A stretch of DNA of 64,000 nucleotides, taken from Pseudomonadota bacterium. GTDB taxonomy: Bacteria; Desulfobacterota; Desulfobulbia; Desulfobulbales; JAGXFP01. Shown here piece by piece: positions 1 to 64,000 of this stretch. Where the stretch lies: NCBI GenBank assembly GCA_018814305.1, contig JAHJAA010000013.1, positions 55,239 to 119,238 of the forward strand, in the 5' to 3' direction. The position numbers and the translations under genes are program-made. The notes under the pieces are model-generated. The model was not told where the DNA came from and searched no databases. It worked only from the letters and a program-made list of their open reading frames with translations. Position 1 is the stretch's first letter; each line of letters starts with the position of its first letter.

Positions 1-119
1 TCCCTTTCATAAAAACGGAAGAGGACAATCCCTCCAACGATTAAAATCACCACCACCATCACCAGTAAAACAATCGACGTGAGCGGCCTGACCGTTTGGG
101 TTCTTTTCAACGATTCCAA
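1..119 (-). CDS. N-terminus of a membrane protein truncated by the window edge (TTG start, LESLKRTQTVRPLTSIVLLVMVVVILIVGGIVLFRFYER)
   Basis: Minus-strand open frame with one strong TM segment; GAGGTG-like RBS just upstream of a TTG start; not in the ORF track because it runs off the edge. Confidence 0.45.
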   Translation of the reverse strand, partial: MESLKRTQTVRPLTSIVLLVMVVVILIVGGIVLFRFYER

Positions 120-365
120 AAATCACCTCAATATTATATGGATTTGATAATTTAAGTTCGGTTTCGGCTTCCAGTCAAAAGGCTGAAACGAAGACAGTAA
201 GTTCTTATTTTTTTGGCAAAAAGAGACAAAGGTTCAGGAGATTATAGCGTTTCCACCTGCGCATCAGAGCTAAGGACATTACCATATCTACTAAATTTTG
301 GGTAGTAAAGCGGCGGCCCTTCCATGTATATTCTTGAAATGACTGGATCCAAAATCAATACCTTA

Positions 366-543
366 GGGGCTCGGAAAATGCTGATATACCATAACGCACC
401 CCACCTTCGGGCCATCTTGGGTCGCGCCTCAATCGCAAAATCCTCGCCGTAGCGCTGCTACGCCTGTGGTTTTACTTAATCGGCGCAACCCAACCTGACC
501 CAAATTCGGGCGCGATCCAGGTACATCAGTATTTTCCGAGCCC
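366..543. repeat. Long imperfect inverted-repeat (hairpin) intergenic element
   Basis: Arms GGGCTCGGAAAATGCTGATATACC and GGTACATCAGTATTTTCCGAGCCC are reverse complements with 2 mismatches in 24; inner arms also partly complementary; apex CGTAGC-GCT-GCTACG. Confidence 0.75.
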
Positions 544-617
544 TCAAACTGATTCTACCCAGAAACAAGCTCTCTCAACGAAACGTTCCTCATCCCTTCA
601 GATTTAACGGGGCTTCC

Positions 618-1658
618 TTGACCACCAACCCAACATTTCACACCATTATCATCGGAGCCGGTCCGGCCGGGCTCGCCTGTGCCACCTTGCTCGCGCAGGC
701 TGGCCAGAAGGTTTTGATTTTAGAACGCAAGAATGAGATCGGCCCTAAGATTTGTGCAGGAGGACTTACCAGGTCGGGCCTGGCTGCCCGTATTCCCACG
801 CAGTTGGTGGAACGGACATTCAACAGCCAGGAGGTTATCACCCCTCATCAGCATTGTACTCTGAAGGCCGATCGCCCCATGATCGTTACCGTGGATCGCC
901 GGGCACTTGGTCAATTCATGTTGCACTCCGCCTTGGCCCAAGGTGTGCAGGTGGATACCGGCGTCCAGGTCGTCAAAATTGCCGAAGGACAAGTGATAAC
1001 CCGAACCCGGGAATATTCTTTCGATTATCTGGTTGGGGCCGACGGCAGCTCCTCCCTGGTCCGTCGTTTCCTTGGCCTGCCGACCACCGATATCGGCATG
1101 GGGATCAACCTGTTTGTCCCCGGATCATTTAACCGGATGGAATGGCATTTTGACCACCGTCTATTCAGGAACGGATATGCCTGGATCTTTCCCCACGCCA
1201 AGACTGCGTCCATCGGGGTTTATGCCTCAGATCGATCAATCCCCCCAAGGCAACTCCTCAAAAATTTACACCAATGGGCAGTAAAACATGGTATGAATCT
1301 CTACGATCATCACGTCCAGGCCGCCCGGATCAATTACGATTATCGGGGTTGGCAGTTCGGTCGATATTTTCTAATCGGAGATGCCGCAGGGCTTGCCTCA
1401 CCCCTCACCGGAGAGGGGATACTCCCGGCCATCATCTCCGGAGAAGAAGTCGCCGCCAGGATACTTAACCCTGATTATGATTGCCCATTGCTCCATGACC
1501 TCATCCACCGCCACCGACGACATAGAACTCTGGTGACCATGACCGCCGGAAACAAGGTCACCGCCATTCTGGTCAGTGAGGCCATGGTCCTTGCTTTAAA
1601 ACTGGGATTGATCGATTTCACCAGCCTGGAAATGACAGGGCATCAAACAACCCGTTGA
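618..1658 (+). CDS. Geranylgeranyl reductase family FAD-dependent oxidoreductase
   Basis: N-terminal IIIGAGPAGLACATLLAQAG Rossmann motif; central FLIGDAAGLASPLTGEGI typical of the GGR family. Confidence 0.85.
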   Translation: MTTNPTFHTIIIGAGPAGLACATLLAQAGQKVLILERKNEIGPKICAGGLTRSGLAARIPTQLVERTFNSQEVITPHQHCTLKADRPMIVTVDRRALGQFMLHSALAQGVQVDTGVQVVKIAEGQVITRTREYSFDYLVGADGSSSLVRRFLGLPTTDIGMGINLFVPGSFNRMEWHFDHRLFRNGYAWIFPHAKTASIGVYASDRSIPPRQLLKNLHQWAVKHGMNLYDHHVQAARINYDYRGWQFGRYFLIGDAAGLASPLTGEGILPAIISGEEVAARILNPDYDCPLLHDLIHRHRRHRTLVTMTAGNKVTAILVSEAMVLALKLGLIDFTSLEMTGHQTTR

Positions 1659-1966
1659 ACAAAGTTACAATTTCGCCCAGGAGAAAAATATTCGTGAGCA
1701 CTCAACCTAAAAAATCAAAAACCCTTCTGTACAACATTCTCTTCCTCGCCTTTTGCGGTGGGATCTTTCTCTTCCTTTGGAACGCCCCCCCGGAGTCAAC
1801 CGCCTTTTTACCCCACGACTCGGACCATGAAAGGTTTTTCGCCATGGAGAAGAAAGCTGCGGAGAAGTTCTGTTTAGATTGTCATAATCCCGATGGGCAA
1901 CTCCCCCTGCCGGAAGGGCATCCACCCAAATATCGTTGTCTTTTCTGTCATAAAAAAACTGGGTGA
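1655..1966 (+). CDS. Small membrane-anchored protein with two CxxCH motifs (putative c-type cytochrome)
   Basis: N-terminal TM followed by CLDCH and CLFCH; 4-nt overlap with the upstream CDS. Confidence 0.7.
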   Translation: MNKVTISPRRKIFVSTQPKKSKTLLYNILFLAFCGGIFLFLWNAPPESTAFLPHDSDHERFFAMEKKAAEKFCLDCHNPDGQLPLPEGHPPKYRCLFCHKKTG

Positions 1967-2046
1967 TCCCCCGTCCACCGGAATTATTTCGTATTTTCCC
2001 GACCACGGCCACAAGTCAGGCCGGTAGTCCCTGGGACCTTTACCCC

Positions 2047-2538
2047 ATGAAAGAATCGGCCGCGATTATTATCGATCTGCCAACCCTGGAACAGACTGCT
2101 CGCTTGGGTCGCTATCTGGGCGAGACCGCCCGGGCAGGAGAGATCATCCTGCTCACCGGTCCACTGGGCGCGGGCAAAACCACCTTGGCACAGCACATAG
2201 GAATTGGTACCGGGGTTCCAGAAAATTGCCTGATCACCAGCCCGACCTTCAGTCTCCTCCACGAATACCCGGGGAGACTGCCGCTATACCACATGGACCT
2301 GTATCGGTTAAGCGGCGAAGAGGAACTGGAGGAATTGGGATTTACCGAATACATGTACGGAAACGGACTGACCATCATCGAATGGCCGGACCGCCTTGGA
2401 TCAATGCTGCCAAAAGAAAAGATCGAGGTGGAGCTGCACTTTACCGGCGACTCGAGCCGACGGGCCACAATCTCTTTTCACGGCACCCGCTTCGATCAAA
2501 TCAAACAGGGCCTTGACAAGATCACAACCACGGAATGA
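2047..2538 (+). CDS. tsaE: tRNA (adenosine(37)-N6)-threonylcarbamoyltransferase complex ATPase TsaE
   Basis: Walker A GPLGAGKTTLAQHIG, SPTFSLLHEY, HMDLYRL, EWPDRL; start set to the internal ATG at 2047. Confidence 0.9.
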   Translation: MKESAAIIIDLPTLEQTARLGRYLGETARAGEIILLTGPLGAGKTTLAQHIGIGTGVPENCLITSPTFSLLHEYPGRLPLYHMDLYRLSGEEELEELGFTEYMYGNGLTIIEWPDRLGSMLPKEKIEVELHFTGDSSRRATISFHGTRFDQIKQGLDKITTTE

Positions 2539-2544
2539 TTGGAA

Positions 2545-4323
2545 TCAAGGATCCGCCAGGAATCTTTGAATTACCTTAATCAATTGATCCTTAATAATCG
2601 GCTTAGTTAAATATGCATCCATCCCCACCTTGAGGCATTGATCCTGATCCTCTTGCCGGGCATGGGCGGACAAACCGACGATGGGAATGGGATGATCTCG
2701 GTCGGCTAAGGCCCGGTAACCCGCACCCTCCTCAGTTCTCTCCAACTCCCTAATCCTACGGGTCGCTCCAAGGCCGTCAAGGTTGGGCATCTGGATATCC
2801 ATAAAGACCAGATCGTAGAAATCGTCTTTCAAGCGCTCCAAGGCTTCAACCCCATCATTGGCCACCTGGACCAGACAGCCCTGCCGCTGAAGCAGTAGCA
2901 TTGCCAACTTCTGGTTTACCGGATTATCCTCCACCAGCAGGACCCGTCGACCTCCCTCTGAAACCTTCAAGTGAACACTTGAACCTGCGGCTTGTTTAAT
3001 GGTCGAACTGCCACAGGACTCCTTTTCATCTTCCCGGATTGAAATCAAGGGGATGACAAAGAAAAAGCAACTCCCCTTACCTGAAGTACTGGTCAGATCG
3101 ATGGTTCCTCCCATCAGTTCAACCAGTTGGGCACAGATGGAAAGGCCTAGACCCGTTCCGCCATATTTCCTGGTGGTTGAGGTGTCGGCCTGCTCGAATT
3201 TTTCAAAAATTGCCTTCTGCCGTTCGGCAGGGATACCAATCCCGGTATCCCTTACCGAAAAACGAACCTGAATCTCATCACCACCAGTATCCCTTAAGGC
3301 CTCAACCCTCACTTCGATGCCCCCGGATTCGGTAAACTTCATGGCATTCCCGAGCAGATTCACCAGAATCTGGCGTAAGCGATTTGAATCACCGCAATAT
3401 TGATCAGTCAACTGAGAATCGATGTACCAACTAACGTCAACCCCCTTTTCTTTAGCCGGAATCCGAAACATGGCAGTCACCGACTCAACCAGCTCTTTTA
3501 AATCATAGGGATTGATTTCCAGACTGAGCTTTCCCGCCTCGATCTTGGCCAGATCCAGAATATCATTAATCAAGGCCAGCAGACTGTCCGCCGAAGTCCG
3601 AATCGTTCTGGCGTAATCGAGTTGCTCGCCATTGAGCGGGGTCTCCTCCAGGATCCCGGAAAATCCGATTATAGCGTTCATCGGGGTCCGGAGTTCATGG
3701 CTCATGTTGGCTAAAAAATCACTTTTCATCCGACTGGCCGTTTCCAATCGCTGATTGGTTTCCCGGAGTTCTGCGGTTCGTCCGGCAATCTCGCTTTCCA
3801 GTTCACGGGCGTATTCCTTCTCCTTCTGCTGGATGATCCGGAACTGTCGGTGGTTATCCTCAATCAACTGCAGGTGCTGCCGCTTCATCACCTCAATCTG
3901 TCGCTGGAGCTGTTCATTGACAATGGCCAAGTCATGCTGTTCGAAACGGTTCCGGGCCAGCTCAATGCAGTTGGTGACCATTTGCCCCATGACAGCGAGA
4001 GGATCTGATATTGAATACTGTTCAGGAAAGAGCAAAAGAAGATAGCCCGCCAAGGGGGGAACAACTGCGGTGGCATAGAGCCGCCCCCGGCAGTGAGTAA
4101 ACCCTACCGAGCCATCGGCAATGGAAGCACGAAGCACCGCGAGGTCTGTGTTGTCAAGCTCAGGGAGGTAGGGTGCTTCAGTGGTCTTGGTTCCGTCATC
4201 ACCCTCAAAAATCAGATCTAGATCGGGTAGCAAGAGTCCCAGAATGCCCAAAAACCTCCGGATATTCTCCCGCCCGTCTTCAAAATCGGCAAAAACATGA
4301 TCGAAACTCGCGTCATCGAGCAT
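2545..4323 (-). CDS. Hybrid sensor histidine kinase with C-terminal receiver domain
   Basis: FLANMSHELRTPMNAIIGF H-box, HATPase G-boxes (RDTGIGIP, GGTGLGLSI), REC domain with VFMDIQMPNLDG. Confidence 0.93.
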   Translation of the reverse strand: MLDDASFDHVFADFEDGRENIRRFLGILGLLLPDLDLIFEGDDGTKTTEAPYLPELDNTDLAVLRASIADGSVGFTHCRGRLYATAVVPPLAGYLLLLFPEQYSISDPLAVMGQMVTNCIELARNRFEQHDLAIVNEQLQRQIEVMKRQHLQLIEDNHRQFRIIQQKEKEYARELESEIAGRTAELRETNQRLETASRMKSDFLANMSHELRTPMNAIIGFSGILEETPLNGEQLDYARTIRTSADSLLALINDILDLAKIEAGKLSLEINPYDLKELVESVTAMFRIPAKEKGVDVSWYIDSQLTDQYCGDSNRLRQILVNLLGNAMKFTESGGIEVRVEALRDTGGDEIQVRFSVRDTGIGIPAERQKAIFEKFEQADTSTTRKYGGTGLGLSICAQLVELMGGTIDLTSTSGKGSCFFFVIPLISIREDEKESCGSSTIKQAAGSSVHLKVSEGGRRVLLVEDNPVNQKLAMLLLQRQGCLVQVANDGVEALERLKDDFYDLVFMDIQMPNLDGLGATRRIRELERTEEGAGYRALADRDHPIPIVGLSAHARQEDQDQCLKVGMDAYLTKPIIKDQLIKVIQRFLADP

Positions 4324-4328
4324 TCTTG

Positions 4329-4549
4329 ATGATCTCGCAAAAAGTCATGGGATGGCTAAACAAAAATTTCGATATACGCCCGCAGGAAGTGCCCTTGGGG
4401 TACGGGTAGCAAACGGAGTGAGACTCCGAGGCGTAGTGATTTTGCAGGTGGAAGGCCATACATGTGGTATGCCAAGTGCCTGAAAAATTGCTCCACACGG
4501 GAGGTCGGACTTTTCGTAGTCTTCGCTTCGCTACGACGCCATCATTATT
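4329..4549. repeat. Dispersed intergenic repeat, copy A
   Basis: Shares TCGCAAAAAGTCATGGGATGGCTAA, ATTTCGATATAC, GACTCCGAGG.GTAGTG, GGCCATACAT.TGGTA, CGGACTTTT and ACGCCATCATTATT with 32726-32928; ends carry GCAAAAAGTC / GGACTTTT inverted pairing. Confidence 0.75.
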
Positions 4550-4580
4550 CACCCAGACCATCAGTCGTGACCCACCAGGA

Positions 4581-5429
4581 TCACCCATCGGAAATGTACA
4601 GTTCTTTTGCCTTACTGATCTCACTGGGGAGATCCCTGATGATTACCTTGTAATTATCAAGCTTCATTTTAAGATGTTTCACCAGGGAGGGGGCAAGGGG
4701 TTCTACCTGGTTGGTAACCACGGCATAATTCACTTTTCCGGCAAAATATTCTGCCATCTGCAAAATCCCGATGGGACTTTCCGGGACCACGTCACGACTT
4801 CGATCATGATGGAAACGAATCGCCTTCTGGATATCCTCCGGCAGGTTCCACTGACGGGCCAGGATGGAGCCGACCCGACAGTGATCAGTGCCGATACTCT
4901 CCCGCTCGAATTCTACGATGGAACGTTCCTGGGCATTGAACAGCCGACAGGCGGCTCGAAGCTGCTCACCCGCCACCTGGTCCTCGGCAACCAACCCGAT
5001 ATCATGAATTATTCCGGCCAGAAAACAGTCTTCACCTGATATCCCGAAAATTCTAGTGGCGATCATCTCGGCAAGGATGGCAACCGTTGCCGAGTGCATC
5101 CAGAGATTTTTTCTAGAAAATCCTTCGGCGGGATCCCCCTCTTTGAAAACATCGCGCAGGGCCTCAACTGCGACCAGGTTGCGTAAATTTTTCATGCCGA
5201 TAAAAACCACAGCCTTAGCAATGGAGTCGACCCGGTTCACCAGACCGAAATAGGGACTGTTTACAAGCTTCAGAAGCCGCGAAACCAGTACCGGATCAAG
5301 CCTGATAACCTCTTCAAAATCCTGCATGGTCACGTTACCCGAATGAACCATCTGATTAACCCGGATCGCGACATGGGGCAGGGTTTTTAAATCGCTGTAT
5401 TTTTTAGCGATGGTTTCGGCGTTAAACAT
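4581..5429 (-). CDS. HDOD domain signalling protein
   Basis: TLPHVAIRVNQMVHSGNVTMQDFEEVIRLDPVLVSRLLKLVNSPYFG; LAGIIHDIGLV; GRILARQWNLP-like region. Confidence 0.9.
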   Translation of the reverse strand: MFNAETIAKKYSDLKTLPHVAIRVNQMVHSGNVTMQDFEEVIRLDPVLVSRLLKLVNSPYFGLVNRVDSIAKAVVFIGMKNLRNLVAVEALRDVFKEGDPAEGFSRKNLWMHSATVAILAEMIATRIFGISGEDCFLAGIIHDIGLVAEDQVAGEQLRAACRLFNAQERSIVEFERESIGTDHCRVGSILARQWNLPEDIQKAIRFHHDRSRDVVPESPIGILQMAEYFAGKVNYAVVTNQVEPLAPSLVKHLKMKLDNYKVIIRDLPSEISKAKELYISDG

Positions 5430-5468
5430 ATCGGAACGAGACCAAATGGAGGCAAGTTGATGGCAGTG

Positions 5469-5804
5469 TTATCGTAGATCAAGGGATACGGCCAGGGCCA
5501 ACAGGGCATCCAAACGTGCCACATCAGCGGTTGCGGCGATTCCGCCCTGTCGTCCAGTCTTTTCCAACTCTTCCGCCAAGGATCTGACCCCTTCGATTCC
5601 GAGACTGGCAGCGGCACCTTTCATACTATGGGCAGCCTGCATCAAACCTTCAGGATCGGAGGCTGCAACTGCTGCCTTTATCCGCTCTAGATCCGATCCG
5701 GACGATGAATGAAACAGCTCAAGTAATTCCTTAAGCATCTCTTCGTCATTGCCTGACTGATCCAAGGCAAATTCTCTGTTCCAATGCAATTCATCCATAC
5801 ACAC
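5469..5804 (-). CDS. HPt domain protein
   Basis: AAHSMKGAAASLGIEGVRSLAEELEKTGRQG phosphotransfer motif. Confidence 0.9.
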   Translation of the reverse strand: MCMDELHWNREFALDQSGNDEEMLKELLELFHSSSGSDLERIKAAVAASDPEGLMQAAHSMKGAAASLGIEGVRSLAEELEKTGRQGGIAATADVARLDALLALAVSLDLR

Positions 5805-6051
5805 CCCCTAACCCAGATAAAATAAGAAGAAAAGTCAGGCTCTGGATCAGCGCCTGACTCATACGTTCTACAGTTTTTTTAAAACTCCTTATTCGAAGGC
5901 TTGCCATAAAAAAACACGAAAACTCTTACTCAGCTACTTGCCCCATCGAAACAACGGACCACCACCGATTCCCTTTCGACCAGAGAAATCCTCTTCATCA
6001 ATTATGAAGGGAAAAAGGTTGCCAGGGCAAGTTTTATTTGGGACTGGAATT

Positions 6052-6681
6052 TTACAGAGCAAGATCGGCAAATGGAATTTCACCGGCCCTGATTAAGATG
6101 AGAGCTTCCCCATCGAGAGCAACAATAGTTGAACCTGCCCCTCCCGGGGTTCTCCCCCCAGCAAAGGTGAAAGCAAGACCATCCGGAAAAAGGGCTTTTA
6201 CATGTGAGGCCGTGACGGGGGGAGGAACTCCGCTGGGATTGGCACTGGTGCCGGTGATAATACCTCCGGCAGCTGCGGCAATTTTACGGGCTACCGGGTG
6301 GGAAGAAAGCCTGACCGCCACCGAGCCGTCCCGACCGGTAACCGCAAGGGGTAATCCCTTTATCCCTTGAAAGATCAAGGTAAGGGGGCCCGGCCAAAAC
6401 TGATCCATCAACTGATCATACCGGGATGGGATCCGGTCGGTTAACCTGGAAAGGCTGGAACAACTGTCAATCAACAGAAGAAAAGGCTTAGCCGGATCCC
6501 GCTCTTTCAACTGAGAGAGCCGAACAAGGGCCGCCGGTTGAAAAGGATCAACCGCCAGACCGTAGAAAGTCTCAGTTGGGAAAGCAACCACCCCGCCGGC
6601 TTGAATCAATTGACCGGCTCGATGGATGGCCCCATCAATCCCTTTCGGTGGAGATTCCCCGTTATCAGATTCCTGCTTCAA
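6052..6681 (-). CDS. Sua5/YciO/YrdC family L-threonylcarbamoyladenylate synthase
   Basis: GGVVAFPTETFYGLAVDP, KERDPAKPFLLLI, FWPGPLTLIF, TGTSANPSG; start uncertain because the annotated ORF overlaps purE antiparallel-frame sequence. Confidence 0.85.
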   Translation of the reverse strand: MKQESDNGESPPKGIDGAIHRAGQLIQAGGVVAFPTETFYGLAVDPFQPAALVRLSQLKERDPAKPFLLLIDSCSSLSRLTDRIPSRYDQLMDQFWPGPLTLIFQGIKGLPLAVTGRDGSVAVRLSSHPVARKIAAAAGGIITGTSANPSGVPPPVTASHVKALFPDGLAFTFAGGRTPGGAGSTIVALDGEALILIRAGEIPFADLAL

Positions 6682-8458
6682 TGGAACGGGCCTTTTTTTC
6701 GACCTCTTCGGCCATCGTCTCTTTGAGAACCGCCAGTTTGTGTTCAATACCAATATCGCTGGTCCCGAGAATCTGGGCGGCCAGAATGGCTGCATTTTTG
6801 GCCCCGGCCTTGCCAATTCCCATGGTGGCAACCGGAACACCGGGAGGCATCTGGACCGTTGAAAGCAGTGCATCAAGACCATTCAATGAAGAAGAATCAA
6901 TGGGTACCCCAATCACTGGCAAGGTGGTATGAGCCGCCAGAACCCCACCCAGATGAGCCGCCATCCCAGCCGCAGCGATGACAACTTTGAGCCCCCGATC
7001 CCGGGCGCTGGCCGCATAGGCTACAGCCCGCTCTGGAGAGCGATGGGCCGAAGCCACCGTAATTTCACAGGGGATCCCAAACTTTTTGAGTTGATCGACG
7101 CATCCTTGCATCACCGGAAGGTCGGAGTCGCTACCCATGACGATCCCGACCAGAGGGGAGCCGGCCATCCGCCGGAGGGCCTTACGGCCGATATCCTTCC
7201 GGTAATAGCAATCCTGCCAATGGATCATCGAAACGACACGATAGGCATCATCAATAGCGGATGCCAAGGTATCACCGATGGCTGTTACGCCTAGTACGCG
7301 ACCACCGGCATTAACGACCTCTTCTCCACGGAGCGTGGTCCCAGCATGAAAGACCTGCACTCCGGGGACCTCAGCTGCCTGATCAAGCCCCGTAATAGCA
7401 TGCCCTTTTTCATAGGCACCCGGGTATCCGCCCGAAGCCATCACCACACATACGGTGGGCCGTGGATCCAACCGCAGTTCAACCTCGGACAGGCGGCCAT
7501 CAATCACTGCATTCATGACCTCCACCAGATCACAGTCTAAACGCATCAGGAGCGGCTGGGCTTCGGGATCACCGAACCGACAATTAAATTCAAGTACCTT
7601 GACCCGACCATTATTGATCATCAAGCCCGCATAGAGAATGCCCTGATAAGGACAGCCTTCGGCAGCCATGGCCGCAACGGTCTTATACATGACGTTCTTC
7701 ATAACATCTTCGTGAATCTCTTTCGTTACCACCGGTGCAGGAGAATAGGCTCCCATCCCGCCGGTATTGGGGCCCTGATCTCCATCAAATACGGCTTTAT
7801 GATCCTGGGATGAGGGAAGTGGCAAAACGGTTTTTCCATCGGTAAAGGCAAGAAAAGAGGCCTCCTCTCCCACCAGGAACTCCTCGATAACGACCCGGTT
7901 GCCGGCCTCTCCAAAGGCCTTTTCGGCCAGAATCAGGTCCACAGCTCGAATAGCTTCCTCAATATCGGCGGCAACGATAACCCCCTTGCCGGCAGCGAGA
8001 CCGTCCGCCTTAACCACCAATGGTGCGCCTACCGCACGAATATAGGCTACCGCCTGATCTCGATCAGTGAATACACCGTATTCAGCAGAGGGAATACCAT
8101 ACTTTTTCATGAGGTCCTTGGTAAACACCTTACTTCCCTCAAGGGCCGCAGCCTTCTGCTCAGGACCGAACACTCTCAATCCCTTAGCTTTAAAGAAATC
8201 GACAACCCCCATGGTCAAGGGCACTTCGGGGCCAACCACCGTGAGATCAATCCTTTCCCGTTGGGCAAATTCAGCTAGTCCTTTAATATCATCCGCCGCA
8301 ATTTCAACACATTCGGCATCTTGTCCAATCCCTACGTTTCCGGGTGCACAATAGACCTGATTAACCTGGGAACTTTGCCTGATCTTCCACACCAGGGCGT
8401 GTTCCCTTCCCCCCGAACCGATAACAAGAATTCTCATCGAATCTCTCCTTGACTGCAC
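6665..8458 (-). CDS. purDE: Fused phosphoribosylamine-glycine ligase (PurD) and N5-CAIR mutase (PurE)
   Basis: N-terminus MRILVIGSGGREHALVWKI (PurD) through DIGRKAL, then directly SPLVGIVMGSDSDLPVM...SAHRSPERA...AGMAAHLGGVLAAHTTLPVIGVP (PurE), with no stop. Confidence 0.95.
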   Translation of the reverse strand: MQSRRDSMRILVIGSGGREHALVWKIRQSSQVNQVYCAPGNVGIGQDAECVEIAADDIKGLAEFAQRERIDLTVVGPEVPLTMGVVDFFKAKGLRVFGPEQKAAALEGSKVFTKDLMKKYGIPSAEYGVFTDRDQAVAYIRAVGAPLVVKADGLAAGKGVIVAADIEEAIRAVDLILAEKAFGEAGNRVVIEEFLVGEEASFLAFTDGKTVLPLPSSQDHKAVFDGDQGPNTGGMGAYSPAPVVTKEIHEDVMKNVMYKTVAAMAAEGCPYQGILYAGLMINNGRVKVLEFNCRFGDPEAQPLLMRLDCDLVEVMNAVIDGRLSEVELRLDPRPTVCVVMASGGYPGAYEKGHAITGLDQAAEVPGVQVFHAGTTLRGEEVVNAGGRVLGVTAIGDTLASAIDDAYRVVSMIHWQDCYYRKDIGRKALRRMAGSPLVGIVMGSDSDLPVMQGCVDQLKKFGIPCEITVASAHRSPERAVAYAASARDRGLKVVIAAAGMAAHLGGVLAAHTTLPVIGVPIDSSSLNGLDALLSTVQMPPGVPVATMGIGKAGAKNAAILAAQILGTSDIGIEHKLAVLKETMAEEVEKKARSIEAGI

Positions 8459-8722
8459 CTGGGTTGCTTGTCACTTATCGCGACCGCATCCTTTCTAAAA
8501 ACCAAATAAATTTCTCGCCTCTAACAACTCAACAAAATCGCTATGGTACCCACCCACCGGTTCCCTTGTCAAGCGTCAACAGATATCAAGGGTTCAGGCG
8601 GTTTTTAACCTTTGAACAAGCACCCCACGTGACCTTGGCGAACCAAGTATCCGATAGAGACCTATTTCATTATTTTTACCTTGACACCAGGAAGACCCCC
8701 TAGGTATGTTACCTGAATCGCA

Positions 8723-8740
8723 AATGAATATACATTCATT
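8723..8740. promoter_or_regulatory. Putative TetR-family operator
   Basis: Perfect inverted repeat AATGAAT-ATAC-ATTCATT in the intergenic region upstream of the TetR gene. Confidence 0.5.
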
Positions 8741-8876
8741 ATTATATATTCATCGCATGGCTTTTTCCTGTCTGCACCGAGTCGGGGAACCCCCAAACGC
8801 CTATGAACCACCCGGGATCCTCAGCGTTGGCAGGAGGTTTAAACGTATACCCGCTACCCCGGAGATCTGACCCCTG

Positions 8877-9512
8877 ATGGCGACCAAAACCACAGAAAAC
8901 ACCCCCTTGAGCCCCGAAAAGGCTATTCGAATTCAGGATAAACACCGTAAGATTATTCTCGCTGCCATAAAGGTATTTGCCCGTAAGGGTTTTTTCAGCG
9001 CCCGAATCTCGGATATTGCCCAGGAAGCTGAAGTGGCCGATGGAACGATCTATCTGTACTTTAACAACAAATACGATATTCTTATTTCCATTTTTGAGGA
9101 AGAGATCGGCAAGATCATTGTTGATATCAAAGAAAGGATAAACCAGGAAGAAGATCCAAAGAGAATGTTACGATTGTTCGCTGCAAATCATATGCGGTTG
9201 GTCAAAGAAAGAAAGGATCTGTCCGAGGTTCTGCAAATGGAACTTCGGCAAAGCAACAAGTTCATGCGTGAATATCGCAATACAAGATTCATCGAGTATG
9301 TCGATATTATCTCAAGGATAATCCATAAAGGCCAGGAACTAAACGTCTTCCGAAAAGACGTATTGCCCGGTGTAGCCAAACGGGCTTTTTTCGGAGCCCT
9401 GGATGAAACGGCACGGCTATGGATCCTTTCCCCAACCAATCAGTATACTATCGAGGAAGCGGCAAACCAGATAAGCAGTATCTTCCTGTCAGGTATCGAA
9501 CAAGCGAACTAG
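8877..9512 (+). CDS. TetR/AcrR family transcriptional regulator (FadR-like)
   Basis: HTH KIILAAIKVFARKGFFSARISDIAQEAEVADGTIYLYFNNKYDIL. Confidence 0.92.
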   Translation: MATKTTENTPLSPEKAIRIQDKHRKIILAAIKVFARKGFFSARISDIAQEAEVADGTIYLYFNNKYDILISIFEEEIGKIIVDIKERINQEEDPKRMLRLFAANHMRLVKERKDLSEVLQMELRQSNKFMREYRNTRFIEYVDIISRIIHKGQELNVFRKDVLPGVAKRAFFGALDETARLWILSPTNQYTIEEAANQISSIFLSGIEQAN

Positions 9513-9541
9513 CGTTTCTCCCCTAAGCTCCGATCCGGAGA

Positions 9542-10027
9542 TCATTCCGTATCGGAGCGAGAGATGTCGACAATTTCCAACAACCGGATTCCCCCCGGGG
9601 TCTTCACCGTCACCTCATCACCCACCGACTTTCCCAGCATTGAACTTCCCAAGGGTGAAAGCACGGATATACAACTTTTTTTCATATCCGATTCATCAGG
9701 GCCCAAAAGTTTATAGCTGAGTTCGGTATCATTATCCAGATCGATCACCGAGATAACAGTTCCAAAACAGGCTTTGTCTATGGGCACCGTGGAGCAGTCG
9801 ATAACTTCAGCCCGACTTAACTTATCCTTAAGCTCCATGATCCGACCCTCAATGAACGACTGGCGTTCCTTGGCCGCATGATATTCGGCATTCTCTTTTA
9901 AATCGCCATGTCCACGGGCCACTTCAATAGACTTGATCACAGTGGGCCGGTCCTCACGCTGCAACTTGACCAATTCGGCCCGAAGTCTCGCAAAACCGGT
10001 TTTAGATATGGGTAACCTCTCAACCAT
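9542..10027 (-). CDS. greA: Transcription elongation factor GreA
   Basis: MVERLPISKTGFARLRAEL, ARGHGDLKENAEYHAAKERQSFIEGRI, C-terminal LGKSVGDEVTVKTPGG. Confidence 0.93.
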   Translation of the reverse strand: MVERLPISKTGFARLRAELVKLQREDRPTVIKSIEVARGHGDLKENAEYHAAKERQSFIEGRIMELKDKLSRAEVIDCSTVPIDKACFGTVISVIDLDNDTELSYKLLGPDESDMKKSCISVLSPLGSSMLGKSVGDEVTVKTPGGIRLLEIVDISRSDTE

Positions 10028-10848
10028 TTATCAATCTCTCCTCAAAAATTCGGCTGCCACTGCGAACGGACATAGAAATTCCAGGGGTACATGCTAAATA
10101 TGGATCCCCCCGGATTTCGTTCAATTTCTGCCGGGATTATAATAAAGCTGAGACCACGCCTCTTATCCCAGTCAGACTGAGCTGTTGTTGGCCCCTCACC
10201 TAACCGTCCGGTCAGATGCAAGCCTCAAGGTGAGGGAAACAACACATCAACCTTTAATCTGAGTCCGTTCTATGTTCTGTGCCATAAAAAAAAGACGATG
10301 GACGCCTTCTAATCAGGGCGACCACCGCACGTACAGAGTAGCACTGCAATGGGCAGCACTACCTCTCCCCAAAAAAACAAAGACGATCTAATCCACGAAA
10401 AATCCCGTTAGATGTCATCGTCTTGATCTGCTGCTTCCTTATTATCCGGCCTCACGAGACGGCAGTCATCCCTTCAGGAAAACCCTCCCTTCACCTTCGG
10501 CACCAGATAGATGGTAATCAATAACCAGCAAACCAAGAACAATACTATCTCTAGGACTTCCCACAACCCGTCCATTTATTCACCCATAATGCTATACTCT
10601 TGGCTGACCACAAAATATCATTGGCAAAGAAGAAGGACAACCTTCACTTACCAAAAAACCAAGCCCCATGCATGTGTCTGGTTGGCAACAAAAACGGGAC
10701 TACTTTGGGCAGCCTCTAGGAGTATACGGAGACACCCGAAAGACCGAATAAGTACGACAATACTCATTTGATCGGCTTTATGCAAGAACGGTTTGAGGGT
10801 TCATTCCAACCCAAAATCCAATGACACCTCACCCGGGCTGAAACAAGA

Positions 10849-13830
10849 TCAACTAATGGCATGTTCGAATCGTCTTTCCCAGCGGTAGCGGGCATAAAAG
10901 GGGGTCGCCATCCGCTGCACGGCGGCCCGTTCATCCTTGAACCGGTTCGCTGCAAAACGAGAAGACATAACAATTTCCGTAACCCCAAGGTGACGAGGGG
11001 CCGAAAAGGTAATAATCTGCCAGATTGTGCGACTGGGGAGTTCAATCACCTGTTCCAACCCGGCACCTTTCATCGAGGCATCCAGCATCTTACTAACTGG
11101 AACCGGGAAGAGCATATTCTGAATGTTCTTGGCCTGGTCTTTTTCTCCAAGGGCGAGAAAACTCCTGAAAATTAAATAGTGTCCATCGACACGGCCGGGT
11201 TGTAGTTCAAGAAGTAGATTTCCATAGGAAATCGTTTCTTGATAATGTCCAGCACGATACGCAATATCGACTAACGAACTAAGAACCGAGATGTTTTCCG
11301 GTTGATCCCGGTACAATTCATCGAGGATCAACCGGGCCGATTTGTACTCACGCATCGTGGTATATGCCTCTATAGCCAGAAAGGCAGCCCGATTTGAGCC
11401 ATTGATCCGTTGCCGGGCCAGCATGGCGACTTCAGCTTGATCAGCGACCATCCCATGCTGACGGTACAACTCCGCAAGATTCAGAAGAGCAATGAGGTCA
11501 GGGCTTCCACCCTGCAGACGTTGGTGCAATTTTTCAGCAGCAGCCCGGTTGTTCTTTTTTCGGGCAATCTTTTCAAGCAGAACCAAGATTTCTGGATCCG
11601 AACCGGAACCGTACATCGCCAGGCACTGTTGCTCCGCTTCATCATAATCATGGTTTCCAATAAAAATAGTGATTAGAACCAAACCGACCTCTCGGGCAAA
11701 AAGGAGATCATCAGAGTTAGGTTCTGACCCGCCCTTGGCTATATTTTCATGTAAAAGACGCTGGCACATCCTGATGGCTCGGTCATAGTTCTCCTCCCGG
11801 GCCAACATCCGGGCTTCCATCAAGAAGGCCATTCTTTGATCTCCCCCAGAAAAAGCGCGATAGGCACGGATCCAGTCCTTGGCATTCTCATCGCCGGAGG
11901 AATGTTTCTGTAAAGCTAACTCAAACAATCGCCCAATGCCCCTGGATGGATCCCTCCCAGCAATAAACATCTCCCGGAGCCGCTGCTCTGCCTCAACAAC
12001 CAAACCCTCCTGCAAATAAAGATCAATCAGGCCAAAATCAGCCTCAACCACAACCTGGGTATCCTCTCCCTGCGGGTCACCATCTTCATTCCAGGGCCCC
12101 AGAGGAGAAAGGATCCTTTGATACCATTGGAGTGCACGGCCATAATCACGAGCATTCCTATAGGCCGTAGCGAGCAGCAGCGCATCGCTATCCCGCTCCT
12201 GAACGGTGGAGAGGGCATCCCAATTCACCGCCAACTGTGTTACCACGTCGGCAAGGCCAAGCTCACCGGCCAGCACGACACCTCGTCTGCGAATATCATG
12301 TCGTCCCGGAAATTTCTTTAAGAGGATTTGATAATCGACAAGGGCCTCCAAGTATTGGCCCAGTTCATCGTGGAGAGTTCCCCGCTGATCATACTCCTCA
12401 AAGTCGATTCCAGCGGCCTCCTCAAGTTTATTATAAGAGGCAAGACTTGCTGTAAGATCCCCGGCACTTCTCTGCAACCTGGCAAGCTTCCTGAGAACAT
12501 TGGCATCACCAGGATCAAGTTCATGTATGCGGGTCAGGCTCTCGATCATCCCCTCATCTCGACCAAGGCTTTCCAAGAGCCCGACGATGGCCCGATAGGC
12601 CTCCACTCGACCAGGTGAGATCCTGGTAACATATTGCCACATGAAGAGTGCTCCTTCAGAATCCCCAGCGGCTTCAAGATCATCAGCCAACGTGTCGATC
12701 AACTGGGGGTCATCAGGGGTAAGGGCCAATAAACGGCGATACAGAGAAATCGTATCGTTACCCAAGGCAACATTGATATTGATGATCGAACGAAGGGCCT
12801 CAATATCGTTGGGTTTTAACTGAACATACCGTTCAAAATAGGGGAGGGCCTCGGCAAAGCGATCGGCTCCTACATAAACACGACAGATCTGGCTCAGCAG
12901 GGAATCGTTACTCGGATCACTCTCAAGAAGGGCCAAGAGATGGAGGAGGGCTCGGTCAATATTACCCCTCTTTTCATAATAGAGGGCAAGACGGCCATGG
13001 GCCTCGCGGTTTCCAGGGGCAACGGCTAGCGCCCGTAACCAATAACGCGCAGCACTGCGCTCTTTGCCCAGTTCCTCGCAAACCCGTGCGGTCATGAGCA
13101 GAACGTCGCAGGAAGCATTAGTGGGGGCAGCCAATACGGCCAAATGTTTCAAGGCAGCTTCCAATCTCCCCAGTTCAACGGCCAGATTGGCCAGAGCCAA
13201 ACGAAGAGACTGATCATCAGGAAGCCGTTTGACGATCTGTTCAATGAGGAGATATGCTTCTTTTTTCCGCCCGACCTCAACCTGACCCTGGGCTAAACCG
13301 GCCTGGGAAACAAGATTATCAGGGGATAGATCATGCGCCCTGGAAAACAGGTCCAGAGCTCGGCCAAATTGGCCCTGCTGCCTGAGGGCAATGGCGAGAC
13401 CGTTTAAAACATCAACCCGGCCCGGATCATTTTCGAGAACCGGTTCCAAAACAGCAACCGCCCTTTCCCATGTCTTGGTCCGGAGCAGAAGCTGCCCCAG
13501 CTCCCAGCGAGCAGCATAATTACCGGGCAATCCGCCAAGGAACTCTTCATACCGGGCAATTGCAGTGAGATAATCGCCGTTACGGGCCAAACGCCGACCA
13601 TCATCCCATTTTTTTTTCCAAAGCGGACTGTCTGGAGTAACCTGGATGAGTTCATGATCTGGAAAAAGATCAGGCAGGACTAAAAGGTCGATGAGTCCTG
13701 CAATGGCTGCGGAAGGATGACCAATCCCAAAAGCTGTAAAAATCAGAAAAAAAATGAGCCCCCAGAACCGAGGCCTCACAATCCTTGTCGGAACAGACAA
13801 GTTACATCTCCCTATTGGTTGGATCAGCAT
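10849..13830 (-). CDS. Large tetratricopeptide-repeat protein
   Basis: 993 aa, N-terminal hydrophobic signal region, many TPR units (e.g. ALRQQGQFGRALDLFSRAHDLSPDN); start may be internal. Confidence 0.85.
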   Translation of the reverse strand: MLIQPIGRCNLSVPTRIVRPRFWGLIFFLIFTAFGIGHPSAAIAGLIDLLVLPDLFPDHELIQVTPDSPLWKKKWDDGRRLARNGDYLTAIARYEEFLGGLPGNYAARWELGQLLLRTKTWERAVAVLEPVLENDPGRVDVLNGLAIALRQQGQFGRALDLFSRAHDLSPDNLVSQAGLAQGQVEVGRKKEAYLLIEQIVKRLPDDQSLRLALANLAVELGRLEAALKHLAVLAAPTNASCDVLLMTARVCEELGKERSAARYWLRALAVAPGNREAHGRLALYYEKRGNIDRALLHLLALLESDPSNDSLLSQICRVYVGADRFAEALPYFERYVQLKPNDIEALRSIININVALGNDTISLYRRLLALTPDDPQLIDTLADDLEAAGDSEGALFMWQYVTRISPGRVEAYRAIVGLLESLGRDEGMIESLTRIHELDPGDANVLRKLARLQRSAGDLTASLASYNKLEEAAGIDFEEYDQRGTLHDELGQYLEALVDYQILLKKFPGRHDIRRRGVVLAGELGLADVVTQLAVNWDALSTVQERDSDALLLATAYRNARDYGRALQWYQRILSPLGPWNEDGDPQGEDTQVVVEADFGLIDLYLQEGLVVEAEQRLREMFIAGRDPSRGIGRLFELALQKHSSGDENAKDWIRAYRAFSGGDQRMAFLMEARMLAREENYDRAIRMCQRLLHENIAKGGSEPNSDDLLFAREVGLVLITIFIGNHDYDEAEQQCLAMYGSGSDPEILVLLEKIARKKNNRAAAEKLHQRLQGGSPDLIALLNLAELYRQHGMVADQAEVAMLARQRINGSNRAAFLAIEAYTTMREYKSARLILDELYRDQPENISVLSSLVDIAYRAGHYQETISYGNLLLELQPGRVDGHYLIFRSFLALGEKDQAKNIQNMLFPVPVSKMLDASMKGAGLEQVIELPSRTIWQIITFSAPRHLGVTEIVMSSRFAANRFKDERAAVQRMATPFYARYRWERRFEHAIS

Positions 13831-15019
13831 AAAACGCAGCTATTCGATCCACAACATATTCCTGCATGGCATCGGTGAGTTCCGGATAAATCGGTAAGGC
13901 CATGGTCTCACGGGCGGCCCGCTCGGATTCAGGATACGAAACACGCTCATAGCCATACCCGGCGAGACATTGCTGCCGATGCAAGGGAATGGGATAATAT
14001 ATCTCAACTCCAATCCCGGCGTTAGCCATGAAAGCCATGAGCTTCTCCCGGTTTTTTACCCGGAGGACATATTGGTTATAGATATGGTAGTCTGGATACG
14101 CTCCAGCTTCCCTTGGTGAATCTCGGTAAACGGCAATGGGCAGGGTCAGCTGGTCGCCGGCAAGGCCAACTTCGTCAAACAAACGGTTATAGAGGGCGGC
14201 ATTATCGCGTCTGGCCTGGTGCCAACCATCCAACTCCGGCAACTTAACGCTTAAGACCGCTGCCTGGATTGGATCGAGCCGAAAGTTTCCACCGACCACC
14301 CCATGATGATACTTTGGGGCCCCACCATGGACCCGGATAATTTTTATTTTTTCAGTTAATTGGGGATCCTGACAGGTGATCATCCCCCCATCCCCCACTC
14401 CGCCCAAGTTCTTACTGGGGAAAAAAGAAAAGCACCCAGCCACACCGATCGACCCCGCCCGACGCCAGACGACCCGTCCATTCTCAACCATAGGGCAGGC
14501 TGCACCGATGGCCTGAGCCGCATCTTCCAGGACCGGAATAGTATAGTGGTCGGCCACTTTCATGATGGCGGCCATATCAGCGCACTGGCCATACAGATGA
14601 ACCGGCAGGACAACCTTGATCCTGGCGGTTCTGGCCGGGTCCTCAGCCAAGGCCTGTTCAAGTGCAACCGGATCAATATTATATGATACCGGATCGATAT
14701 CAACAAAGAGTGGACGGGCGCCTAGCCTGAGGACCGCCCCCATGGTGGCAAAAAAGGAATAGGGCGTCGTCAACACCAGATCGCCAGGCCCTACCCCCAG
14801 AGCCATAAGCGAGGCCAGCAAAGCATCGGTTCCGCTGGCCACCCCAATACCGAAAGGACTCCCGCAATACCGGGCAACCTCCTCCTCAAGAGCCTCAACC
14901 TTGGGCCCCATAATATAACAGGTGGAATCAATTACCTCGGTGACGGCCGCAACCATCTTCTCCCGAAGTCCTGCCAACTGGATTCCAAGGTCCAATAACG
15001 GCACTTTCATGTTCTTCAT
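13802..15019 (-). CDS. DegT/DnrJ/EryC1/StrS family PLP-dependent aminotransferase
   Basis: VPLLDL, GVASGTDALLASLMALGVGPGD, EDAAQAIGA, FSFFPSKNLGGVGDGGMI, GGNFRLDPIQAAVL. Confidence 0.92.
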   Translation of the reverse strand: MKNMKVPLLDLGIQLAGLREKMVAAVTEVIDSTCYIMGPKVEALEEEVARYCGSPFGIGVASGTDALLASLMALGVGPGDLVLTTPYSFFATMGAVLRLGARPLFVDIDPVSYNIDPVALEQALAEDPARTARIKVVLPVHLYGQCADMAAIMKVADHYTIPVLEDAAQAIGAACPMVENGRVVWRRAGSIGVAGCFSFFPSKNLGGVGDGGMITCQDPQLTEKIKIIRVHGGAPKYHHGVVGGNFRLDPIQAAVLSVKLPELDGWHQARRDNAALYNRLFDEVGLAGDQLTLPIAVYRDSPREAGAYPDYHIYNQYVLRVKNREKLMAFMANAGIGVEIYYPIPLHRQQCLAGYGYERVSYPESERAARETMALPIYPELTDAMQEYVVDRIAAFYADPTNREM

Positions 15020-15101
15020 TTCATCTTTCCGTATCTAAAATTCTGGTCATTCTGCGTGGTAAAGGGAGGGAAAACGTTCTGGTCCTGAGTTTTGCCGGAA
15101 A

Positions 15102-16088
15102 TCATCCAGAACGCCGCCAACTGGTGATGATTTCATCCAGGAAATTGTGAATATCAGGGAGTTCCTGCTCAAAAAAAGTCCGCATTTTCGAGAGAAGATT
15201 AACTTCTATCTGCCTGACCCTTTCGCGAGAAATATGATAGCGATCAGCTATATTCTGCAAGGTCAACGGGTCATCGCTCAACAACCGTTCGTGTAAAATC
15301 GACATTTCCTTATCGTTTAAGCTTTGCTCCATTTTCTTAATGACAGCCCCGACCTGGTGCTTGACCTGATTCTCGGCAACAACCTCCTCAACGGTAGGAC
15401 CATAGCCGGCCAAAAAATCCTTCTGCTCGTCACCGGAGTCATCATGGACCGGGGTTTCCAGCGACATATCCTGGCTCCCCATCCGCTGAGTCATCTCAAT
15501 AACCTCGCTCTCCTTAACTTGAAGGCGTTCGGCCAAGAGCTTCGGTTCCGGCTTAAACCCCTGGGACTCAAGGAGCTTCCGTTCCTTATTGAGGCTAAAG
15601 AACAACTTCCTTTGGGCCTGGGTAGTTCCGATTTTGACCAGACGCCAATTGTCCATTATCGATTTCAGAATATAGGCCCTGATCCAATACGCCGCATAAT
15701 ATGAAAATTTTACCCCGCGATAGGGATCAAACTTTTTTACCGCCTGAACCAACCCCACATTGCCTTCCTGAACAAGATCAAGAAAGTTCTGCATCCAATA
15801 TTTCTGAAAATCCATGGCCACCTTGACCACTAGGCGAAGATTGGCCGTCACCAATTTATAGGCTACCTCCGGATCATTGGATTCACGATAGCGAATAGCT
15901 AATTCTTCGGTTTCCTCGCGGGTCAACAACTCGTACTGACTTATTTCCTGCAAATACCGATGAAGACCGGCCTGTCCAGGAACCGGAAGATTTTCATCAT
16001 CCGGCAAGGAAACCAAAGGATGTAAGGATTCTCCAGATTCAATGATCTCACCGTCCGAATAATCGGACTCGGTCATGCGCTTTACCAT
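15102..16088 (-). CDS. rpoH: RNA polymerase sigma factor RpoH-like (sigma-32)
   Basis: YLQEISQYELLTREEE, NFLDLVQEGNVGLVQAVKKFDPYRGVKFSYYAAYWIRAYIL, NWRLVKIGTTQAQRKLFFSL RpoH box, C-terminal HTH. Confidence 0.9.
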   Translation of the reverse strand: MVKRMTESDYSDGEIIESGESLHPLVSLPDDENLPVPGQAGLHRYLQEISQYELLTREETEELAIRYRESNDPEVAYKLVTANLRLVVKVAMDFQKYWMQNFLDLVQEGNVGLVQAVKKFDPYRGVKFSYYAAYWIRAYILKSIMDNWRLVKIGTTQAQRKLFFSLNKERKLLESQGFKPEPKLLAERLQVKESEVIEMTQRMGSQDMSLETPVHDDSGDEQKDFLAGYGPTVEEVVAENQVKHQVGAVIKKMEQSLNDKEMSILHERLLSDDPLTLQNIADRYHISRERVRQIEVNLLSKMRTFFEQELPDIHNFLDEIITSWRRSG

Positions 16089-16248
16089 TATCTCTTCCTG
16101 AGCCTTTTAAGCCTTTTATAATCGTTGAAAAAACCGTAATTATACCCTGAATCACAGGAGATAGCCAGAAGATCATCAAAACCGAACCATGCTTCGAACC
16201 ATCGCAACAACCACCTGGACCTATGACGACCCCTTGGTCCCGGGATGC

Positions 16249-16956
16249 TTATTGATTCTTGAGTTCAAGTATCCGGCCATAGGCGCCTCCGGCATCCACT
16301 CTGATGGTCTGAAGAGCGTCCCCAACACTATTAGGTCGGATTTGATTGTCCTTCAATATCAGGGGGCGAGCCAAGGGAGTTTCCGTCACCCCGGAAGTCA
16401 TTGCGGAATTATTAATCTTTTGACTAATAAGATCTATAAGTTGGCCTTTCAGTTCATCATTGTCTTTGTCCGTGAGATACTCGTCGACCAGACCTTCAAG
16501 TTCTTCCTGCCGCTCTGGAGTCGCGAGAAGATAAAAAGTTTCCGTGCCCTTATGATCGTCCAGGTTGAACCATTCCCTCTCACTGGGGATAAAACTGGCT
16601 TCCCAGGCCGGGAATTCAGCATCGTAATAATGGGTGTTGGGGGGGAAAACCAGATAAAAATCCTGTCGGGAATCATACAAAAAAAGATACACATGGCAAC
16701 TATCGTGCAGTTGGAGATAGATTCTGAGGAGATCTCCACCACTGACATGTTCCGGTCCTTCAAAATTCAGATTCCTGGCAAACCCATATTTTGCTTTCAG
16801 AAAAAATGCCCAATCGAAGGAGATTTCATTCACCTTATCATTTCCCCGGGCAAAGCACGATAACGATTGTCCAGCAAGAAACAACCCGACCATTACCCCA
16901 ATTTTTATATAACGATACAAACTCATAACGATCCTTCTTCGAAAGTATCCCGACAA
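16249..16956 (-). CDS. DUF4384-like secreted protein
   Basis: Signal peptide; GGDLLRIYLQLHDSCHVYLFLYDSRQDFYLVFP resembles DUF4384 (sensing-associated) domains. Confidence 0.55.
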   Translation of the reverse strand: MSGYFRRRIVMSLYRYIKIGVMVGLFLAGQSLSCFARGNDKVNEISFDWAFFLKAKYGFARNLNFEGPEHVSGGDLLRIYLQLHDSCHVYLFLYDSRQDFYLVFPPNTHYYDAEFPAWEASFIPSEREWFNLDDHKGTETFYLLATPERQEELEGLVDEYLTDKDNDELKGQLIDLISQKINNSAMTSGVTETPLARPLILKDNQIRPNSVGDALQTIRVDAGGAYGRILELKNQ

Positions 16957-17353
16957 CTAGGTCCAGTACAACCCTAACCCCAGCACCAATCCTTTGCGAT
17001 CCAAGAGAATAATACGTGGAAGACCGTGGACCGACAGCACCCATGCCTCAATAACCACCCCATCAACAATGAGCTCAAAAGCCCCTGGATCTTGATTACA
17101 TCAGCAGCTCACATTATAGTATTACCATGCTCATTCCAAGGCATAAATAGTAAATTTATTCGCAGATCAAACGGATTATTCCCAGGCATTCTCGTTGATT
17201 TTTCGAAATAGATTTCATTCCAGAATCATTTATGATAAATAAACAGACCCTAAGACAGTACCGGACATAACGCCGGCCATCACCAACTCCAGAACGTCGC
17301 CTGCTTGACAAAGCAAGCCCCCCACTCCGGGTCCCCTTTTATAGAAAGAATTT

Positions 17354-19150
17354 ATGGATACTATACGGAACTTCAGCATTATCGCCCACATCGATCACGG
17401 CAAATCTACCTTGGCAGACCGGTTCATCCAACTCTGCGAAATGGTCTCCGCCCGTGACTTTAAAGACCAGATCCTTGATTCCATGGATATCGAGAGGGAG
17501 CGAGGAATCACCATCAAAAGCCAGACCATCTGTCTGCCCTACAAAGCAAAGGACGGACGGCTATACACCCTGAACCTGGTAGACACCCCAGGTCATGTGG
17601 ATTTCAGCTACGAAGTATCACGAGCCCTGGCGGCCTGTGAGGGCGCCCTACTGCTCGTCGACGCCGCCCAGGGGGTGGAAGCCCAGACCTTGGCCAACCT
17701 CTATCTGGCCATGGAAAACGATCTTGAGATAATCCCGGTTCTGAACAAAATCGACCTGCCCGCTGCCGATCCTGACGCCGTAACCCTGCAGATCGAAGAT
17801 GACCTCGGACTCGATGCCAATCTGGTCCAGCGCTGTTCCGCCAAAACCGGAGAAGGGGTTGCCGATATCCTGGAAGCCATAGTTCGCCTGCTTCCTCCAC
17901 CGCAAGGTGATCCGGACAAACCCTTGGAAGCCCTGATCTTTGACGCCAATTACGACCCTTACCGGGGCACGATTATCTCCTGCCGAATTTTTGAGGGCCG
18001 CGTCAAACCGGGCGACACCGTCAAGTTCATGGCCACCGGCGCCACCCACAAGGTGGAGGAGGTCGGTCTCTTTAACCTTAAAAGGAGTCCTCGCAAGGAA
18101 CTGTCAGCCGGGCAGGTCGGATACATTCTGGCCGGAATCAAAACAGTGAGCGACACCAAATCCGGGGATACCATCACCTTAAAAGACAACCCTTGCGCCA
18201 AACCATTACCCGGCTTCAAAGAAGTCCTCCAAGTGGTCTTTTCTTCCCTCTACCCGATCACCACGGATGACTATGAAGATCTGGCCGCTGCCTTGGAAAA
18301 ATTGAAACTCAATGACGCATCCCTTTCATTTCAAAAAGACAGTTCATCGGCGTTGGGCTTCGGTTTTCGCTGTGGATTTCTGGGGTTGCTTCACCTGGAA
18401 ATCATCCAGGAAAGACTGGAACGCGAGTTTGATATCCCGCTCATCCTCACCGTCCCCACCGTAAATTACCATTTCTTCTTGAACGACGGAACCATGCTGG
18501 AGATCGACAATCCAGCGTACTTCCCTGATCCGACCGTGATTGACCGAACCGAAGAGCCCTTTATCAAGGCGTCGATTCTGATGCCCGAAAGATACATGGG
18601 GGTGGTGATGAACCTGTGCATTGAGCGACGGGCTGAAAACACCAATTATAATTACCCCACCCCCGGCCGCATAGAGCTGACTTGCGAAATTCCCTTGGCA
18701 GAAGTCATCTATGATTTTTACGACAGATTAAAATCAGTCACCCAGGGTTATGGCTCCTTCGACTACTCCCTGCTCGATTATCGCCGCAGCGATCTGGTCA
18801 AACTCGACATTCTGGTTAACGGCGAAAAGGTTGACGCCCTGTCCCAGTTGACCCACCGGAGCCGCTCCCGGGAACGGGGCCTCAATGCCTGCGAACGATT
18901 GAAAGAGGAAATTCCCCGCCAGATGTTCAAGATCGCTATCCAGGCCGCTATCGGCGGGACAGTCATTGCCAGAACCACTATTGCGGCACTCCGCAAGGAC
19001 GTTACCGCCAAATGTTATGGTGGTGACATCACCCGGAAACGAAAACTCCTTGAAAAACAGAAGGCGGGTAAAAAACGGATGAAGACCGTGGGGAACGTGG
19101 ATATTCCCCAGAGTGCCTTCCTGGCAGTTCTCAAATCAGATCAAGGTTGA
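17354..19150 (+). CDS. lepA: Elongation factor 4 (LepA)
   Basis: [54 protein letters not shown]-terminal [25 protein letters not shown]. Confidence 0.98.
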
Positions 19151-19240
19151 GCAGGTCACCAACAATGCGCCCAATAGTGAGCAGGGAATTATTCCCCTTT
19201 CCCCATAAGGGACTTGGAAAATACTAAGGAACGAAGAGTT

Positions 19241-19531
19241 ATGAATATACGAATAATCTTCTTTTTCGTCCTGATGAGCCAGATGACCATACCACTTCAA
19301 ATTCGGGCGGGACAGAGTTGTGGAGACTTGGTCGCGGCGAACTGCACCAAATGTCACTACGCGACCAGAATATGTGGGAAATTAGGGACGAAGAGTACGC
19401 GGGGCTGGAAGTCGACCATAAAGAGGATGGTGCGCTACGGTCTCTCGATCAACGACGAAAACCGCGATCAGATTATCGACTGCCTCGTAGAACTACCACC
19501 TGGTTCCGCAGAAATCTGCTTAACCAAATAA
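19241..19531 (+). CDS. Small secreted single-heme CxxCH protein
   Basis: Signal peptide MNIRIIFFFVLMSQMTIPLQIRAG, then CTKCHYATRICG. Confidence 0.65.
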   Translation: MNIRIIFFFVLMSQMTIPLQIRAGQSCGDLVAANCTKCHYATRICGKLGTKSTRGWKSTIKRMVRYGLSINDENRDQIIDCLVELPPGSAEICLTK

Positions 19532-19592
19532 ACTTAAGAGAATAAAACGAGCACAAACTCGATCGAAGGAAGGAGTAAATTCCTTACTATGA

Positions 19593-19877
19593 TCAAATCT
19601 CGGCCACGGCTAAGGGACATTGGATACTAGGTTTGCGGGCCATAATCTGATCAACTTCAGCAGGGCTTAGAACCTTTTGTTGATGCTTTAAGACATACAC
19701 GATGCAATCACTGCAAACATTCATTGCGCTGCGATAATCGTCTAAGGAGCTAACCACTTCCCAGCACTGTCTTTCTCCTAGATGGTCACAGACAACACAA
19801 TCGTTCTGTCTGCCGCAACCGGTTATTTCCCAGCACGAGGCGTTCTTATCAATCACCACGATCCCCCTGGATAACAA
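19593..19877 (-). CDS. Two-CW-type cysteine-rich small protein
   Basis: CWEITGCGRQNDCVVCDHLGERQCWEV plus CSDCIVY; similar CW...CG pattern to 44421-44762. Confidence 0.6.
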   Translation of the reverse strand: MLSRGIVVIDKNASCWEITGCGRQNDCVVCDHLGERQCWEVVSSLDDYRSAMNVCSDCIVYVLKHQQKVLSPAEVDQIMARKPSIQCPLAVAEI

Positions 19878-19954
19878 ATTTAGATCTTTGGATACCAGCC
19901 CCCCTTCCGACCGGTCCAGATGAAGGGATTAATATACCGCATATCCCTTACCGG

Positions 19955-20584
19955 TCAAGCAATATCAAGATATCGATCAAGGGCCAGCAGCAAGGCCGGT
20001 TTACCCTCACCGGTCTTGGCGGAAAAGAGCACCCGATTCTCCGGGGATATTTTAAAACCCACGTCCAGAAGCCTGGCGTTTTTGTGCCGTTCATTGCGGG
20101 AAAGTTTATCCATCTTGGTATAGACCAGGAGAAAAGGCAAATCATTGAGCCGAAGCCAATCGATCAGCTCCTGGTCATGAATTTTTGGAGCATGCCGCAA
20201 ATCCACAATCACCACAACACAACGCAGGGGTTCCCGCTTTTCAAGATAGCTGCTGATCAGTCCGAGCCAATCATTTTTGACCTTTCGCGGAACCTTGGCA
20301 AAACCATACCCAGGGAGGTCTACCAGATACAGACGTTCCTCCACTGAAAAGAAGTTAAGACTCTGGGTTTTCCCGGGAACCGAGCTGACCTTGACCAGTG
20401 CTTTCCGCTGGACCAGGCAATTGATCAAACTCGACTTCCCCACATTTGAACGCCCGGCAAAGGCAATCTCAGGCAGTTCGACCGGAGGAAGCTGGGCCGT
20501 GCTGTATACACTATCGACAAAACGAACCTGACAGGGTTTGCCCATCAGGGCCGACGCCAATGAAACTCCATGGTCTATTGACAA
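19955..20584 (-). CDS. engB: Ribosome biogenesis GTP-binding protein EngB (YihA/YsxC)
   Basis: FAGRSNVGKSSLINCLV, VSSVPGKTQSLNFF, LVDLPGYGFAKVP, YTKMDKL. Confidence 0.96.
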   Translation of the reverse strand: MSIDHGVSLASALMGKPCQVRFVDSVYSTAQLPPVELPEIAFAGRSNVGKSSLINCLVQRKALVKVSSVPGKTQSLNFFSVEERLYLVDLPGYGFAKVPRKVKNDWLGLISSYLEKREPLRCVVVIVDLRHAPKIHDQELIDWLRLNDLPFLLVYTKMDKLSRNERHKNARLLDVGFKISPENRVLFSAKTGEGKPALLLALDRYLDIA

Positions 20585-21457
20585 TCAGATTACCTTATTA
20601 AGTGAGTATTCGATAATACCTTCTGCCCCGGCCTTAATCAGCTTGGGGATCAGATCCCGGACCTGATGCTCGGAAATCACGGTTTCAACGGAATACCAGT
20701 TCTTCTGATAGAGCGAGGCAATGGTCGGGGCATTCATACTGGGTAAAATTTTGATGACCGTATCAAGTTTCTCCGCAGAGACATTCATCTTCAACCCAAC
20801 TATCTTATCGGCGCGCAAGGCCCCCTGGAGGAGCATGGCAATGTTTTCAATCTTCTCCCGCTTCCACGGATCTTCCCACGCCTTCCGATTGGCGATGAGC
20901 TGGGTATTGGAGCTCATCATTTCATGGATAACCTTCAGGCCATGGGCCCGGATGGTGGATTCAGTTTCCGTGACTTCCACTATGGCATCGGCCAGTTTGG
21001 AGACAACCTTGGCTTCAGTTGCCCCCCAGGAGAATTCGATATCAACCTTAATCCCCCGCTCGGCAAAAAACTTACGGGTATAATTAACCAGTTCGGTGGA
21101 AATCTTCTTACCCTGTAAATCTTCCAGGGTCTTAATATCGGAATCCCCAGGGACCGCGATGACCCAACGGGTCGGTTTATTACTCACCTTGGAGTAGATC
21201 AGATCGGCTACCACCACCACGTCGGAGTCGTTCTCCATGATCCAGTCCTTGCCGGTAATCCCGGCGTCAAGGACCCCTTGTTCAACATAACGCGACATTT
21301 CCTGGGGACGACAGATGGAACATGACATCTCATCATCGTCGATCTCCGGAAAATAATTTCGGGAAGATAACTTAATCCTCCACCCAGATTTTTCAAACAG
21401 TGCAATGGTCGCCTTTTCCAGACTGCCCTTGGGGATGCCCAGTTTCAATAAATTCAT
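20585..21457 (-). CDS. hisG: ATP phosphoribosyltransferase, long form
   Basis: [36 protein letters not shown]-terminal regulatory domain. Confidence 0.96.
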
Positions 21458-21825
21458 TTTTTGTATACCTCCGCCGGATCGAATACCGGTTTACCAATTA
21501 CCGTTAAATCGCCCCCGTCAAGTCGCCTAAAAAAACAACTTGCGTAGCCCTTATGACAAGCTGCACCACCCAATTGCTCCACTTTAAAAATAACGGTATC
21601 CTCGTCGCAGTCGACCATGATCTCTTTAATTATCTGGACGTGCCCCGAGGTCTCTCCTTTGAGCCACAATTGATTCCGGGAGCGACTCCAGAAATGGGCC
21701 TTCCCGGTGCTAATAGTCCTCGCCCATGACTCTTCATTTATATAGGCCAGCATCAATACCTCGCCGGACTGATAATCCTGCACAATAGCCGGCAACAGGC
21801 CGCCGCTCTTGTCAAAACGTAACAT
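21454..21825 (-). CDS. hisI: Phosphoribosyl-AMP cyclohydrolase
   Basis: [76 protein letters not shown]. Confidence 0.96.
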
Positions 21826-21827
21826 AC

Positions 21828-22031
21828 TTATTTCCCCGATGATAAAGATTCGTGTTGATCGACTGCATCGGTCGAATCCTCCACATCCCTCCGCGCTTCC
21901 CGAACGCGATCACGGGACATGAAGTTGATTATACAGGCCTTGCGAAATTGGCAGTACTCGGTAGGATGTTCACAGACCGGGTTATCAGAACCAACTTCCT
22001 GTCGGTATTTTTCACATGACAGTTTCATCAA
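21828..22031 (-). CDS. Small Cys-containing hypothetical protein upstream of hisI
   Basis: 67 aa; C-x13-C-x7-C-x5-C pattern; directly abuts hisI in the same orientation. Confidence 0.5.
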
Positions 22032-22397
22032 ACCACACCTTCGCTTCCCCCGGATTCACCCGGAACAGGCCTTCGCTGTATGATCAGCTTCTCCTGCTGG
22101 TCGGACCCGACCTAATCCAGATGGACAAAACCGTTGAAATTATGTCGTTATGCTCCGCTTGTCAAGTTATAATCGTCCAGCAGCAAATGGATATTCAGAG
22201 AAAAAACCCGGCAACCGTCAATACCACGCGCCCAAAACTGCAACCCTGGAACAAGCCAACCGAGGCCCAACCTCGACCAGATGAGTAAAAGTTTTACACT
22301 TCCTACCAATTTCACCCTCCGGCCCGGGACCATCATTGAATCGGGTTGCAAAAAAAAGAGGACCCTGTATCTTACGCGCTAATTTAGGAATGATCAA

Positions 22398-22661
22398 ATG
22401 GACAAAAACAACACATCAGTTTGCCGCTTACTCAGCCGGATTCCGATTCTGCCTCTCGCCATTATCACCTTCTGGATGCTGGCAGCACCGGGACTCCCCA
22501 AACCCCATGTTCTTGAAAAGATCGGCATGCTCATCGAGGGCCGTCTCTCCCGCCCCCTTGATATTTTCGACCTGTTTTTTCATCTGATTCCCGGAGTCTT
22601 TTTGATCGGTAAATTAATATGTGAATCCAACCGCCCCCCGAAAGCACCAAAAAACAGCTGA
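22398..22661 (+). CDS. Small two-TM protein (RND-transporter-associated-like small protein)
   Basis: LLSRIPILPLAIITFWMLAAPGLPKPHVLEKIGMLIEGRLSRPLDIFDLFFHLIPGVFLIGKL; two hydrophobic segments. Confidence 0.6.
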   Translation: MDKNNTSVCRLLSRIPILPLAIITFWMLAAPGLPKPHVLEKIGMLIEGRLSRPLDIFDLFFHLIPGVFLIGKLICESNRPPKAPKNS

Positions 22662-22771
22662 AATGTCAGCCACTTGACCCAAACAAGATCCTTGACATAG
22701 GTCCTTGCAACTGAAATCGGAACCATGGTCTCGCAAAAAGCGAACCGGCATAAAACCTTTAGGAGTAAATC

Positions 22772-23278
22772 ATGAAACAAAAAGCCAAGGAAGGTGACAT
22801 CGTCACCGTGGTCTATGACGGCAGCTTAAGTACCGGTGAAGTTTTCGAATCCTCATCCGACACCGGTCCACTGGAGTTCGTCATTGGCGACGACTCAGTT
22901 TTTGCCTCTTTCAGCACCGGGATCATCGGTATGGAAATCGGTGAAACCAAGACCATTCTGGTCGCTCCGCTGGAGGCATTCGGCCCGCATAATCCGGAAC
23001 TGGTCCAGACTATATCAAAAGAGGCTCTAGGCCCTGAGATCACGCCCCAACAAGGAATGGTCCTGGGCATGACCGTCGAGCAAGATGGCAAAACCGACAA
23101 GGTCCCAGCCATGGTCACCAAGATCGATGGCGATGAGCTAACCATTGACTACAACCACCCCTTGGCCGGCAAAGAACTCCATTACCAGGTAACCCTGACC
23201 GCCATTGATACGACCCCACTCACCGGAGAGACCACCCCAGACTCTTGTTCCAAGTCGGGTTGCTCCTCCTGCTCCTGA
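22772..23278 (+). CDS. SlyD-like FKBP-type peptidyl-prolyl isomerase with Cys-rich tail
   Basis: VTVVYDGSLSTGEVFESSSDTGPLEFVIGD...IIGMEIGETKTI; DYNHPLAGKELHYQVTL; tail SCSKSGCSSCS. Confidence 0.92.
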   Translation: MKQKAKEGDIVTVVYDGSLSTGEVFESSSDTGPLEFVIGDDSVFASFSTGIIGMEIGETKTILVAPLEAFGPHNPELVQTISKEALGPEITPQQGMVLGMTVEQDGKTDKVPAMVTKIDGDELTIDYNHPLAGKELHYQVTLTAIDTTPLTGETTPDSCSKSGCSSCS

Positions 23279-23347
23279 CCGGATCTCCAAGATGGGTCAA
23301 GTATCGGTTGCCCATCCGAGAGACGAACCCAAGGAAACGATGCTGAC

Positions 23348-24184
23348 ATGGATCATCCCGCCGCAATTCTTACCATCGCAGGTTCCGATCCATCCGGGGG
23401 GGCAGGTGTTCAGGCCGATCTTAAAACTTTTGCCACCATCGGGGTCTATGGTTGCGGGGCCATCACCAACCTCACTGTTCAAAATACCCTCGGGGTAACC
23501 CAGACCCACCCGGTGACCCCGGAATTGGTCAAGGCCCAAATTGAGAGTATTTTAACCGATCTACCCATTACCCATATCAAAACCGGGATGATCGGCACCG
23601 GTGAAGTAGCCGGGGCCATTGGCGAATGCCTGGCAGGATTCAACGGGAAAATCATCTGCGACCCGGTGCTCAAATCCTCCTCGGGCACCCCCTTATTGCC
23701 CCAGGCAGACCTGGTCATCTTCCGTGACGAGGTCATTGCCCGAGCGACCATTCTGACCCCAAATTTGGAAGAATTGGCCATTCTCATCGGCAACCCCCAA
23801 CTGAACCAGGAAGAAATCGAAGAGGCCGGGCGGCACCTCTTGTCAACATTTCCCCATCTCAAAGGAATTGTCATCAAAGGCGGTCACGCCATCAACCCAT
23901 CGGACACAGTGACTGACCTCCTTCTGCTCGTAGGGAAGAGAGCTGGGCTGATTTCGATCGCCAAAGCAACCCGGCCTCGAATAAACAACAGCGGCCTCCA
24001 TGGCACCGGCTGTACCTTCGCCTCGGCCTTTGCCTCCTATCACCTGCTCACCGGTGATTACCAAAAGGCCTTCCACCAGGCTGGCGAATATATCAGTACC
24101 CTTCTCAAAATGGGCGTCGGCCGACAATTGGGTCACGGCAACAGCCCTCTTCAACACCATCTTTATCCGCGAGCAGAAAAATAA
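23348..24184 (+). CDS. thiD: Hydroxymethylpyrimidine/phosphomethylpyrimidine kinase
   Basis: ILTIAGSDPSGGAGVQADLKTFATIGVYGCGAIT; VIKGGHA; LHGTGCTFASAFAS. Confidence 0.96.
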   Translation: MDHPAAILTIAGSDPSGGAGVQADLKTFATIGVYGCGAITNLTVQNTLGVTQTHPVTPELVKAQIESILTDLPITHIKTGMIGTGEVAGAIGECLAGFNGKIICDPVLKSSSGTPLLPQADLVIFRDEVIARATILTPNLEELAILIGNPQLNQEEIEEAGRHLLSTFPHLKGIVIKGGHAINPSDTVTDLLLLVGKRAGLISIAKATRPRINNSGLHGTGCTFASAFASYHLLTGDYQKAFHQAGEYISTLLKMGVGRQLGHGNSPLQHHLYPRAEK

Positions 24185-24186
24185 AA

Positions 24187-24226
24187 AAGGGCCGCGATCA
24201 CGACAACCGATCACGGCCCTTTTATC
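24187..24226 (+). terminator. Rho-independent terminator after thiD
   Basis: AAGGGCCGCGATC-N9-GATCACGGCCCTT stem immediately 3' of the thiD stop, followed by TTTTAT. Confidence 0.85.
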
Positions 24227-24334
24227 TTGGTTATTCGCTACGAATCACCGGCCGAAGCGGCCTCCCCCCCTCTTACCTTCTAGAAGATGAGGAGACATGA
24301 TTTCTCCGCTCGACCGAAACCGTAGCGAGTTGCT

Positions 24335-27300
24335 TTAATTATTGGTTACATTCACCGTTACGCTACCTTCGGGGCCACTTACCGTAACAGTGGACGGCAC
24401 CTCATCCCCATCGAGATGATCGATGATCAACTCCCACCGCTGTCGGTAGGAGTTCCACGACATGGCGCCGAATCCTTCCACCACCAGGTCAGCATCCGAG
24501 CCCAGATCACTGGTCGCCCGGATGTCCAGTTCTTCGTCATGATCATCGTATTCGGCCCGGGTAATGGCAATGGTGTTTTCCATGACAGGACCAATCTCCA
24601 TGGTGACACTCCCTTCGATTCCGCTGACCGTGATGGACGCCGGAACCTCATTGGCCTGGATATGGTGAATGGTCAACTGCCATCGATTCCGAGAACTGTT
24701 CCAGTCCATGGGACCATACCCCTCCACCACCAGGTTCGCAGAGGAACCCAGATCACTGGTCGCCCGAATATCAAAATCCTCGTCATGATCATCATATTCG
24801 GCTCGGGTAATCTCAATGGACAGATCATAACCATTACAGTCCTGATCAATCCCATCACCATTGATTTCAGGGGCCCCAGGATAAATGGAGTTATCGAAAT
24901 CATAACAGTCATTTGCCTCTGAAGCATGCCCGCTCGGTTGCGTGCAGGCCTCAACCGTGTACCGATTGTCACCGAATCCGTCAAGATCGTTATCCAACCA
25001 ATAAGTGGTGGTTACGCCTTCATCAATCTGACCGTTACAGTTATTATCCACTTCGTCACAGATCTCTTCAGCCCCTGGGTTAACCAAGGAATCATCATCG
25101 TTACAATCTGTGGCATCGGCTGAGTAACCACTTGGCAGTGAGCAGGCCTCCACCGGTGAATTAAAATCGCCATACCCATCCAGATCACTGTCCAGATAAT
25201 AGGTAGTGGTCACCCCTTCATCGACCTGACCGTTACAGTTATTATCCACTTCGTCACAGATCTCTTCAGCCCCTGGGTTAACCAAGGAATCATCATCATT
25301 ACAATCTGTGGCATCGACTGAGTAACCACTTGGCAGTGAGCAGGCCTCCGTCGGAGAATTGAAATCGCCATACCCATCCAGATCACTGTCCAGATAATAG
25401 GTAGTGGTCACCCCTTCATCTATCTGACCGTTACAGTTATTATCAATTTCGTCACAGATCTCTGCCGCCCCTGGATTGACCAGGAAATCAAGGTCATTAC
25501 AATCCGTATCATCGGTTGAGTAACCACTTAGCAGTGAGCAGGCCTCCGCCGGTGAATTGAAATCGCCATACCCATCCGAATCATTATCGAGATAGTAGGT
25601 AGTAGTCACCCCTTCATCGATCTGGTCGTTGCAGTTATTGTCCATTTCATCACAGATCTCTTCGGCGCCGGGATTGATCAAGGGATCATTGTCATTACAG
25701 TCTGTGCCACCGAACTCCACGGAATCATAACCGTCGCCATCAACATCATTATTGGTCGACTCATACCGGATGAGCACCCCACTGGAACCGGCCCGACCGG
25801 CAACAACAAATTCACCGTTCGGACCAGCAGAGACCGCATAACTGTAATCGGTTAGACCGCTGTCATAGGTCTCAATTCCCCAGACCACACCCTGGGAAGG
25901 ATCCCGATTGACGAGGGTAGCGATGTCAAAACTATTAGTCCCACCGGTGAAATGAACGAGGACCGAGAGGACTCCATACGTATTCATGGTCAAATCAGAC
26001 TCATACGTTTGCCCCGGCAAAGAGAGATACTTTCTCCAGCGCTCAGCGCCATCTGAGGTAAAGCTTCGGAAATCACTTCTGTATTGGCTACCGGTATATC
26101 CATATAAGCCGACATAGAGATTATTGTCTGTGTCAATGGTCAGTCCATGCATATACTGATAGTAATAATTCCAAATTGTCGTGTTCCACAACTGAAACCC
26201 ATCCGAGTTATATTTTGAGAGTAGCCCGGAGTTGCCATATGAACTGCCGTAATCATTGGTCAGATAAACATTGCCGTCCGAATCAGTAACAATACCGGCA
26301 ACCCCACTGTTGGCATGGAAGGCATCCATTTCGAGGAAGGGAGTTGCCACGCCGGATTGATCATATTTGAAAATTACAAACTTATATTGCGCGGCAGCCG
26401 TGTCTGACACCATCCCCGCGATATAGATAGTACCACTTCCATCGATGGTCAATTTGCTGTTTTTTAGCAAGGCCCCACCCGGATAACTCCTGAGCCAGAT
26501 CTCATTTTGGTCGGAATCATACATCCCGGTCAAAAAATCACCTCCCGTCGTCCCACCCTTTCCGGTAACGAGAATATTCCCAGCGGAAGTAACGGAAATG
26601 GCCTGGATAGTGCCGGTAAAAGGCATACTCCAAAGCAAATCGAGCTGAGGTGTATATTTCGAAACTGCCGCCTGAGTTGCCGCATAGATATTGCCGGATG
26701 CATCCGTTTCCACGTCGATCCAAGACTGACCTGCTGTCGTAGTTGTAGATGCCTCGAGGAGTTTACTTTCATCAAAAACATCAAACAAAACAGAGAGCGT
26801 TCCAGGTATGCCCAGCGAATCAACAACGGTGAGTACTGCTTGTCGCGAACCAAAGGTTATGGGAGTCCCTGAAACGGTACAGGTAGTGCTGTCCATCGAA
26901 AGACCTGTAGGAAGACTGGTTGCCGAGCAGGAATAACTCCCAACCGCACCGGTAGCCGTAACCTGCATTGAAAATGGCTCATTAACGATCGGGAATGGAA
27001 CCGGATTCGGCAGTTGGATCGTAATAGGGGAAACAATCCGGATGGAAAATGAAACATAGGCTGACATGCCAATGGCATCCACCACATTGATTCTCGTGGA
27101 TTTATATCCCGTGGTCTGGATTGCGGTTACCCCGGAAATTTCACAGGTGGCACTGTCCAGGGTTAGCCCTGCAGGCAGACTATACCCAGAAGTAACCGCG
27201 CAGACATAAGGATCCACCGCACCGGTCACAACCATTTGAGCACTATACGGTTGGGCCAGATAGGCTACTGGAACCGGGCTGGGGGCAGTGATCTTCACGG

Positions 27301-29251
27301 GCGAGACGACATTAATGGGGACAATCCGCGAAGCAGGCATCCCGATGGAATCAACCACTTCGATCCCAACCGGATAGATCCCGGCAGACTGGATCGCGGT
27401 TATGCCTGACACTTCACACAGGCTTGGGTCAAGGGTTAACCCAGCGGGCAAGACATCCCCACTGGCCAGCGAGCAGGTATACCCGCCAACCGCACCGGTG
27501 ACCACCATCTGTAAACTATAGGCCTCTCCCATTGCGGCATTCGGCAAGGGACTCGGAGCATCGATCCGAACCGGAGAAACCCCGCAGGCGACCCAGGCAT
27601 CGGAAACCGCCTGAACCTGACCTGCAGTGTAGCCCAGGGTTTCAGCCGCCAAAATCCAAGCATCCCGGGCATCATAATGATCCGACGATGCGGTCAGAAA
27701 ATTCATATTGGCATAGAGGGCAATCTCCCCGGCCGCCTCGATACCCAGCCCGGCAATCGGACCATAGGCATGACCGTCGTTGGTTCCGGAACCGCCTTCC
27801 GCCAACAGATAAAAAGCATGATTCTGAACCCCGCTGTTGTAATGGACCCCACCGTTGTCGCCGGTGCCGGTGTACCACATATTCCCATGATAATAGGAGG
27901 GCTGCACAAATCTCTGGGGATTGCGCATATCCCGAAGCGCCGAGCCTATCCAGGCATCTTCACCTTCCAACCAGTCGGCGTATCCCGGGGTTGAGTTCGG
28001 ATAATCGCCCCGGCCATCGGGTTGGGCATAAAACTCGACCAGAGAACCGAAGATATCGGAGTACGACTCATTCAATGCCCCTGACTCATAGCTGTAGGTC
28101 AGATTAGAGGTGTATTGGGTCACCGCGTGTCCATATTCATGGGCCACAATGTCCAAGGTGGTTAACGGTCCAATGGAACTGCCACTTCCATCACCGAAGG
28201 TAAAGTCGATCCCATTCCAGTAAGCATTGGCATAATTGGTGCTGTAATGAATATTAGCCTGGGCGAAGGCCCCCTGATCGTTGAAGCTGTCTCTCCCAAC
28301 GATGGTCGTCACGTACTTCTGGGTAACTTCAAAATTCAGAGCTGTTGAAATGGCGGCCGGGTCACTGGTTCCCCAATTCGGAGAGACGCTATTCGCCCAG
28401 TCGGCTGTGTCCGTATCAAAAACCCCCCAGAGGTTATCAAAACTAAACAGATAATAGGAACTATCGCTGGTATCGAACCAACCGTTTTCCAGGACCTGAA
28501 CCGATCCGTCCTCACCACTGAGTCTCGCCCCATTGATCGTATCAATAATCGATACGCCATTACCTTGGGAGGGGGTGCCGAACTGAATATTATTGAATTT
28601 TCCAATGACTTCCCCGGATTGGGCGTTGACAAAGTAGTGCATCTCATAGGGGGCAGCAATATCAGCAAAAATGCAGGTATATGCCAACTCTTCACCATAT
28701 ATGACCAAAGACGGGGGCAGGATTATTTTTGCAGAAATATCTTCAAGAAAATCTGCTGAGATGATCTCGATAGCCCGAGCGACGTCAATGGTCGGAGTTA
28801 CATCAAGGGAGAGATCCGGAGTAAAACTCTCGCTGGTGGCGAAAATATTATCATCAGCATCCATATGGACAATATATTCGGCGCCGACAATCGGGATCCC
28901 CTTATAGCTCTCGGTTAAATGAATATGCTTGAAACCGAGGCGATCCGTCTTTTCTTGTGATCTTTCGAATTTCAGATCGTTGCCTTTAATTTTCTTTCTG
29001 GCATGTTTCAAGGCATCTTCCCTTAAAACCCCATCATCGCTCTTAGTTTTCTTAGTCCGTTTCCGGACAGGTTCACGCTCCTTCACATGCCCTGTTTTGA
29101 AACCTTTTTTCTTTGATTTGTGAACACTTTCCTTTTTAGACCGATCATCGTCATCATGATCATGGGGACCAAAGGCCGAAGCCTGACTCCCGAGCAACAA
29201 CAAAACCGCAAGGCTCGAGATTAGAAGATACACCCAACTTCTTTTTTTCAT
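24335..29251 (-). CDS. Secreted thermolysin-family (M4) metalloprotease with putative-Ig domains, beta-propeller-like region, MopE-type metal-binding repeats and two C-terminal repeats
   Basis: HEYGHAVTQ and E in GALNESYSDIFG; three related He_PIG-like domains; repeats of DCNDDDSLVNPGAEEICDEVDNNCNGQVDEG; two ITRAEYDDHDE... C-terminal repeats; start set at MKKRSWVYLLISSLAVLLLL signal peptide. Confidence 0.92.
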   Translation of the reverse strand: MKKRSWVYLLISSLAVLLLLGSQASAFGPHDHDDDDRSKKESVHKSKKKGFKTGHVKEREPVRKRTKKTKSDDGVLREDALKHARKKIKGNDLKFERSQEKTDRLGFKHIHLTESYKGIPIVGAEYIVHMDADDNIFATSESFTPDLSLDVTPTIDVARAIEIISADFLEDISAKIILPPSLVIYGEELAYTCIFADIAAPYEMHYFVNAQSGEVIGKFNNIQFGTPSQGNGVSIIDTINGARLSGEDGSVQVLENGWFDTSDSSYYLFSFDNLWGVFDTDTADWANSVSPNWGTSDPAAISTALNFEVTQKYVTTIVGRDSFNDQGAFAQANIHYSTNYANAYWNGIDFTFGDGSGSSIGPLTTLDIVAHEYGHAVTQYTSNLTYSYESGALNESYSDIFGSLVEFYAQPDGRGDYPNSTPGYADWLEGEDAWIGSALRDMRNPQRFVQPSYYHGNMWYTGTGDNGGVHYNSGVQNHAFYLLAEGGSGTNDGHAYGPIAGLGIEAAGEIALYANMNFLTASSDHYDARDAWILAAETLGYTAGQVQAVSDAWVACGVSPVRIDAPSPLPNAAMGEAYSLQMVVTGAVGGYTCSLASGDVLPAGLTLDPSLCEVSGITAIQSAGIYPVGIEVVDSIGMPASRIVPINVVSPVKITAPSPVPVAYLAQPYSAQMVVTGAVDPYVCAVTSGYSLPAGLTLDSATCEISGVTAIQTTGYKSTRINVVDAIGMSAYVSFSIRIVSPITIQLPNPVPFPIVNEPFSMQVTATGAVGSYSCSATSLPTGLSMDSTTCTVSGTPITFGSRQAVLTVVDSLGIPGTLSVLFDVFDESKLLEASTTTTAGQSWIDVETDASGNIYAATQAAVSKYTPQLDLLWSMPFTGTIQAISVTSAGNILVTGKGGTTGGDFLTGMYDSDQNEIWLRSYPGGALLKNSKLTIDGSGTIYIAGMVSDTAAAQYKFVIFKYDQSGVATPFLEMDAFHANSGVAGIVTDSDGNVYLTNDYGSSYGNSGLLSKYNSDGFQLWNTTIWNYYYQYMHGLTIDTDNNLYVGLYGYTGSQYRSDFRSFTSDGAERWRKYLSLPGQTYESDLTMNTYGVLSVLVHFTGGTNSFDIATLVNRDPSQGVVWGIETYDSGLTDYSYAVSAGPNGEFVVAGRAGSSGVLIRYESTNNDVDGDGYDSVEFGGTDCNDNDPLINPGAEEICDEMDNNCNDQIDEGVTTTYYLDNDSDGYGDFNSPAEACSLLSGYSTDDTDCNDLDFLVNPGAAEICDEIDNNCNGQIDEGVTTTYYLDSDLDGYGDFNSPTEACSLPSGYSVDATDCNDDDSLVNPGAEEICDEVDNNCNGQVDEGVTTTYYLDSDLDGYGDFNSPVEACSLPSGYSADATDCNDDDSLVNPGAEEICDEVDNNCNGQIDEGVTTTYWLDNDLDGFGDNRYTVEACTQPSGHASEANDCYDFDNSIYPGAPEINGDGIDQDCNGYDLSIEITRAEYDDHDEDFDIRATSDLGSSANLVVEGYGPMDWNSSRNRWQLTIHHIQANEVPASITVSGIEGSVTMEIGPVMENTIAITRAEYDDHDEELDIRATSDLGSDADLVVEGFGAMSWNSYRQRWELIIDHLDGDEVPSTVTVSGPEGSVTVNVTNN
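24820..25765 (-). repeat. In-gene tandem repeats encoding MopE-like Asp/Cys metal-binding motifs
   Basis: About 198-bp (66 aa) units with near-identical nucleotide sequence between 25031 and about 25630. Confidence 0.85.
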
Positions 29252-29859
29252 TTGTTTCCTCCCATTTTTAATTATGAAATACAAAAACACCTGCCTACCC
29301 AAGGCAAACAGGCCAGCACAACAGCAACTACATCCAATTTGTTAATAGAATGGCAACTAAAAAATATCGAAAGGAAAGTGTCAATGCTTTTTTTTGATAT
29401 AGTTATTTCCAAACTCTGCCACACCAATGATTCATACAAACTATACCAAAACCCCCATTGGAGAGTTCTGCTGACACCAACTACGACCACAACAAAAAAC
29501 ATTCCCGTCAAGAACAACCGCCCGGTATTCTTAATTTATCTGCAATTTCAAACATATATACATACATGAAATCAATTTATTGTAACCACAAGTTTTTGTT
29601 GGCACTTTATACACTGAGCGAAATAGCAAACAAAAAAGAAAATCTGCCTACATCAACACGACATTCAACCCAAAAGAATATATTTATTATTTAACGATAT
29701 AATTTATTGAAAACTCCTATCAATATACAGCACAAATAAGATAGGAATAATTACTACCTGAGAATATTTACTACCAGATTTGAATGAAATTTTGCGGATA
29801 TTTCATCACGCATAGATCAAAGACGCAGGACCACCATTACAGCCTAGGGAGTTGACGAT

Positions 29860-30036
29860 GTGGTAGAAAAAATCCAGGATTGGAAAAAGCTAGAAAACGG
29901 AACCCAACATTTGGCCCCGCGAATTGAACGATTTCAAACAAAGAGACTACAAAACGCGGAATTCGTAACGACAGGAGATTTTGATTTTACAGGTGATCGG
30001 CACCGAAAGAGAGATCAAGATCACATCATTCGATAA
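29860..30036 (+). CDS. Possible short GTG-initiated ORF (58 aa) or decayed fragment
   Basis: VVEKIQDWKKLENGTQHLAPRIERFQTKRLQNAEFVTTGDFDFTGDRHRKRDQDHIIR; open frame not in the ATG-based track. Confidence 0.2.
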   Translation: MVEKIQDWKKLENGTQHLAPRIERFQTKRLQNAEFVTTGDFDFTGDRHRKRDQDHIIR

Positions 30037-30155
30037 ATGAAATACTATTCCGGCAGATATCGGCCATGGCCTTAGAATTATTGCGGGGAAATATTGGTAT
30101 TGAATTTAGTCAGGGACCGGCAGAGATTCGCTCCTCCACCAGCCAATACTGTTCA

Positions 30156-30374
30156 TCACATCATCCGGATCCGTCCACAATCCGGGCAGATCCAGGTCGG
30201 TCCGTTACTGATACCCCAAAGATTTTCTTTAAAGCAATCATCACAGATCTGGAAGCCACAGGGACAGTTCCAGCAGAAGGGTAAGGTCCGACGACAGCAA
30301 TGACATTGGTAGTCTTGCCCTCCCCTTCGCCTGCGAGAATATGATTTTTGGGTCGGTTGGGAATCACTCATCAC
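30156..30374 (-). CDS. Small zinc-ribbon-like Cys-rich protein
   Basis: YQCHCCRRTLPFCWNCPCGFQICDDCFKENLWGISNGPTWICPDCGRIRMM: eight or more regularly spaced Cys. Confidence 0.7.
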   Translation of the reverse strand: MMSDSQPTQKSYSRRRRGGQDYQCHCCRRTLPFCWNCPCGFQICDDCFKENLWGISNGPTWICPDCGRIRMM

Positions 30375-30441
30375 CTTTCCCTGAAAACCTTGGTTTCAGA
30401 TAAACTCCAGGCCCTTTACCACCTGCCAAATAAAGAGGTTA

Positions 30442-31722
30442 TCACTCCATCCCCTTTTCTGCGCGGAATTCTTCGGAATCCCCTTGATCCCAAAGGGCAC
30501 AAAAAGCCGCACCATCAGCTGACGAACAACTCCGAACCACCAACCATTTAAGTATAATCGGAGTCATAATCGTAGTCACAAAGGCCATGAAAACCAGAGC
30601 TGAAAATTGATTCGGGGTAAGGAGCGGTTCTCTGATAACCCCGGAAGCCAATAACTGGTCACTGAGTTGTATCACCACGGAGGCGATAACCAGTTCCACA
30701 GCCCCTCGACCGTTCATCCCGATTCCCACCACCAGGGCTTCAGTCGTATCCTGACCGGTTAGTTTGGCCCCAAGGCCACACCCTAAAACCTTGCCCAGAA
30801 TGGCAACCGCGGTCAAGGCGCAGGCCAGGGCGATAAACTCGCCCGTCCAGGTAAAGGCCAGCTGAAACCCCAGGGTCGCAAAAAAGATCGGGGTAAGAAA
30901 ACCATAACTGATACTGTAAAAACGATCATTGAGCAGCTCATAAATCCGCTGGTCCATGATCTCCCGCCGGACAAACTGCCCAGCCAGAAAGGCCCCGATA
31001 ACCAGATGCAACCCGGCTTTTTCCGCCAGGAAGGCCATGACCAGGGCAACTATCATAGCAAAGGTAAAGGCCTTCCCTCCGGAATCGGTGAGATGGGGAG
31101 TTAATCGAGGCATGACGAATTCACCGACAACGATGGTGAATCCAAAAAACAGGACCACCTTACCCAGCAGCATAAGGATTGCAACCGGCTCGACGACACC
31201 ACTCTTAGCCAGTCCCAGAAGAACCCCCAGGGTCACCAGGGAAAAGATATCATCAGCAATCGCGGCCCCCATGATGATATGACCGATATTGGAGTGGTGG
31301 ATCCGGAGGTTTTGCAGAATCACGGCTTGTACGGCAATGGCGGTAACCGAGAGCCCCATCCCGACAAAAAGAGCCTGAAAAACCGTGCCCCCGAATACTC
31401 TGGTGGTAAAATATCCCATGACAAAAGGGAGCACAAAACCACCCAGAGCCGTGGCCAGGGCAGGACGGATGTGGGCAAGCAACAGACGCGGGTCCATCTC
31501 CATCCCGGCGTAGAACATCACAAAGAAGATACCCAGATCGGCAAGCAGTTCAATCTGTTCCGAGCTATGAACAACATCCAGCAGGGCTGGCCCTAAAATC
31601 AAACCGGCCATGAGTTCCCCCAACATCACCGGTAACCCGAAACGAGAAAATATATACCCCAACAGCCAGGCGGCACTGAGAATGATGAGCAGATTAACGA
31701 TTAATGTTTCAGAGATCATCAT
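30442..31722 (-). CDS. Kef/CPA2-type cation:proton antiporter
   Basis: 12-TM-like hydrophobic protein; GRFGLPVMLGELMAGLILGP-type motif; GMNGRGAVELVIA. Confidence 0.92.
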   Translation of the reverse strand: MMISETLIVNLLIILSAAWLLGYIFSRFGLPVMLGELMAGLILGPALLDVVHSSEQIELLADLGIFFVMFYAGMEMDPRLLLAHIRPALATALGGFVLPFVMGYFTTRVFGGTVFQALFVGMGLSVTAIAVQAVILQNLRIHHSNIGHIIMGAAIADDIFSLVTLGVLLGLAKSGVVEPVAILMLLGKVVLFFGFTIVVGEFVMPRLTPHLTDSGGKAFTFAMIVALVMAFLAEKAGLHLVIGAFLAGQFVRREIMDQRIYELLNDRFYSISYGFLTPIFFATLGFQLAFTWTGEFIALACALTAVAILGKVLGCGLGAKLTGQDTTEALVVGIGMNGRGAVELVIASVVIQLSDQLLASGVIREPLLTPNQFSALVFMAFVTTIMTPIILKWLVVRSCSSADGAAFCALWDQGDSEEFRAEKGME

Positions 31723-32024
31723 GAACTCCGTGTCCTTCTCGGATTTCGACGCATATCAATGGGATCATATCTCCGCCCAAGATGACGTCAAAGGATGTAC
31801 TGGGAAAATACCTCAAGAACGCAGCAGGGGCAGAAATAATGAAATTTACTTCGCCATGGACTCCAGGACCTTTCTGCTCAAGGGACGGAACAATATGGGC
31901 CTGGGTATACTTCGGATCAAGACTTCCCTCTTGCCGTAGACAGCCGTTGCTCCCCTCTGGCTTTTCTTGAAGGGTACTAATACCCATAAAGGGCACCGAT
32001 TGAATGCAACGCGGGCCAGCGGAA

Positions 32025-32555
32025 CTACACGGCCTGGTTGAATTCATCACGGTAATAGGCTGTTCCGCCGGAGATCCCACTCATGACCTCCTTGTCAAGA
32101 ATCCGAACCATAAAGGCCTCAGATGGCACATCCGGCCACTGGCAGCGAATATTGTACCTTTCAGCAGGGACAAATCCGAACCGTGGATAATAAAGAGGAT
32201 ACCCTAAGACAATGACAAATGGATACTGACGACTCTTGAGGATAGCCAGACCCTCATTTACCAGACGCGACCCGATACCCTCACCTTGGAGATCAGGAGG
32301 GACCGCCACCGGCGCTAATCCCATCCCGCTAATCTTGTTACCATCATCAGTCGTTATACTCGCCGGGGTAAAGAGAATATGCCCCACCACCTCCTTCCCT
32401 TCCTCGGCCACCAGAGCCAACCGATCAGGGCAGGATTTCCGTAACGTATCGACCAGATCGGCCTCGGTAGGTTGGCCAAAAGCGGCCTTATAAATAAGGC
32501 GAACCGATTGCCGGTCACGATTTTCTTCTCTTCTAATGGTAATCATCAGGCTCAC
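32025..32555 (-). CDS. GNAT family N-acetyltransferase
   Basis: LAPVAVPPDLQGEGIGSRLVNEGL acetyl-CoA motif; VLGYPLYYPRFGF. Confidence 0.92.
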   Translation of the reverse strand: MSLMITIRREENRDRQSVRLIYKAAFGQPTEADLVDTLRKSCPDRLALVAEEGKEVVGHILFTPASITTDDGNKISGMGLAPVAVPPDLQGEGIGSRLVNEGLAILKSRQYPFVIVLGYPLYYPRFGFVPAERYNIRCQWPDVPSEAFMVRILDKEVMSGISGGTAYYRDEFNQAV

Positions 32556-32725
32556 AACCTCCGCCGCAGAGAGAGAAGTTCGGCGAGAATCAGATTTAAT
32601 ATTCTGTCATAGATACTCATCTTTTAGCCCGATCGGCCATGGCTGGTCAATACGTTTTATATTTAATACACGGATTAAGGGGCATCGATCATGTACTGTT
32701 TCATTCGTCATGTTCGTTCATTATT

Positions 32726-32928
32726 GATGAATTTGCAAAAAGTCACGGGATGGCTAAGCAGCGAAGACTGCGAAAAATTCGATATACAGATAAACGTAGA
32801 CTCCGAGGAGTAGTGCATTTTTGTGAGCGAGGCCATACATCTGGTACGCCGAACGAACAGGTAAACGTAGACTCCGAAAATGTGCTACAACGCGGCAGAT
32901 CGGACCTTTTGCGACGCCGTCATTATTG
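32726..32928. repeat. Dispersed intergenic repeat, copy B
   Basis: TTGCAAAAAGTCACGGGATGGCTAAGC ... CGGACCTTTTGCGACGCCGTCATTATT; homologous to 4329-4549; internal duplication of TAAACGTAGACTCCGA. Confidence 0.75.
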
Positions 32929-32960
32929 AGGTATCATGGTTCCTCGCAAGGTGCACCAAA

Positions 32961-32994
32961 CAAAAAAGGGGAACCACCCAAAAGATGGTTCCCC
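32961..32994 (-). terminator. Rho-independent terminator downstream of the PAS sensor gene
   Basis: Minus strand GGGGAACCA-TCTTTTGGG-TGGTTCCCC followed by TTTTTT. Confidence 0.8.
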
Positions 32995-33116
32995 ATATAC
33001 AAATAAACATGGCCAAATCCGGCCATGGAAGGGCACGCGGTTAGCGCCCGGGTGCCGGTTTTATTCTTACCACAAACACCCTCCCTGGACAAGTAAAGGT
33101 TCTTCCCGGACAGCCC

Positions 33117-34493
33117 CTAACCTTTCACACCATCATTTTCATCGTCCAGGTCGGGATAATTTTTCTTCATGCAGGATGGGCATATACCGTGGCTGAATAA
33201 GGCGTCGGAGTGTCGCTGGATATACCCTTCGATCTGGTCCCAGTACCCATCATCGTTTCTGACCTTCTTGCACCATGCGCAAATCGGCAGCATCCCACTC
33301 AAGGTCTTAACCTCGGACAGGGCCTTTTTGAGATTCATAATCAACTGTTCACGGTCCTGTTCCATGACCCGTTTTTCGGTGATATCCTCGCCGGAACTCA
33401 AGGTGCCGACAATCCGACCGCTACCATCCATCAGCGAAACGTTATTCCAGACAATCAAGCGTTCAGAACCATCCACGGTTTTCACCGGATTTTCGTACCC
33501 ATCCGGCAAAGATTCCTGACCGACCATACCCTTCTGGAAGAAGGACCAAACCTCCGCCCTGTGATCCTCCGGAATAAAATCAGCGAACCAGTTACACCCG
33601 ACTACTTCAGCTTCATTGCAGCCCAGCACCTGACACCCTTTACGGTTGATCATCTGCACTCGCCCCTCGGCATCGAGCAGCACAATCATGACCCCGGCGA
33701 TATCGAGATACTGCCGGGCCAGATCGCGCTCAGAGCGTAGGGTCGTGGCATCATGCTCCGCCCGTTGCTGATACTCCTTAAGCCTGTCAATGAGTCGGGT
33801 AAAACTGGCCGCAAGAAAATCGACTTCATCTCCGGCTACCCGCAGAGGCTCAATATCACTGCCGAGCAACAGAATCTTCTCAGAATCGACCACCCGATGG
33901 GCCATTTTCTGGATCCGTCCGACCACGGAAAGCATAATACCGAGACAGACGACAATGATACCCAGCGAGACTATTCCCCGTTGTTGTCGCGCCTCTGCAA
34001 GCACCTCGGCAGTGGTTCGCCGCACCTCATCCACTGAAATCAAGGAAATAAAACTGAGATCCAGATCCGAGCTGCCGTAATCAAAAAACTCCTTGCCAAC
34101 GATAAAAAATCGTTCCCTGAGATTGTCAAGCTGGGTGCCTCCCTTGATCTGCCCCGGGACATTACTGGCCACCACCAACTGATCAACTCCACTCACCAGG
34201 GCCATGACCACCCCCTGAGGCGATACGGGTGAAAAACTCTGTAAAAAATAGGCATCCAGGGGGGAGACCAACAGAAGATACCCTCCCTCCGATGCCCCAT
34301 CTTCAGCGGCAGCCAGCAGGTAAGGTTCTCCAGCCAGAGTGGTTAGATACACCTGACCGAGACTCCTGGCCAGGGTAAGGGTGGGGAGATGGAAAAGTTG
34401 ATCAGGCAGGGTAAGCGATTCCGGATTAAAAATTTCACGAACTCTGCCCTCGGCATCCAGGAGCAGGGCAATTCGAATCCGGGAAAATATCAT
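33117..34493 (-). CDS. Membrane PAS sensor protein with C-terminal CAWCKK zinc-binding-like module (likely missing its true N-terminus by frameshift)
   Basis: TM segment GIVSLGIIVVCLGIMLSVV, HAMP-like region, PAS (VLLDAEGRVQMINRKGCQVLG), ICAWCKKVRNDDGYWDQIEGYIQRHSDALFSHGICPSCM. Confidence 0.85.
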   Translation of the reverse strand: MIFSRIRIALLLDAEGRVREIFNPESLTLPDQLFHLPTLTLARSLGQVYLTTLAGEPYLLAAAEDGASEGGYLLLVSPLDAYFLQSFSPVSPQGVVMALVSGVDQLVVASNVPGQIKGGTQLDNLRERFFIVGKEFFDYGSSDLDLSFISLISVDEVRRTTAEVLAEARQQRGIVSLGIIVVCLGIMLSVVGRIQKMAHRVVDSEKILLLGSDIEPLRVAGDEVDFLAASFTRLIDRLKEYQQRAEHDATTLRSERDLARQYLDIAGVMIVLLDAEGRVQMINRKGCQVLGCNEAEVVGCNWFADFIPEDHRAEVWSFFQKGMVGQESLPDGYENPVKTVDGSERLIVWNNVSLMDGSGRIVGTLSSGEDITEKRVMEQDREQLIMNLKKALSEVKTLSGMLPICAWCKKVRNDDGYWDQIEGYIQRHSDALFSHGICPSCMKKNYPDLDDENDGVKG

Positions 34494-34620
34494 CGGGATC
34501 AGAAAAGGCAGGACCTCTCTCCTGAGCCACAGCCGCAGGAACCACCAGCACGAACCCCAAATAAACCATCAAAAGAAAGCATGCCAACACCGCTAGACGT
34601 TTCACCACGCTAAGACCCAT
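34435..34620 (-). other. Out-of-frame N-terminal TM segment probably belonging to 33117-34493
   Basis: MGLSVVKRLAVLACFLLMVYLGFVLVVPAAVAQERG in a different frame immediately upstream of and overlapping the sensor ORF. Confidence 0.6.
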
Positions 34621-35006
34621 GACACCTCCCTGACAACCTAAAGATCACCGACAACACTCTATCAATGATGTCCCCAATTCCTTTGCTTTCCTGATCTCCT
34701 ATAAAGACTCTCACCACTTTCACACCTCACCGGTCAATATTAGGGTCCATCGCCCTTAAATGACGGTGAATTCTTCCAAATCCTTTTACTGTGGGGCAGG
34801 AAGAACATACAAACATGATCAAATGGATTTATGAAACTCTTGATGACGACCGATTTAAATTAAGCTGTTTTCCTTCTTCCGATTTAGATAAGATACTTTA
34901 AGCATAGTAATACAGTTCCAAACCCTCTCGGTCGGAGTTGTTTGCGGGTGGCGGCATAAATACTTGAAATTTTCGAACGATCTTCGTTGTACTGAGGGAG
35001 CGTTGC

Positions 35007-36260
35007 ATGGACAAAATCCTTGTCGTTGAAGACAGCAGGTTATTCAGTTCGATCATCAAGAAACAGATCGAGACCGAAACCGGTTTTGAGGTGACCGTTG
35101 CGGAGACCCTTGCCGAAGCTGAAACCATCCTTCGGGGTGATACGAATTATTTCATGAGCCTACTGGACCTGAATCTGCCTGACGCCCCCCGGGGTGAGAT
35201 CGTTGATCTGGTCCTCTCTCACCATGTTCCGGTGGGGGTGGTCACCGGAGACCTGAGTGACGATGCCCGGGAGCGGATCTGGGCCAAAAACGTGGTCGAT
35301 TACGTGCTCAAAGAAGGCCCCCACAGCGTCGATTACCTGGTAAGCCTCGTTCAACGGATCTACCGGAATCGCTCCATCAAGGTCCTGGTGGTTGATGATT
35401 CAACCTTCTCCAGATCCATCGTCAGTGATCTTCTGAAGGTTCATCAATACATTGTCTTCGAAGCGGCGGACGGCCAGGAGGCCATGGCGATTCTTACCCG
35501 GGAAAAAGGCATCCGTATGGTGGTCACTGATTATAACATGCCGAAGATGAACGGCTTTGAACTGACCCGAAACATCCGCAACGATTTTGGGCGGGATGAG
35601 GTATCTATCATCGGAATTTCCGGGCAGGAGGGCAATATCCTCTCTGCTAAATTCATCAAGTACGGCGCCAATGACTTTATCGTCAAACCATTTGCCCATG
35701 AGGAGTTTTATTGCCGGATCACCCAATGCATCGAAATGATGGAAAATATCGACCGGGTAAAAAAACTCTCCAACACCGATCCATTAACCGGCCTCTACAA
35801 TCGGAGGTTCTTTTTTGACTCTGGCGACAAAATCCATGCCAGTGCCGGCCGCAATCAAATTACAATTTCAGTGGCCATGTTCGATATCGATTTTTTCAAA
35901 AAGATTAATGACACCTACGGCCATGACGTGGGCGATGAGGTGATTAAATCCCTGGCGCACCTCTTACTGGATCGTTTCAGAACAACTGATATCGTCTCCC
36001 GTTTCGGTGGCGAGGAGTTCTGTGTTCTGATGGTCGATATGGATCCGGAAAAAATACTCTCCTTCCTTGACGCACTTCGACTCAAAATCGAGGCTCTGAT
36101 CATCAGGGTTGCCGGGCAGACGGTCCGTTTCACCGTCAGTATCGGGCTTTGCACAACCCTCCACAATACCCTGGAAGAGATGATCAAGCAGTCGGACCTC
36201 TGCCTCTATCAGGCGAAAGAGTCCGGACGCAACCAGCTGATCAGTGATTTCACCCCTTAA
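35007..36260 (+). CDS. PleD/WspR-like response regulator: REC-REC-GGDEF diguanylate cyclase
   Basis: Two REC domains; DPLTGLYNRRFF; SRFGGEEF active site; RTTD I-site five residues upstream. Confidence 0.95.
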   Translation: MDKILVVEDSRLFSSIIKKQIETETGFEVTVAETLAEAETILRGDTNYFMSLLDLNLPDAPRGEIVDLVLSHHVPVGVVTGDLSDDARERIWAKNVVDYVLKEGPHSVDYLVSLVQRIYRNRSIKVLVVDDSTFSRSIVSDLLKVHQYIVFEAADGQEAMAILTREKGIRMVVTDYNMPKMNGFELTRNIRNDFGRDEVSIIGISGQEGNILSAKFIKYGANDFIVKPFAHEEFYCRITQCIEMMENIDRVKKLSNTDPLTGLYNRRFFFDSGDKIHASAGRNQITISVAMFDIDFFKKINDTYGHDVGDEVIKSLAHLLLDRFRTTDIVSRFGGEEFCVLMVDMDPEKILSFLDALRLKIEALIIRVAGQTVRFTVSIGLCTTLHNTLEEMIKQSDLCLYQAKESGRNQLISDFTP

Positions 36261-36274
36261 AGAGGTCTCTTTTC

Positions 36275-39121
36275 GTGACATTTCAGAATGAAGAACATGT
36301 CAGAATCTTTGTTGATGAATCCCTTGATCACCTCATGTCCTTTGAAAAGAATCTTTTAGCCATTCAAGATCAGGAGGGTGAGATCAACGACGAGTTAATC
36401 AACAAGATCTTTCGCGCCGCCCACTCAATCAAAGGTGGCGCCGGTTTTCTTGGGTTTACCCGAATCAAGGAACTGGCCCATAAAGTCGAAAACGTTCTCG
36501 GCGGGATCAGAGACCGGAAAGTTCGGGTCGATTCGATGGTTGTTGGCGTGCTGCTTAAGGCCGTCGATGATCTGGGAAAGATGGTCTCTGATCCCGCCAA
36601 CAGTGAAGGGAAGGATATTTCGATCCACATTGAGGCATTACTTGCCATCAGCGAATTACGACCGCTTCCTGAAACCGGGGAACCTGAGCAAAACACCTCC
36701 CCGGTTCGCCAGACTATCCAGGAGAGGCCTGCCCCCAAAGAAAAAACTACCGAGCAGCTTGAACCGGTGCTGCTGCCCCCGGAGCCTGGTCCCCCCCGAA
36801 AGCAACCAACGGCCCCCCCTCCTTCCCCCGAAGAGAAGAAAACGTCATTAGCCGATCGCTCCAGAGATCGCGGCGGCAAAACAGCCGGCAGGGAGGGCAG
36901 TGTCAGGGTTCATGTTTCCCTGCTCGATTCCCTGATGAACCTGGCCGGTGAACTTGTCCTGAGCCGAAATCAACTTTTACAGGCCGTTGCTTCAAATGAC
37001 CAAGTCCGGCTTGAAGCCGTTGCCCAAAGAGTTAATTTTGTCACGACCGAACTCCAGGAATCAGTTATGCTGACCAGGATGCAACCGGTGGGTAAGATTT
37101 TTCAACGCTACCCAAGAATGGTATGGGAACTGGCAAAAAACAAAGGCAAAGAAATCTTATTGACCTTGGAAGGAGAAGAAGTTGAGCTTGATAAAACCAT
37201 CATCGAAGGAATCAGTGACCCTCTCACTCATTTAATTAGAAACTCCATAGATCACGGCATCGAAACACCGGCAGAAAGGGTTGCTGTTGGCAAAGACACA
37301 AGGGGCAGGATTGAGCTGAAAGCTCATCATGAGCCGGGCCAGGTAGTGATCGAAATCAACGACGATGGGCGTGGCATGGACAGTACCAAGATTATTGCCA
37401 CCGCCCTCGCCAAAGGAATCTTACAAGAAGAGCAATGCAAGACGATTTCCGACCATGAAATTTTAAACCTGATATTTCTTCCCGGGTTTTCCACCGCCGA
37501 ACAAGTTACGGAATTATCCGGTCGGGGGGTTGGAATGGATGTGGTCAAAACCAATCTTGATCGACTCGGCGGGCAGATCACCATCAAGAGCAAACCGGGC
37601 TTAGGCACCTCCATCCTGATAAAACTTCCCTTAACCATGGCCATCATCTCTTCCCAAGTAGTTTACTGTGGAGATGAACGCTTTGTTATTCCTCAGTCTA
37701 ATCTTGATGAACTGCTCCGGATTCCAGCCGCCGAAGTCAAGCACAGGCTAGAGGTGGTCGGCAAGGTTGAGGTACTCAGACTCAGGGGGAAACTCCTGCC
37801 GCTGGTGAAACTGACCAAGGTCTTGGGAATACCCCCGACCTATCTTGAACCCAGCATCGAAAAGAAAAGACGAGACCGAAGAATCTCCATCGTTGATCGG
37901 AGATCCCGCCGATCACCAATCAACGAATCGATCCAAAATGAAGTGCCTTTGGGCGAAGAGCTCTGTCCTTCAAGCCGCCGGGCTGAGGAAGACCGTCGAA
38001 GGAGCAGGGCAAGCACCACTCATATCGCCATTGTACATAGCGGTGAAATCCAGTACGGACTGGTGATCAATACCTTCGGTGATGCCGAAGAAATCGTGGT
38101 GAAATCCCTGGGGTCCCACCTGGAACACTGTACCATCTATTCCGGGGCAACAATCATGGGCGATGGCCGGGTTACCCTGATCCTCGATGTGGGAAATATT
38201 GCCCGGAAGGTCCGCCTCAATACCTTGGAAAACACCGGCCGCGCCAGGGAAGTGGCCTTCAAAGAAGAGACTCGACTGAAACTCAGGACGGAAAAGCAGT
38301 CGTTGCTTCTTTTCCGATGTGCCCCGGATGAACAGTTCGCTGTCCCCTTGAATCTCGTGCAGCGGGTTGAACAAATCCAGACATCAGCAATCCAGACCGC
38401 GGCCGGCAAAAAAATCATGCCCTATCGCGGAGGAAGTATTGTTCTGTTCTCCCTTGATGATGGGATCAAGGTCAAACCGCTTGAACCTGCCGATGAAATG
38501 ATGGCCATTATTTTCAAAATTGCCGGCAGGGAAACCGCCCTATTGAGCACCATCCCGGTTTTTTCCGCTGAAGTCAGGCTTCTTGATATCGATGAGGCAA
38601 ATGTTCATCTCCCGGCAGTGATGGGTTCCACAGTCATTGCCGGCCAGGTCACCCTTCTCCTCAATATCTACGATTTATTCAGCACCCTGGTACCAGATTG
38701 GTTTGAAAACGAGACTGCCTCCCTGGACATTCCTGCTCCCGGAGGAACAATTCTTTATGCCGAAGACTCCAATTTTTTTCGGAATCAGGTCTCCAGTTTC
38801 ATCAGCTCAGCCGGTTACCAGATATTAGTTGCCGAAGATGGCAGCATCGCCTGGGACCTCCTCCAAAAAAACCGGGGGAAGATAGATTTGGTTTTAACGG
38901 ATATCGAGATGCCGAATCTGAACGGATTCGGTCTGGTTGAAAAAATCAAAGCTGATCCGGACTTCACCAAAATACCGGTGATTGCCCTGACAACCTTGGC
39001 AGGAGAGGAAGACCGCAACAAGGGGATTGAGGCCGGATTTGATGATTATCTGGTTAAACTGGATCAAGAAAAACTGCTCCAGGGAATCCGAGCCATGCTG
39101 GCCGGAAAGACCAATTTTTAA
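36275..39121 (+). CDS. cheA: Hybrid chemotaxis histidine kinase CheA with C-terminal receiver
   Basis: HPt AAHSIKGGAGFLG; SLLDSLMNLAGELVLSRNQL; HLIRNSIDHGIETP; GRGVGMDVV; CheW-like modules; terminal REC LVLTDIEMPNLNGFGL. Confidence 0.95.
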   Translation: MTFQNEEHVRIFVDESLDHLMSFEKNLLAIQDQEGEINDELINKIFRAAHSIKGGAGFLGFTRIKELAHKVENVLGGIRDRKVRVDSMVVGVLLKAVDDLGKMVSDPANSEGKDISIHIEALLAISELRPLPETGEPEQNTSPVRQTIQERPAPKEKTTEQLEPVLLPPEPGPPRKQPTAPPPSPEEKKTSLADRSRDRGGKTAGREGSVRVHVSLLDSLMNLAGELVLSRNQLLQAVASNDQVRLEAVAQRVNFVTTELQESVMLTRMQPVGKIFQRYPRMVWELAKNKGKEILLTLEGEEVELDKTIIEGISDPLTHLIRNSIDHGIETPAERVAVGKDTRGRIELKAHHEPGQVVIEINDDGRGMDSTKIIATALAKGILQEEQCKTISDHEILNLIFLPGFSTAEQVTELSGRGVGMDVVKTNLDRLGGQITIKSKPGLGTSILIKLPLTMAIISSQVVYCGDERFVIPQSNLDELLRIPAAEVKHRLEVVGKVEVLRLRGKLLPLVKLTKVLGIPPTYLEPSIEKKRRDRRISIVDRRSRRSPINESIQNEVPLGEELCPSSRRAEEDRRRSRASTTHIAIVHSGEIQYGLVINTFGDAEEIVVKSLGSHLEHCTIYSGATIMGDGRVTLILDVGNIARKVRLNTLENTGRAREVAFKEETRLKLRTEKQSLLLFRCAPDEQFAVPLNLVQRVEQIQTSAIQTAAGKKIMPYRGGSIVLFSLDDGIKVKPLEPADEMMAIIFKIAGRETALLSTIPVFSAEVRLLDIDEANVHLPAVMGSTVIAGQVTLLLNIYDLFSTLVPDWFENETASLDIPAPGGTILYAEDSNFFRNQVSSFISSAGYQILVAEDGSIAWDLLQKNRGKIDLVLTDIEMPNLNGFGLVEKIKADPDFTKIPVIALTTLAGEEDRNKGIEAGFDDYLVKLDQEKLLQGIRAMLAGKTNF

Positions 39122-39159
39122 CCATTTCCCTGACGATACTTACGAAGGATAACGTTAAC

Positions 39160-39630
39160 ATGACCACCAAAAACCCAGATGCCCCCCCCCTTGATTTCAT
39201 CACTTTTTACCTACAGGAAATGCTTTGCGGCATCGAACTTTCCCAGGTGGAATCCATTCATAAACTTGGCGAAATAACCCAACCGTACCAGGCTGCTGAC
39301 TATGTCATGGGCCTAATCAATCTCCGGGGGCGCATCGTGACCGTTTTGGATCTGCATCGGAAACTGGGATTTGCCATATCAGCCTCGACTCAGGAAAGTC
39401 ATGTAATTATTGTTCGGGACGGGGAAGAAATAATCGGATTACTGGTGGACCGAATCGGCGATGCTATAACGGTACCGGTTGATTCATGGGAACAGCCCTC
39501 AGTCAATATTGGCGGCAATCAGCAAAATCACTTCCGGGGAGTCTGTAAAATGAAACATGAGCTGATTGCCATCCTTGATCTTGATGAAGTATTAAAGCCA
39601 GAGCAACACTCTTCCGGGATGACGCTGTAA
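39160..39630 (+). CDS. cheW: Chemotaxis coupling protein CheW
   Basis: GIELSQVESIHKLGEITQPYQAADYVMGLINLRGRIVTVLDLHRKLG. Confidence 0.95.
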   Translation: MTTKNPDAPPLDFITFYLQEMLCGIELSQVESIHKLGEITQPYQAADYVMGLINLRGRIVTVLDLHRKLGFAISASTQESHVIIVRDGEEIIGLLVDRIGDAITVPVDSWEQPSVNIGGNQQNHFRGVCKMKHELIAILDLDEVLKPEQHSSGMTL

Positions 39631-40733
39631 TGATAAATTCCTCCGCAACTCTCCAGAAGAATTTTTTAAGAATCCTCATCGTCGATGACTCGGCAATCTA
39701 CCGGAAAACCGTTCGCGATGTGCTTACCACCCTCCCAGGTGTCCAGGTTGTCGGCACTGCCTGCGATGGACGAGAGGCCATTGACCGACTACCCATCCTG
39801 CAGCCCGATCTGTTGATTCTCGATATAGATATGCCGATGATGAATGGCCTGGAAGTCTTAAAAGCCCTTCCTCTGCATCCTCACGCAATCGGGGCCATTG
39901 TATTAAGCGGGCTTGCCCAGGAGAGCAGCGAAATCACCGTAAAGGCCCTGGAGCTGGGGGCGTTTGACTTTATCCAGAAGCCCCAGACCTCTTCACTGTC
40001 CCACAGCATGACGGCACTGTCTGAATCCCTGGCCCCGCTTATCGAAGCATATCGAGCCAAAATGCCAATACAAGGACGGTTGTCAGCTCAGGAGAGAGTT
40101 CCCCTAAAGAGTGCTATCAACCGAATCAGCATCGAAAAGCCAGGAACCAGGCGAATTCGCTCCGCCATTGTGGCCATCGGGATTTCCACCGGAGGCCCCC
40201 AGGCTTTAAATATTGTTATCCCCCAACTCCCCGCCGACCTGGGCGTCCCGGTGGTCATCGCCCAGCATATGCCAAGCGGGTTCACCTTCGATCTGGCCAA
40301 AAGACTCAATGGCCGATCGGCGCTCACCGTCAAGGAAGCGGAGTCGGGGGAAAAGCTGATGGCCAACACGGTTTATATTGGACCCGGCGGCAACCAGATG
40401 CGGATTGTTGCCGGCAAACGAATTGGTGAAACCATTGTTGAGATCAACACGGATTCGGTCGAGGGTGGTTACCGTCCTTCCGCTGATTATCTTTTCACCT
40501 CGGTGGCGGAACAGTATCTATCCAGGGCAACCGGAGTAATTATGACCGGGATGGGAAATGACGGCACCCAAGGCCTCCGATTTTTAAAAGAAAAAGGTGG
40601 CCGCATCATCGCCCAGGATGAAAAGACCTCGGTGGTCTATGGCATGCCGCGATGGCCCAGGGAAGCGGGCCTTGTCGATGTGGAGGCACCCCTTGACCAG
40701 ATCGCGGAAGAGATTTGCCGGACAGTCCGCTAA
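39630..40733 (+). CDS. cheB: Chemotaxis response regulator protein-glutamate methylesterase CheB
   Basis: REC ILIVDDSAIYRKTVRDVL plus GISTGGPQAL, QHMPSGFT, MTGMGNDGTQGL. Confidence 0.97.
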   Translation: MINSSATLQKNFLRILIVDDSAIYRKTVRDVLTTLPGVQVVGTACDGREAIDRLPILQPDLLILDIDMPMMNGLEVLKALPLHPHAIGAIVLSGLAQESSEITVKALELGAFDFIQKPQTSSLSHSMTALSESLAPLIEAYRAKMPIQGRLSAQERVPLKSAINRISIEKPGTRRIRSAIVAIGISTGGPQALNIVIPQLPADLGVPVVIAQHMPSGFTFDLAKRLNGRSALTVKEAESGEKLMANTVYIGPGGNQMRIVAGKRIGETIVEINTDSVEGGYRPSADYLFTSVAEQYLSRATGVIMTGMGNDGTQGLRFLKEKGGRIIAQDEKTSVVYGMPRWPREAGLVDVEAPLDQIAEEICRTVR

Positions 40734-40837
40734 ACCTTCAGCGGTTCATAGCTGACAATTCATTGAACCAGGAAGTCCCTCGATAGGGAGGGTAAGAAAA
40801 AAACCAGCTGACCGCTGCCAAAGGACCCGAATTTTTA

Positions 40838-41719
40838 ATGCCGGAAATAACCAGACTCGAATTTGATCCCATTGCCAAACACATCAATGACCTGACCGGC
40901 ATCTCCATCGATTGGGATAAACATTATTTTCTCGAAGCAAGGCTTGCAGGTCTGCTTGAGGAAGAGAACTGTGTCTGTTTCGGAGATCTCTTTCAAAAGC
41001 TCAAACATGGCAACGATGATCGACTCGACCGAAAACTCATAGATGCGATCAGCACCAGGGAGACCTATTTCTTCCGCAACCAATCTCCCTTTGCCCTCCT
41101 CCAGCAAAAGATCCTCCCCGACCTGATCGACCGCCGTTCTCCCTCCTTGGCGGAGCTAAAAAAGCTCCCCCTGCCGATCCGAATCTGGAGTGCTGGTTGC
41201 TCAACGGGCCAAGAGATCTATTCGATCTGCATAGTTCTCAAAGAACTCCTGAACCAGTTTGAAAATTATCGAATCAAAATACTGGGGACGGATATTTCAG
41301 ATGCAGCAATAGCCAAGGCCAGCAGCGGCATCTTCAGCCGGCAAGAGATCGAGCGAGGACTTGACCCAGATATGCTCGCCCGGCATTTCACGACCTACGA
41401 CAACCAATGGAAAATCAACGATGAACTCAGATCACTCGTGGTCTTCAAGCGCATAAATCTTTCCAGATCTTTTGAAGAACTCGGCAAATTTGATATCATC
41501 TTCTGCCGCAATGTAGCTATTTATTTCAGCCGATCCGACCGCCAGCATTTTTTTTCACGGATTGCTGCGGCCATGGAACCAGATGGATATCTCATCCTCG
41601 GCAGCACCGAAACGCTCCGGGAGACCTGCGATCGGTTCATCCCCCAGACCCACCTAAACTGCACCTATTATCGCCTGAAAGATGATCTCCTTACACCTGG
41701 AAGTTTTCCGCCAAAATAA
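40838..41719 (+). CDS. cheR: Chemotaxis protein methyltransferase CheR
   Basis: [45 protein letters not shown]. Confidence 0.96.
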
Positions 41720-43457
41720 AGATCTGATCGGCGATCTTGGCAAGTTCATCGGCCTGCTCTTTGATCCGTGAACTATTTAGCGATATTTCGTTGTTCTTTT
41801 TATTGACCTCGGAGATCCCCACAGCGATCTCTCCAGCGGCACCGGCACTCCGGGATATATTTTTATTTACTTCTTCTATCCCGGTGGAAGATTGCCCGAT
41901 ATTATAGGCAATTTCCTTGGCGGCTACCGCTTGCTGGCCCACAGCCGCAGCGATGGTCGCAACAATTTCATTCACATTATTGATGGTTTCTGAAATCTGA
42001 TTAATCTCGGTGATTGAGGTGTTGGTGCCTCTCTGAATTGACTCGATCTTTTTCTTGATCTCCTTAGTAGCCTCAGAAGTTTTCTTGGCCAATTCCTTAA
42101 TTTCGTTGGCAACCACGGCAAACCCCTTCCCTGCTTCACCGGCCCGTGCCGCTTCAATAGTTGCATTCAATGCAAGCAGGTTCGTCTGTTCGGATATTTC
42201 GGAAATGGTCTCGGTGATCTCGGTAATTTCACGGGCCGAACTGCCAAACACATGAATATGCTCTGAGGTCTTGCCCGCCTGAATGACGGCATCCCCGGAA
42301 ATAGCCCTGGCCTTTTCCGTGTGTTTAGCGATCTCGTTGATGGTCGCCGTCATCTGGCTGGTGGCCGCCGCAATGATCCCGGTGTTGGTCGAAGTTTGTT
42401 CCGATGCCGCCGCCACCGACTCCATATTGATATTCAAGGCCGAAGCTGCCCCGGTCACAGTATTAGAACTGGCATAAACATCTTCAGCCGCAGCCGTCAT
42501 CTGGGAAGAAAGCGAAAAAAGACTATCCGACGACCCCTTCAGGGTCTTGGCCTGGAGGGTAAAATCCGTGATAATACCTTGGAGCTTTTCGATAAAGACA
42601 TTAAACCAGACCGCAATCTCGCCTATTTTATCATCCGTAGAAATCTCCAAACGGGCCGTCAGATTCCCGGAACCCTCGGCAATGTCTTTAAGACGTTTGA
42701 CGATACGGTTAAATCGTTCATTCAAAATAAAATAAAAATGAGTCTGAAAAACAAGGACAAGGAGGAGCACCAAACCAGTGCTCCACATGGTCTGATGAAT
42801 GAGCAGGGAAAATTTCCGCTCCATCTCCTTTTCATTAATCATGGTCTGCTGTTTGATTTCAAGGATCTCCCTACCAGCCAGCACCGTGTGCTCATATACG
42901 GATTGATCAATCAAAAACATGGACTCAACCAGGTTATTGGATGATCTCCGGGCATCGACGGCAAGTTCTTCCAACTGCACAGGTGAAGTGATTTTGAAGA
43001 GGTCTGCAGCAATATCATTCATAATTTTGATATTGCCAGTCACAATCTGATTCTGCTCACTTGGGAGAAAGTCAGGCCACATCGTTTCGAGTTTTGCGAA
43101 TTCTCCATTCAGATTATCCATCAACGTTTTCAGGGGGATCGAACTTTTTTCTTCGCCGCTGACAAATTGGTACACCTCATGGCGAACCTGTTGAACAAGG
43201 ACCACCAATTTCATGGAGATCTGAGCATGCAGGGGAATGCTGACCCCAACCAGGTCATCGATTTCCCCACTGAGCGCGGTGAGATACTTGCCGTTATTGA
43301 GATTAATCTGGCGACCATCCTCAATACTCCGAAATACAAACCAGTTTCCGATGATCATAACCAGAAACAACAAGAGAATATTGGAGATGAGAAGCCAATG
43401 GATGGTCTGTCGATTCAAAACATTCAGGATAAACCGGTTGGGAGCCATGGAAATCAT
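41691..43457 (-). CDS. Methyl-accepting chemotaxis protein
   Basis: Two [51 protein letters not shown] hairpin; overlaps the cheR 3' end by 29 nt, convergent. Confidence 0.96.
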
Positions 43458-43480
43458 GAATCGCTCTCCTTCAAATGAAA

Positions 43481-44329
43481 TCAGAACTGAAAGATAAGGG
43501 TCGATGAGATATTGTGGTGCTCATCACCCGATCGATCAAACACGGCAATCCCTCCCTGGATCGCCTTGCCTAGTTCAAAAACCGCGTCATCCTTATTGCC
43601 GGTATTCAGCAGCCGTTTCACTTCGAGGGTCCAGCGCCCGTCTTTCCATACCCCTTTGGCCTTAACATCGGCTACAGACCCTGTTGGATTTTCGATCATA
43701 ATGTACTTGGGCATCATGTCTTTTTCCTTGGTGGCATAACGGATTGTCGAATAAAGCTCACTACCCTCGTCGCTGGGGCGGATGATATATATCTTCTGAC
43801 CGTTTTTAGCCTTTGTTTCATAAGCCTTCTTGGTCGGTTCGGTGGTGATGATGGTCATCTTATCCTGGGCCAGGCCAAGGGGGTTGCTCCGAGCGGTCTT
43901 CCAATGCCACATATCGGCGGTGAAAGAATTCCCGGAAATCCAATCCGTGGTAAAATCGCCGGACATCGCAAAGTTGATGGCGAAACGGTCTTCCTGCTGG
44001 GGACCGGCATCATACTTTTGGGCGGCCTCGTTCCAGATGAAGGGTTTATGCTGAAGATCTTCGGTGGTATCATCCCATTGAAAAAGGAAAAACACCTCTT
44101 TGCCTGAAACTCCTCCCTTGACCAGTACTGAACGCACGGCAAGTTCACCGGCCACTGGAACTTCCACCCCTGGTACGTCCTGCCAGTCTTGGTCATTCCC
44201 ATCCACCACCGGGGTAACCGCCAGTGTTTTGACCTGGATGGTGGTTGCCAAAGCCCCCCCCACCATTACGCTTAAGATAACGAGAGTAGTTAGAAAGATA
44301 AAACGGATACGACTCAAGGTTGCACTCAT
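43481..44329 (-). CDS. Secreted ethylbenzene dehydrogenase-type (EB_dh) heme-binding domain protein
   Basis: Signal peptide; [12 protein letters not shown]...[17 protein letters not shown]...DRFAINFAM...[10 protein letters not shown] pattern. Confidence 0.75.
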
Positions 44330-44420
44330 GGTGTCTCCTCTCTCTTGTTCATAAAAGACATCTTTCTACGATAAACGGTTCCATCGGCGAGACCACCGAC
44401 TTCAAAAACTCTCAGTAAGC

Positions 44421-44762
44421 TCACAGCCCATTTTCCCCAATGGTTGCGACTTTTCCATCAAGTTTGCTTCTGAGATGAATAGCATTTTCAAATTGAAGGC
44501 AGTCTTCTTCTAAAACAAGCTGATAAAATTCACATTGCTGGCAATTTTTATATTTTTCGGCAAAAGAGCGATTAGCATTTCCACAACAGCAAGTATTCAT
44601 CACCACCCAGCAGCACCGCCCTGCATTGGTCCCGGAATGAACCCCATTCAGTATATTTTCCGATGAAGCAGGACAAACCTTTAAAATCCCCGCATTGATT
44701 CCGCCGAGTTCATACCCACATTTTTTGTGCTCCCAACAATTCATTTTTTTGTTATTGGGCAT
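44421..44762 (-). CDS. Two-CW domain cysteine-rich protein
   Basis: MNCWEHKKCGYELGGINAGILKVCPAS...GRCCWVVMNTCC...CQQCEFYQLV. Confidence 0.75.
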   Translation of the reverse strand: MPNNKKMNCWEHKKCGYELGGINAGILKVCPASSENILNGVHSGTNAGRCCWVVMNTCCCGNANRSFAEKYKNCQQCEFYQLVLEEDCLQFENAIHLRSKLDGKVATIGENGL

Positions 44763-45138
44763 TGGTTCTCTTCCTTGTCTCTGGCCTCTGATTTTACCAA
44801 TTAATTTTTGGAAAAAAATTGGTAGAAAATACTCTCCATATTTATCTCACAAATCAGACCAAGAATAAAAGAGAGATTTTCAGGGACCCGATTACAGTAC
44901 TCCAACCCCCCTTCAAGATAATTCTCTTCCACCGCTTACCATCACGGGTTGACCCTGGTAAGATATCTTTGACTTACAAAGTTTGATGCAAAGCGTTGTT
45001 CGACAAAATTTTCTGATAGCTCAGCTGGGAAAGGGTCAATCCCCGGAATCGAATAAGGAATTATCCTGAATCCATTACTGAAAAGGTCCGGACGAATATC
45101 AATGAAATAGCCACTGAACGGGCACAGGAGGAAGCGGA

Positions 45139-45393
45139 ATGAGCACCTATGTATTCATTTATTTCATGGTCGATGATGTTGAAACGGTAAAAAGACATCT
45201 TGGGGCCCACGTCAAGTACTGGAAGAGTCTGAAGCTTGACTCTTTGAGGAACGGCCCTTTCACCGATAAATCCGGCGGGCTGATCATGTTCAATGCGGCA
45301 AGTCCCCAGATAGCCCGGGAGCGGATTGAACTGGACCCCTTTGTTACGGAAAAGGTCCTCAAGGAGTATTGGCTGAAAGAGTGGGTCTCATGA
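45139..45393 (+). CDS. YCII-related domain protein
   Basis: 85-aa-class fold with H and D: HVKYWKSLKLDSLRNGPFTDKSGGLIMFNAASPQIARERIELDPFV. Confidence 0.65.
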   Translation: MSTYVFIYFMVDDVETVKRHLGAHVKYWKSLKLDSLRNGPFTDKSGGLIMFNAASPQIARERIELDPFVTEKVLKEYWLKEWVS

Positions 45394-46047
45394 AAGTAGA
45401 AAATCGGTAATATAAGGATTTTCGGCCATCTCCCAGGCCAGGGTGGAGGTGGGTGTTTCACCGTAGTCGTGCCCCGGCCAGATTCGGGTTTCCGGTGGCA
45501 GGCAGATCACCTTGTGCTTCAAAGAATCAAGCAAGGTTTCAAAGGAACCGCCCACCAGATCGGTACGACCCACATCACCGACAAAGAGGGTATCCCCCGT
45601 GAAGAGATTGCCCTGAACCAGGAAACAGACCGACCCCGGGGTATGGCCGGGAGTGTGGATGATCTGGAAGGAAAGCTTCCCCACCGGCAACGCCTCCCCT
45701 TCCGCTAGCCGGACATCGCAGGGGCCAGCTGGTGCCATGCCAAGTTCCTTTTCGCTCCTGACCCTCACTTCGGGACGGGCAAAAAAGTCATCGTCCTCAG
45801 CATGCATATAGACCGGGATCTGATAGGTGTTTTTCAGCTTCAGGTTGGCCGCCACATGATCAGCATGGCCATGGGTATTTAAAATTGCAATTGGATCAAG
45901 CCCTGCCTCGCTGATTTCCCGAATGATCTTCTCCGCCTCGCCCCCCGGATCGATGATCACTGCCTGTCGGGTCTCGGAACATCCGACGAGATAACAGTTT
46001 ACCTGGTAACTCCCCACCACGACCTGCTTGATAATGACGGTATCCAT
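45388..46047 (-). CDS. MBL-fold metallo-hydrolase (glyoxalase II-like)
   Basis: NTHGHADHVAANLKL, HTPGHTPGSVCF, FTGDTLFVGDVGRTDL, WPGHDYGETPTS; start moved to ATG at 46047. Confidence 0.93.
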   Translation of the reverse strand: MDTVIIKQVVVGSYQVNCYLVGCSETRQAVIIDPGGEAEKIIREISEAGLDPIAILNTHGHADHVAANLKLKNTYQIPVYMHAEDDDFFARPEVRVRSEKELGMAPAGPCDVRLAEGEALPVGKLSFQIIHTPGHTPGSVCFLVQGNLFTGDTLFVGDVGRTDLVGGSFETLLDSLKHKVICLPPETRIWPGHDYGETPTSTLAWEMAENPYITDFLLS

Positions 46048-46268
46048 GGGCAATTCCTCGTTCTTTCCGTTATTCAAAACGCTCCCGAAGCGTTCACTTC
46101 CCGCTCCCCTGGAGTTTTCCGACTGTGGACAAATCATTTTCCAAATACAACTTCTCGGTTAGAGTGGTGGACAAGATATTAATGCACAGTTCCACATCTG
46201 ACCATTGCTCTTCATTCTGCGGATCTACGAAAGGCTCAGGGCAAGAGACAAAGACAGGGGAATTTCCG

Positions 46269-46475
46269 ATGACGAAAAAAATCTGCTACTGCTTCGGTTA
46301 TACCACCGCTGATATTGAACAGGATCTCCTGACTCATGGGGAATCACGAATCTTGGCCACGGTCATCGCCAGCAAGAAGGCCGGGGCGTGCGAGTGCGCG
46401 ACCAAAAACCCCAAGGGGCGCTGATGCCTGAGCGATGTCCGCCAGGTGGTGGACCAAGCCAAAAATTCCCCCTGA
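46269..46475 (+). CDS. Candidate selenoprotein: CopZ/BFD-like [2Fe-2S] protein with in-frame UGA (Sec) at 46422-46424
   Basis: MTKKICYCFGYTTADIEQDLLTHGESRILATVIASKKAGACECATKNPKGR-(TGA)-CLSDVRQVVDQAKNSP; TGA at the position expected to be Cys in NPxG(R/S)CCL(G)DV; AGGGG RBS-like motif before the ATG. Confidence 0.8.
46437..46454 (+). promoter_or_regulatory. Candidate bacterial SECIS hairpin
   Basis: GTCCGCC-AGGT-GGTGGAC: 7-bp stem (one G-U), apical loop AGGU beginning about 20 nt after the UGA. Confidence 0.75.
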
Positions 46476-46573
46476 CCGCCCATTCTACTTGACGACAGGC
46501 CCTAGTGTCATTGCACAGTATAGGGAGACCTCGAAGAGCATTACTCAAAAAAACCAACTATTCACAAAATCAG

Positions 46574-48601
46574 TTACAGATGCGTCCGCTGTTCAATCCG
46601 GCGGGCAGCGGTCTGATAATAACTCTCCGCTTCTTCAATAAGTCGCCGGGCGCTTGAATCATCCAGTGATACTTCAGTCTCCAGGTCCGGCCGGACCACC
46701 CGCACCAACTGCCGGGGGGAAAGTTCGACCACCATCCCCTTTTCCATATAGCCGACGGTAAGATAATTCGCCATAAACGCCCTTTGATGAAAGACCCCGG
46801 AGGCCATAATATCTTGGCCGAAAAACTCAGACTCGTAGGAAATATTCAATAAACCCAGAATGGTCGGGGCAACATCAATCTGCGAGGCAACCCAATCGAT
46901 CGCCCCGGGCTGAATAAACCCAGGCGAATAGATCACCATGGGGATGTGGTAATTTTCCGGCGGCAGATCGATCCTGCCCCGGCCATGGTTGGTGTGATCC
47001 GCGACAAAAACAAAAACCGTGTCGGCAAACCACGATCTGGTCCCGGCCTCAGCCATGAATGCCCCAATCGCCCAATCGGTATACTTGACGGCCCCGTCCC
47101 GACCAGTATGGGAAGGAATATCGATCCGCCCTTCGGGATAGCTGAAGGGACGATGGTTGCTGGTGGTCATGATATGGGAGAAAAACGGTTTACCTATTTC
47201 AGACCGACGATCCATTTCCGCAAGCGACAAGGTAAAAAGATCCTCATCGGCCACTCCCCAGATGGTTTCATGGTGGATATTCTTGGCCGCAATATCGGTA
47301 CGATCAAATACTTCATAGCCCGCCTTGGTGAAGAAATCCCGCATATTATCGAAGTAGCTGTATCCCCCGTAAAAGTACAGACTCTCATAGCCATTTTCTT
47401 CCAGGACCGATCCCAGAGACATCAACCCACTGTTCCGCTCCCGAATCGGTACTGCCCGGCCCGGCGTCGGCGGCAGCGACAAGGTCAGGGCCTCAAGACC
47501 GCGAACGGTTCTGAGCCCGGTGGCATAAAGATTTGTGAAGATCAGACTCTCAGCGGACAAGGCGGTAAGAGTGGGGGTTAATCCCTTCTTACCGCCAAAG
47601 GACTCAACATAATCCGCACCCAGGCTCTCGATGGAAACGAGGATGATGTTTTTGCGATTCGGGGGGCCATTGGCTTGCACCGTATGCATGAACTCGCCGG
47701 CCCGTTCCGGAGACAGTTCAGCCTGGCGGGCCAAGGCCAGTTCTTCCTGCATGATGGACGCAACCCGGTTATCCGGCAGGGTGGCATAAAATCTTTTATA
47801 GTCCAGATCGTTATGACGGAAAGCACGAAACAACGCATATTGCCCGTTTGAGGCCAATTCAACCTCGGCTGGACTTGCCATCCAGTCATGGGGGCCCTCA
47901 TCAAGGAAATAAAAAGTCATGGTCAATAAAAGACAAAATCCCCCGGTCACCAACACCCTCACCACGAATCGAGGAGCAGGGAGCAGGCCGCTTCGCCAGA
48001 TCCGGGGGAGGAGGAGAACCATGGCCGCAAGCAGGCCTCCTCCAATGCCGAGTCCGATCCAGACCATGGGGTAGGATTGCTCGATATTTCCGACGACTTC
48101 TCGGGTATAGATAAGGTAATCAACGGCAATAAAATTAAACCGGGAGGAAAACTCATTCCAGAACAAAAACTCACCCACGGAACCCACGCCGAGAAGCGCC
48201 AGGCCACACGCCGCAAGGGCTGAGGCCACGAAGGCATGACCCCGCCGCCCCCATAAAGTGTTTGGCCACAACAAAGCATTCACGACAAATGGGGTCAGCA
48301 TCCAGCACAGGGCCGCCAAATCGTAAATCATTCCGCCCCCATAAACCCGCACCACAGAGGAGAGTCGAAAAAGCTCGACATCACCTTCAAAAACGAACAG
48401 AACTGTGCGCAGAGCAAGGCAGGATAGAAAATATATGGAGGCAAGTATCGCCAACACAGTGTACCGCGAACCAACCTCTCCCTTAACAGGAGAACGACGG
48501 AAAAAATCAAACAATCTCTTCATCGGGAATATAAGCGCCTCTTTTAACTTCGGAGCAGGGGGGAGAATTGCCGGAGGAATTCTTTCGATAAAATTAGGCA
48601 A
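46574..48601 (-). CDS. LTA synthase/MdoB-family sulfatase-fold phosphoglycerol transferase
   Basis: N-terminal TM helices; NIILVSIESLGADYVESFGGKKGLTPTLTAL; SNHRPF; DTVFVFVADHTNHGRG. Confidence 0.9.
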   Translation of the reverse strand: MPNFIERIPPAILPPAPKLKEALIFPMKRLFDFFRRSPVKGEVGSRYTVLAILASIYFLSCLALRTVLFVFEGDVELFRLSSVVRVYGGGMIYDLAALCWMLTPFVVNALLWPNTLWGRRGHAFVASALAACGLALLGVGSVGEFLFWNEFSSRFNFIAVDYLIYTREVVGNIEQSYPMVWIGLGIGGGLLAAMVLLLPRIWRSGLLPAPRFVVRVLVTGGFCLLLTMTFYFLDEGPHDWMASPAEVELASNGQYALFRAFRHNDLDYKRFYATLPDNRVASIMQEELALARQAELSPERAGEFMHTVQANGPPNRKNIILVSIESLGADYVESFGGKKGLTPTLTALSAESLIFTNLYATGLRTVRGLEALTLSLPPTPGRAVPIRERNSGLMSLGSVLEENGYESLYFYGGYSYFDNMRDFFTKAGYEVFDRTDIAAKNIHHETIWGVADEDLFTLSLAEMDRRSEIGKPFFSHIMTTSNHRPFSYPEGRIDIPSHTGRDGAVKYTDWAIGAFMAEAGTRSWFADTVFVFVADHTNHGRGRIDLPPENYHIPMVIYSPGFIQPGAIDWVASQIDVAPTILGLLNISYESEFFGQDIMASGVFHQRAFMANYLTVGYMEKGMVVELSPRQLVRVVRPDLETEVSLDDSSARRLIEEAESYYQTAARRIEQRTHL

Positions 48602-48689
48602 AAGGCTTGAGGCGGCAAATCAGAATATCATGGACACAGTCACATAAATACCCTTGAAAATTCAAGGGAGCAAGTTATTTGATATATTC

Positions 48690-49958
48690 CTAAGTCCGAA
48701 CAGTATCAATTGAAGATCGATTTCCGTGCTGTCTTGTTGGAAGATACAATGACAAAATCGACATCCCAATGATCGCCACGGCCGCAAAACCTGCCCCCGC
48801 CAGAAACGTTACAGCCGGCCCAAAGGCGCTCCACAGCACCCCCGCCATCACACTCGCCACCAGCAAAGCAAATCCATTAAGACTATTGAATATCCCGAAT
48901 CCCGTACCACGCAGCTCGGCTGGGACTGTTTCAGCGACAAGTTTTGCCAGCAAACCCTGGGTGAAGGCCAGGTGCAAGCCCCAGAGAGCGGCACCACCAA
49001 ATACTACCAATGGCGAGCCCGCAACAGCCAACACGAGATCAGCCAGAAACAATAAGATCAACCCAAAAAAGAGCAACCCCCGAGGACCAACATGATCACC
49101 GGCCACTCCTGCAGGATATGCTGCCCCGGCGTAAAAGAAATTCATCACCACCATGACCAACGGCACCGAGCCAAGGCCAAGCCCCACGTCCTGAGCACGC
49201 AGGACCAGGAAGGCCTCACTGAAACGGCCCAGAGTAAACACTACCCCCAACAGGACTACCCCCCAGTATCGCCTTGGAAGTCCCTTTACATCGGCAATCA
49301 CCAGCGGAGACTTGACCGGAGCGTCCCCACCCGGTCGTTCGGGCTCGCGGACATACCTCACCAGGACCGCCACTGCGACAAAGGCTGGAGCCGCCGCAAT
49401 CCACATCACCATCCTGATGTCATTACCGAACCAGATCATCAAGCCCAGGGCGCATAATGGGCCAAGCAATGCCCCCACCGAATCAAGGGCCTGGCGAAGC
49501 CCATAGGCGGCTCCTCGTTGGTGCGGTTGGGTAATGTCTGCCACCAGGGCATCTCGAGGAGCACCACGAATCCCTTTGCCGAGACGATCGACAAACCGGG
49601 CGGTAAACACCCAGCTTACTGACGAAGCCAAAGGGAAAATCGGTTTGGTCAAAGCAGCAAGACTATACCCGAGAATCAGGATAAACTTACGTCTTCCGAG
49701 AAAATCACTGAGAGCCCCGGAAAAGACCTTCATTATCGCGGCAGTCGCTTCCGCCACCCCCTCGAGAATTCCGACGGTGACCACGGATGCCCCCAGGACC
49801 GAGACCATAAAAACCGGTAACAAGCTGTGAATCAGCTCGGAAGAAATATCCATGAACAAAGAGCCGAATCCCAGGGCCCAGATCCCTGTGGGCAGCCGCC
49901 GCCACGTCCCTGATCCTGCTTTAAAGGAGGGTAAAATATTCATTTGATGACCCGCCAC
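48690..49958 (-). CDS. MFS transporter
   Basis: 12-TM hydrophobic profile; GALSDFLGRRKFILILGY; DRLGKGIRGAPRDALVAD. Confidence 0.93.
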   Translation of the reverse strand: MAGHQMNILPSFKAGSGTWRRLPTGIWALGFGSLFMDISSELIHSLLPVFMVSVLGASVVTVGILEGVAEATAAIMKVFSGALSDFLGRRKFILILGYSLAALTKPIFPLASSVSWVFTARFVDRLGKGIRGAPRDALVADITQPHQRGAAYGLRQALDSVGALLGPLCALGLMIWFGNDIRMVMWIAAAPAFVAVAVLVRYVREPERPGGDAPVKSPLVIADVKGLPRRYWGVVLLGVVFTLGRFSEAFLVLRAQDVGLGLGSVPLVMVVMNFFYAGAAYPAGVAGDHVGPRGLLFFGLILLFLADLVLAVAGSPLVVFGGAALWGLHLAFTQGLLAKLVAETVPAELRGTGFGIFNSLNGFALLVASVMAGVLWSAFGPAVTFLAGAGFAAVAIIGMSILSLYLPTRQHGNRSSIDTVRT

Positions 49959-50000
49959 TCAATATCCACAGCTGTCTTGAACTGAGCGCGGCAGCCTCCT

Positions 50001-50690
50001 TCAGTGGAGGCCTGTTACAGCCGCGTTGATGGGACCAGAAGTGGTTTTCAGCTCGATTATCCCCACCAGCAGCATAAATGTTCCGATAAAGCTGCAGCCG
50101 ATCAATATATTATCGGTACTGCTGACCAAGGCGGCCACGGCCAGCGAAGGAATGACGGAGATCAACCGATAAGAGCTTTTTCGAATAACGGTCTCTCGGG
50201 CGGCCCTCCCCACTTCCTTTTGTGCTGCAAAGCAAAGCGGCAGAATCCGGATCAAAACATAGAGCCAAAAGAGCCCAACAGCCCGCAGTGCGCCCCGCCA
50301 ATTGCCTAGCGAGAAAAGGAACATCCCCATCACCACCATGACCACCATAATCCGAACCACCCGAGGAATGACCACATCATTGTCCACCAACCACATGGCC
50401 ACCGGAATACAGGCCCAACTGAAAACCTCTGCCCCGAAAAAGCTGATGGCCAACTGGATGGCTTCATGGGTGATCGAGAACTCATGACCACTCAGGTATC
50501 CGGCAAGAAGCCCCCAGAAAAAGAACCCGGTCCCCAGAGGCAACGCAGCTGATCGCCACCCCTCTGAGGTGTTCCCGGAAAAGATCGAATGAAGAATCTT
50601 CAACGGCAACAGAATAAGCTCGACAACCTTCATCAAAAACTCCCGGTCATTTATTGGCTGAAGTAATTCCCGGACTTTGACCACGCTCAT
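50001..50690 (-). CDS. Integral membrane protein of unknown function
   Basis: Multiple TM segments; start placed at MSVVKVRELLQPIND. Confidence 0.65.
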   Translation of the reverse strand: MSVVKVRELLQPINDREFLMKVVELILLPLKILHSIFSGNTSEGWRSAALPLGTGFFFWGLLAGYLSGHEFSITHEAIQLAISFFGAEVFSWACIPVAMWLVDNDVVIPRVVRIMVVMVVMGMFLFSLGNWRGALRAVGLFWLYVLIRILPLCFAAQKEVGRAARETVIRKSSYRLISVIPSLAVAALVSSTDNILIGCSFIGTFMLLVGIIELKTTSGPINAAVTGLH

Positions 50691-51064
50691 ACACCCACAA
50701 ATCAACCACCAGCCATGTGCTGGAAAAGCACAACAATCAACTTCAGGAGTGGAGCAGAACCAGGCCATCAAGATAGCCGAGGGTACCGGAAGCGGCAGTC
50801 TGATCACACCTTTTCGATGATCAGCTATACTCCCTGACCCACAAAACCCTTCGGCAAATCGACTTTTTGAGGAATACGATTCCCTTTCCCATCGATCTAA
50901 GCTTTCAGCTCATTGTACCATGAACAGATACCCACTGCGATTACCTGTTTTTTTATCAAATCATTGATTTTCTGCTATTGGCCCAAGTATGATGGATTTT
51001 GAATATCTGAAGGATGAATTTCCGCTTTAATTGAACATTAATTTTTTTATGTGGAGAAAACATT

Positions 51065-52108
51065 ATGAGCAAAAAAATCCCCTGGCCGCTCCTGATCATT
51101 AGCCTTATATCTTTCATTCTCCTCGCAAACAACCAGGCCAAGGCCGAATCATTCCCTTTCCGGTCGGTCAATGAGGGAGATCAACTGCCCGCCATTACCC
51201 TTACCGGTGCACAATCGGCTGAGTCATTAAAACTGAGCCAGGGAGATCAGCGGTATCAGTTGCTGATCTTTTGGAGTGCCGATGTCGCCACCAAGCGAGA
51301 ACGCTCCCTTGAAACCTTGAAGGTAGTCGCTCAAATGGATGACTTTTTCAAGGAAAAGAAAATCTCATATCTTGTGGTCAACGAAGGAGAGGACTCTCCC
51401 GAAATCACTACTGAAATAATGAAAAATGCCGGCCTTTCCGCCACTCCGGTGTACCTGGATGCCGATCGGAACATTTATGGCACCCTGGGGATCTTTGTCA
51501 TGCCTTCGATGTTGCTGATCAATCGGGAGGGCAAGATTACCGGCGGCATGGGATATAGTCGCGACCTGGCCAAACGACTTCGGGGTGAACTCCAGATCAT
51601 GCTCGGTGAAATAAACCGGACTCAACTCGAAGAAGCCCTGCACCCCAAGAACATCGAGAAGACTGAGGAAGAAAAAAACGCCCATCGCCATTTTCTCCTC
51701 GGTCAGACCATGCGGCAACGTGGTCAACCGGAATCAGCAATCAAGGAATTCCAAAAGGCCCTGGAATTTGACCAGACCATGGCCGAGGCCCACATCCAGA
51801 TCGGCTGCCTGTATCTTGAAACCGACCAGCTCGAGGCTTCAGCCCAGGCCCTGGAGGAGGGGTTAAGCCAAAACCCAGACTCAGTGGATGGCCAGGTCTG
51901 TCAAGCCCGAATCAAGTCCCTGGGCGGGGCCGGCGAAGAGGCCGTCCAGGACCTGCGTTTCCTGCTGATGCGCAACGCACGTCATGCCGATCTTCATTAT
52001 ATGCTGGCAACCATCCTGCTGGAACAGGGAAATTGCGGAGAAGCCGCTCCTGAATTTCGTACCGCCTATGATCTCCTGCTTAAAAAAGAACGAACAAATG
52101 GACCATGA
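51065..52108 (+). CDS. TlpA/thioredoxin-fold protein lacking CxxC, fused to TPR repeats
   Basis: Signal-like N-terminus; LLIFWSADVATKRERSLETLK where WCxxC is expected; GIFVMPSMLLINREGKI; C-terminal TPRs. Confidence 0.8.
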   Translation: MSKKIPWPLLIISLISFILLANNQAKAESFPFRSVNEGDQLPAITLTGAQSAESLKLSQGDQRYQLLIFWSADVATKRERSLETLKVVAQMDDFFKEKKISYLVVNEGEDSPEITTEIMKNAGLSATPVYLDADRNIYGTLGIFVMPSMLLINREGKITGGMGYSRDLAKRLRGELQIMLGEINRTQLEEALHPKNIEKTEEEKNAHRHFLLGQTMRQRGQPESAIKEFQKALEFDQTMAEAHIQIGCLYLETDQLEASAQALEEGLSQNPDSVDGQVCQARIKSLGGAGEEAVQDLRFLLMRNARHADLHYMLATILLEQGNCGEAAPEFRTAYDLLLKKERTNGP

Positions 52109-52131
52109 GCAGGAAGAGACCAAGAAAAATT

Positions 52132-52174
52132 CAATTCCATCCGCAAAAAAGCGACACCTTTGCGGATGGAATTG
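52132..52174. terminator. Perfect 16-bp stem hairpin between convergent genes (possible bidirectional terminator or repeat)
   Basis: CAATTCCATCCGCAAA - AAAGCGACACC - TTTGCGGATGGAATTG. Confidence 0.65.
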
Positions 52175-52265
52175 TTAACCGCTGACGCTCTTAACCAACC
52201 CTAAAGACCTCGTTTCAAATTCACCTCAAAAAAAATTACATCCGTCCATAACCTGTCCGCTTCTG

Positions 52266-54125
52266 TTATTCCCGGCCCCCCAACCCACTTTCACTATCAT
52301 CAGGAGGAACCAGGCTAATAACCGACCAACCCGCCTGTGGCGCCACAACCAGATCAGCTGAGAAAACCCTCAATTTCCCCCTGGGGGTAATGGCAAACAT
52401 CGGGATAATACGACCGTTATAGCGGTCAAGATATGCCCCATAATCGAACACATCTGTCAATCCGGTTTTCCGTAAGTTCCAATGTTTGCCAAATAATCCA
52501 GCCAAACTCGAATAGGTCACATCCCGGTTAAAGAGCAGATGTCCCCTTCGGTGTGAAGAGGCCTTTCTTTCCTCCGTAAGATCGCCTGTTGCCGTAGTCT
52601 GCAGAGCAAACACCGAATTATAGCCAAGTTCCATCCGGTAATGCATGCACGCGGCGGTATTTAACGGCCCACGAGCGGAAAGCGCGAGCATATTCCCAAT
52701 CCCAACCAGGTCTAGACTCCGTTCCGCATGTTCTGAGACCGGTTCACCAAAGTATGTCTCCAATCCTTCCATCCGGGCCTTACTTATTTTGCTCCAACTA
52801 CTGTCGACCAGCAACGGCCGAAATCCTTCCCGTTTCAAGGCCTTGGCCAAAGCCTGGGCGATATGGTTGGCGCCTATGATCAGCACACCCTTCGGATCCG
52901 GTTCGGCAACCCCCAACCAAACCGCAATGGGTCCAGCGGTGGCACTCTGCAAGACCACGGTTCCGATAATGACCAGAAAGGTCAAGGGGACCAAGAGCCC
53001 TGCCTGTGAGTAACCGGTCTCTTCAAGCTTTATCGCAAAAAACGCCGAAATTGCAGCGGCCACGATTCCCCGGGGCGCAATCCAAGCCAGAAGATGACGT
53101 TCAGGCCAAGACAAACCAGAACCCAGGGACGCCACCATGACACTGAGCGGTCGAGCCAAAAATTGGATGGCCAGAAAAACGAAAATTGCCCGCCAGCCAA
53201 GGCTCAGGAACAGATCCGCATCCAGTCGCGCGGCCAAAACAATAAACAGAACAGTGATCAGGAGAACACTCAAACTTTCCTTAAAGTCAAGGATCTCATC
53301 AACCGGAACATCCTTCATATTGGCAAGCCAGATCCCCATAACCGTTACCGCTAATAACCCGGACTCATGTTGGAGGTGGTTGGCAAAGGCAAACACCATG
53401 AATACCAAGGCAAGGGTGGCAACGTTATGAAGATACTCCGGCAACCAATGGGATCTAAGCACCAGCCCATAGAGATAACCGGCCAGTGATCCCAACAGAA
53501 GACCGACACTTAAGAGCATGGCAAAAGAGACCAGGGTGTGACCAAAAGCCCTGCCGTTACTGCCTGCGAGGATAAATTCATACACCAACACGGCTAAGGT
53601 TGCGCCGATCGGGTCGATGACGATCCCTTCCCACCGGAGAATATTCGCCACCGAGGCCTTAGGCCGAATAGTCCGAAGCATGGGAACAATCACGGTAGGC
53701 CCGGTCACCACTGTAATCGCTCCAAAAAGCAGGGCCAGGCTCCAGGGAAAATCAAGGGCATATCGGGTCACGGTGGCGGTTATCAGCCAGGTGGTGACAA
53801 CTCCCACGGAAACCAGACTCTGGACCACACCTCTAAGTCTCACAATCTGGTGATACTTAAGGGTCAGGCTGCCTTCAAACAGGATCACCGCCACCGAAAG
53901 AGAAATAAACGGGAAGAGCAGATCACCGAACAGAGCGTCACTATCCAGCAGATTGAAAACCGGGCCCGCCAAAATCCCGGCCACCAGGAGGAAAAGGATC
54001 GCCGGCATTTTTATCCGCCAGGCCCCCCATTGGCAAAGTACCCCCCCGAAAACGACGGCGGCCAAGACCAGAATCTTATCTGCGATCATGCAGTATTCCT
54101 CTTTCCAAGATAAATCTAAAGCCAA
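52266..54125 (-). CDS. NhaP/CPA1-type cation:proton antiporter with C-terminal RCK/TrkA-N-like domain
   Basis: Antiporter TM core (GAITVVTGPTVIVPML, APRGIVAAAISAFFA); GVLIIGANHIAQALAKAL nucleotide-binding-like motif. Confidence 0.9.
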   Translation of the reverse strand: MALDLSWKEEYCMIADKILVLAAVVFGGVLCQWGAWRIKMPAILFLLVAGILAGPVFNLLDSDALFGDLLFPFISLSVAVILFEGSLTLKYHQIVRLRGVVQSLVSVGVVTTWLITATVTRYALDFPWSLALLFGAITVVTGPTVIVPMLRTIRPKASVANILRWEGIVIDPIGATLAVLVYEFILAGSNGRAFGHTLVSFAMLLSVGLLLGSLAGYLYGLVLRSHWLPEYLHNVATLALVFMVFAFANHLQHESGLLAVTVMGIWLANMKDVPVDEILDFKESLSVLLITVLFIVLAARLDADLFLSLGWRAIFVFLAIQFLARPLSVMVASLGSGLSWPERHLLAWIAPRGIVAAAISAFFAIKLEETGYSQAGLLVPLTFLVIIGTVVLQSATAGPIAVWLGVAEPDPKGVLIIGANHIAQALAKALKREGFRPLLVDSSWSKISKARMEGLETYFGEPVSEHAERSLDLVGIGNMLALSARGPLNTAACMHYRMELGYNSVFALQTTATGDLTEERKASSHRRGHLLFNRDVTYSSLAGLFGKHWNLRKTGLTDVFDYGAYLDRYNGRIIPMFAITPRGKLRVFSADLVVAPQAGWSVISLVPPDDSESGLGGRE

Positions 54126-54199
54126 CCTGCTGCTTCCACCAGGAGCCTATAGGAGAGGCAATCCTACCATATTTTATCAGCGCTTTTGAAGCAAGGCTT

Positions 54200-55147
54200 C
54201 TATTTCCTTACCCCGGTCTTTCCTTCAGTGGCATTATTATAAAAGCGCTGGGTCGGGTAGGCAAAATCAATATCATCGCAGACTGCGAACTCTTTCAAAA
54301 TATCTTCCCAGATTCCTTGGGTACTGCCGCGCCTTTTTCTGGGTTCGATCAGATACCGAATGGTGAGCAGAATTCCACTGTCCTTCACCGAAGTGTAGAC
54401 AATCGGGGTCAGCTTGTTAAAAAAAATCATGTACCGCTTGCTCGCCTCTTTCAACCTTTTTTCAGCCGCCTCACTCAAAGAGGCCCCATGTTTTTCGGCG
54501 ATATCGCCAAGAATTCCCTTGGCCTTTGCCCAGTCACTTTCAAAGGTGACCAACACCGGAATTTCGTTCCAGATATATTCAAAGCCGGTTGAATAGTTGG
54601 CAACCACCTCGTTTAAAATCATGGTATTGGGCAAATGAATCACCCGGCCGGTACTCTGGTCGGCATCAACCCAATTCCCGATCTCCATGAGCGAGAACTT
54701 AAAGACCCTGATATCGATGACATCGCCGAAATGGGTTCCAACCTGGATCCGATCTCCAACGGAAAACGGTTTTCGCCAAAGGACAAAGGCCCAACCGGCA
54801 ACATCTCTGACCAACCCTTGAAGGGCGATGGCGATACCGGCAGTAGCCAGACCGAGAAAGGTCGCCACTGATTCCATCCCCCGAAACCAGATCCTGCCGA
54901 CTAAAAAAGCCCCAATGGCCACTGCGAAATAAATCGAACTTTTTTGCCAGCGATAACGGACATGAACATTTTCCGTCCGGCTCCAGACCAGACGGATAAA
55001 CCCGAATCGACAGAGCCACAGAAAAAAGACCAGCATGAAGGAAATTATTATCCGGTGCAGTGTTTCAGGAGCCAACCCGGAATAATTCTGCAGCCACATA
55101 AGAATCCGATCCATTACCCATCCCTCCCTTTCTGAACCCCAGGTCAC
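54200..55147 (-). CDS. MscS-family mechanosensitive ion channel
   Basis: GLATAGIAIALQGLVRDVAGWAFVLWRKPFSVGDRIQVGTHFGDVIDIRVFKFSLMEIG. Confidence 0.95.
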   Translation of the reverse strand: MTWGSEREGWVMDRILMWLQNYSGLAPETLHRIIISFMLVFFLWLCRFGFIRLVWSRTENVHVRYRWQKSSIYFAVAIGAFLVGRIWFRGMESVATFLGLATAGIAIALQGLVRDVAGWAFVLWRKPFSVGDRIQVGTHFGDVIDIRVFKFSLMEIGNWVDADQSTGRVIHLPNTMILNEVVANYSTGFEYIWNEIPVLVTFESDWAKAKGILGDIAEKHGASLSEAAEKRLKEASKRYMIFFNKLTPIVYTSVKDSGILLTIRYLIEPRKRRGSTQGIWEDILKEFAVCDDIDFAYPTQRFYNNATEGKTGVRK

Positions 55148-55388
55148 TCCCGGAACCTCCGAGCTATGCCCGCGAAGAATTTCATCATACCGTTACGATT
55201 CCCCCCCGGCAAGATTGATTCAGACCATTGCCCTGGGGAAATTTGCGAACACCTGATTTGGCTCCTTAGATCACTCCTCTGATTGCCGCCTGCGAATTCA
55301 AATGGTATTATTTACATTATTCGCTTTCATCCTTTGGTATTGCATTCATCTTTCAGGACGGCGACCAGACCGTCCCGGACACCTACCC

Positions 55389-58022
55389 ATGAACAGGGCC
55401 AACATACTCATAATCACCGCCATCTCTATAATTTTCAGCGGTTTCTGGGCCTTGCTCAACCGACCGGAACCGGAACCTGCCTGGCCGGACCGCATCCAGG
55501 GTTTTTCCTTCTCACCCATGCAGATCGGCCAGAGTCCCGTGGAGGGTCTTCTCCCCACCGAAGAAGAAATCGATGCCGACCTGACTTTACTGACCGGGAA
55601 GACCCACGCCATCCGAACCTATTCAGTGGAAGGGGTTTTAGGAGAGATCCCCCGGTTGGCCAAACGCCACGAACTCAACGTCACCCTGGGTGCCTGGTTG
55701 GGGAGTGATGAAGAACAAAACAAGCTGGAAATTGCCCGATTGCTGGAAGTAGCTCAGGCCAATTATTCCAACGTGGTCCGGGTGATCGTCGGGAATGAAG
55801 CGGTGCTCCGCGGCGACCTGAGCGTTGAACAGGTGACCGGCTATCTTGACCAGGTCAGAGAAGAACTTGCCGTCCCGGTGAGCACGGCCGAACCTTGGCA
55901 TGTCTGGCTTAAACACCAGGAACTGGCCACCCACGCCGATTATATCGCCACCCACATGCTCCCCTACTGGGAGGGGGTCACCCTGGAACGGGCGGTTGAT
56001 TATGTGGCCGACCATGTTGAATTACTGCGCCAAACCTTCCCCGATAAAAAAGTGGTTATTGCCGAGGTCGGTTGGCCGAGTAATGGCCGGACCCGACACG
56101 GGGCGGTGGCCTCCTCGGCTAATGAAGCCATCTTTCTCCGCAGATTTCTGGAACGGGCCCACCGGGAAAAATACATCTATTACGTGATGGAGGCCTTTGA
56201 CCAACCCTGGAAACAGGTGACCGAAGGTGCCGTGGGAGCCTATTGGGGGGTCTACGACGTGGAACGCCAGCCCAAGTTCGCCTTCGACACCCCCATCATT
56301 CGGATCCCTGAGTGGCGGTTGTTGGCCGCAATTTCGGCGGTGATCGCCTTCATTACCTTTGCCCTGCTGCTCACCGACACCAAGACCCTGCGCCTTCGGG
56401 GCCGGAGCTTCCTGGCCACCATTGCCTTCGGCGCATCCACCGCCGCCGTCTGGATCGTCTATACCTATACCAGGCAGTATTTGAGCCTGCCCACCGTTCT
56501 TACCGGTCTGGTCATGGTGTTCGGGACCATTGGAGTCGTGGTGGTTCTACTCTCCGAGGCCCATGAGTGGGCCGAAGCCACCTGGCTCACCCAGTGGCGC
56601 CGGCCCTTCACTCCCCGCAAGGTTCCGTTGGAAGATCTCCCCATGGTCTCTGTGCATGTTCCAGCCTACAACGAACCCCCGGATATGATGATTGATACCC
56701 TCAATGCCCTGGCCGCCCTCCAGTACCAGCGCTATGAAGTTATCGTCATCGACAACAACACCAGGGATCCGGAGATCTGGCAACCGGTGGAGAAACATTG
56801 CCTCAAGCTGGGAGAACGCTTTCATTTCTACCACATTGCCCCGCTGGCCGGCTTCAAGGCCGGCGCCCTCAACTTCGCCTTAACCAAAACATCTCCCGAG
56901 GCGGAGGTGGTGGCGGTGATCGATAGTGACTATCTGGTAACTCCGGACTGGCTGCTGAACATGACTCCCCAGTTTTCAATCCCTGCTCTGGCCATCGCCC
57001 AGGCCCCCCAGGACTATCACGACGACGGCGAAAGCCTCTTCAAGGCCATGTGTTATGCCGAATACCAGGGTTTTTTCTACATCGGGATGATGACGCGCAA
57101 TGAACGCAATGCCATCATTCAACACGGTACCATGACCATGGTTCGCCGTTCGGTGCTGGAAGAAGTTGGGGGGTGGTCGGAGTGGTGTATTACCGAGGAC
57201 GCCGAATTGGGATTACGAATCTTTGAAAAGGGGTATGAAGCGACCTACATTCCCCAGAGCTACGGCAAGGGTCTAATGCCGGATACCTTCGGAGATTACC
57301 GGAAACAGCGATTCCGCTGGGCCTATGGAGCCGTCCAGATCCTCCGCAGCCATGCCGGATTACTCCTGGGATGGAGAAACAGTCGCCTGACCCAGGGCCA
57401 GCGCTACCACTTTCTGGCCGGTTGGCTCCCCTGGTTGACCGACAGCCTGAATTTGCTGTTCACCCTGGCCGCCCTGGCCTGGTCCACCGCCATGGCGCTC
57501 ATGCCGACCAGACTTGATCCGCCGTTGATCATTTTATCGATCATGCCGTTGATCCTCTTCTCCTTCAAAATAGGCAAAATGCTCTACCTCTATCGCACCA
57601 GGGTCGGCACCACTGTGGCCCAGACCATGGCTGCAGCCCTGGCAGGCCTATCACTCTCTCACACCATATCCAAGGCAATCCTGCACGGCCTGGTCACCCG
57701 AGGCCTGCCTTTTTTCCGCACCCCGAAACAGGTCCGCTCCCACGCCATCCTCCGCGCCCTGGCCGAAAGCAGAGAAGAAGCCCTGATCATGATTTCACTA
57801 TGGTTGGCCGCGGTAGTAATCGTTTTACGGGAAGGACCGGATTCCGCCGATCTCCTGGTCTGGATCGTGGTCCTCCTGGTCCAATCCATCCCCTATCTTG
57901 CGGCCGTGGTGATGGCGCTGATCAGCGGATTTTCCCACACCGGACAAAAGATGATCACCGAGATTACGGTGCCCCCTCCCCAAATCCAGGTCCACCTCGA
58001 TCAATCGGGGCCAATCACCTGA
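55389..58022 (+). CDS. Bifunctional GH17-like / family 2 glycosyltransferase (NdvB-like beta-glucan synthase)
   Basis: GH17-like: AIRTYSVEG, VIVGNEAVLRGD, VVIAEVGWPSNG; GT2: VSVHVPAYNEP, VIDSDYLV, GWSEWCITEDAELGLR, KQRFRWAYG. Confidence 0.93.
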   Translation: MNRANILIITAISIIFSGFWALLNRPEPEPAWPDRIQGFSFSPMQIGQSPVEGLLPTEEEIDADLTLLTGKTHAIRTYSVEGVLGEIPRLAKRHELNVTLGAWLGSDEEQNKLEIARLLEVAQANYSNVVRVIVGNEAVLRGDLSVEQVTGYLDQVREELAVPVSTAEPWHVWLKHQELATHADYIATHMLPYWEGVTLERAVDYVADHVELLRQTFPDKKVVIAEVGWPSNGRTRHGAVASSANEAIFLRRFLERAHREKYIYYVMEAFDQPWKQVTEGAVGAYWGVYDVERQPKFAFDTPIIRIPEWRLLAAISAVIAFITFALLLTDTKTLRLRGRSFLATIAFGASTAAVWIVYTYTRQYLSLPTVLTGLVMVFGTIGVVVVLLSEAHEWAEATWLTQWRRPFTPRKVPLEDLPMVSVHVPAYNEPPDMMIDTLNALAALQYQRYEVIVIDNNTRDPEIWQPVEKHCLKLGERFHFYHIAPLAGFKAGALNFALTKTSPEAEVVAVIDSDYLVTPDWLLNMTPQFSIPALAIAQAPQDYHDDGESLFKAMCYAEYQGFFYIGMMTRNERNAIIQHGTMTMVRRSVLEEVGGWSEWCITEDAELGLRIFEKGYEATYIPQSYGKGLMPDTFGDYRKQRFRWAYGAVQILRSHAGLLLGWRNSRLTQGQRYHFLAGWLPWLTDSLNLLFTLAALAWSTAMALMPTRLDPPLIILSIMPLILFSFKIGKMLYLYRTRVGTTVAQTMAAALAGLSLSHTISKAILHGLVTRGLPFFRTPKQVRSHAILRALAESREEALIMISLWLAAVVIVLREGPDSADLLVWIVVLLVQSIPYLAAVVMALISGFSHTGQKMITEITVPPPQIQVHLDQSGPIT

Positions 58023-58424
58023 ACCACAAACAGATTAATAAAACAAATCGTCCCCAGAGGAAACCGGCCATGGCCTGTCTCTACAGTGATCAGGTTGGAC
58101 CTTCCATCTACCGTTCACCTCCCGCATAATCACGAAGGCGGTCTCGCCCCTGATCCACCATACTACATGCAATTCGTCGGTATAACGGATCCCGGATGTC
58201 AAGAAAACCCGGGGCAGTGTTCCGGGGCACAAAACCCAAGGGTGCCCCGGGCAATTTGCTTTTTACCAGGATATGGTATAGAGTACCTCATCAAAACAAA
58301 TCCCCATCATTCCTGTATCAGTTAATCCTGTGCAGTCCGGTTGTACTTAAGCATTTTTGTCGTCACCTCAACCCTGGCAATTATCTTTTACGCGGCACCG
58401 GCTGCCTATACGCGAGGTGTCACT

Positions 58425-59753
58425 ATGTTTTATATTGAAGAATCGGCTCCAGGCTTCGAACCAACAATCCCAATCCAATTCACCGAATCAGTCTCAAACA
58501 ACAACTGGGAAGACTGGCGCTGGCAGCTTCGCCACTCGATCAAAGATATTGAGACCGTCGAACGCCTGCTGGGCATGGAGTTCTCCCCGGCCAAAAGGGC
58601 CAAGCTTGAAGAGACCGTGGCCCGATTCCCCATCTCGATCACCCCCTATTATTTCAGCCTGATTGACCGGGATAATTTTGAAAATGATCCGGTCTTCATG
58701 CAATCAGTGCCCGACCCGGCCGAGTTGATCATCTCGAGGCATGATCGGTCCGATCCACTTTCAGAAGACAGAGACAGTCCGGTCATCGGTGTTACCCACC
58801 GCTACCCGGACCGGGTCCTGTTCCATGTCTCCAACCTCTGCTCCATGTATTGTCGCCACTGCACCCGTAAACGAAAAGTGGGCGATATTGATTCCATTCC
58901 CGGCCGTAACTCCCTGCAAGCCGGCATCGAATATATCAAAAACACCCCGGTTATTCGCGATGTCCTCTTGTCCGGCGGCGACCCGTTTATGCTCTCCGAC
59001 GAGCTCCTTGACTGGCTGTTGGGTGAATTACGGGCCATCGATCATGTGGAGGTGATTCGAATCGGCACCAGAACCCCGGTGGTCCTGCCCCAGAGGATTA
59101 CCGACAATCTGGCAAAAATCATCGCCAAGCACCATCCTGTCTGGATCAATACCCACTTCAATCATCCCAGAGAGGTCACTGGTCGATCGATTGAGGCCCT
59201 GAACAAACTGGCCAATGCCGGGGTGCCCCTGGGGAATCAATCGGTACTGTTGGCCGGGATAAATGATTGCCCGAGGATCTACAAAAATCTGGTCCATAAA
59301 CTGGTAATGAACCGAGTACGCCCCTACTACCTCTACCAATGTGATCTCTCCGAAGGTCTGAGCCATTTCCGAACCCCGGTCGGCAAGGGGATTGAAATCG
59401 TCGAGAGCCTGATCGGCCACACCAGCGGCTTCGCCGTACCAACCTATGTTATCGACGCCCCCGGTGGCGGCGGCAAGATCCCGGTAATGCCAAATTATCT
59501 CATCTCCTGGTCAACCAACAAGGTCATCCTGCGAAATTATGAAGGGGTGATTTCGACCTATAAAGAACCGGATTCCTACCAACCTTTCTTCTGCGACCGG
59601 AACTGTTCTGATTGCCATCTCACCCTGTCTCTGGATAATGACTGCCATGAAACCAGGGTAATCGGCATATCCCAACTTTTGGCAGACTTCCATAAAACCA
59701 CCACTTTGATTCCTGAGGACAACCTTCGCATACAAAGGAGAGAAGATGGCTGA
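58425..59753 (+). CDS. ablA: Lysine 2,3-aminomutase (radical SAM)
   Basis: [27 protein letters not shown] CxxxCxxC motif; LLSGGDPFM; paired with ablB. Confidence 0.95.
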
Positions 59754-60624
59754 TCAGATTATTAAAATCGGTCAATCCACCCTCCAACATGGTAAGGAAA
59801 ACGATCGAGTCTACCTGATGAAATTGATGGACGTTGATATGCCGGATCTCTTGGAAAAAATCGACGCTTTGGCCCGAAGCCACAACTACGGGAAGATTTT
59901 CGCCAAGGTTCCAACCCGCTGGCTATCCTGGTTCTGCCAAGCCGGATTTAACTCCGAAGCACTGGTCCCATATTTTTTCGACAGCAATGAGGATTGCCAC
60001 TTCATGGCTCGATACCATGATCCGCAACGTTCCTTTGAACCGGATCAACAGGAGTTAATCCGGGTGATTACCCTGGCCCGCCAGGCACCTACCCGCAAGA
60101 GAACGCAGTTGCCTGAAAACTACACCATCAGGATATGCCAACCGGACGATTCCCCGGAAATGGCCAGACTGCTTGGGTCCGTATTCAAAAGCTACCCGTT
60201 TCCAGTGTATGACCCCGCCTATCTTATCCAGACGATGACGAGTGATGTACGATATTTCGGGGCCTATAATACCGATAATCAACTGGCGGCCCTGGCCTCG
60301 GCAGAGATGGCCCCAAAAACCTCGAATGTGGAGATGACGGATTTTGCCACAGCCCCGGGCCACCGGAAAAAGGGGCTCTCCCGCTATCTTCTGAGGCGTA
60401 TGGAGGAAAACATGCGCGAAAGGGGGTTGGCCATAGCCTATACCATTGCCCGCGCCAAATCGGTGGGAATGAACAAGACCTTTGCCTATGGAGATTACAA
60501 GTATGGTGGAACCTTGGTTCAGAACACCCAGATCTGCGGCGGACTGGAGAGTATGAATGTTTGGTACAAGCACCTTTCAAAGAAATCCGCCAATAAATCC
60601 CAAACCGCTCCGATCCAACCCTGA
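59746..60624 (+). CDS. ablB: Putative beta-lysine N-acetyltransferase
   Basis: 8-nt overlap with ablA; GNAT region [36 protein letters not shown]. Confidence 0.93.
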
Positions 60625-60979
60625 TCTTGCGATACAGCTCCCGGTCAAAGGAGGCATCATAGATGATGGTGCTACGGTGGAGTATATTGGCCTCTTGAAA
60701 GCGGGCAAAGGCGAGCAACATTTTCTCACCAGGAGCAGATCGGTGGGCATGATAAGCGAATCAACAATTTAACACGTCAACGCCGGAAACTTTTTTGCGG
60801 TTTACTTTGCTAATATAGTTTGCAGAAAGACACTTTTACCACAGACAATCCAAGAAATTAAAAGCCGAGCCATCTAACGATAGCAAGGAGTGGTTTGTGG
60901 CGTAAGTAATACGCAATTACACACTGAGAAATAAATAGGCTTTTGTCGGCTTTGAAGAATAAATCCCCCCCCTTACCTA

Positions 60980-61115
60980 GTTTTCATCCAGAAACGGTCT
61001 TTTACGAGAATCTCTGTGTCAAACCGCACAGTTGCTTGTGCGACGTACCCATGTACGCCTCCGCGCAACTGTTTGTTTTCCTGGACCTTCTCGAAAAATC
61101 CTCGTTTATGAATTG
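60980..61115. repeat. Long imperfect inverted-repeat intergenic element
   Basis: TTTTCATCCAGAAACGGTCTTTTACGAGAA and TTCTCGAAAAATCCTCGTTTATGAATTGAAAA are near reverse complements; inner CGCACAGTTGC / GCGCAACTGTTTG and GTAC..GTAC pairing. Confidence 0.7.
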
Positions 61116-61132
61116 AAAACAACACGTTTCAT

Positions 61133-61161
61133 CATCCGTAAAGTCTGCGACTTTACGGATG
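61133..61161. repeat. Perfect 13-bp stem, 3-nt loop hairpin
   Basis: CATCCGTAAAGTC-TGC-GACTTTACGGATG. Confidence 0.8.
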
Positions 61162-61809
61162 GGAACTACCTAACGAAGGATATAGAATTTTCGACTCTGG
61201 GCGCATTCGAACCCTTTGACTCCTTTCAACCTTAGGTCAATGATGGCGGTGTTCGTGCAATATTGGTGATAGCTCTTGTTGATTGGCTCGAAATTACTGA
61301 TATATCTCGGCCCCAATAGAATAACTCCCTGGGGCACCATCCGGTCGAAAGACTTCATGAATTGCGAGAAGAAACCAATCGGCAGAAAAGTCTCCGACTT
61401 TGCCACCTGAATCCGGTCAATAACCACGGCCCCGTGAAGATTTTTCAATCTTTGGATAGAGATTATTCCAGCAGATATTCTTCAATATCATCGACGGTCT
61501 CTAACCGATATGGCAATTCTAATGGACTCATTATGCTCAGTCTCCGTAAAATTTCTAACTCGAACCTGAAATTCTCTTGAGAAACAAAGAAGCAATCCCC
61601 ACACCAACTATCTCAACAACAGCTTAATTTGAATTTGCCCAGAGTATTATAAGGACTTTGGCTAGATTTATTGAAGACTTCTTTTAGAGTCCCATGTAAC
61701 TCAACCATTATTCAGTTGAGTTACATGAGACAGCGAGTAGGGTTTGCGACTGAGAATCCACGTTCAAGGGGGCACCACACCCTGCCGCAAAGGTTAATAT
61801 CAGCAAATA

Positions 61810-62410
61810 TCAAGGCGATTTGGTGGTTATGGTGTAGCTCCAGTCCGAAAGCACCTCATCCGATGCGGCCCATAACCCGAGATTGTCGTCATTGGGATCG
61901 CCGCTGCCCGTGACCCAGCCGGTGATCTGTGCTGCCTGGGCGAGGACTATTTCAACGGTCGGAGCGTTGGTCTTCCACAACGAGGTGCCGCCGGTTAAGC
62001 CCAAGATCGTGCCGTTCACCGAAGGATCGATGATCCAGCCGCTTTCTGGGAGCGGATAGGTTTGCGCCTCGGCAAAGGCTGACTGCGCATCCCAGTTGTT
62101 CTCGGAAATGTGCATCGAAGAGAGCATGACCAACTTAAAGGCCTCACCGGGACGACTATCCAGCTCGACAGTTCCATTCGTAGTTACGGAAACCTGGGCG
62201 GCAATCGCGTTATCGGCGGGCGGGGACAGGCGAACCTCGCCTTCAATACCTAGGGTGGATATGGTCCCGGAAAAGGTAAGCAGCAGGTCACCGCCATCGG
62301 TGTTCCAGGTGGCGGCGACCGCCGTTCCCTGGTTATAGGTTCCACCCGCCCAGAAGGATGGGGGCAGAACCACGGAGGTTCCCCAACCGGAGTCAGGTCC
62401 GTAATTCAAA
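61810..62410 (-). pseudogene. Probable 5'-truncated secreted/surface protein fragment
   Basis: Protein-like C-terminal part (WGTSVVLPPSFWAGGTYNQGTAVAATWNTDGGDLLLTFSGT...); upstream part of the ORF is antisense to higA and not protein-like. Confidence 0.45.
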
Positions 62411-62436
62411 ATGTAGAGATTACCGATTACCACTGA
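62410..62436 (+). pseudogene. 3' remnant of a higB toxin gene
   Basis: Frame reads N-V-E-I-T-D-Y-H-stop just before higA, matching the typical HigB C-terminus (VEI.DYH); no HigB body upstream. Confidence 0.5.
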
Positions 62437-62437
62437 G

Positions 62438-62749
62438 GTGACAGACATGAGAGATTTCCCAACCGTACATCCAGGCGAGATTCTTCTGGAAGAATTTTTG
62501 ACCCCGCTGGGGATCAGCCAGTACCGGCTCGCCCAAGACATCAGTGTCCCGGCCATGCGGATCAACAAGATTTGCCGGCAAGAGCGAGGCATCAGCGCCG
62601 ACACCGCCCTGCGCCTGGCCTGTTATTTCGGGACCTCAATTGAGTTCTGGGCTGGCATTCAGTCACACTACGATACCGAAACCGCAAAAATGGCTTTAGG
62701 TGACCGACTTGAAAAAGAGGTCAAGGTCCTTGAGCACAAAGCAGCTTAG
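62438..62749 (+). CDS. higA: HigA-family antitoxin (XRE HTH)
   Basis: HPGEILLEEFLTPLGISQYRLAQDISVPAMRINKICRQERGISADTALRLACYFGTSIEFW. Confidence 0.95.
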   Translation: MTDMRDFPTVHPGEILLEEFLTPLGISQYRLAQDISVPAMRINKICRQERGISADTALRLACYFGTSIEFWAGIQSHYDTETAKMALGDRLEKEVKVLEHKAA

Positions 62750-62918
62750 GGGATTTTGGTTAAATTTCATCGATGGTCAAAAGGCGCTCTTGAGGGGGTA
62801 AGAACGGCAACACTGAGATGAGCCAAGCATAAGAGATGACCATGCTTCATTCAACCTTTAACAGCTTGAAATTATAAAAGAATACAAACACGAAGATCAA
62901 TAAAAGCCAAGAGCGGAC

Positions 62919-62983
62919 TTGACCCCTTTCTTGACCCCTTTCTTTGACCCCTTTCTGACCCCTTTCTGACCCCTTTCTGACCA
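62919..62983. repeat. Short tandem repeat (T)TGACCCCTTTC, about six units
   Basis: TTGACCCCTTTC TTGACCCCTTTCT TTGACCCCTTTC TGACCCCTTTC TGACCCCTTTC TGACC. Confidence 0.85.
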
Positions 62984-63038
62984 TTTCTCTTTCCATCAAG
63001 ATTATTGACTTGCACAATCATTTCTTGGTTGTTAGTGT

Positions 63039-63062
63039 TTAGGTATCAAATCAAGTACCTAA
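63039..63062. promoter_or_regulatory. Candidate TA operator
   Basis: TTAGGTA-TCAAATCAAG-TACCTAA inverted repeat just upstream of the antitoxin start. Confidence 0.5.
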
Positions 63063-63075
63063 TGAGGTGCCAATA

Positions 63076-63348
63076 ATGAACACCATGCCTGCTCAGGAAC
63101 TCAAGCGTCGGGGAATTGCAGCGGTGGACGATCTGATCGCCGAAGGCGATGTTCATGTGATCAGAAACAACCGACCGCAGTATGTAGTAATGTCGGAAGA
63201 GCGTTACCAGGAACTGCTGGCGGATGCCGACGAGGCCTATCTGGCCAGGGTTCGGACCTCGCTGACGGAGGTCAAGACAGGGAAAGTCAGGAAATTTGCT
63301 ACTGCCGATGAGCTATTGTCGGCCCTTGATGTGATAGATGCCGAGTGA
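63076..63348 (+). CDS. Phd/RelB-type antitoxin
   Basis: MNTMPAQELKRRGIAAVDDLIAEGDVHVIRNNRPQYVVMSEERYQELL. Confidence 0.9.
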   Translation: MNTMPAQELKRRGIAAVDDLIAEGDVHVIRNNRPQYVVMSEERYQELLADADEAYLARVRTSLTEVKTGKVRKFATADELLSALDVIDAE

Positions 63349-63623
63349 TGTACACCCTGACCACGCCGGAAAATTTTCTCCGCCAGGCCCGCAAGTTCCT
63401 GCGTAAGCATCCCGATTTAAAACCGCGCTTGACCCAGGTCCTGACCAATTTACAGCACGATCCTTTTCAGGTAGAACTAGGACTACATCCCTTGGCCGGC
63501 AAACTGGCCGGGTGTCACGCCGTGCGCTTGAATTACAGTTATCGGATCACCTTAACCCTGTTGATCAGCGAACAGGAAATCATCCTGCTCGATATCGGCA
63601 GTCACGATGATGTCTACAGATAA
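63345..63623 (+). CDS. RelE/YafQ-like type II toxin
   Basis: 4-nt overlap with antitoxin; HPLAGKLAGCHAVRLNYSYRITLTLLISEQEIILLDIGSHDDVYR. Confidence 0.9.
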   Translation: MMYTLTTPENFLRQARKFLRKHPDLKPRLTQVLTNLQHDPFQVELGLHPLAGKLAGCHAVRLNYSYRITLTLLISEQEIILLDIGSHDDVYR

Positions 63624-63807
63624 TGCCTCATAAGAAAATTTGAGGCACAAAATGCCCACGTAGAATGTCAATAATTCAAGCATGATCCGAATTCGCACGG
63701 CGAGTTCTATATACTGTTCCCCGAACACCCTGAGAATAATCTCCGGGCTAGCTTCCTTGTCGGCTCCGCCAATCCTGCATCCTGAATAATCCGAGTTAAC
63801 TATCGAT

Positions 63808-63833
63808 CCCGGCGCGCTAATTAAAGCGCCGGG
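63808..63833. repeat. GC-rich hairpin
   Basis: CCCGGCGC-GCTAATTAAA-GCGCCGGG perfect 8-bp stem. Confidence 0.6.
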
Positions 63834-64000
63834 AGCAGGGGGGCAGTTGTTTCCTGGTACTGAAGTTTGAAAAATTCTCGAATATTCAACGCTCTGCGGT
63901 AAGTCGAGCGGTCCGGCGAGGGCAATTAATACCTACCGAAGATTTAGGCTTGATTGATAAAATATCAAACAGAGAAACGTCCTTTACATTCAACAATTAA

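Follow-up and report, generated by a model that had tools for sequence, protein, structure and literature searches.

Selenoproteins related to the N-terminal domain of CopZ have already been listed as predictions. Specifically, two reviews from 2022 and 2026 include a '(2Fe-2S)-binding protein, copper chaperone CopZ family form 1' among the predicted selenoproteins (PMC9312934, PMC13188914), and the 2026 table gives its motif as GxUC, with WP_245779778.1 as the entry (PMC13188914). The tables provide no function, distribution or operons for this form (PMC13188914, PMC9312934), and the text of PMC2398784, the source cited for it, mentions neither copper nor 2Fe-2S. A second form (form 2, Csac_0668; NF045877) also has a CopZ N-terminal [2Fe-2S] domain with selenocysteine (Sec) in an adjacent pair, while the Cys-type CopZ N-terminal domains (NF047645; PDB 2HU9) show the pattern CxC...C...NPxGRCC. 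In full CopZ this domain is fused to an HMA domain. Bfd (PF04324) is a small, single-domain, helical [2Fe-2S] fold with a CxC near its N-terminus.

The gene described here lies in a 64,000-nucleotide stretch of DNA, hereafter the window, and its features are collected in Table 1. As the original prediction had proposed, the frame stays open past the first TGA, continuing as CLSDVRQVVDQAKNSP to a second TGA, and standard gene calling truncates the 68-residue protein, since table 11 ends the frame at residue 51 (...ATKNPKGR*). With the first TGA read as Sec, the product is MTKKICYCFGYTTADIEQDLLTHGESRILATVIASKKAGACECATKNPKGR-U-CLSDVRQVVDQAKNSP-stop. A scan for promoters and terminators around the gene found none on the + strand.

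Table 1. Coordinates, within the window, of the predicted selenoprotein gene, its elements and its neighbours.
Feature	Position	Strand	Basis
CDS of the predicted 68-aa CopZ/BFD-like [2Fe-2S] selenoprotein, including the terminal stop TGA	46269..46475	+	Translation, homologs, NCBIfam/Pfam
In-frame UGA, predicted Sec codon (residue 52)	46422..46424	+	TGA in 103/103 stand-alone homologs; Cys in distant relatives
Cys53, immediately after Sec	46425..46427	+	Kept in 103/103 homologs
Cys6-x-Cys8 motif, likely [2Fe-2S] ligands	46284..46292	+	Invariant in alignments; aligns with Cys75/Cys77 of PDB 2HU9
Cys41-x-Cys43 motif, Cys43 a likely [2Fe-2S] ligand	46389..46397	+	Cys43 in 103/103 and Cys41 in 102/103 stand-alone homologs; Cys43 aligns with Cys109 of 2HU9
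SECIS-like hairpin (bacterial), 7-bp stem, loop AGGU at 46444-46447	46437..46454	+	Folds; 96% pairing in 34 sequences with covariation; synonymous-recoding z -4.26
AGGGGA, Shine-Dalgarno-like, 7 nt upstream of the ATG	46256..46261	+	Sequence
Metallo-beta-lactamase-fold hydrolase, divergent neighbour, outside the unit	45388..46137	-	ORF, PF00753
Apparent sulfatase/LTA-synthase-like membrane protein, convergent neighbour, outside the unit	46574..48601	-	ORF; name from sequence reading

The G-R-U-C of the window protein fits the GxUC motif of CopZ form 1 exactly, and we therefore assign it to this listed but uncharacterised family, an assignment made on the motif and the shared domain type (cd10141, CopZ-like Fer2_BFD). 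The family is thus known as a predicted selenoprotein and is not wholly new; in the literature examined we did not find a description of its stand-alone, apparently Sec-only distribution, of its metalloid operons or of curated models missing it. The protein differs from form 2, where Sec is the second residue of the pair (CU, in a 161-aa model), since its own order is UC. It has the CxC...C...NPxGRCC pattern in common with the Cys-type CopZ N-terminal domains, but these carry Cys in place of Sec, and their model, at 138 aa, includes a further N-terminal half. The second pair of Bfd, CxxC, is missing from the window protein, which has CxC plus Sec-Cys instead (CxC...CxC...UC, compared with CxC...CxxC).

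The proposed assignment to the CopZ/BFD group holds at the level of the domain. The best curated match, NF047645 (CopZ_Nterm_CC), gave 57.4 bits (E 1.8e-15) over model positions 86-137 of 138, below its cut-off of 100, and NF045877 (CopZ_Nterm_CU) gave 25.8 bits, below its cut-off of 190. The Pfam family Fer2_BFD (PF04324) scored 15.8 bits (E=0.018), under the gathering cut-off of 26. When the family profile was compared with solved structures the single significant match was 2HU9 (E=0.0008), whose PDB title is 'mercuric transport protein periplasmic component' and which we take to be the N-domain of Archaeoglobus fulgidus CopZ; in this alignment Cys6, Cys8, Cys43, Sec52 and Cys53 fall on Cys75, Cys77, Cys109, Cys118 and Cys119. 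The predicted model of the protein is confident (pLDDT 92) and consists of four short helices, for which the sole sensible Foldseek match was Bfd (6e6s), a weak one (TM 0.53/0.63, E 3.1). Cys6, Cys8, Cys43 and one of Sec52 and Cys53 are expected to hold the predicted [2Fe-2S] cluster. We know of no characterised natural [2Fe-2S] protein with a selenolate ligand.

The window protein scores below the cut-offs of both NF047645 and NF045877. No curated NCBIfam model calls the family, so annotation probably cuts its genes short or overlooks them. This gap matters, as about half of the sampled genomes in the order of the host carry the gene.

In alignments the UGA column corresponds to the first Cys of NPxGRCC in the Cys-form relatives. 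A homolog was present in 51 of the 97 order-level relative genomes, with one TGA in every match spanning the site, while 64 of 396 phylum-level genomes gave a match and nearly all of these had the TGA, the four matches without an internal stop being open frames of 108-709 codons. The nearest named records were from Desulfobulbaceae, which suggests that the host belongs in or close to this group of Desulfobacterota. From the relatives we extracted 103 distinct stand-alone gene sequences; all of them have TGA at the Sec column, where neither TAA, TAG nor a sense codon occurs, and in all of them the next residue is Cys. Their terminal stops, by comparison, are mixed (43 TGA, 42 TAA and 18 TAG), so the residues past the first stop are kept far beyond chance, as had been anticipated: no close ortholog has a non-TGA stop at the site, and the homologs conserve what follows it. 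The expectation that homologs would alternate between TGA and Cys was borne out only in part. Cys occupies the column in distant proteins, namely CopZ-N-type proteins of 149-167 aa and a 633-aa MerA-type fusion, and also in small proteins from an archaeon and a Sumerlaeota bacterium, but a Cys version was not found among the stand-alone family members sampled in the phylum. Within the sampled phylum, the stand-alone family is apparently Sec-only, as judged from these genes. The 633-aa fusion (locus L111, genome G150) joins a Cys-type CopZ-N/BFD domain to an apparent mercuric-reductase-like flavoprotein. One homolog (locus L073, genome G433) carries an extra TGA shortly after the Sec codon and before the final stop, and its true end is uncertain.

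The follow-up also found a SECIS-like hairpin, which was absent from the original prediction. It has the sequence GUCCGCC-AGGU-GGUGGAC and begins 12 nt downstream of the UGA, placing the loop 19 nt after it, with an energy in folds of -14.4 to -15.5 kcal/mol. It fits the published bacterial SECIS model, which sets a limit of -7.5 kcal/mol (PMC13188914), and 90 of the 103 family hairpins lie at or below this value. In 34 aligned sequences 96.2% of the stem cells pair, compared with 33-66% in slid controls, 12 cells of the stem are double-changed and the covariation score exceeds that of all 500 shuffles. Across all 103 sequences columns 17-32 to 21-28 are paired in 98-100%, and the loops are mostly AGGU, GGGU or GUGU. 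Since the hairpin region is coding, synonymous recoding was used as the stability control: none of 200 recodings was as stable as the window hairpin, and the family hairpins gave a mean z of -2.2 (median p 0.025). Column 18 falls on the third position of a Val codon, where U or C is used, and column 31 on the first position of the Asp/Asn codon that follows five codons later; of the 22 sequences with A31, 21 have U18, the third base of Val thus tracking the Asp/Asn change. A tree that excluded these residues, and whose branch support was poor, implied at least 10 changes at column 31, with only two pairs on well-supported branches. An Rfam search of the gene region gave no match to a SECIS family, and its single match, to a snoRNA, was judged to be chance.

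The original prediction had made its case dependent on the selenocysteine genes of the host, and all of selA, selB, selC and selD were found in the genome: selA on contig C70, a full selB on C10 (58557-60455), and selC and selD on C19, the selC product being tRNA-SeC with a confirmed UCA anticodon. A second, divergent selB-like gene (C19, 1967-3856) directly adjoins selC, and a second SelD on C18 (locus L049, 1501-2430, - strand) has an in-frame UGA in its CGUAAK motif, making it a Sec-containing SelD. With a complete sel set and a Sec-containing SelD, the host very probably inserts Sec at UGA codons of other genes as well.

As a point against Sec decoding, some relatives have an incomplete set. 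In genomes G042, G049 and G027 neither selA (TIGR00474, PF03841) nor SepSecS was detected, despite the presence of the UGA gene, selB and tRNA-Sec, and selA was also missing from the stretches read around selB and selC in these three genomes, although it was found in the control, G016. G073 has tRNA-Sec and a full selB, with no SepSecS and, by TIGR00474 alone, no selA. The selA-less set comprises G042 (2 contigs), G049 (1 contig), G027 and G073 (loci L194-L197 and L204-L209), and two of the assemblies are nearly closed. The gap in G042, G049 and G027 may reflect a gene that the search overlooked, a replicon absent from the assembly or the use of a different Sec synthase.

Because TGA is present in 103 of 103 homologs and is followed by Cys, the true stops are mixed, the hairpin is stable and the sel genes are present, we consider it almost certain (a probability of roughly 0.9, judged from sequence) that the gene product is a selenoprotein, with Sec inserted at UGA codon 52. 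The hairpin 12 nt past the UGA would recruit SelB with Sec-tRNA(Sec), and the 68-residue product would consist of a lone CopZ-N/BFD-like [2Fe-2S] domain. Since only one of Sec52 and Cys53 would ligate the cluster, a reactive selenol or thiol would be left next to it, for which Cys41 may serve as the resolving partner. If the TGA were instead an ordinary stop, a functional 51-residue product would be made and the downstream conservation would be incidental. This would agree with table 11, which closes the frame there, and the short product would keep four Cys (6, 8, 41 and 43), a number enough for a cluster; however neither TAA nor TAG takes the place of TGA at the site in 103 homologs whose real stops are mixed, Cys53 is invariant, later residues and the hairpin are conserved, and the Cys relatives read through the column, all of which makes such a stop highly improbable. 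The same can be said of UGA being read as Trp or Cys, via suppression or an altered code: the frame is open under either reading, but the full Sec machinery, the Sec-containing SelD and the SECIS-like hairpin speak for Sec, and since 43 of the 103 homologs terminate at TGA, this codon is a normal stop in the family. The stop statistics of the 103 homologs led us to reject both the ordinary stop and the changed code.

The role of the selenoprotein is less clear-cut. The window copy stands alone, with both flanking genes on the opposite strand, but 27 of the 77 homologs with close same-strand neighbours (a raw count) lie in runs with ArsR, ArsC, an ArsP-type permease (PF03773, 254 bits), an ArsE/MTH895 thioredoxin, TauE/SafE or MerA, TauE being a less specific marker than the other genes. 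Examples, with the selenoprotein written as SecBFD, are ArsR-ArsC-permease-SecBFD-TauE-thioredoxin (L171) and ArsR-permease-SecBFD-thioredoxin (L098). Counted over 5 kb regardless of strand, the permease is near the gene at 14 loci, ArsR at 13 and ArsC at 11. Relatives in the plasmid collection, all below 60% identity, were annotated as CopZ-type, MerA or hypothetical, and among those borne on plasmids one is part of a gene annotated as MerA and another has MerB next to it. These operons suggest, tentatively and with odds a little short of even, that these small proteins assist the detoxification of arsenic, organoarsenicals or mercury, as partners in redox reactions or in metal(loid) handling. 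In the host, where the window copy has no such operon and an ArsR-permease-ArsE-type cluster, without a Sec gene, is located on another contig (C20), the protein would act in trans. The narrower proposal of a Sec-only family across the phylum, dedicated to this detoxification and with Sec either as a direct ligand of the [2Fe-2S] cluster or as a redox partner in contact with it, seems rather unlikely.

The main rival to a detoxification role is general electron transfer, with the selenoprotein serving as a general carrier, or as a Bfd-like ferredoxin in the release of iron from bacterioferritin, and the metalloid operons being secondary. We find this plausible, if short of probable: most homologs, the window copy included, lie outside metalloid operons, flavin reductase-like genes are among the other recurrent neighbours and the only sensible fold match is Bfd, although the tight, recurrent operons with ArsR, ArsC, the ArsP-type permease and MerA, as well as the Cys relatives fused to or adjoining MerA/MerB, argue against it. 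A copper chaperone like full-length CopZ would be suggested by the closest curated family, the CopZ N-terminal domain, and by 2HU9 as the sole significant solved relative; this is quite doubtful, since the protein is too short to include the copper-binding HMA domain or the N-terminal half of CopZ-N, and no copper ATPase recurs among the homolog neighbours. The selenoprotein family keeps Sec, with no Cys substitute found, next to its predicted [2Fe-2S] cluster, and its genes often belong to metalloid operons. It therefore offers a compact system for testing the contribution of selenium to the chemistry of iron-sulfur clusters or metalloids.

Finally, ORF reading places a metallo-beta-lactamase-type hydrolase directly before selB both in the host (locus L001, 3414-4073) and in G042 (locus L194, 838-1467), and in the window a hydrolase of the same superfamily is encoded divergently from the Sec gene.
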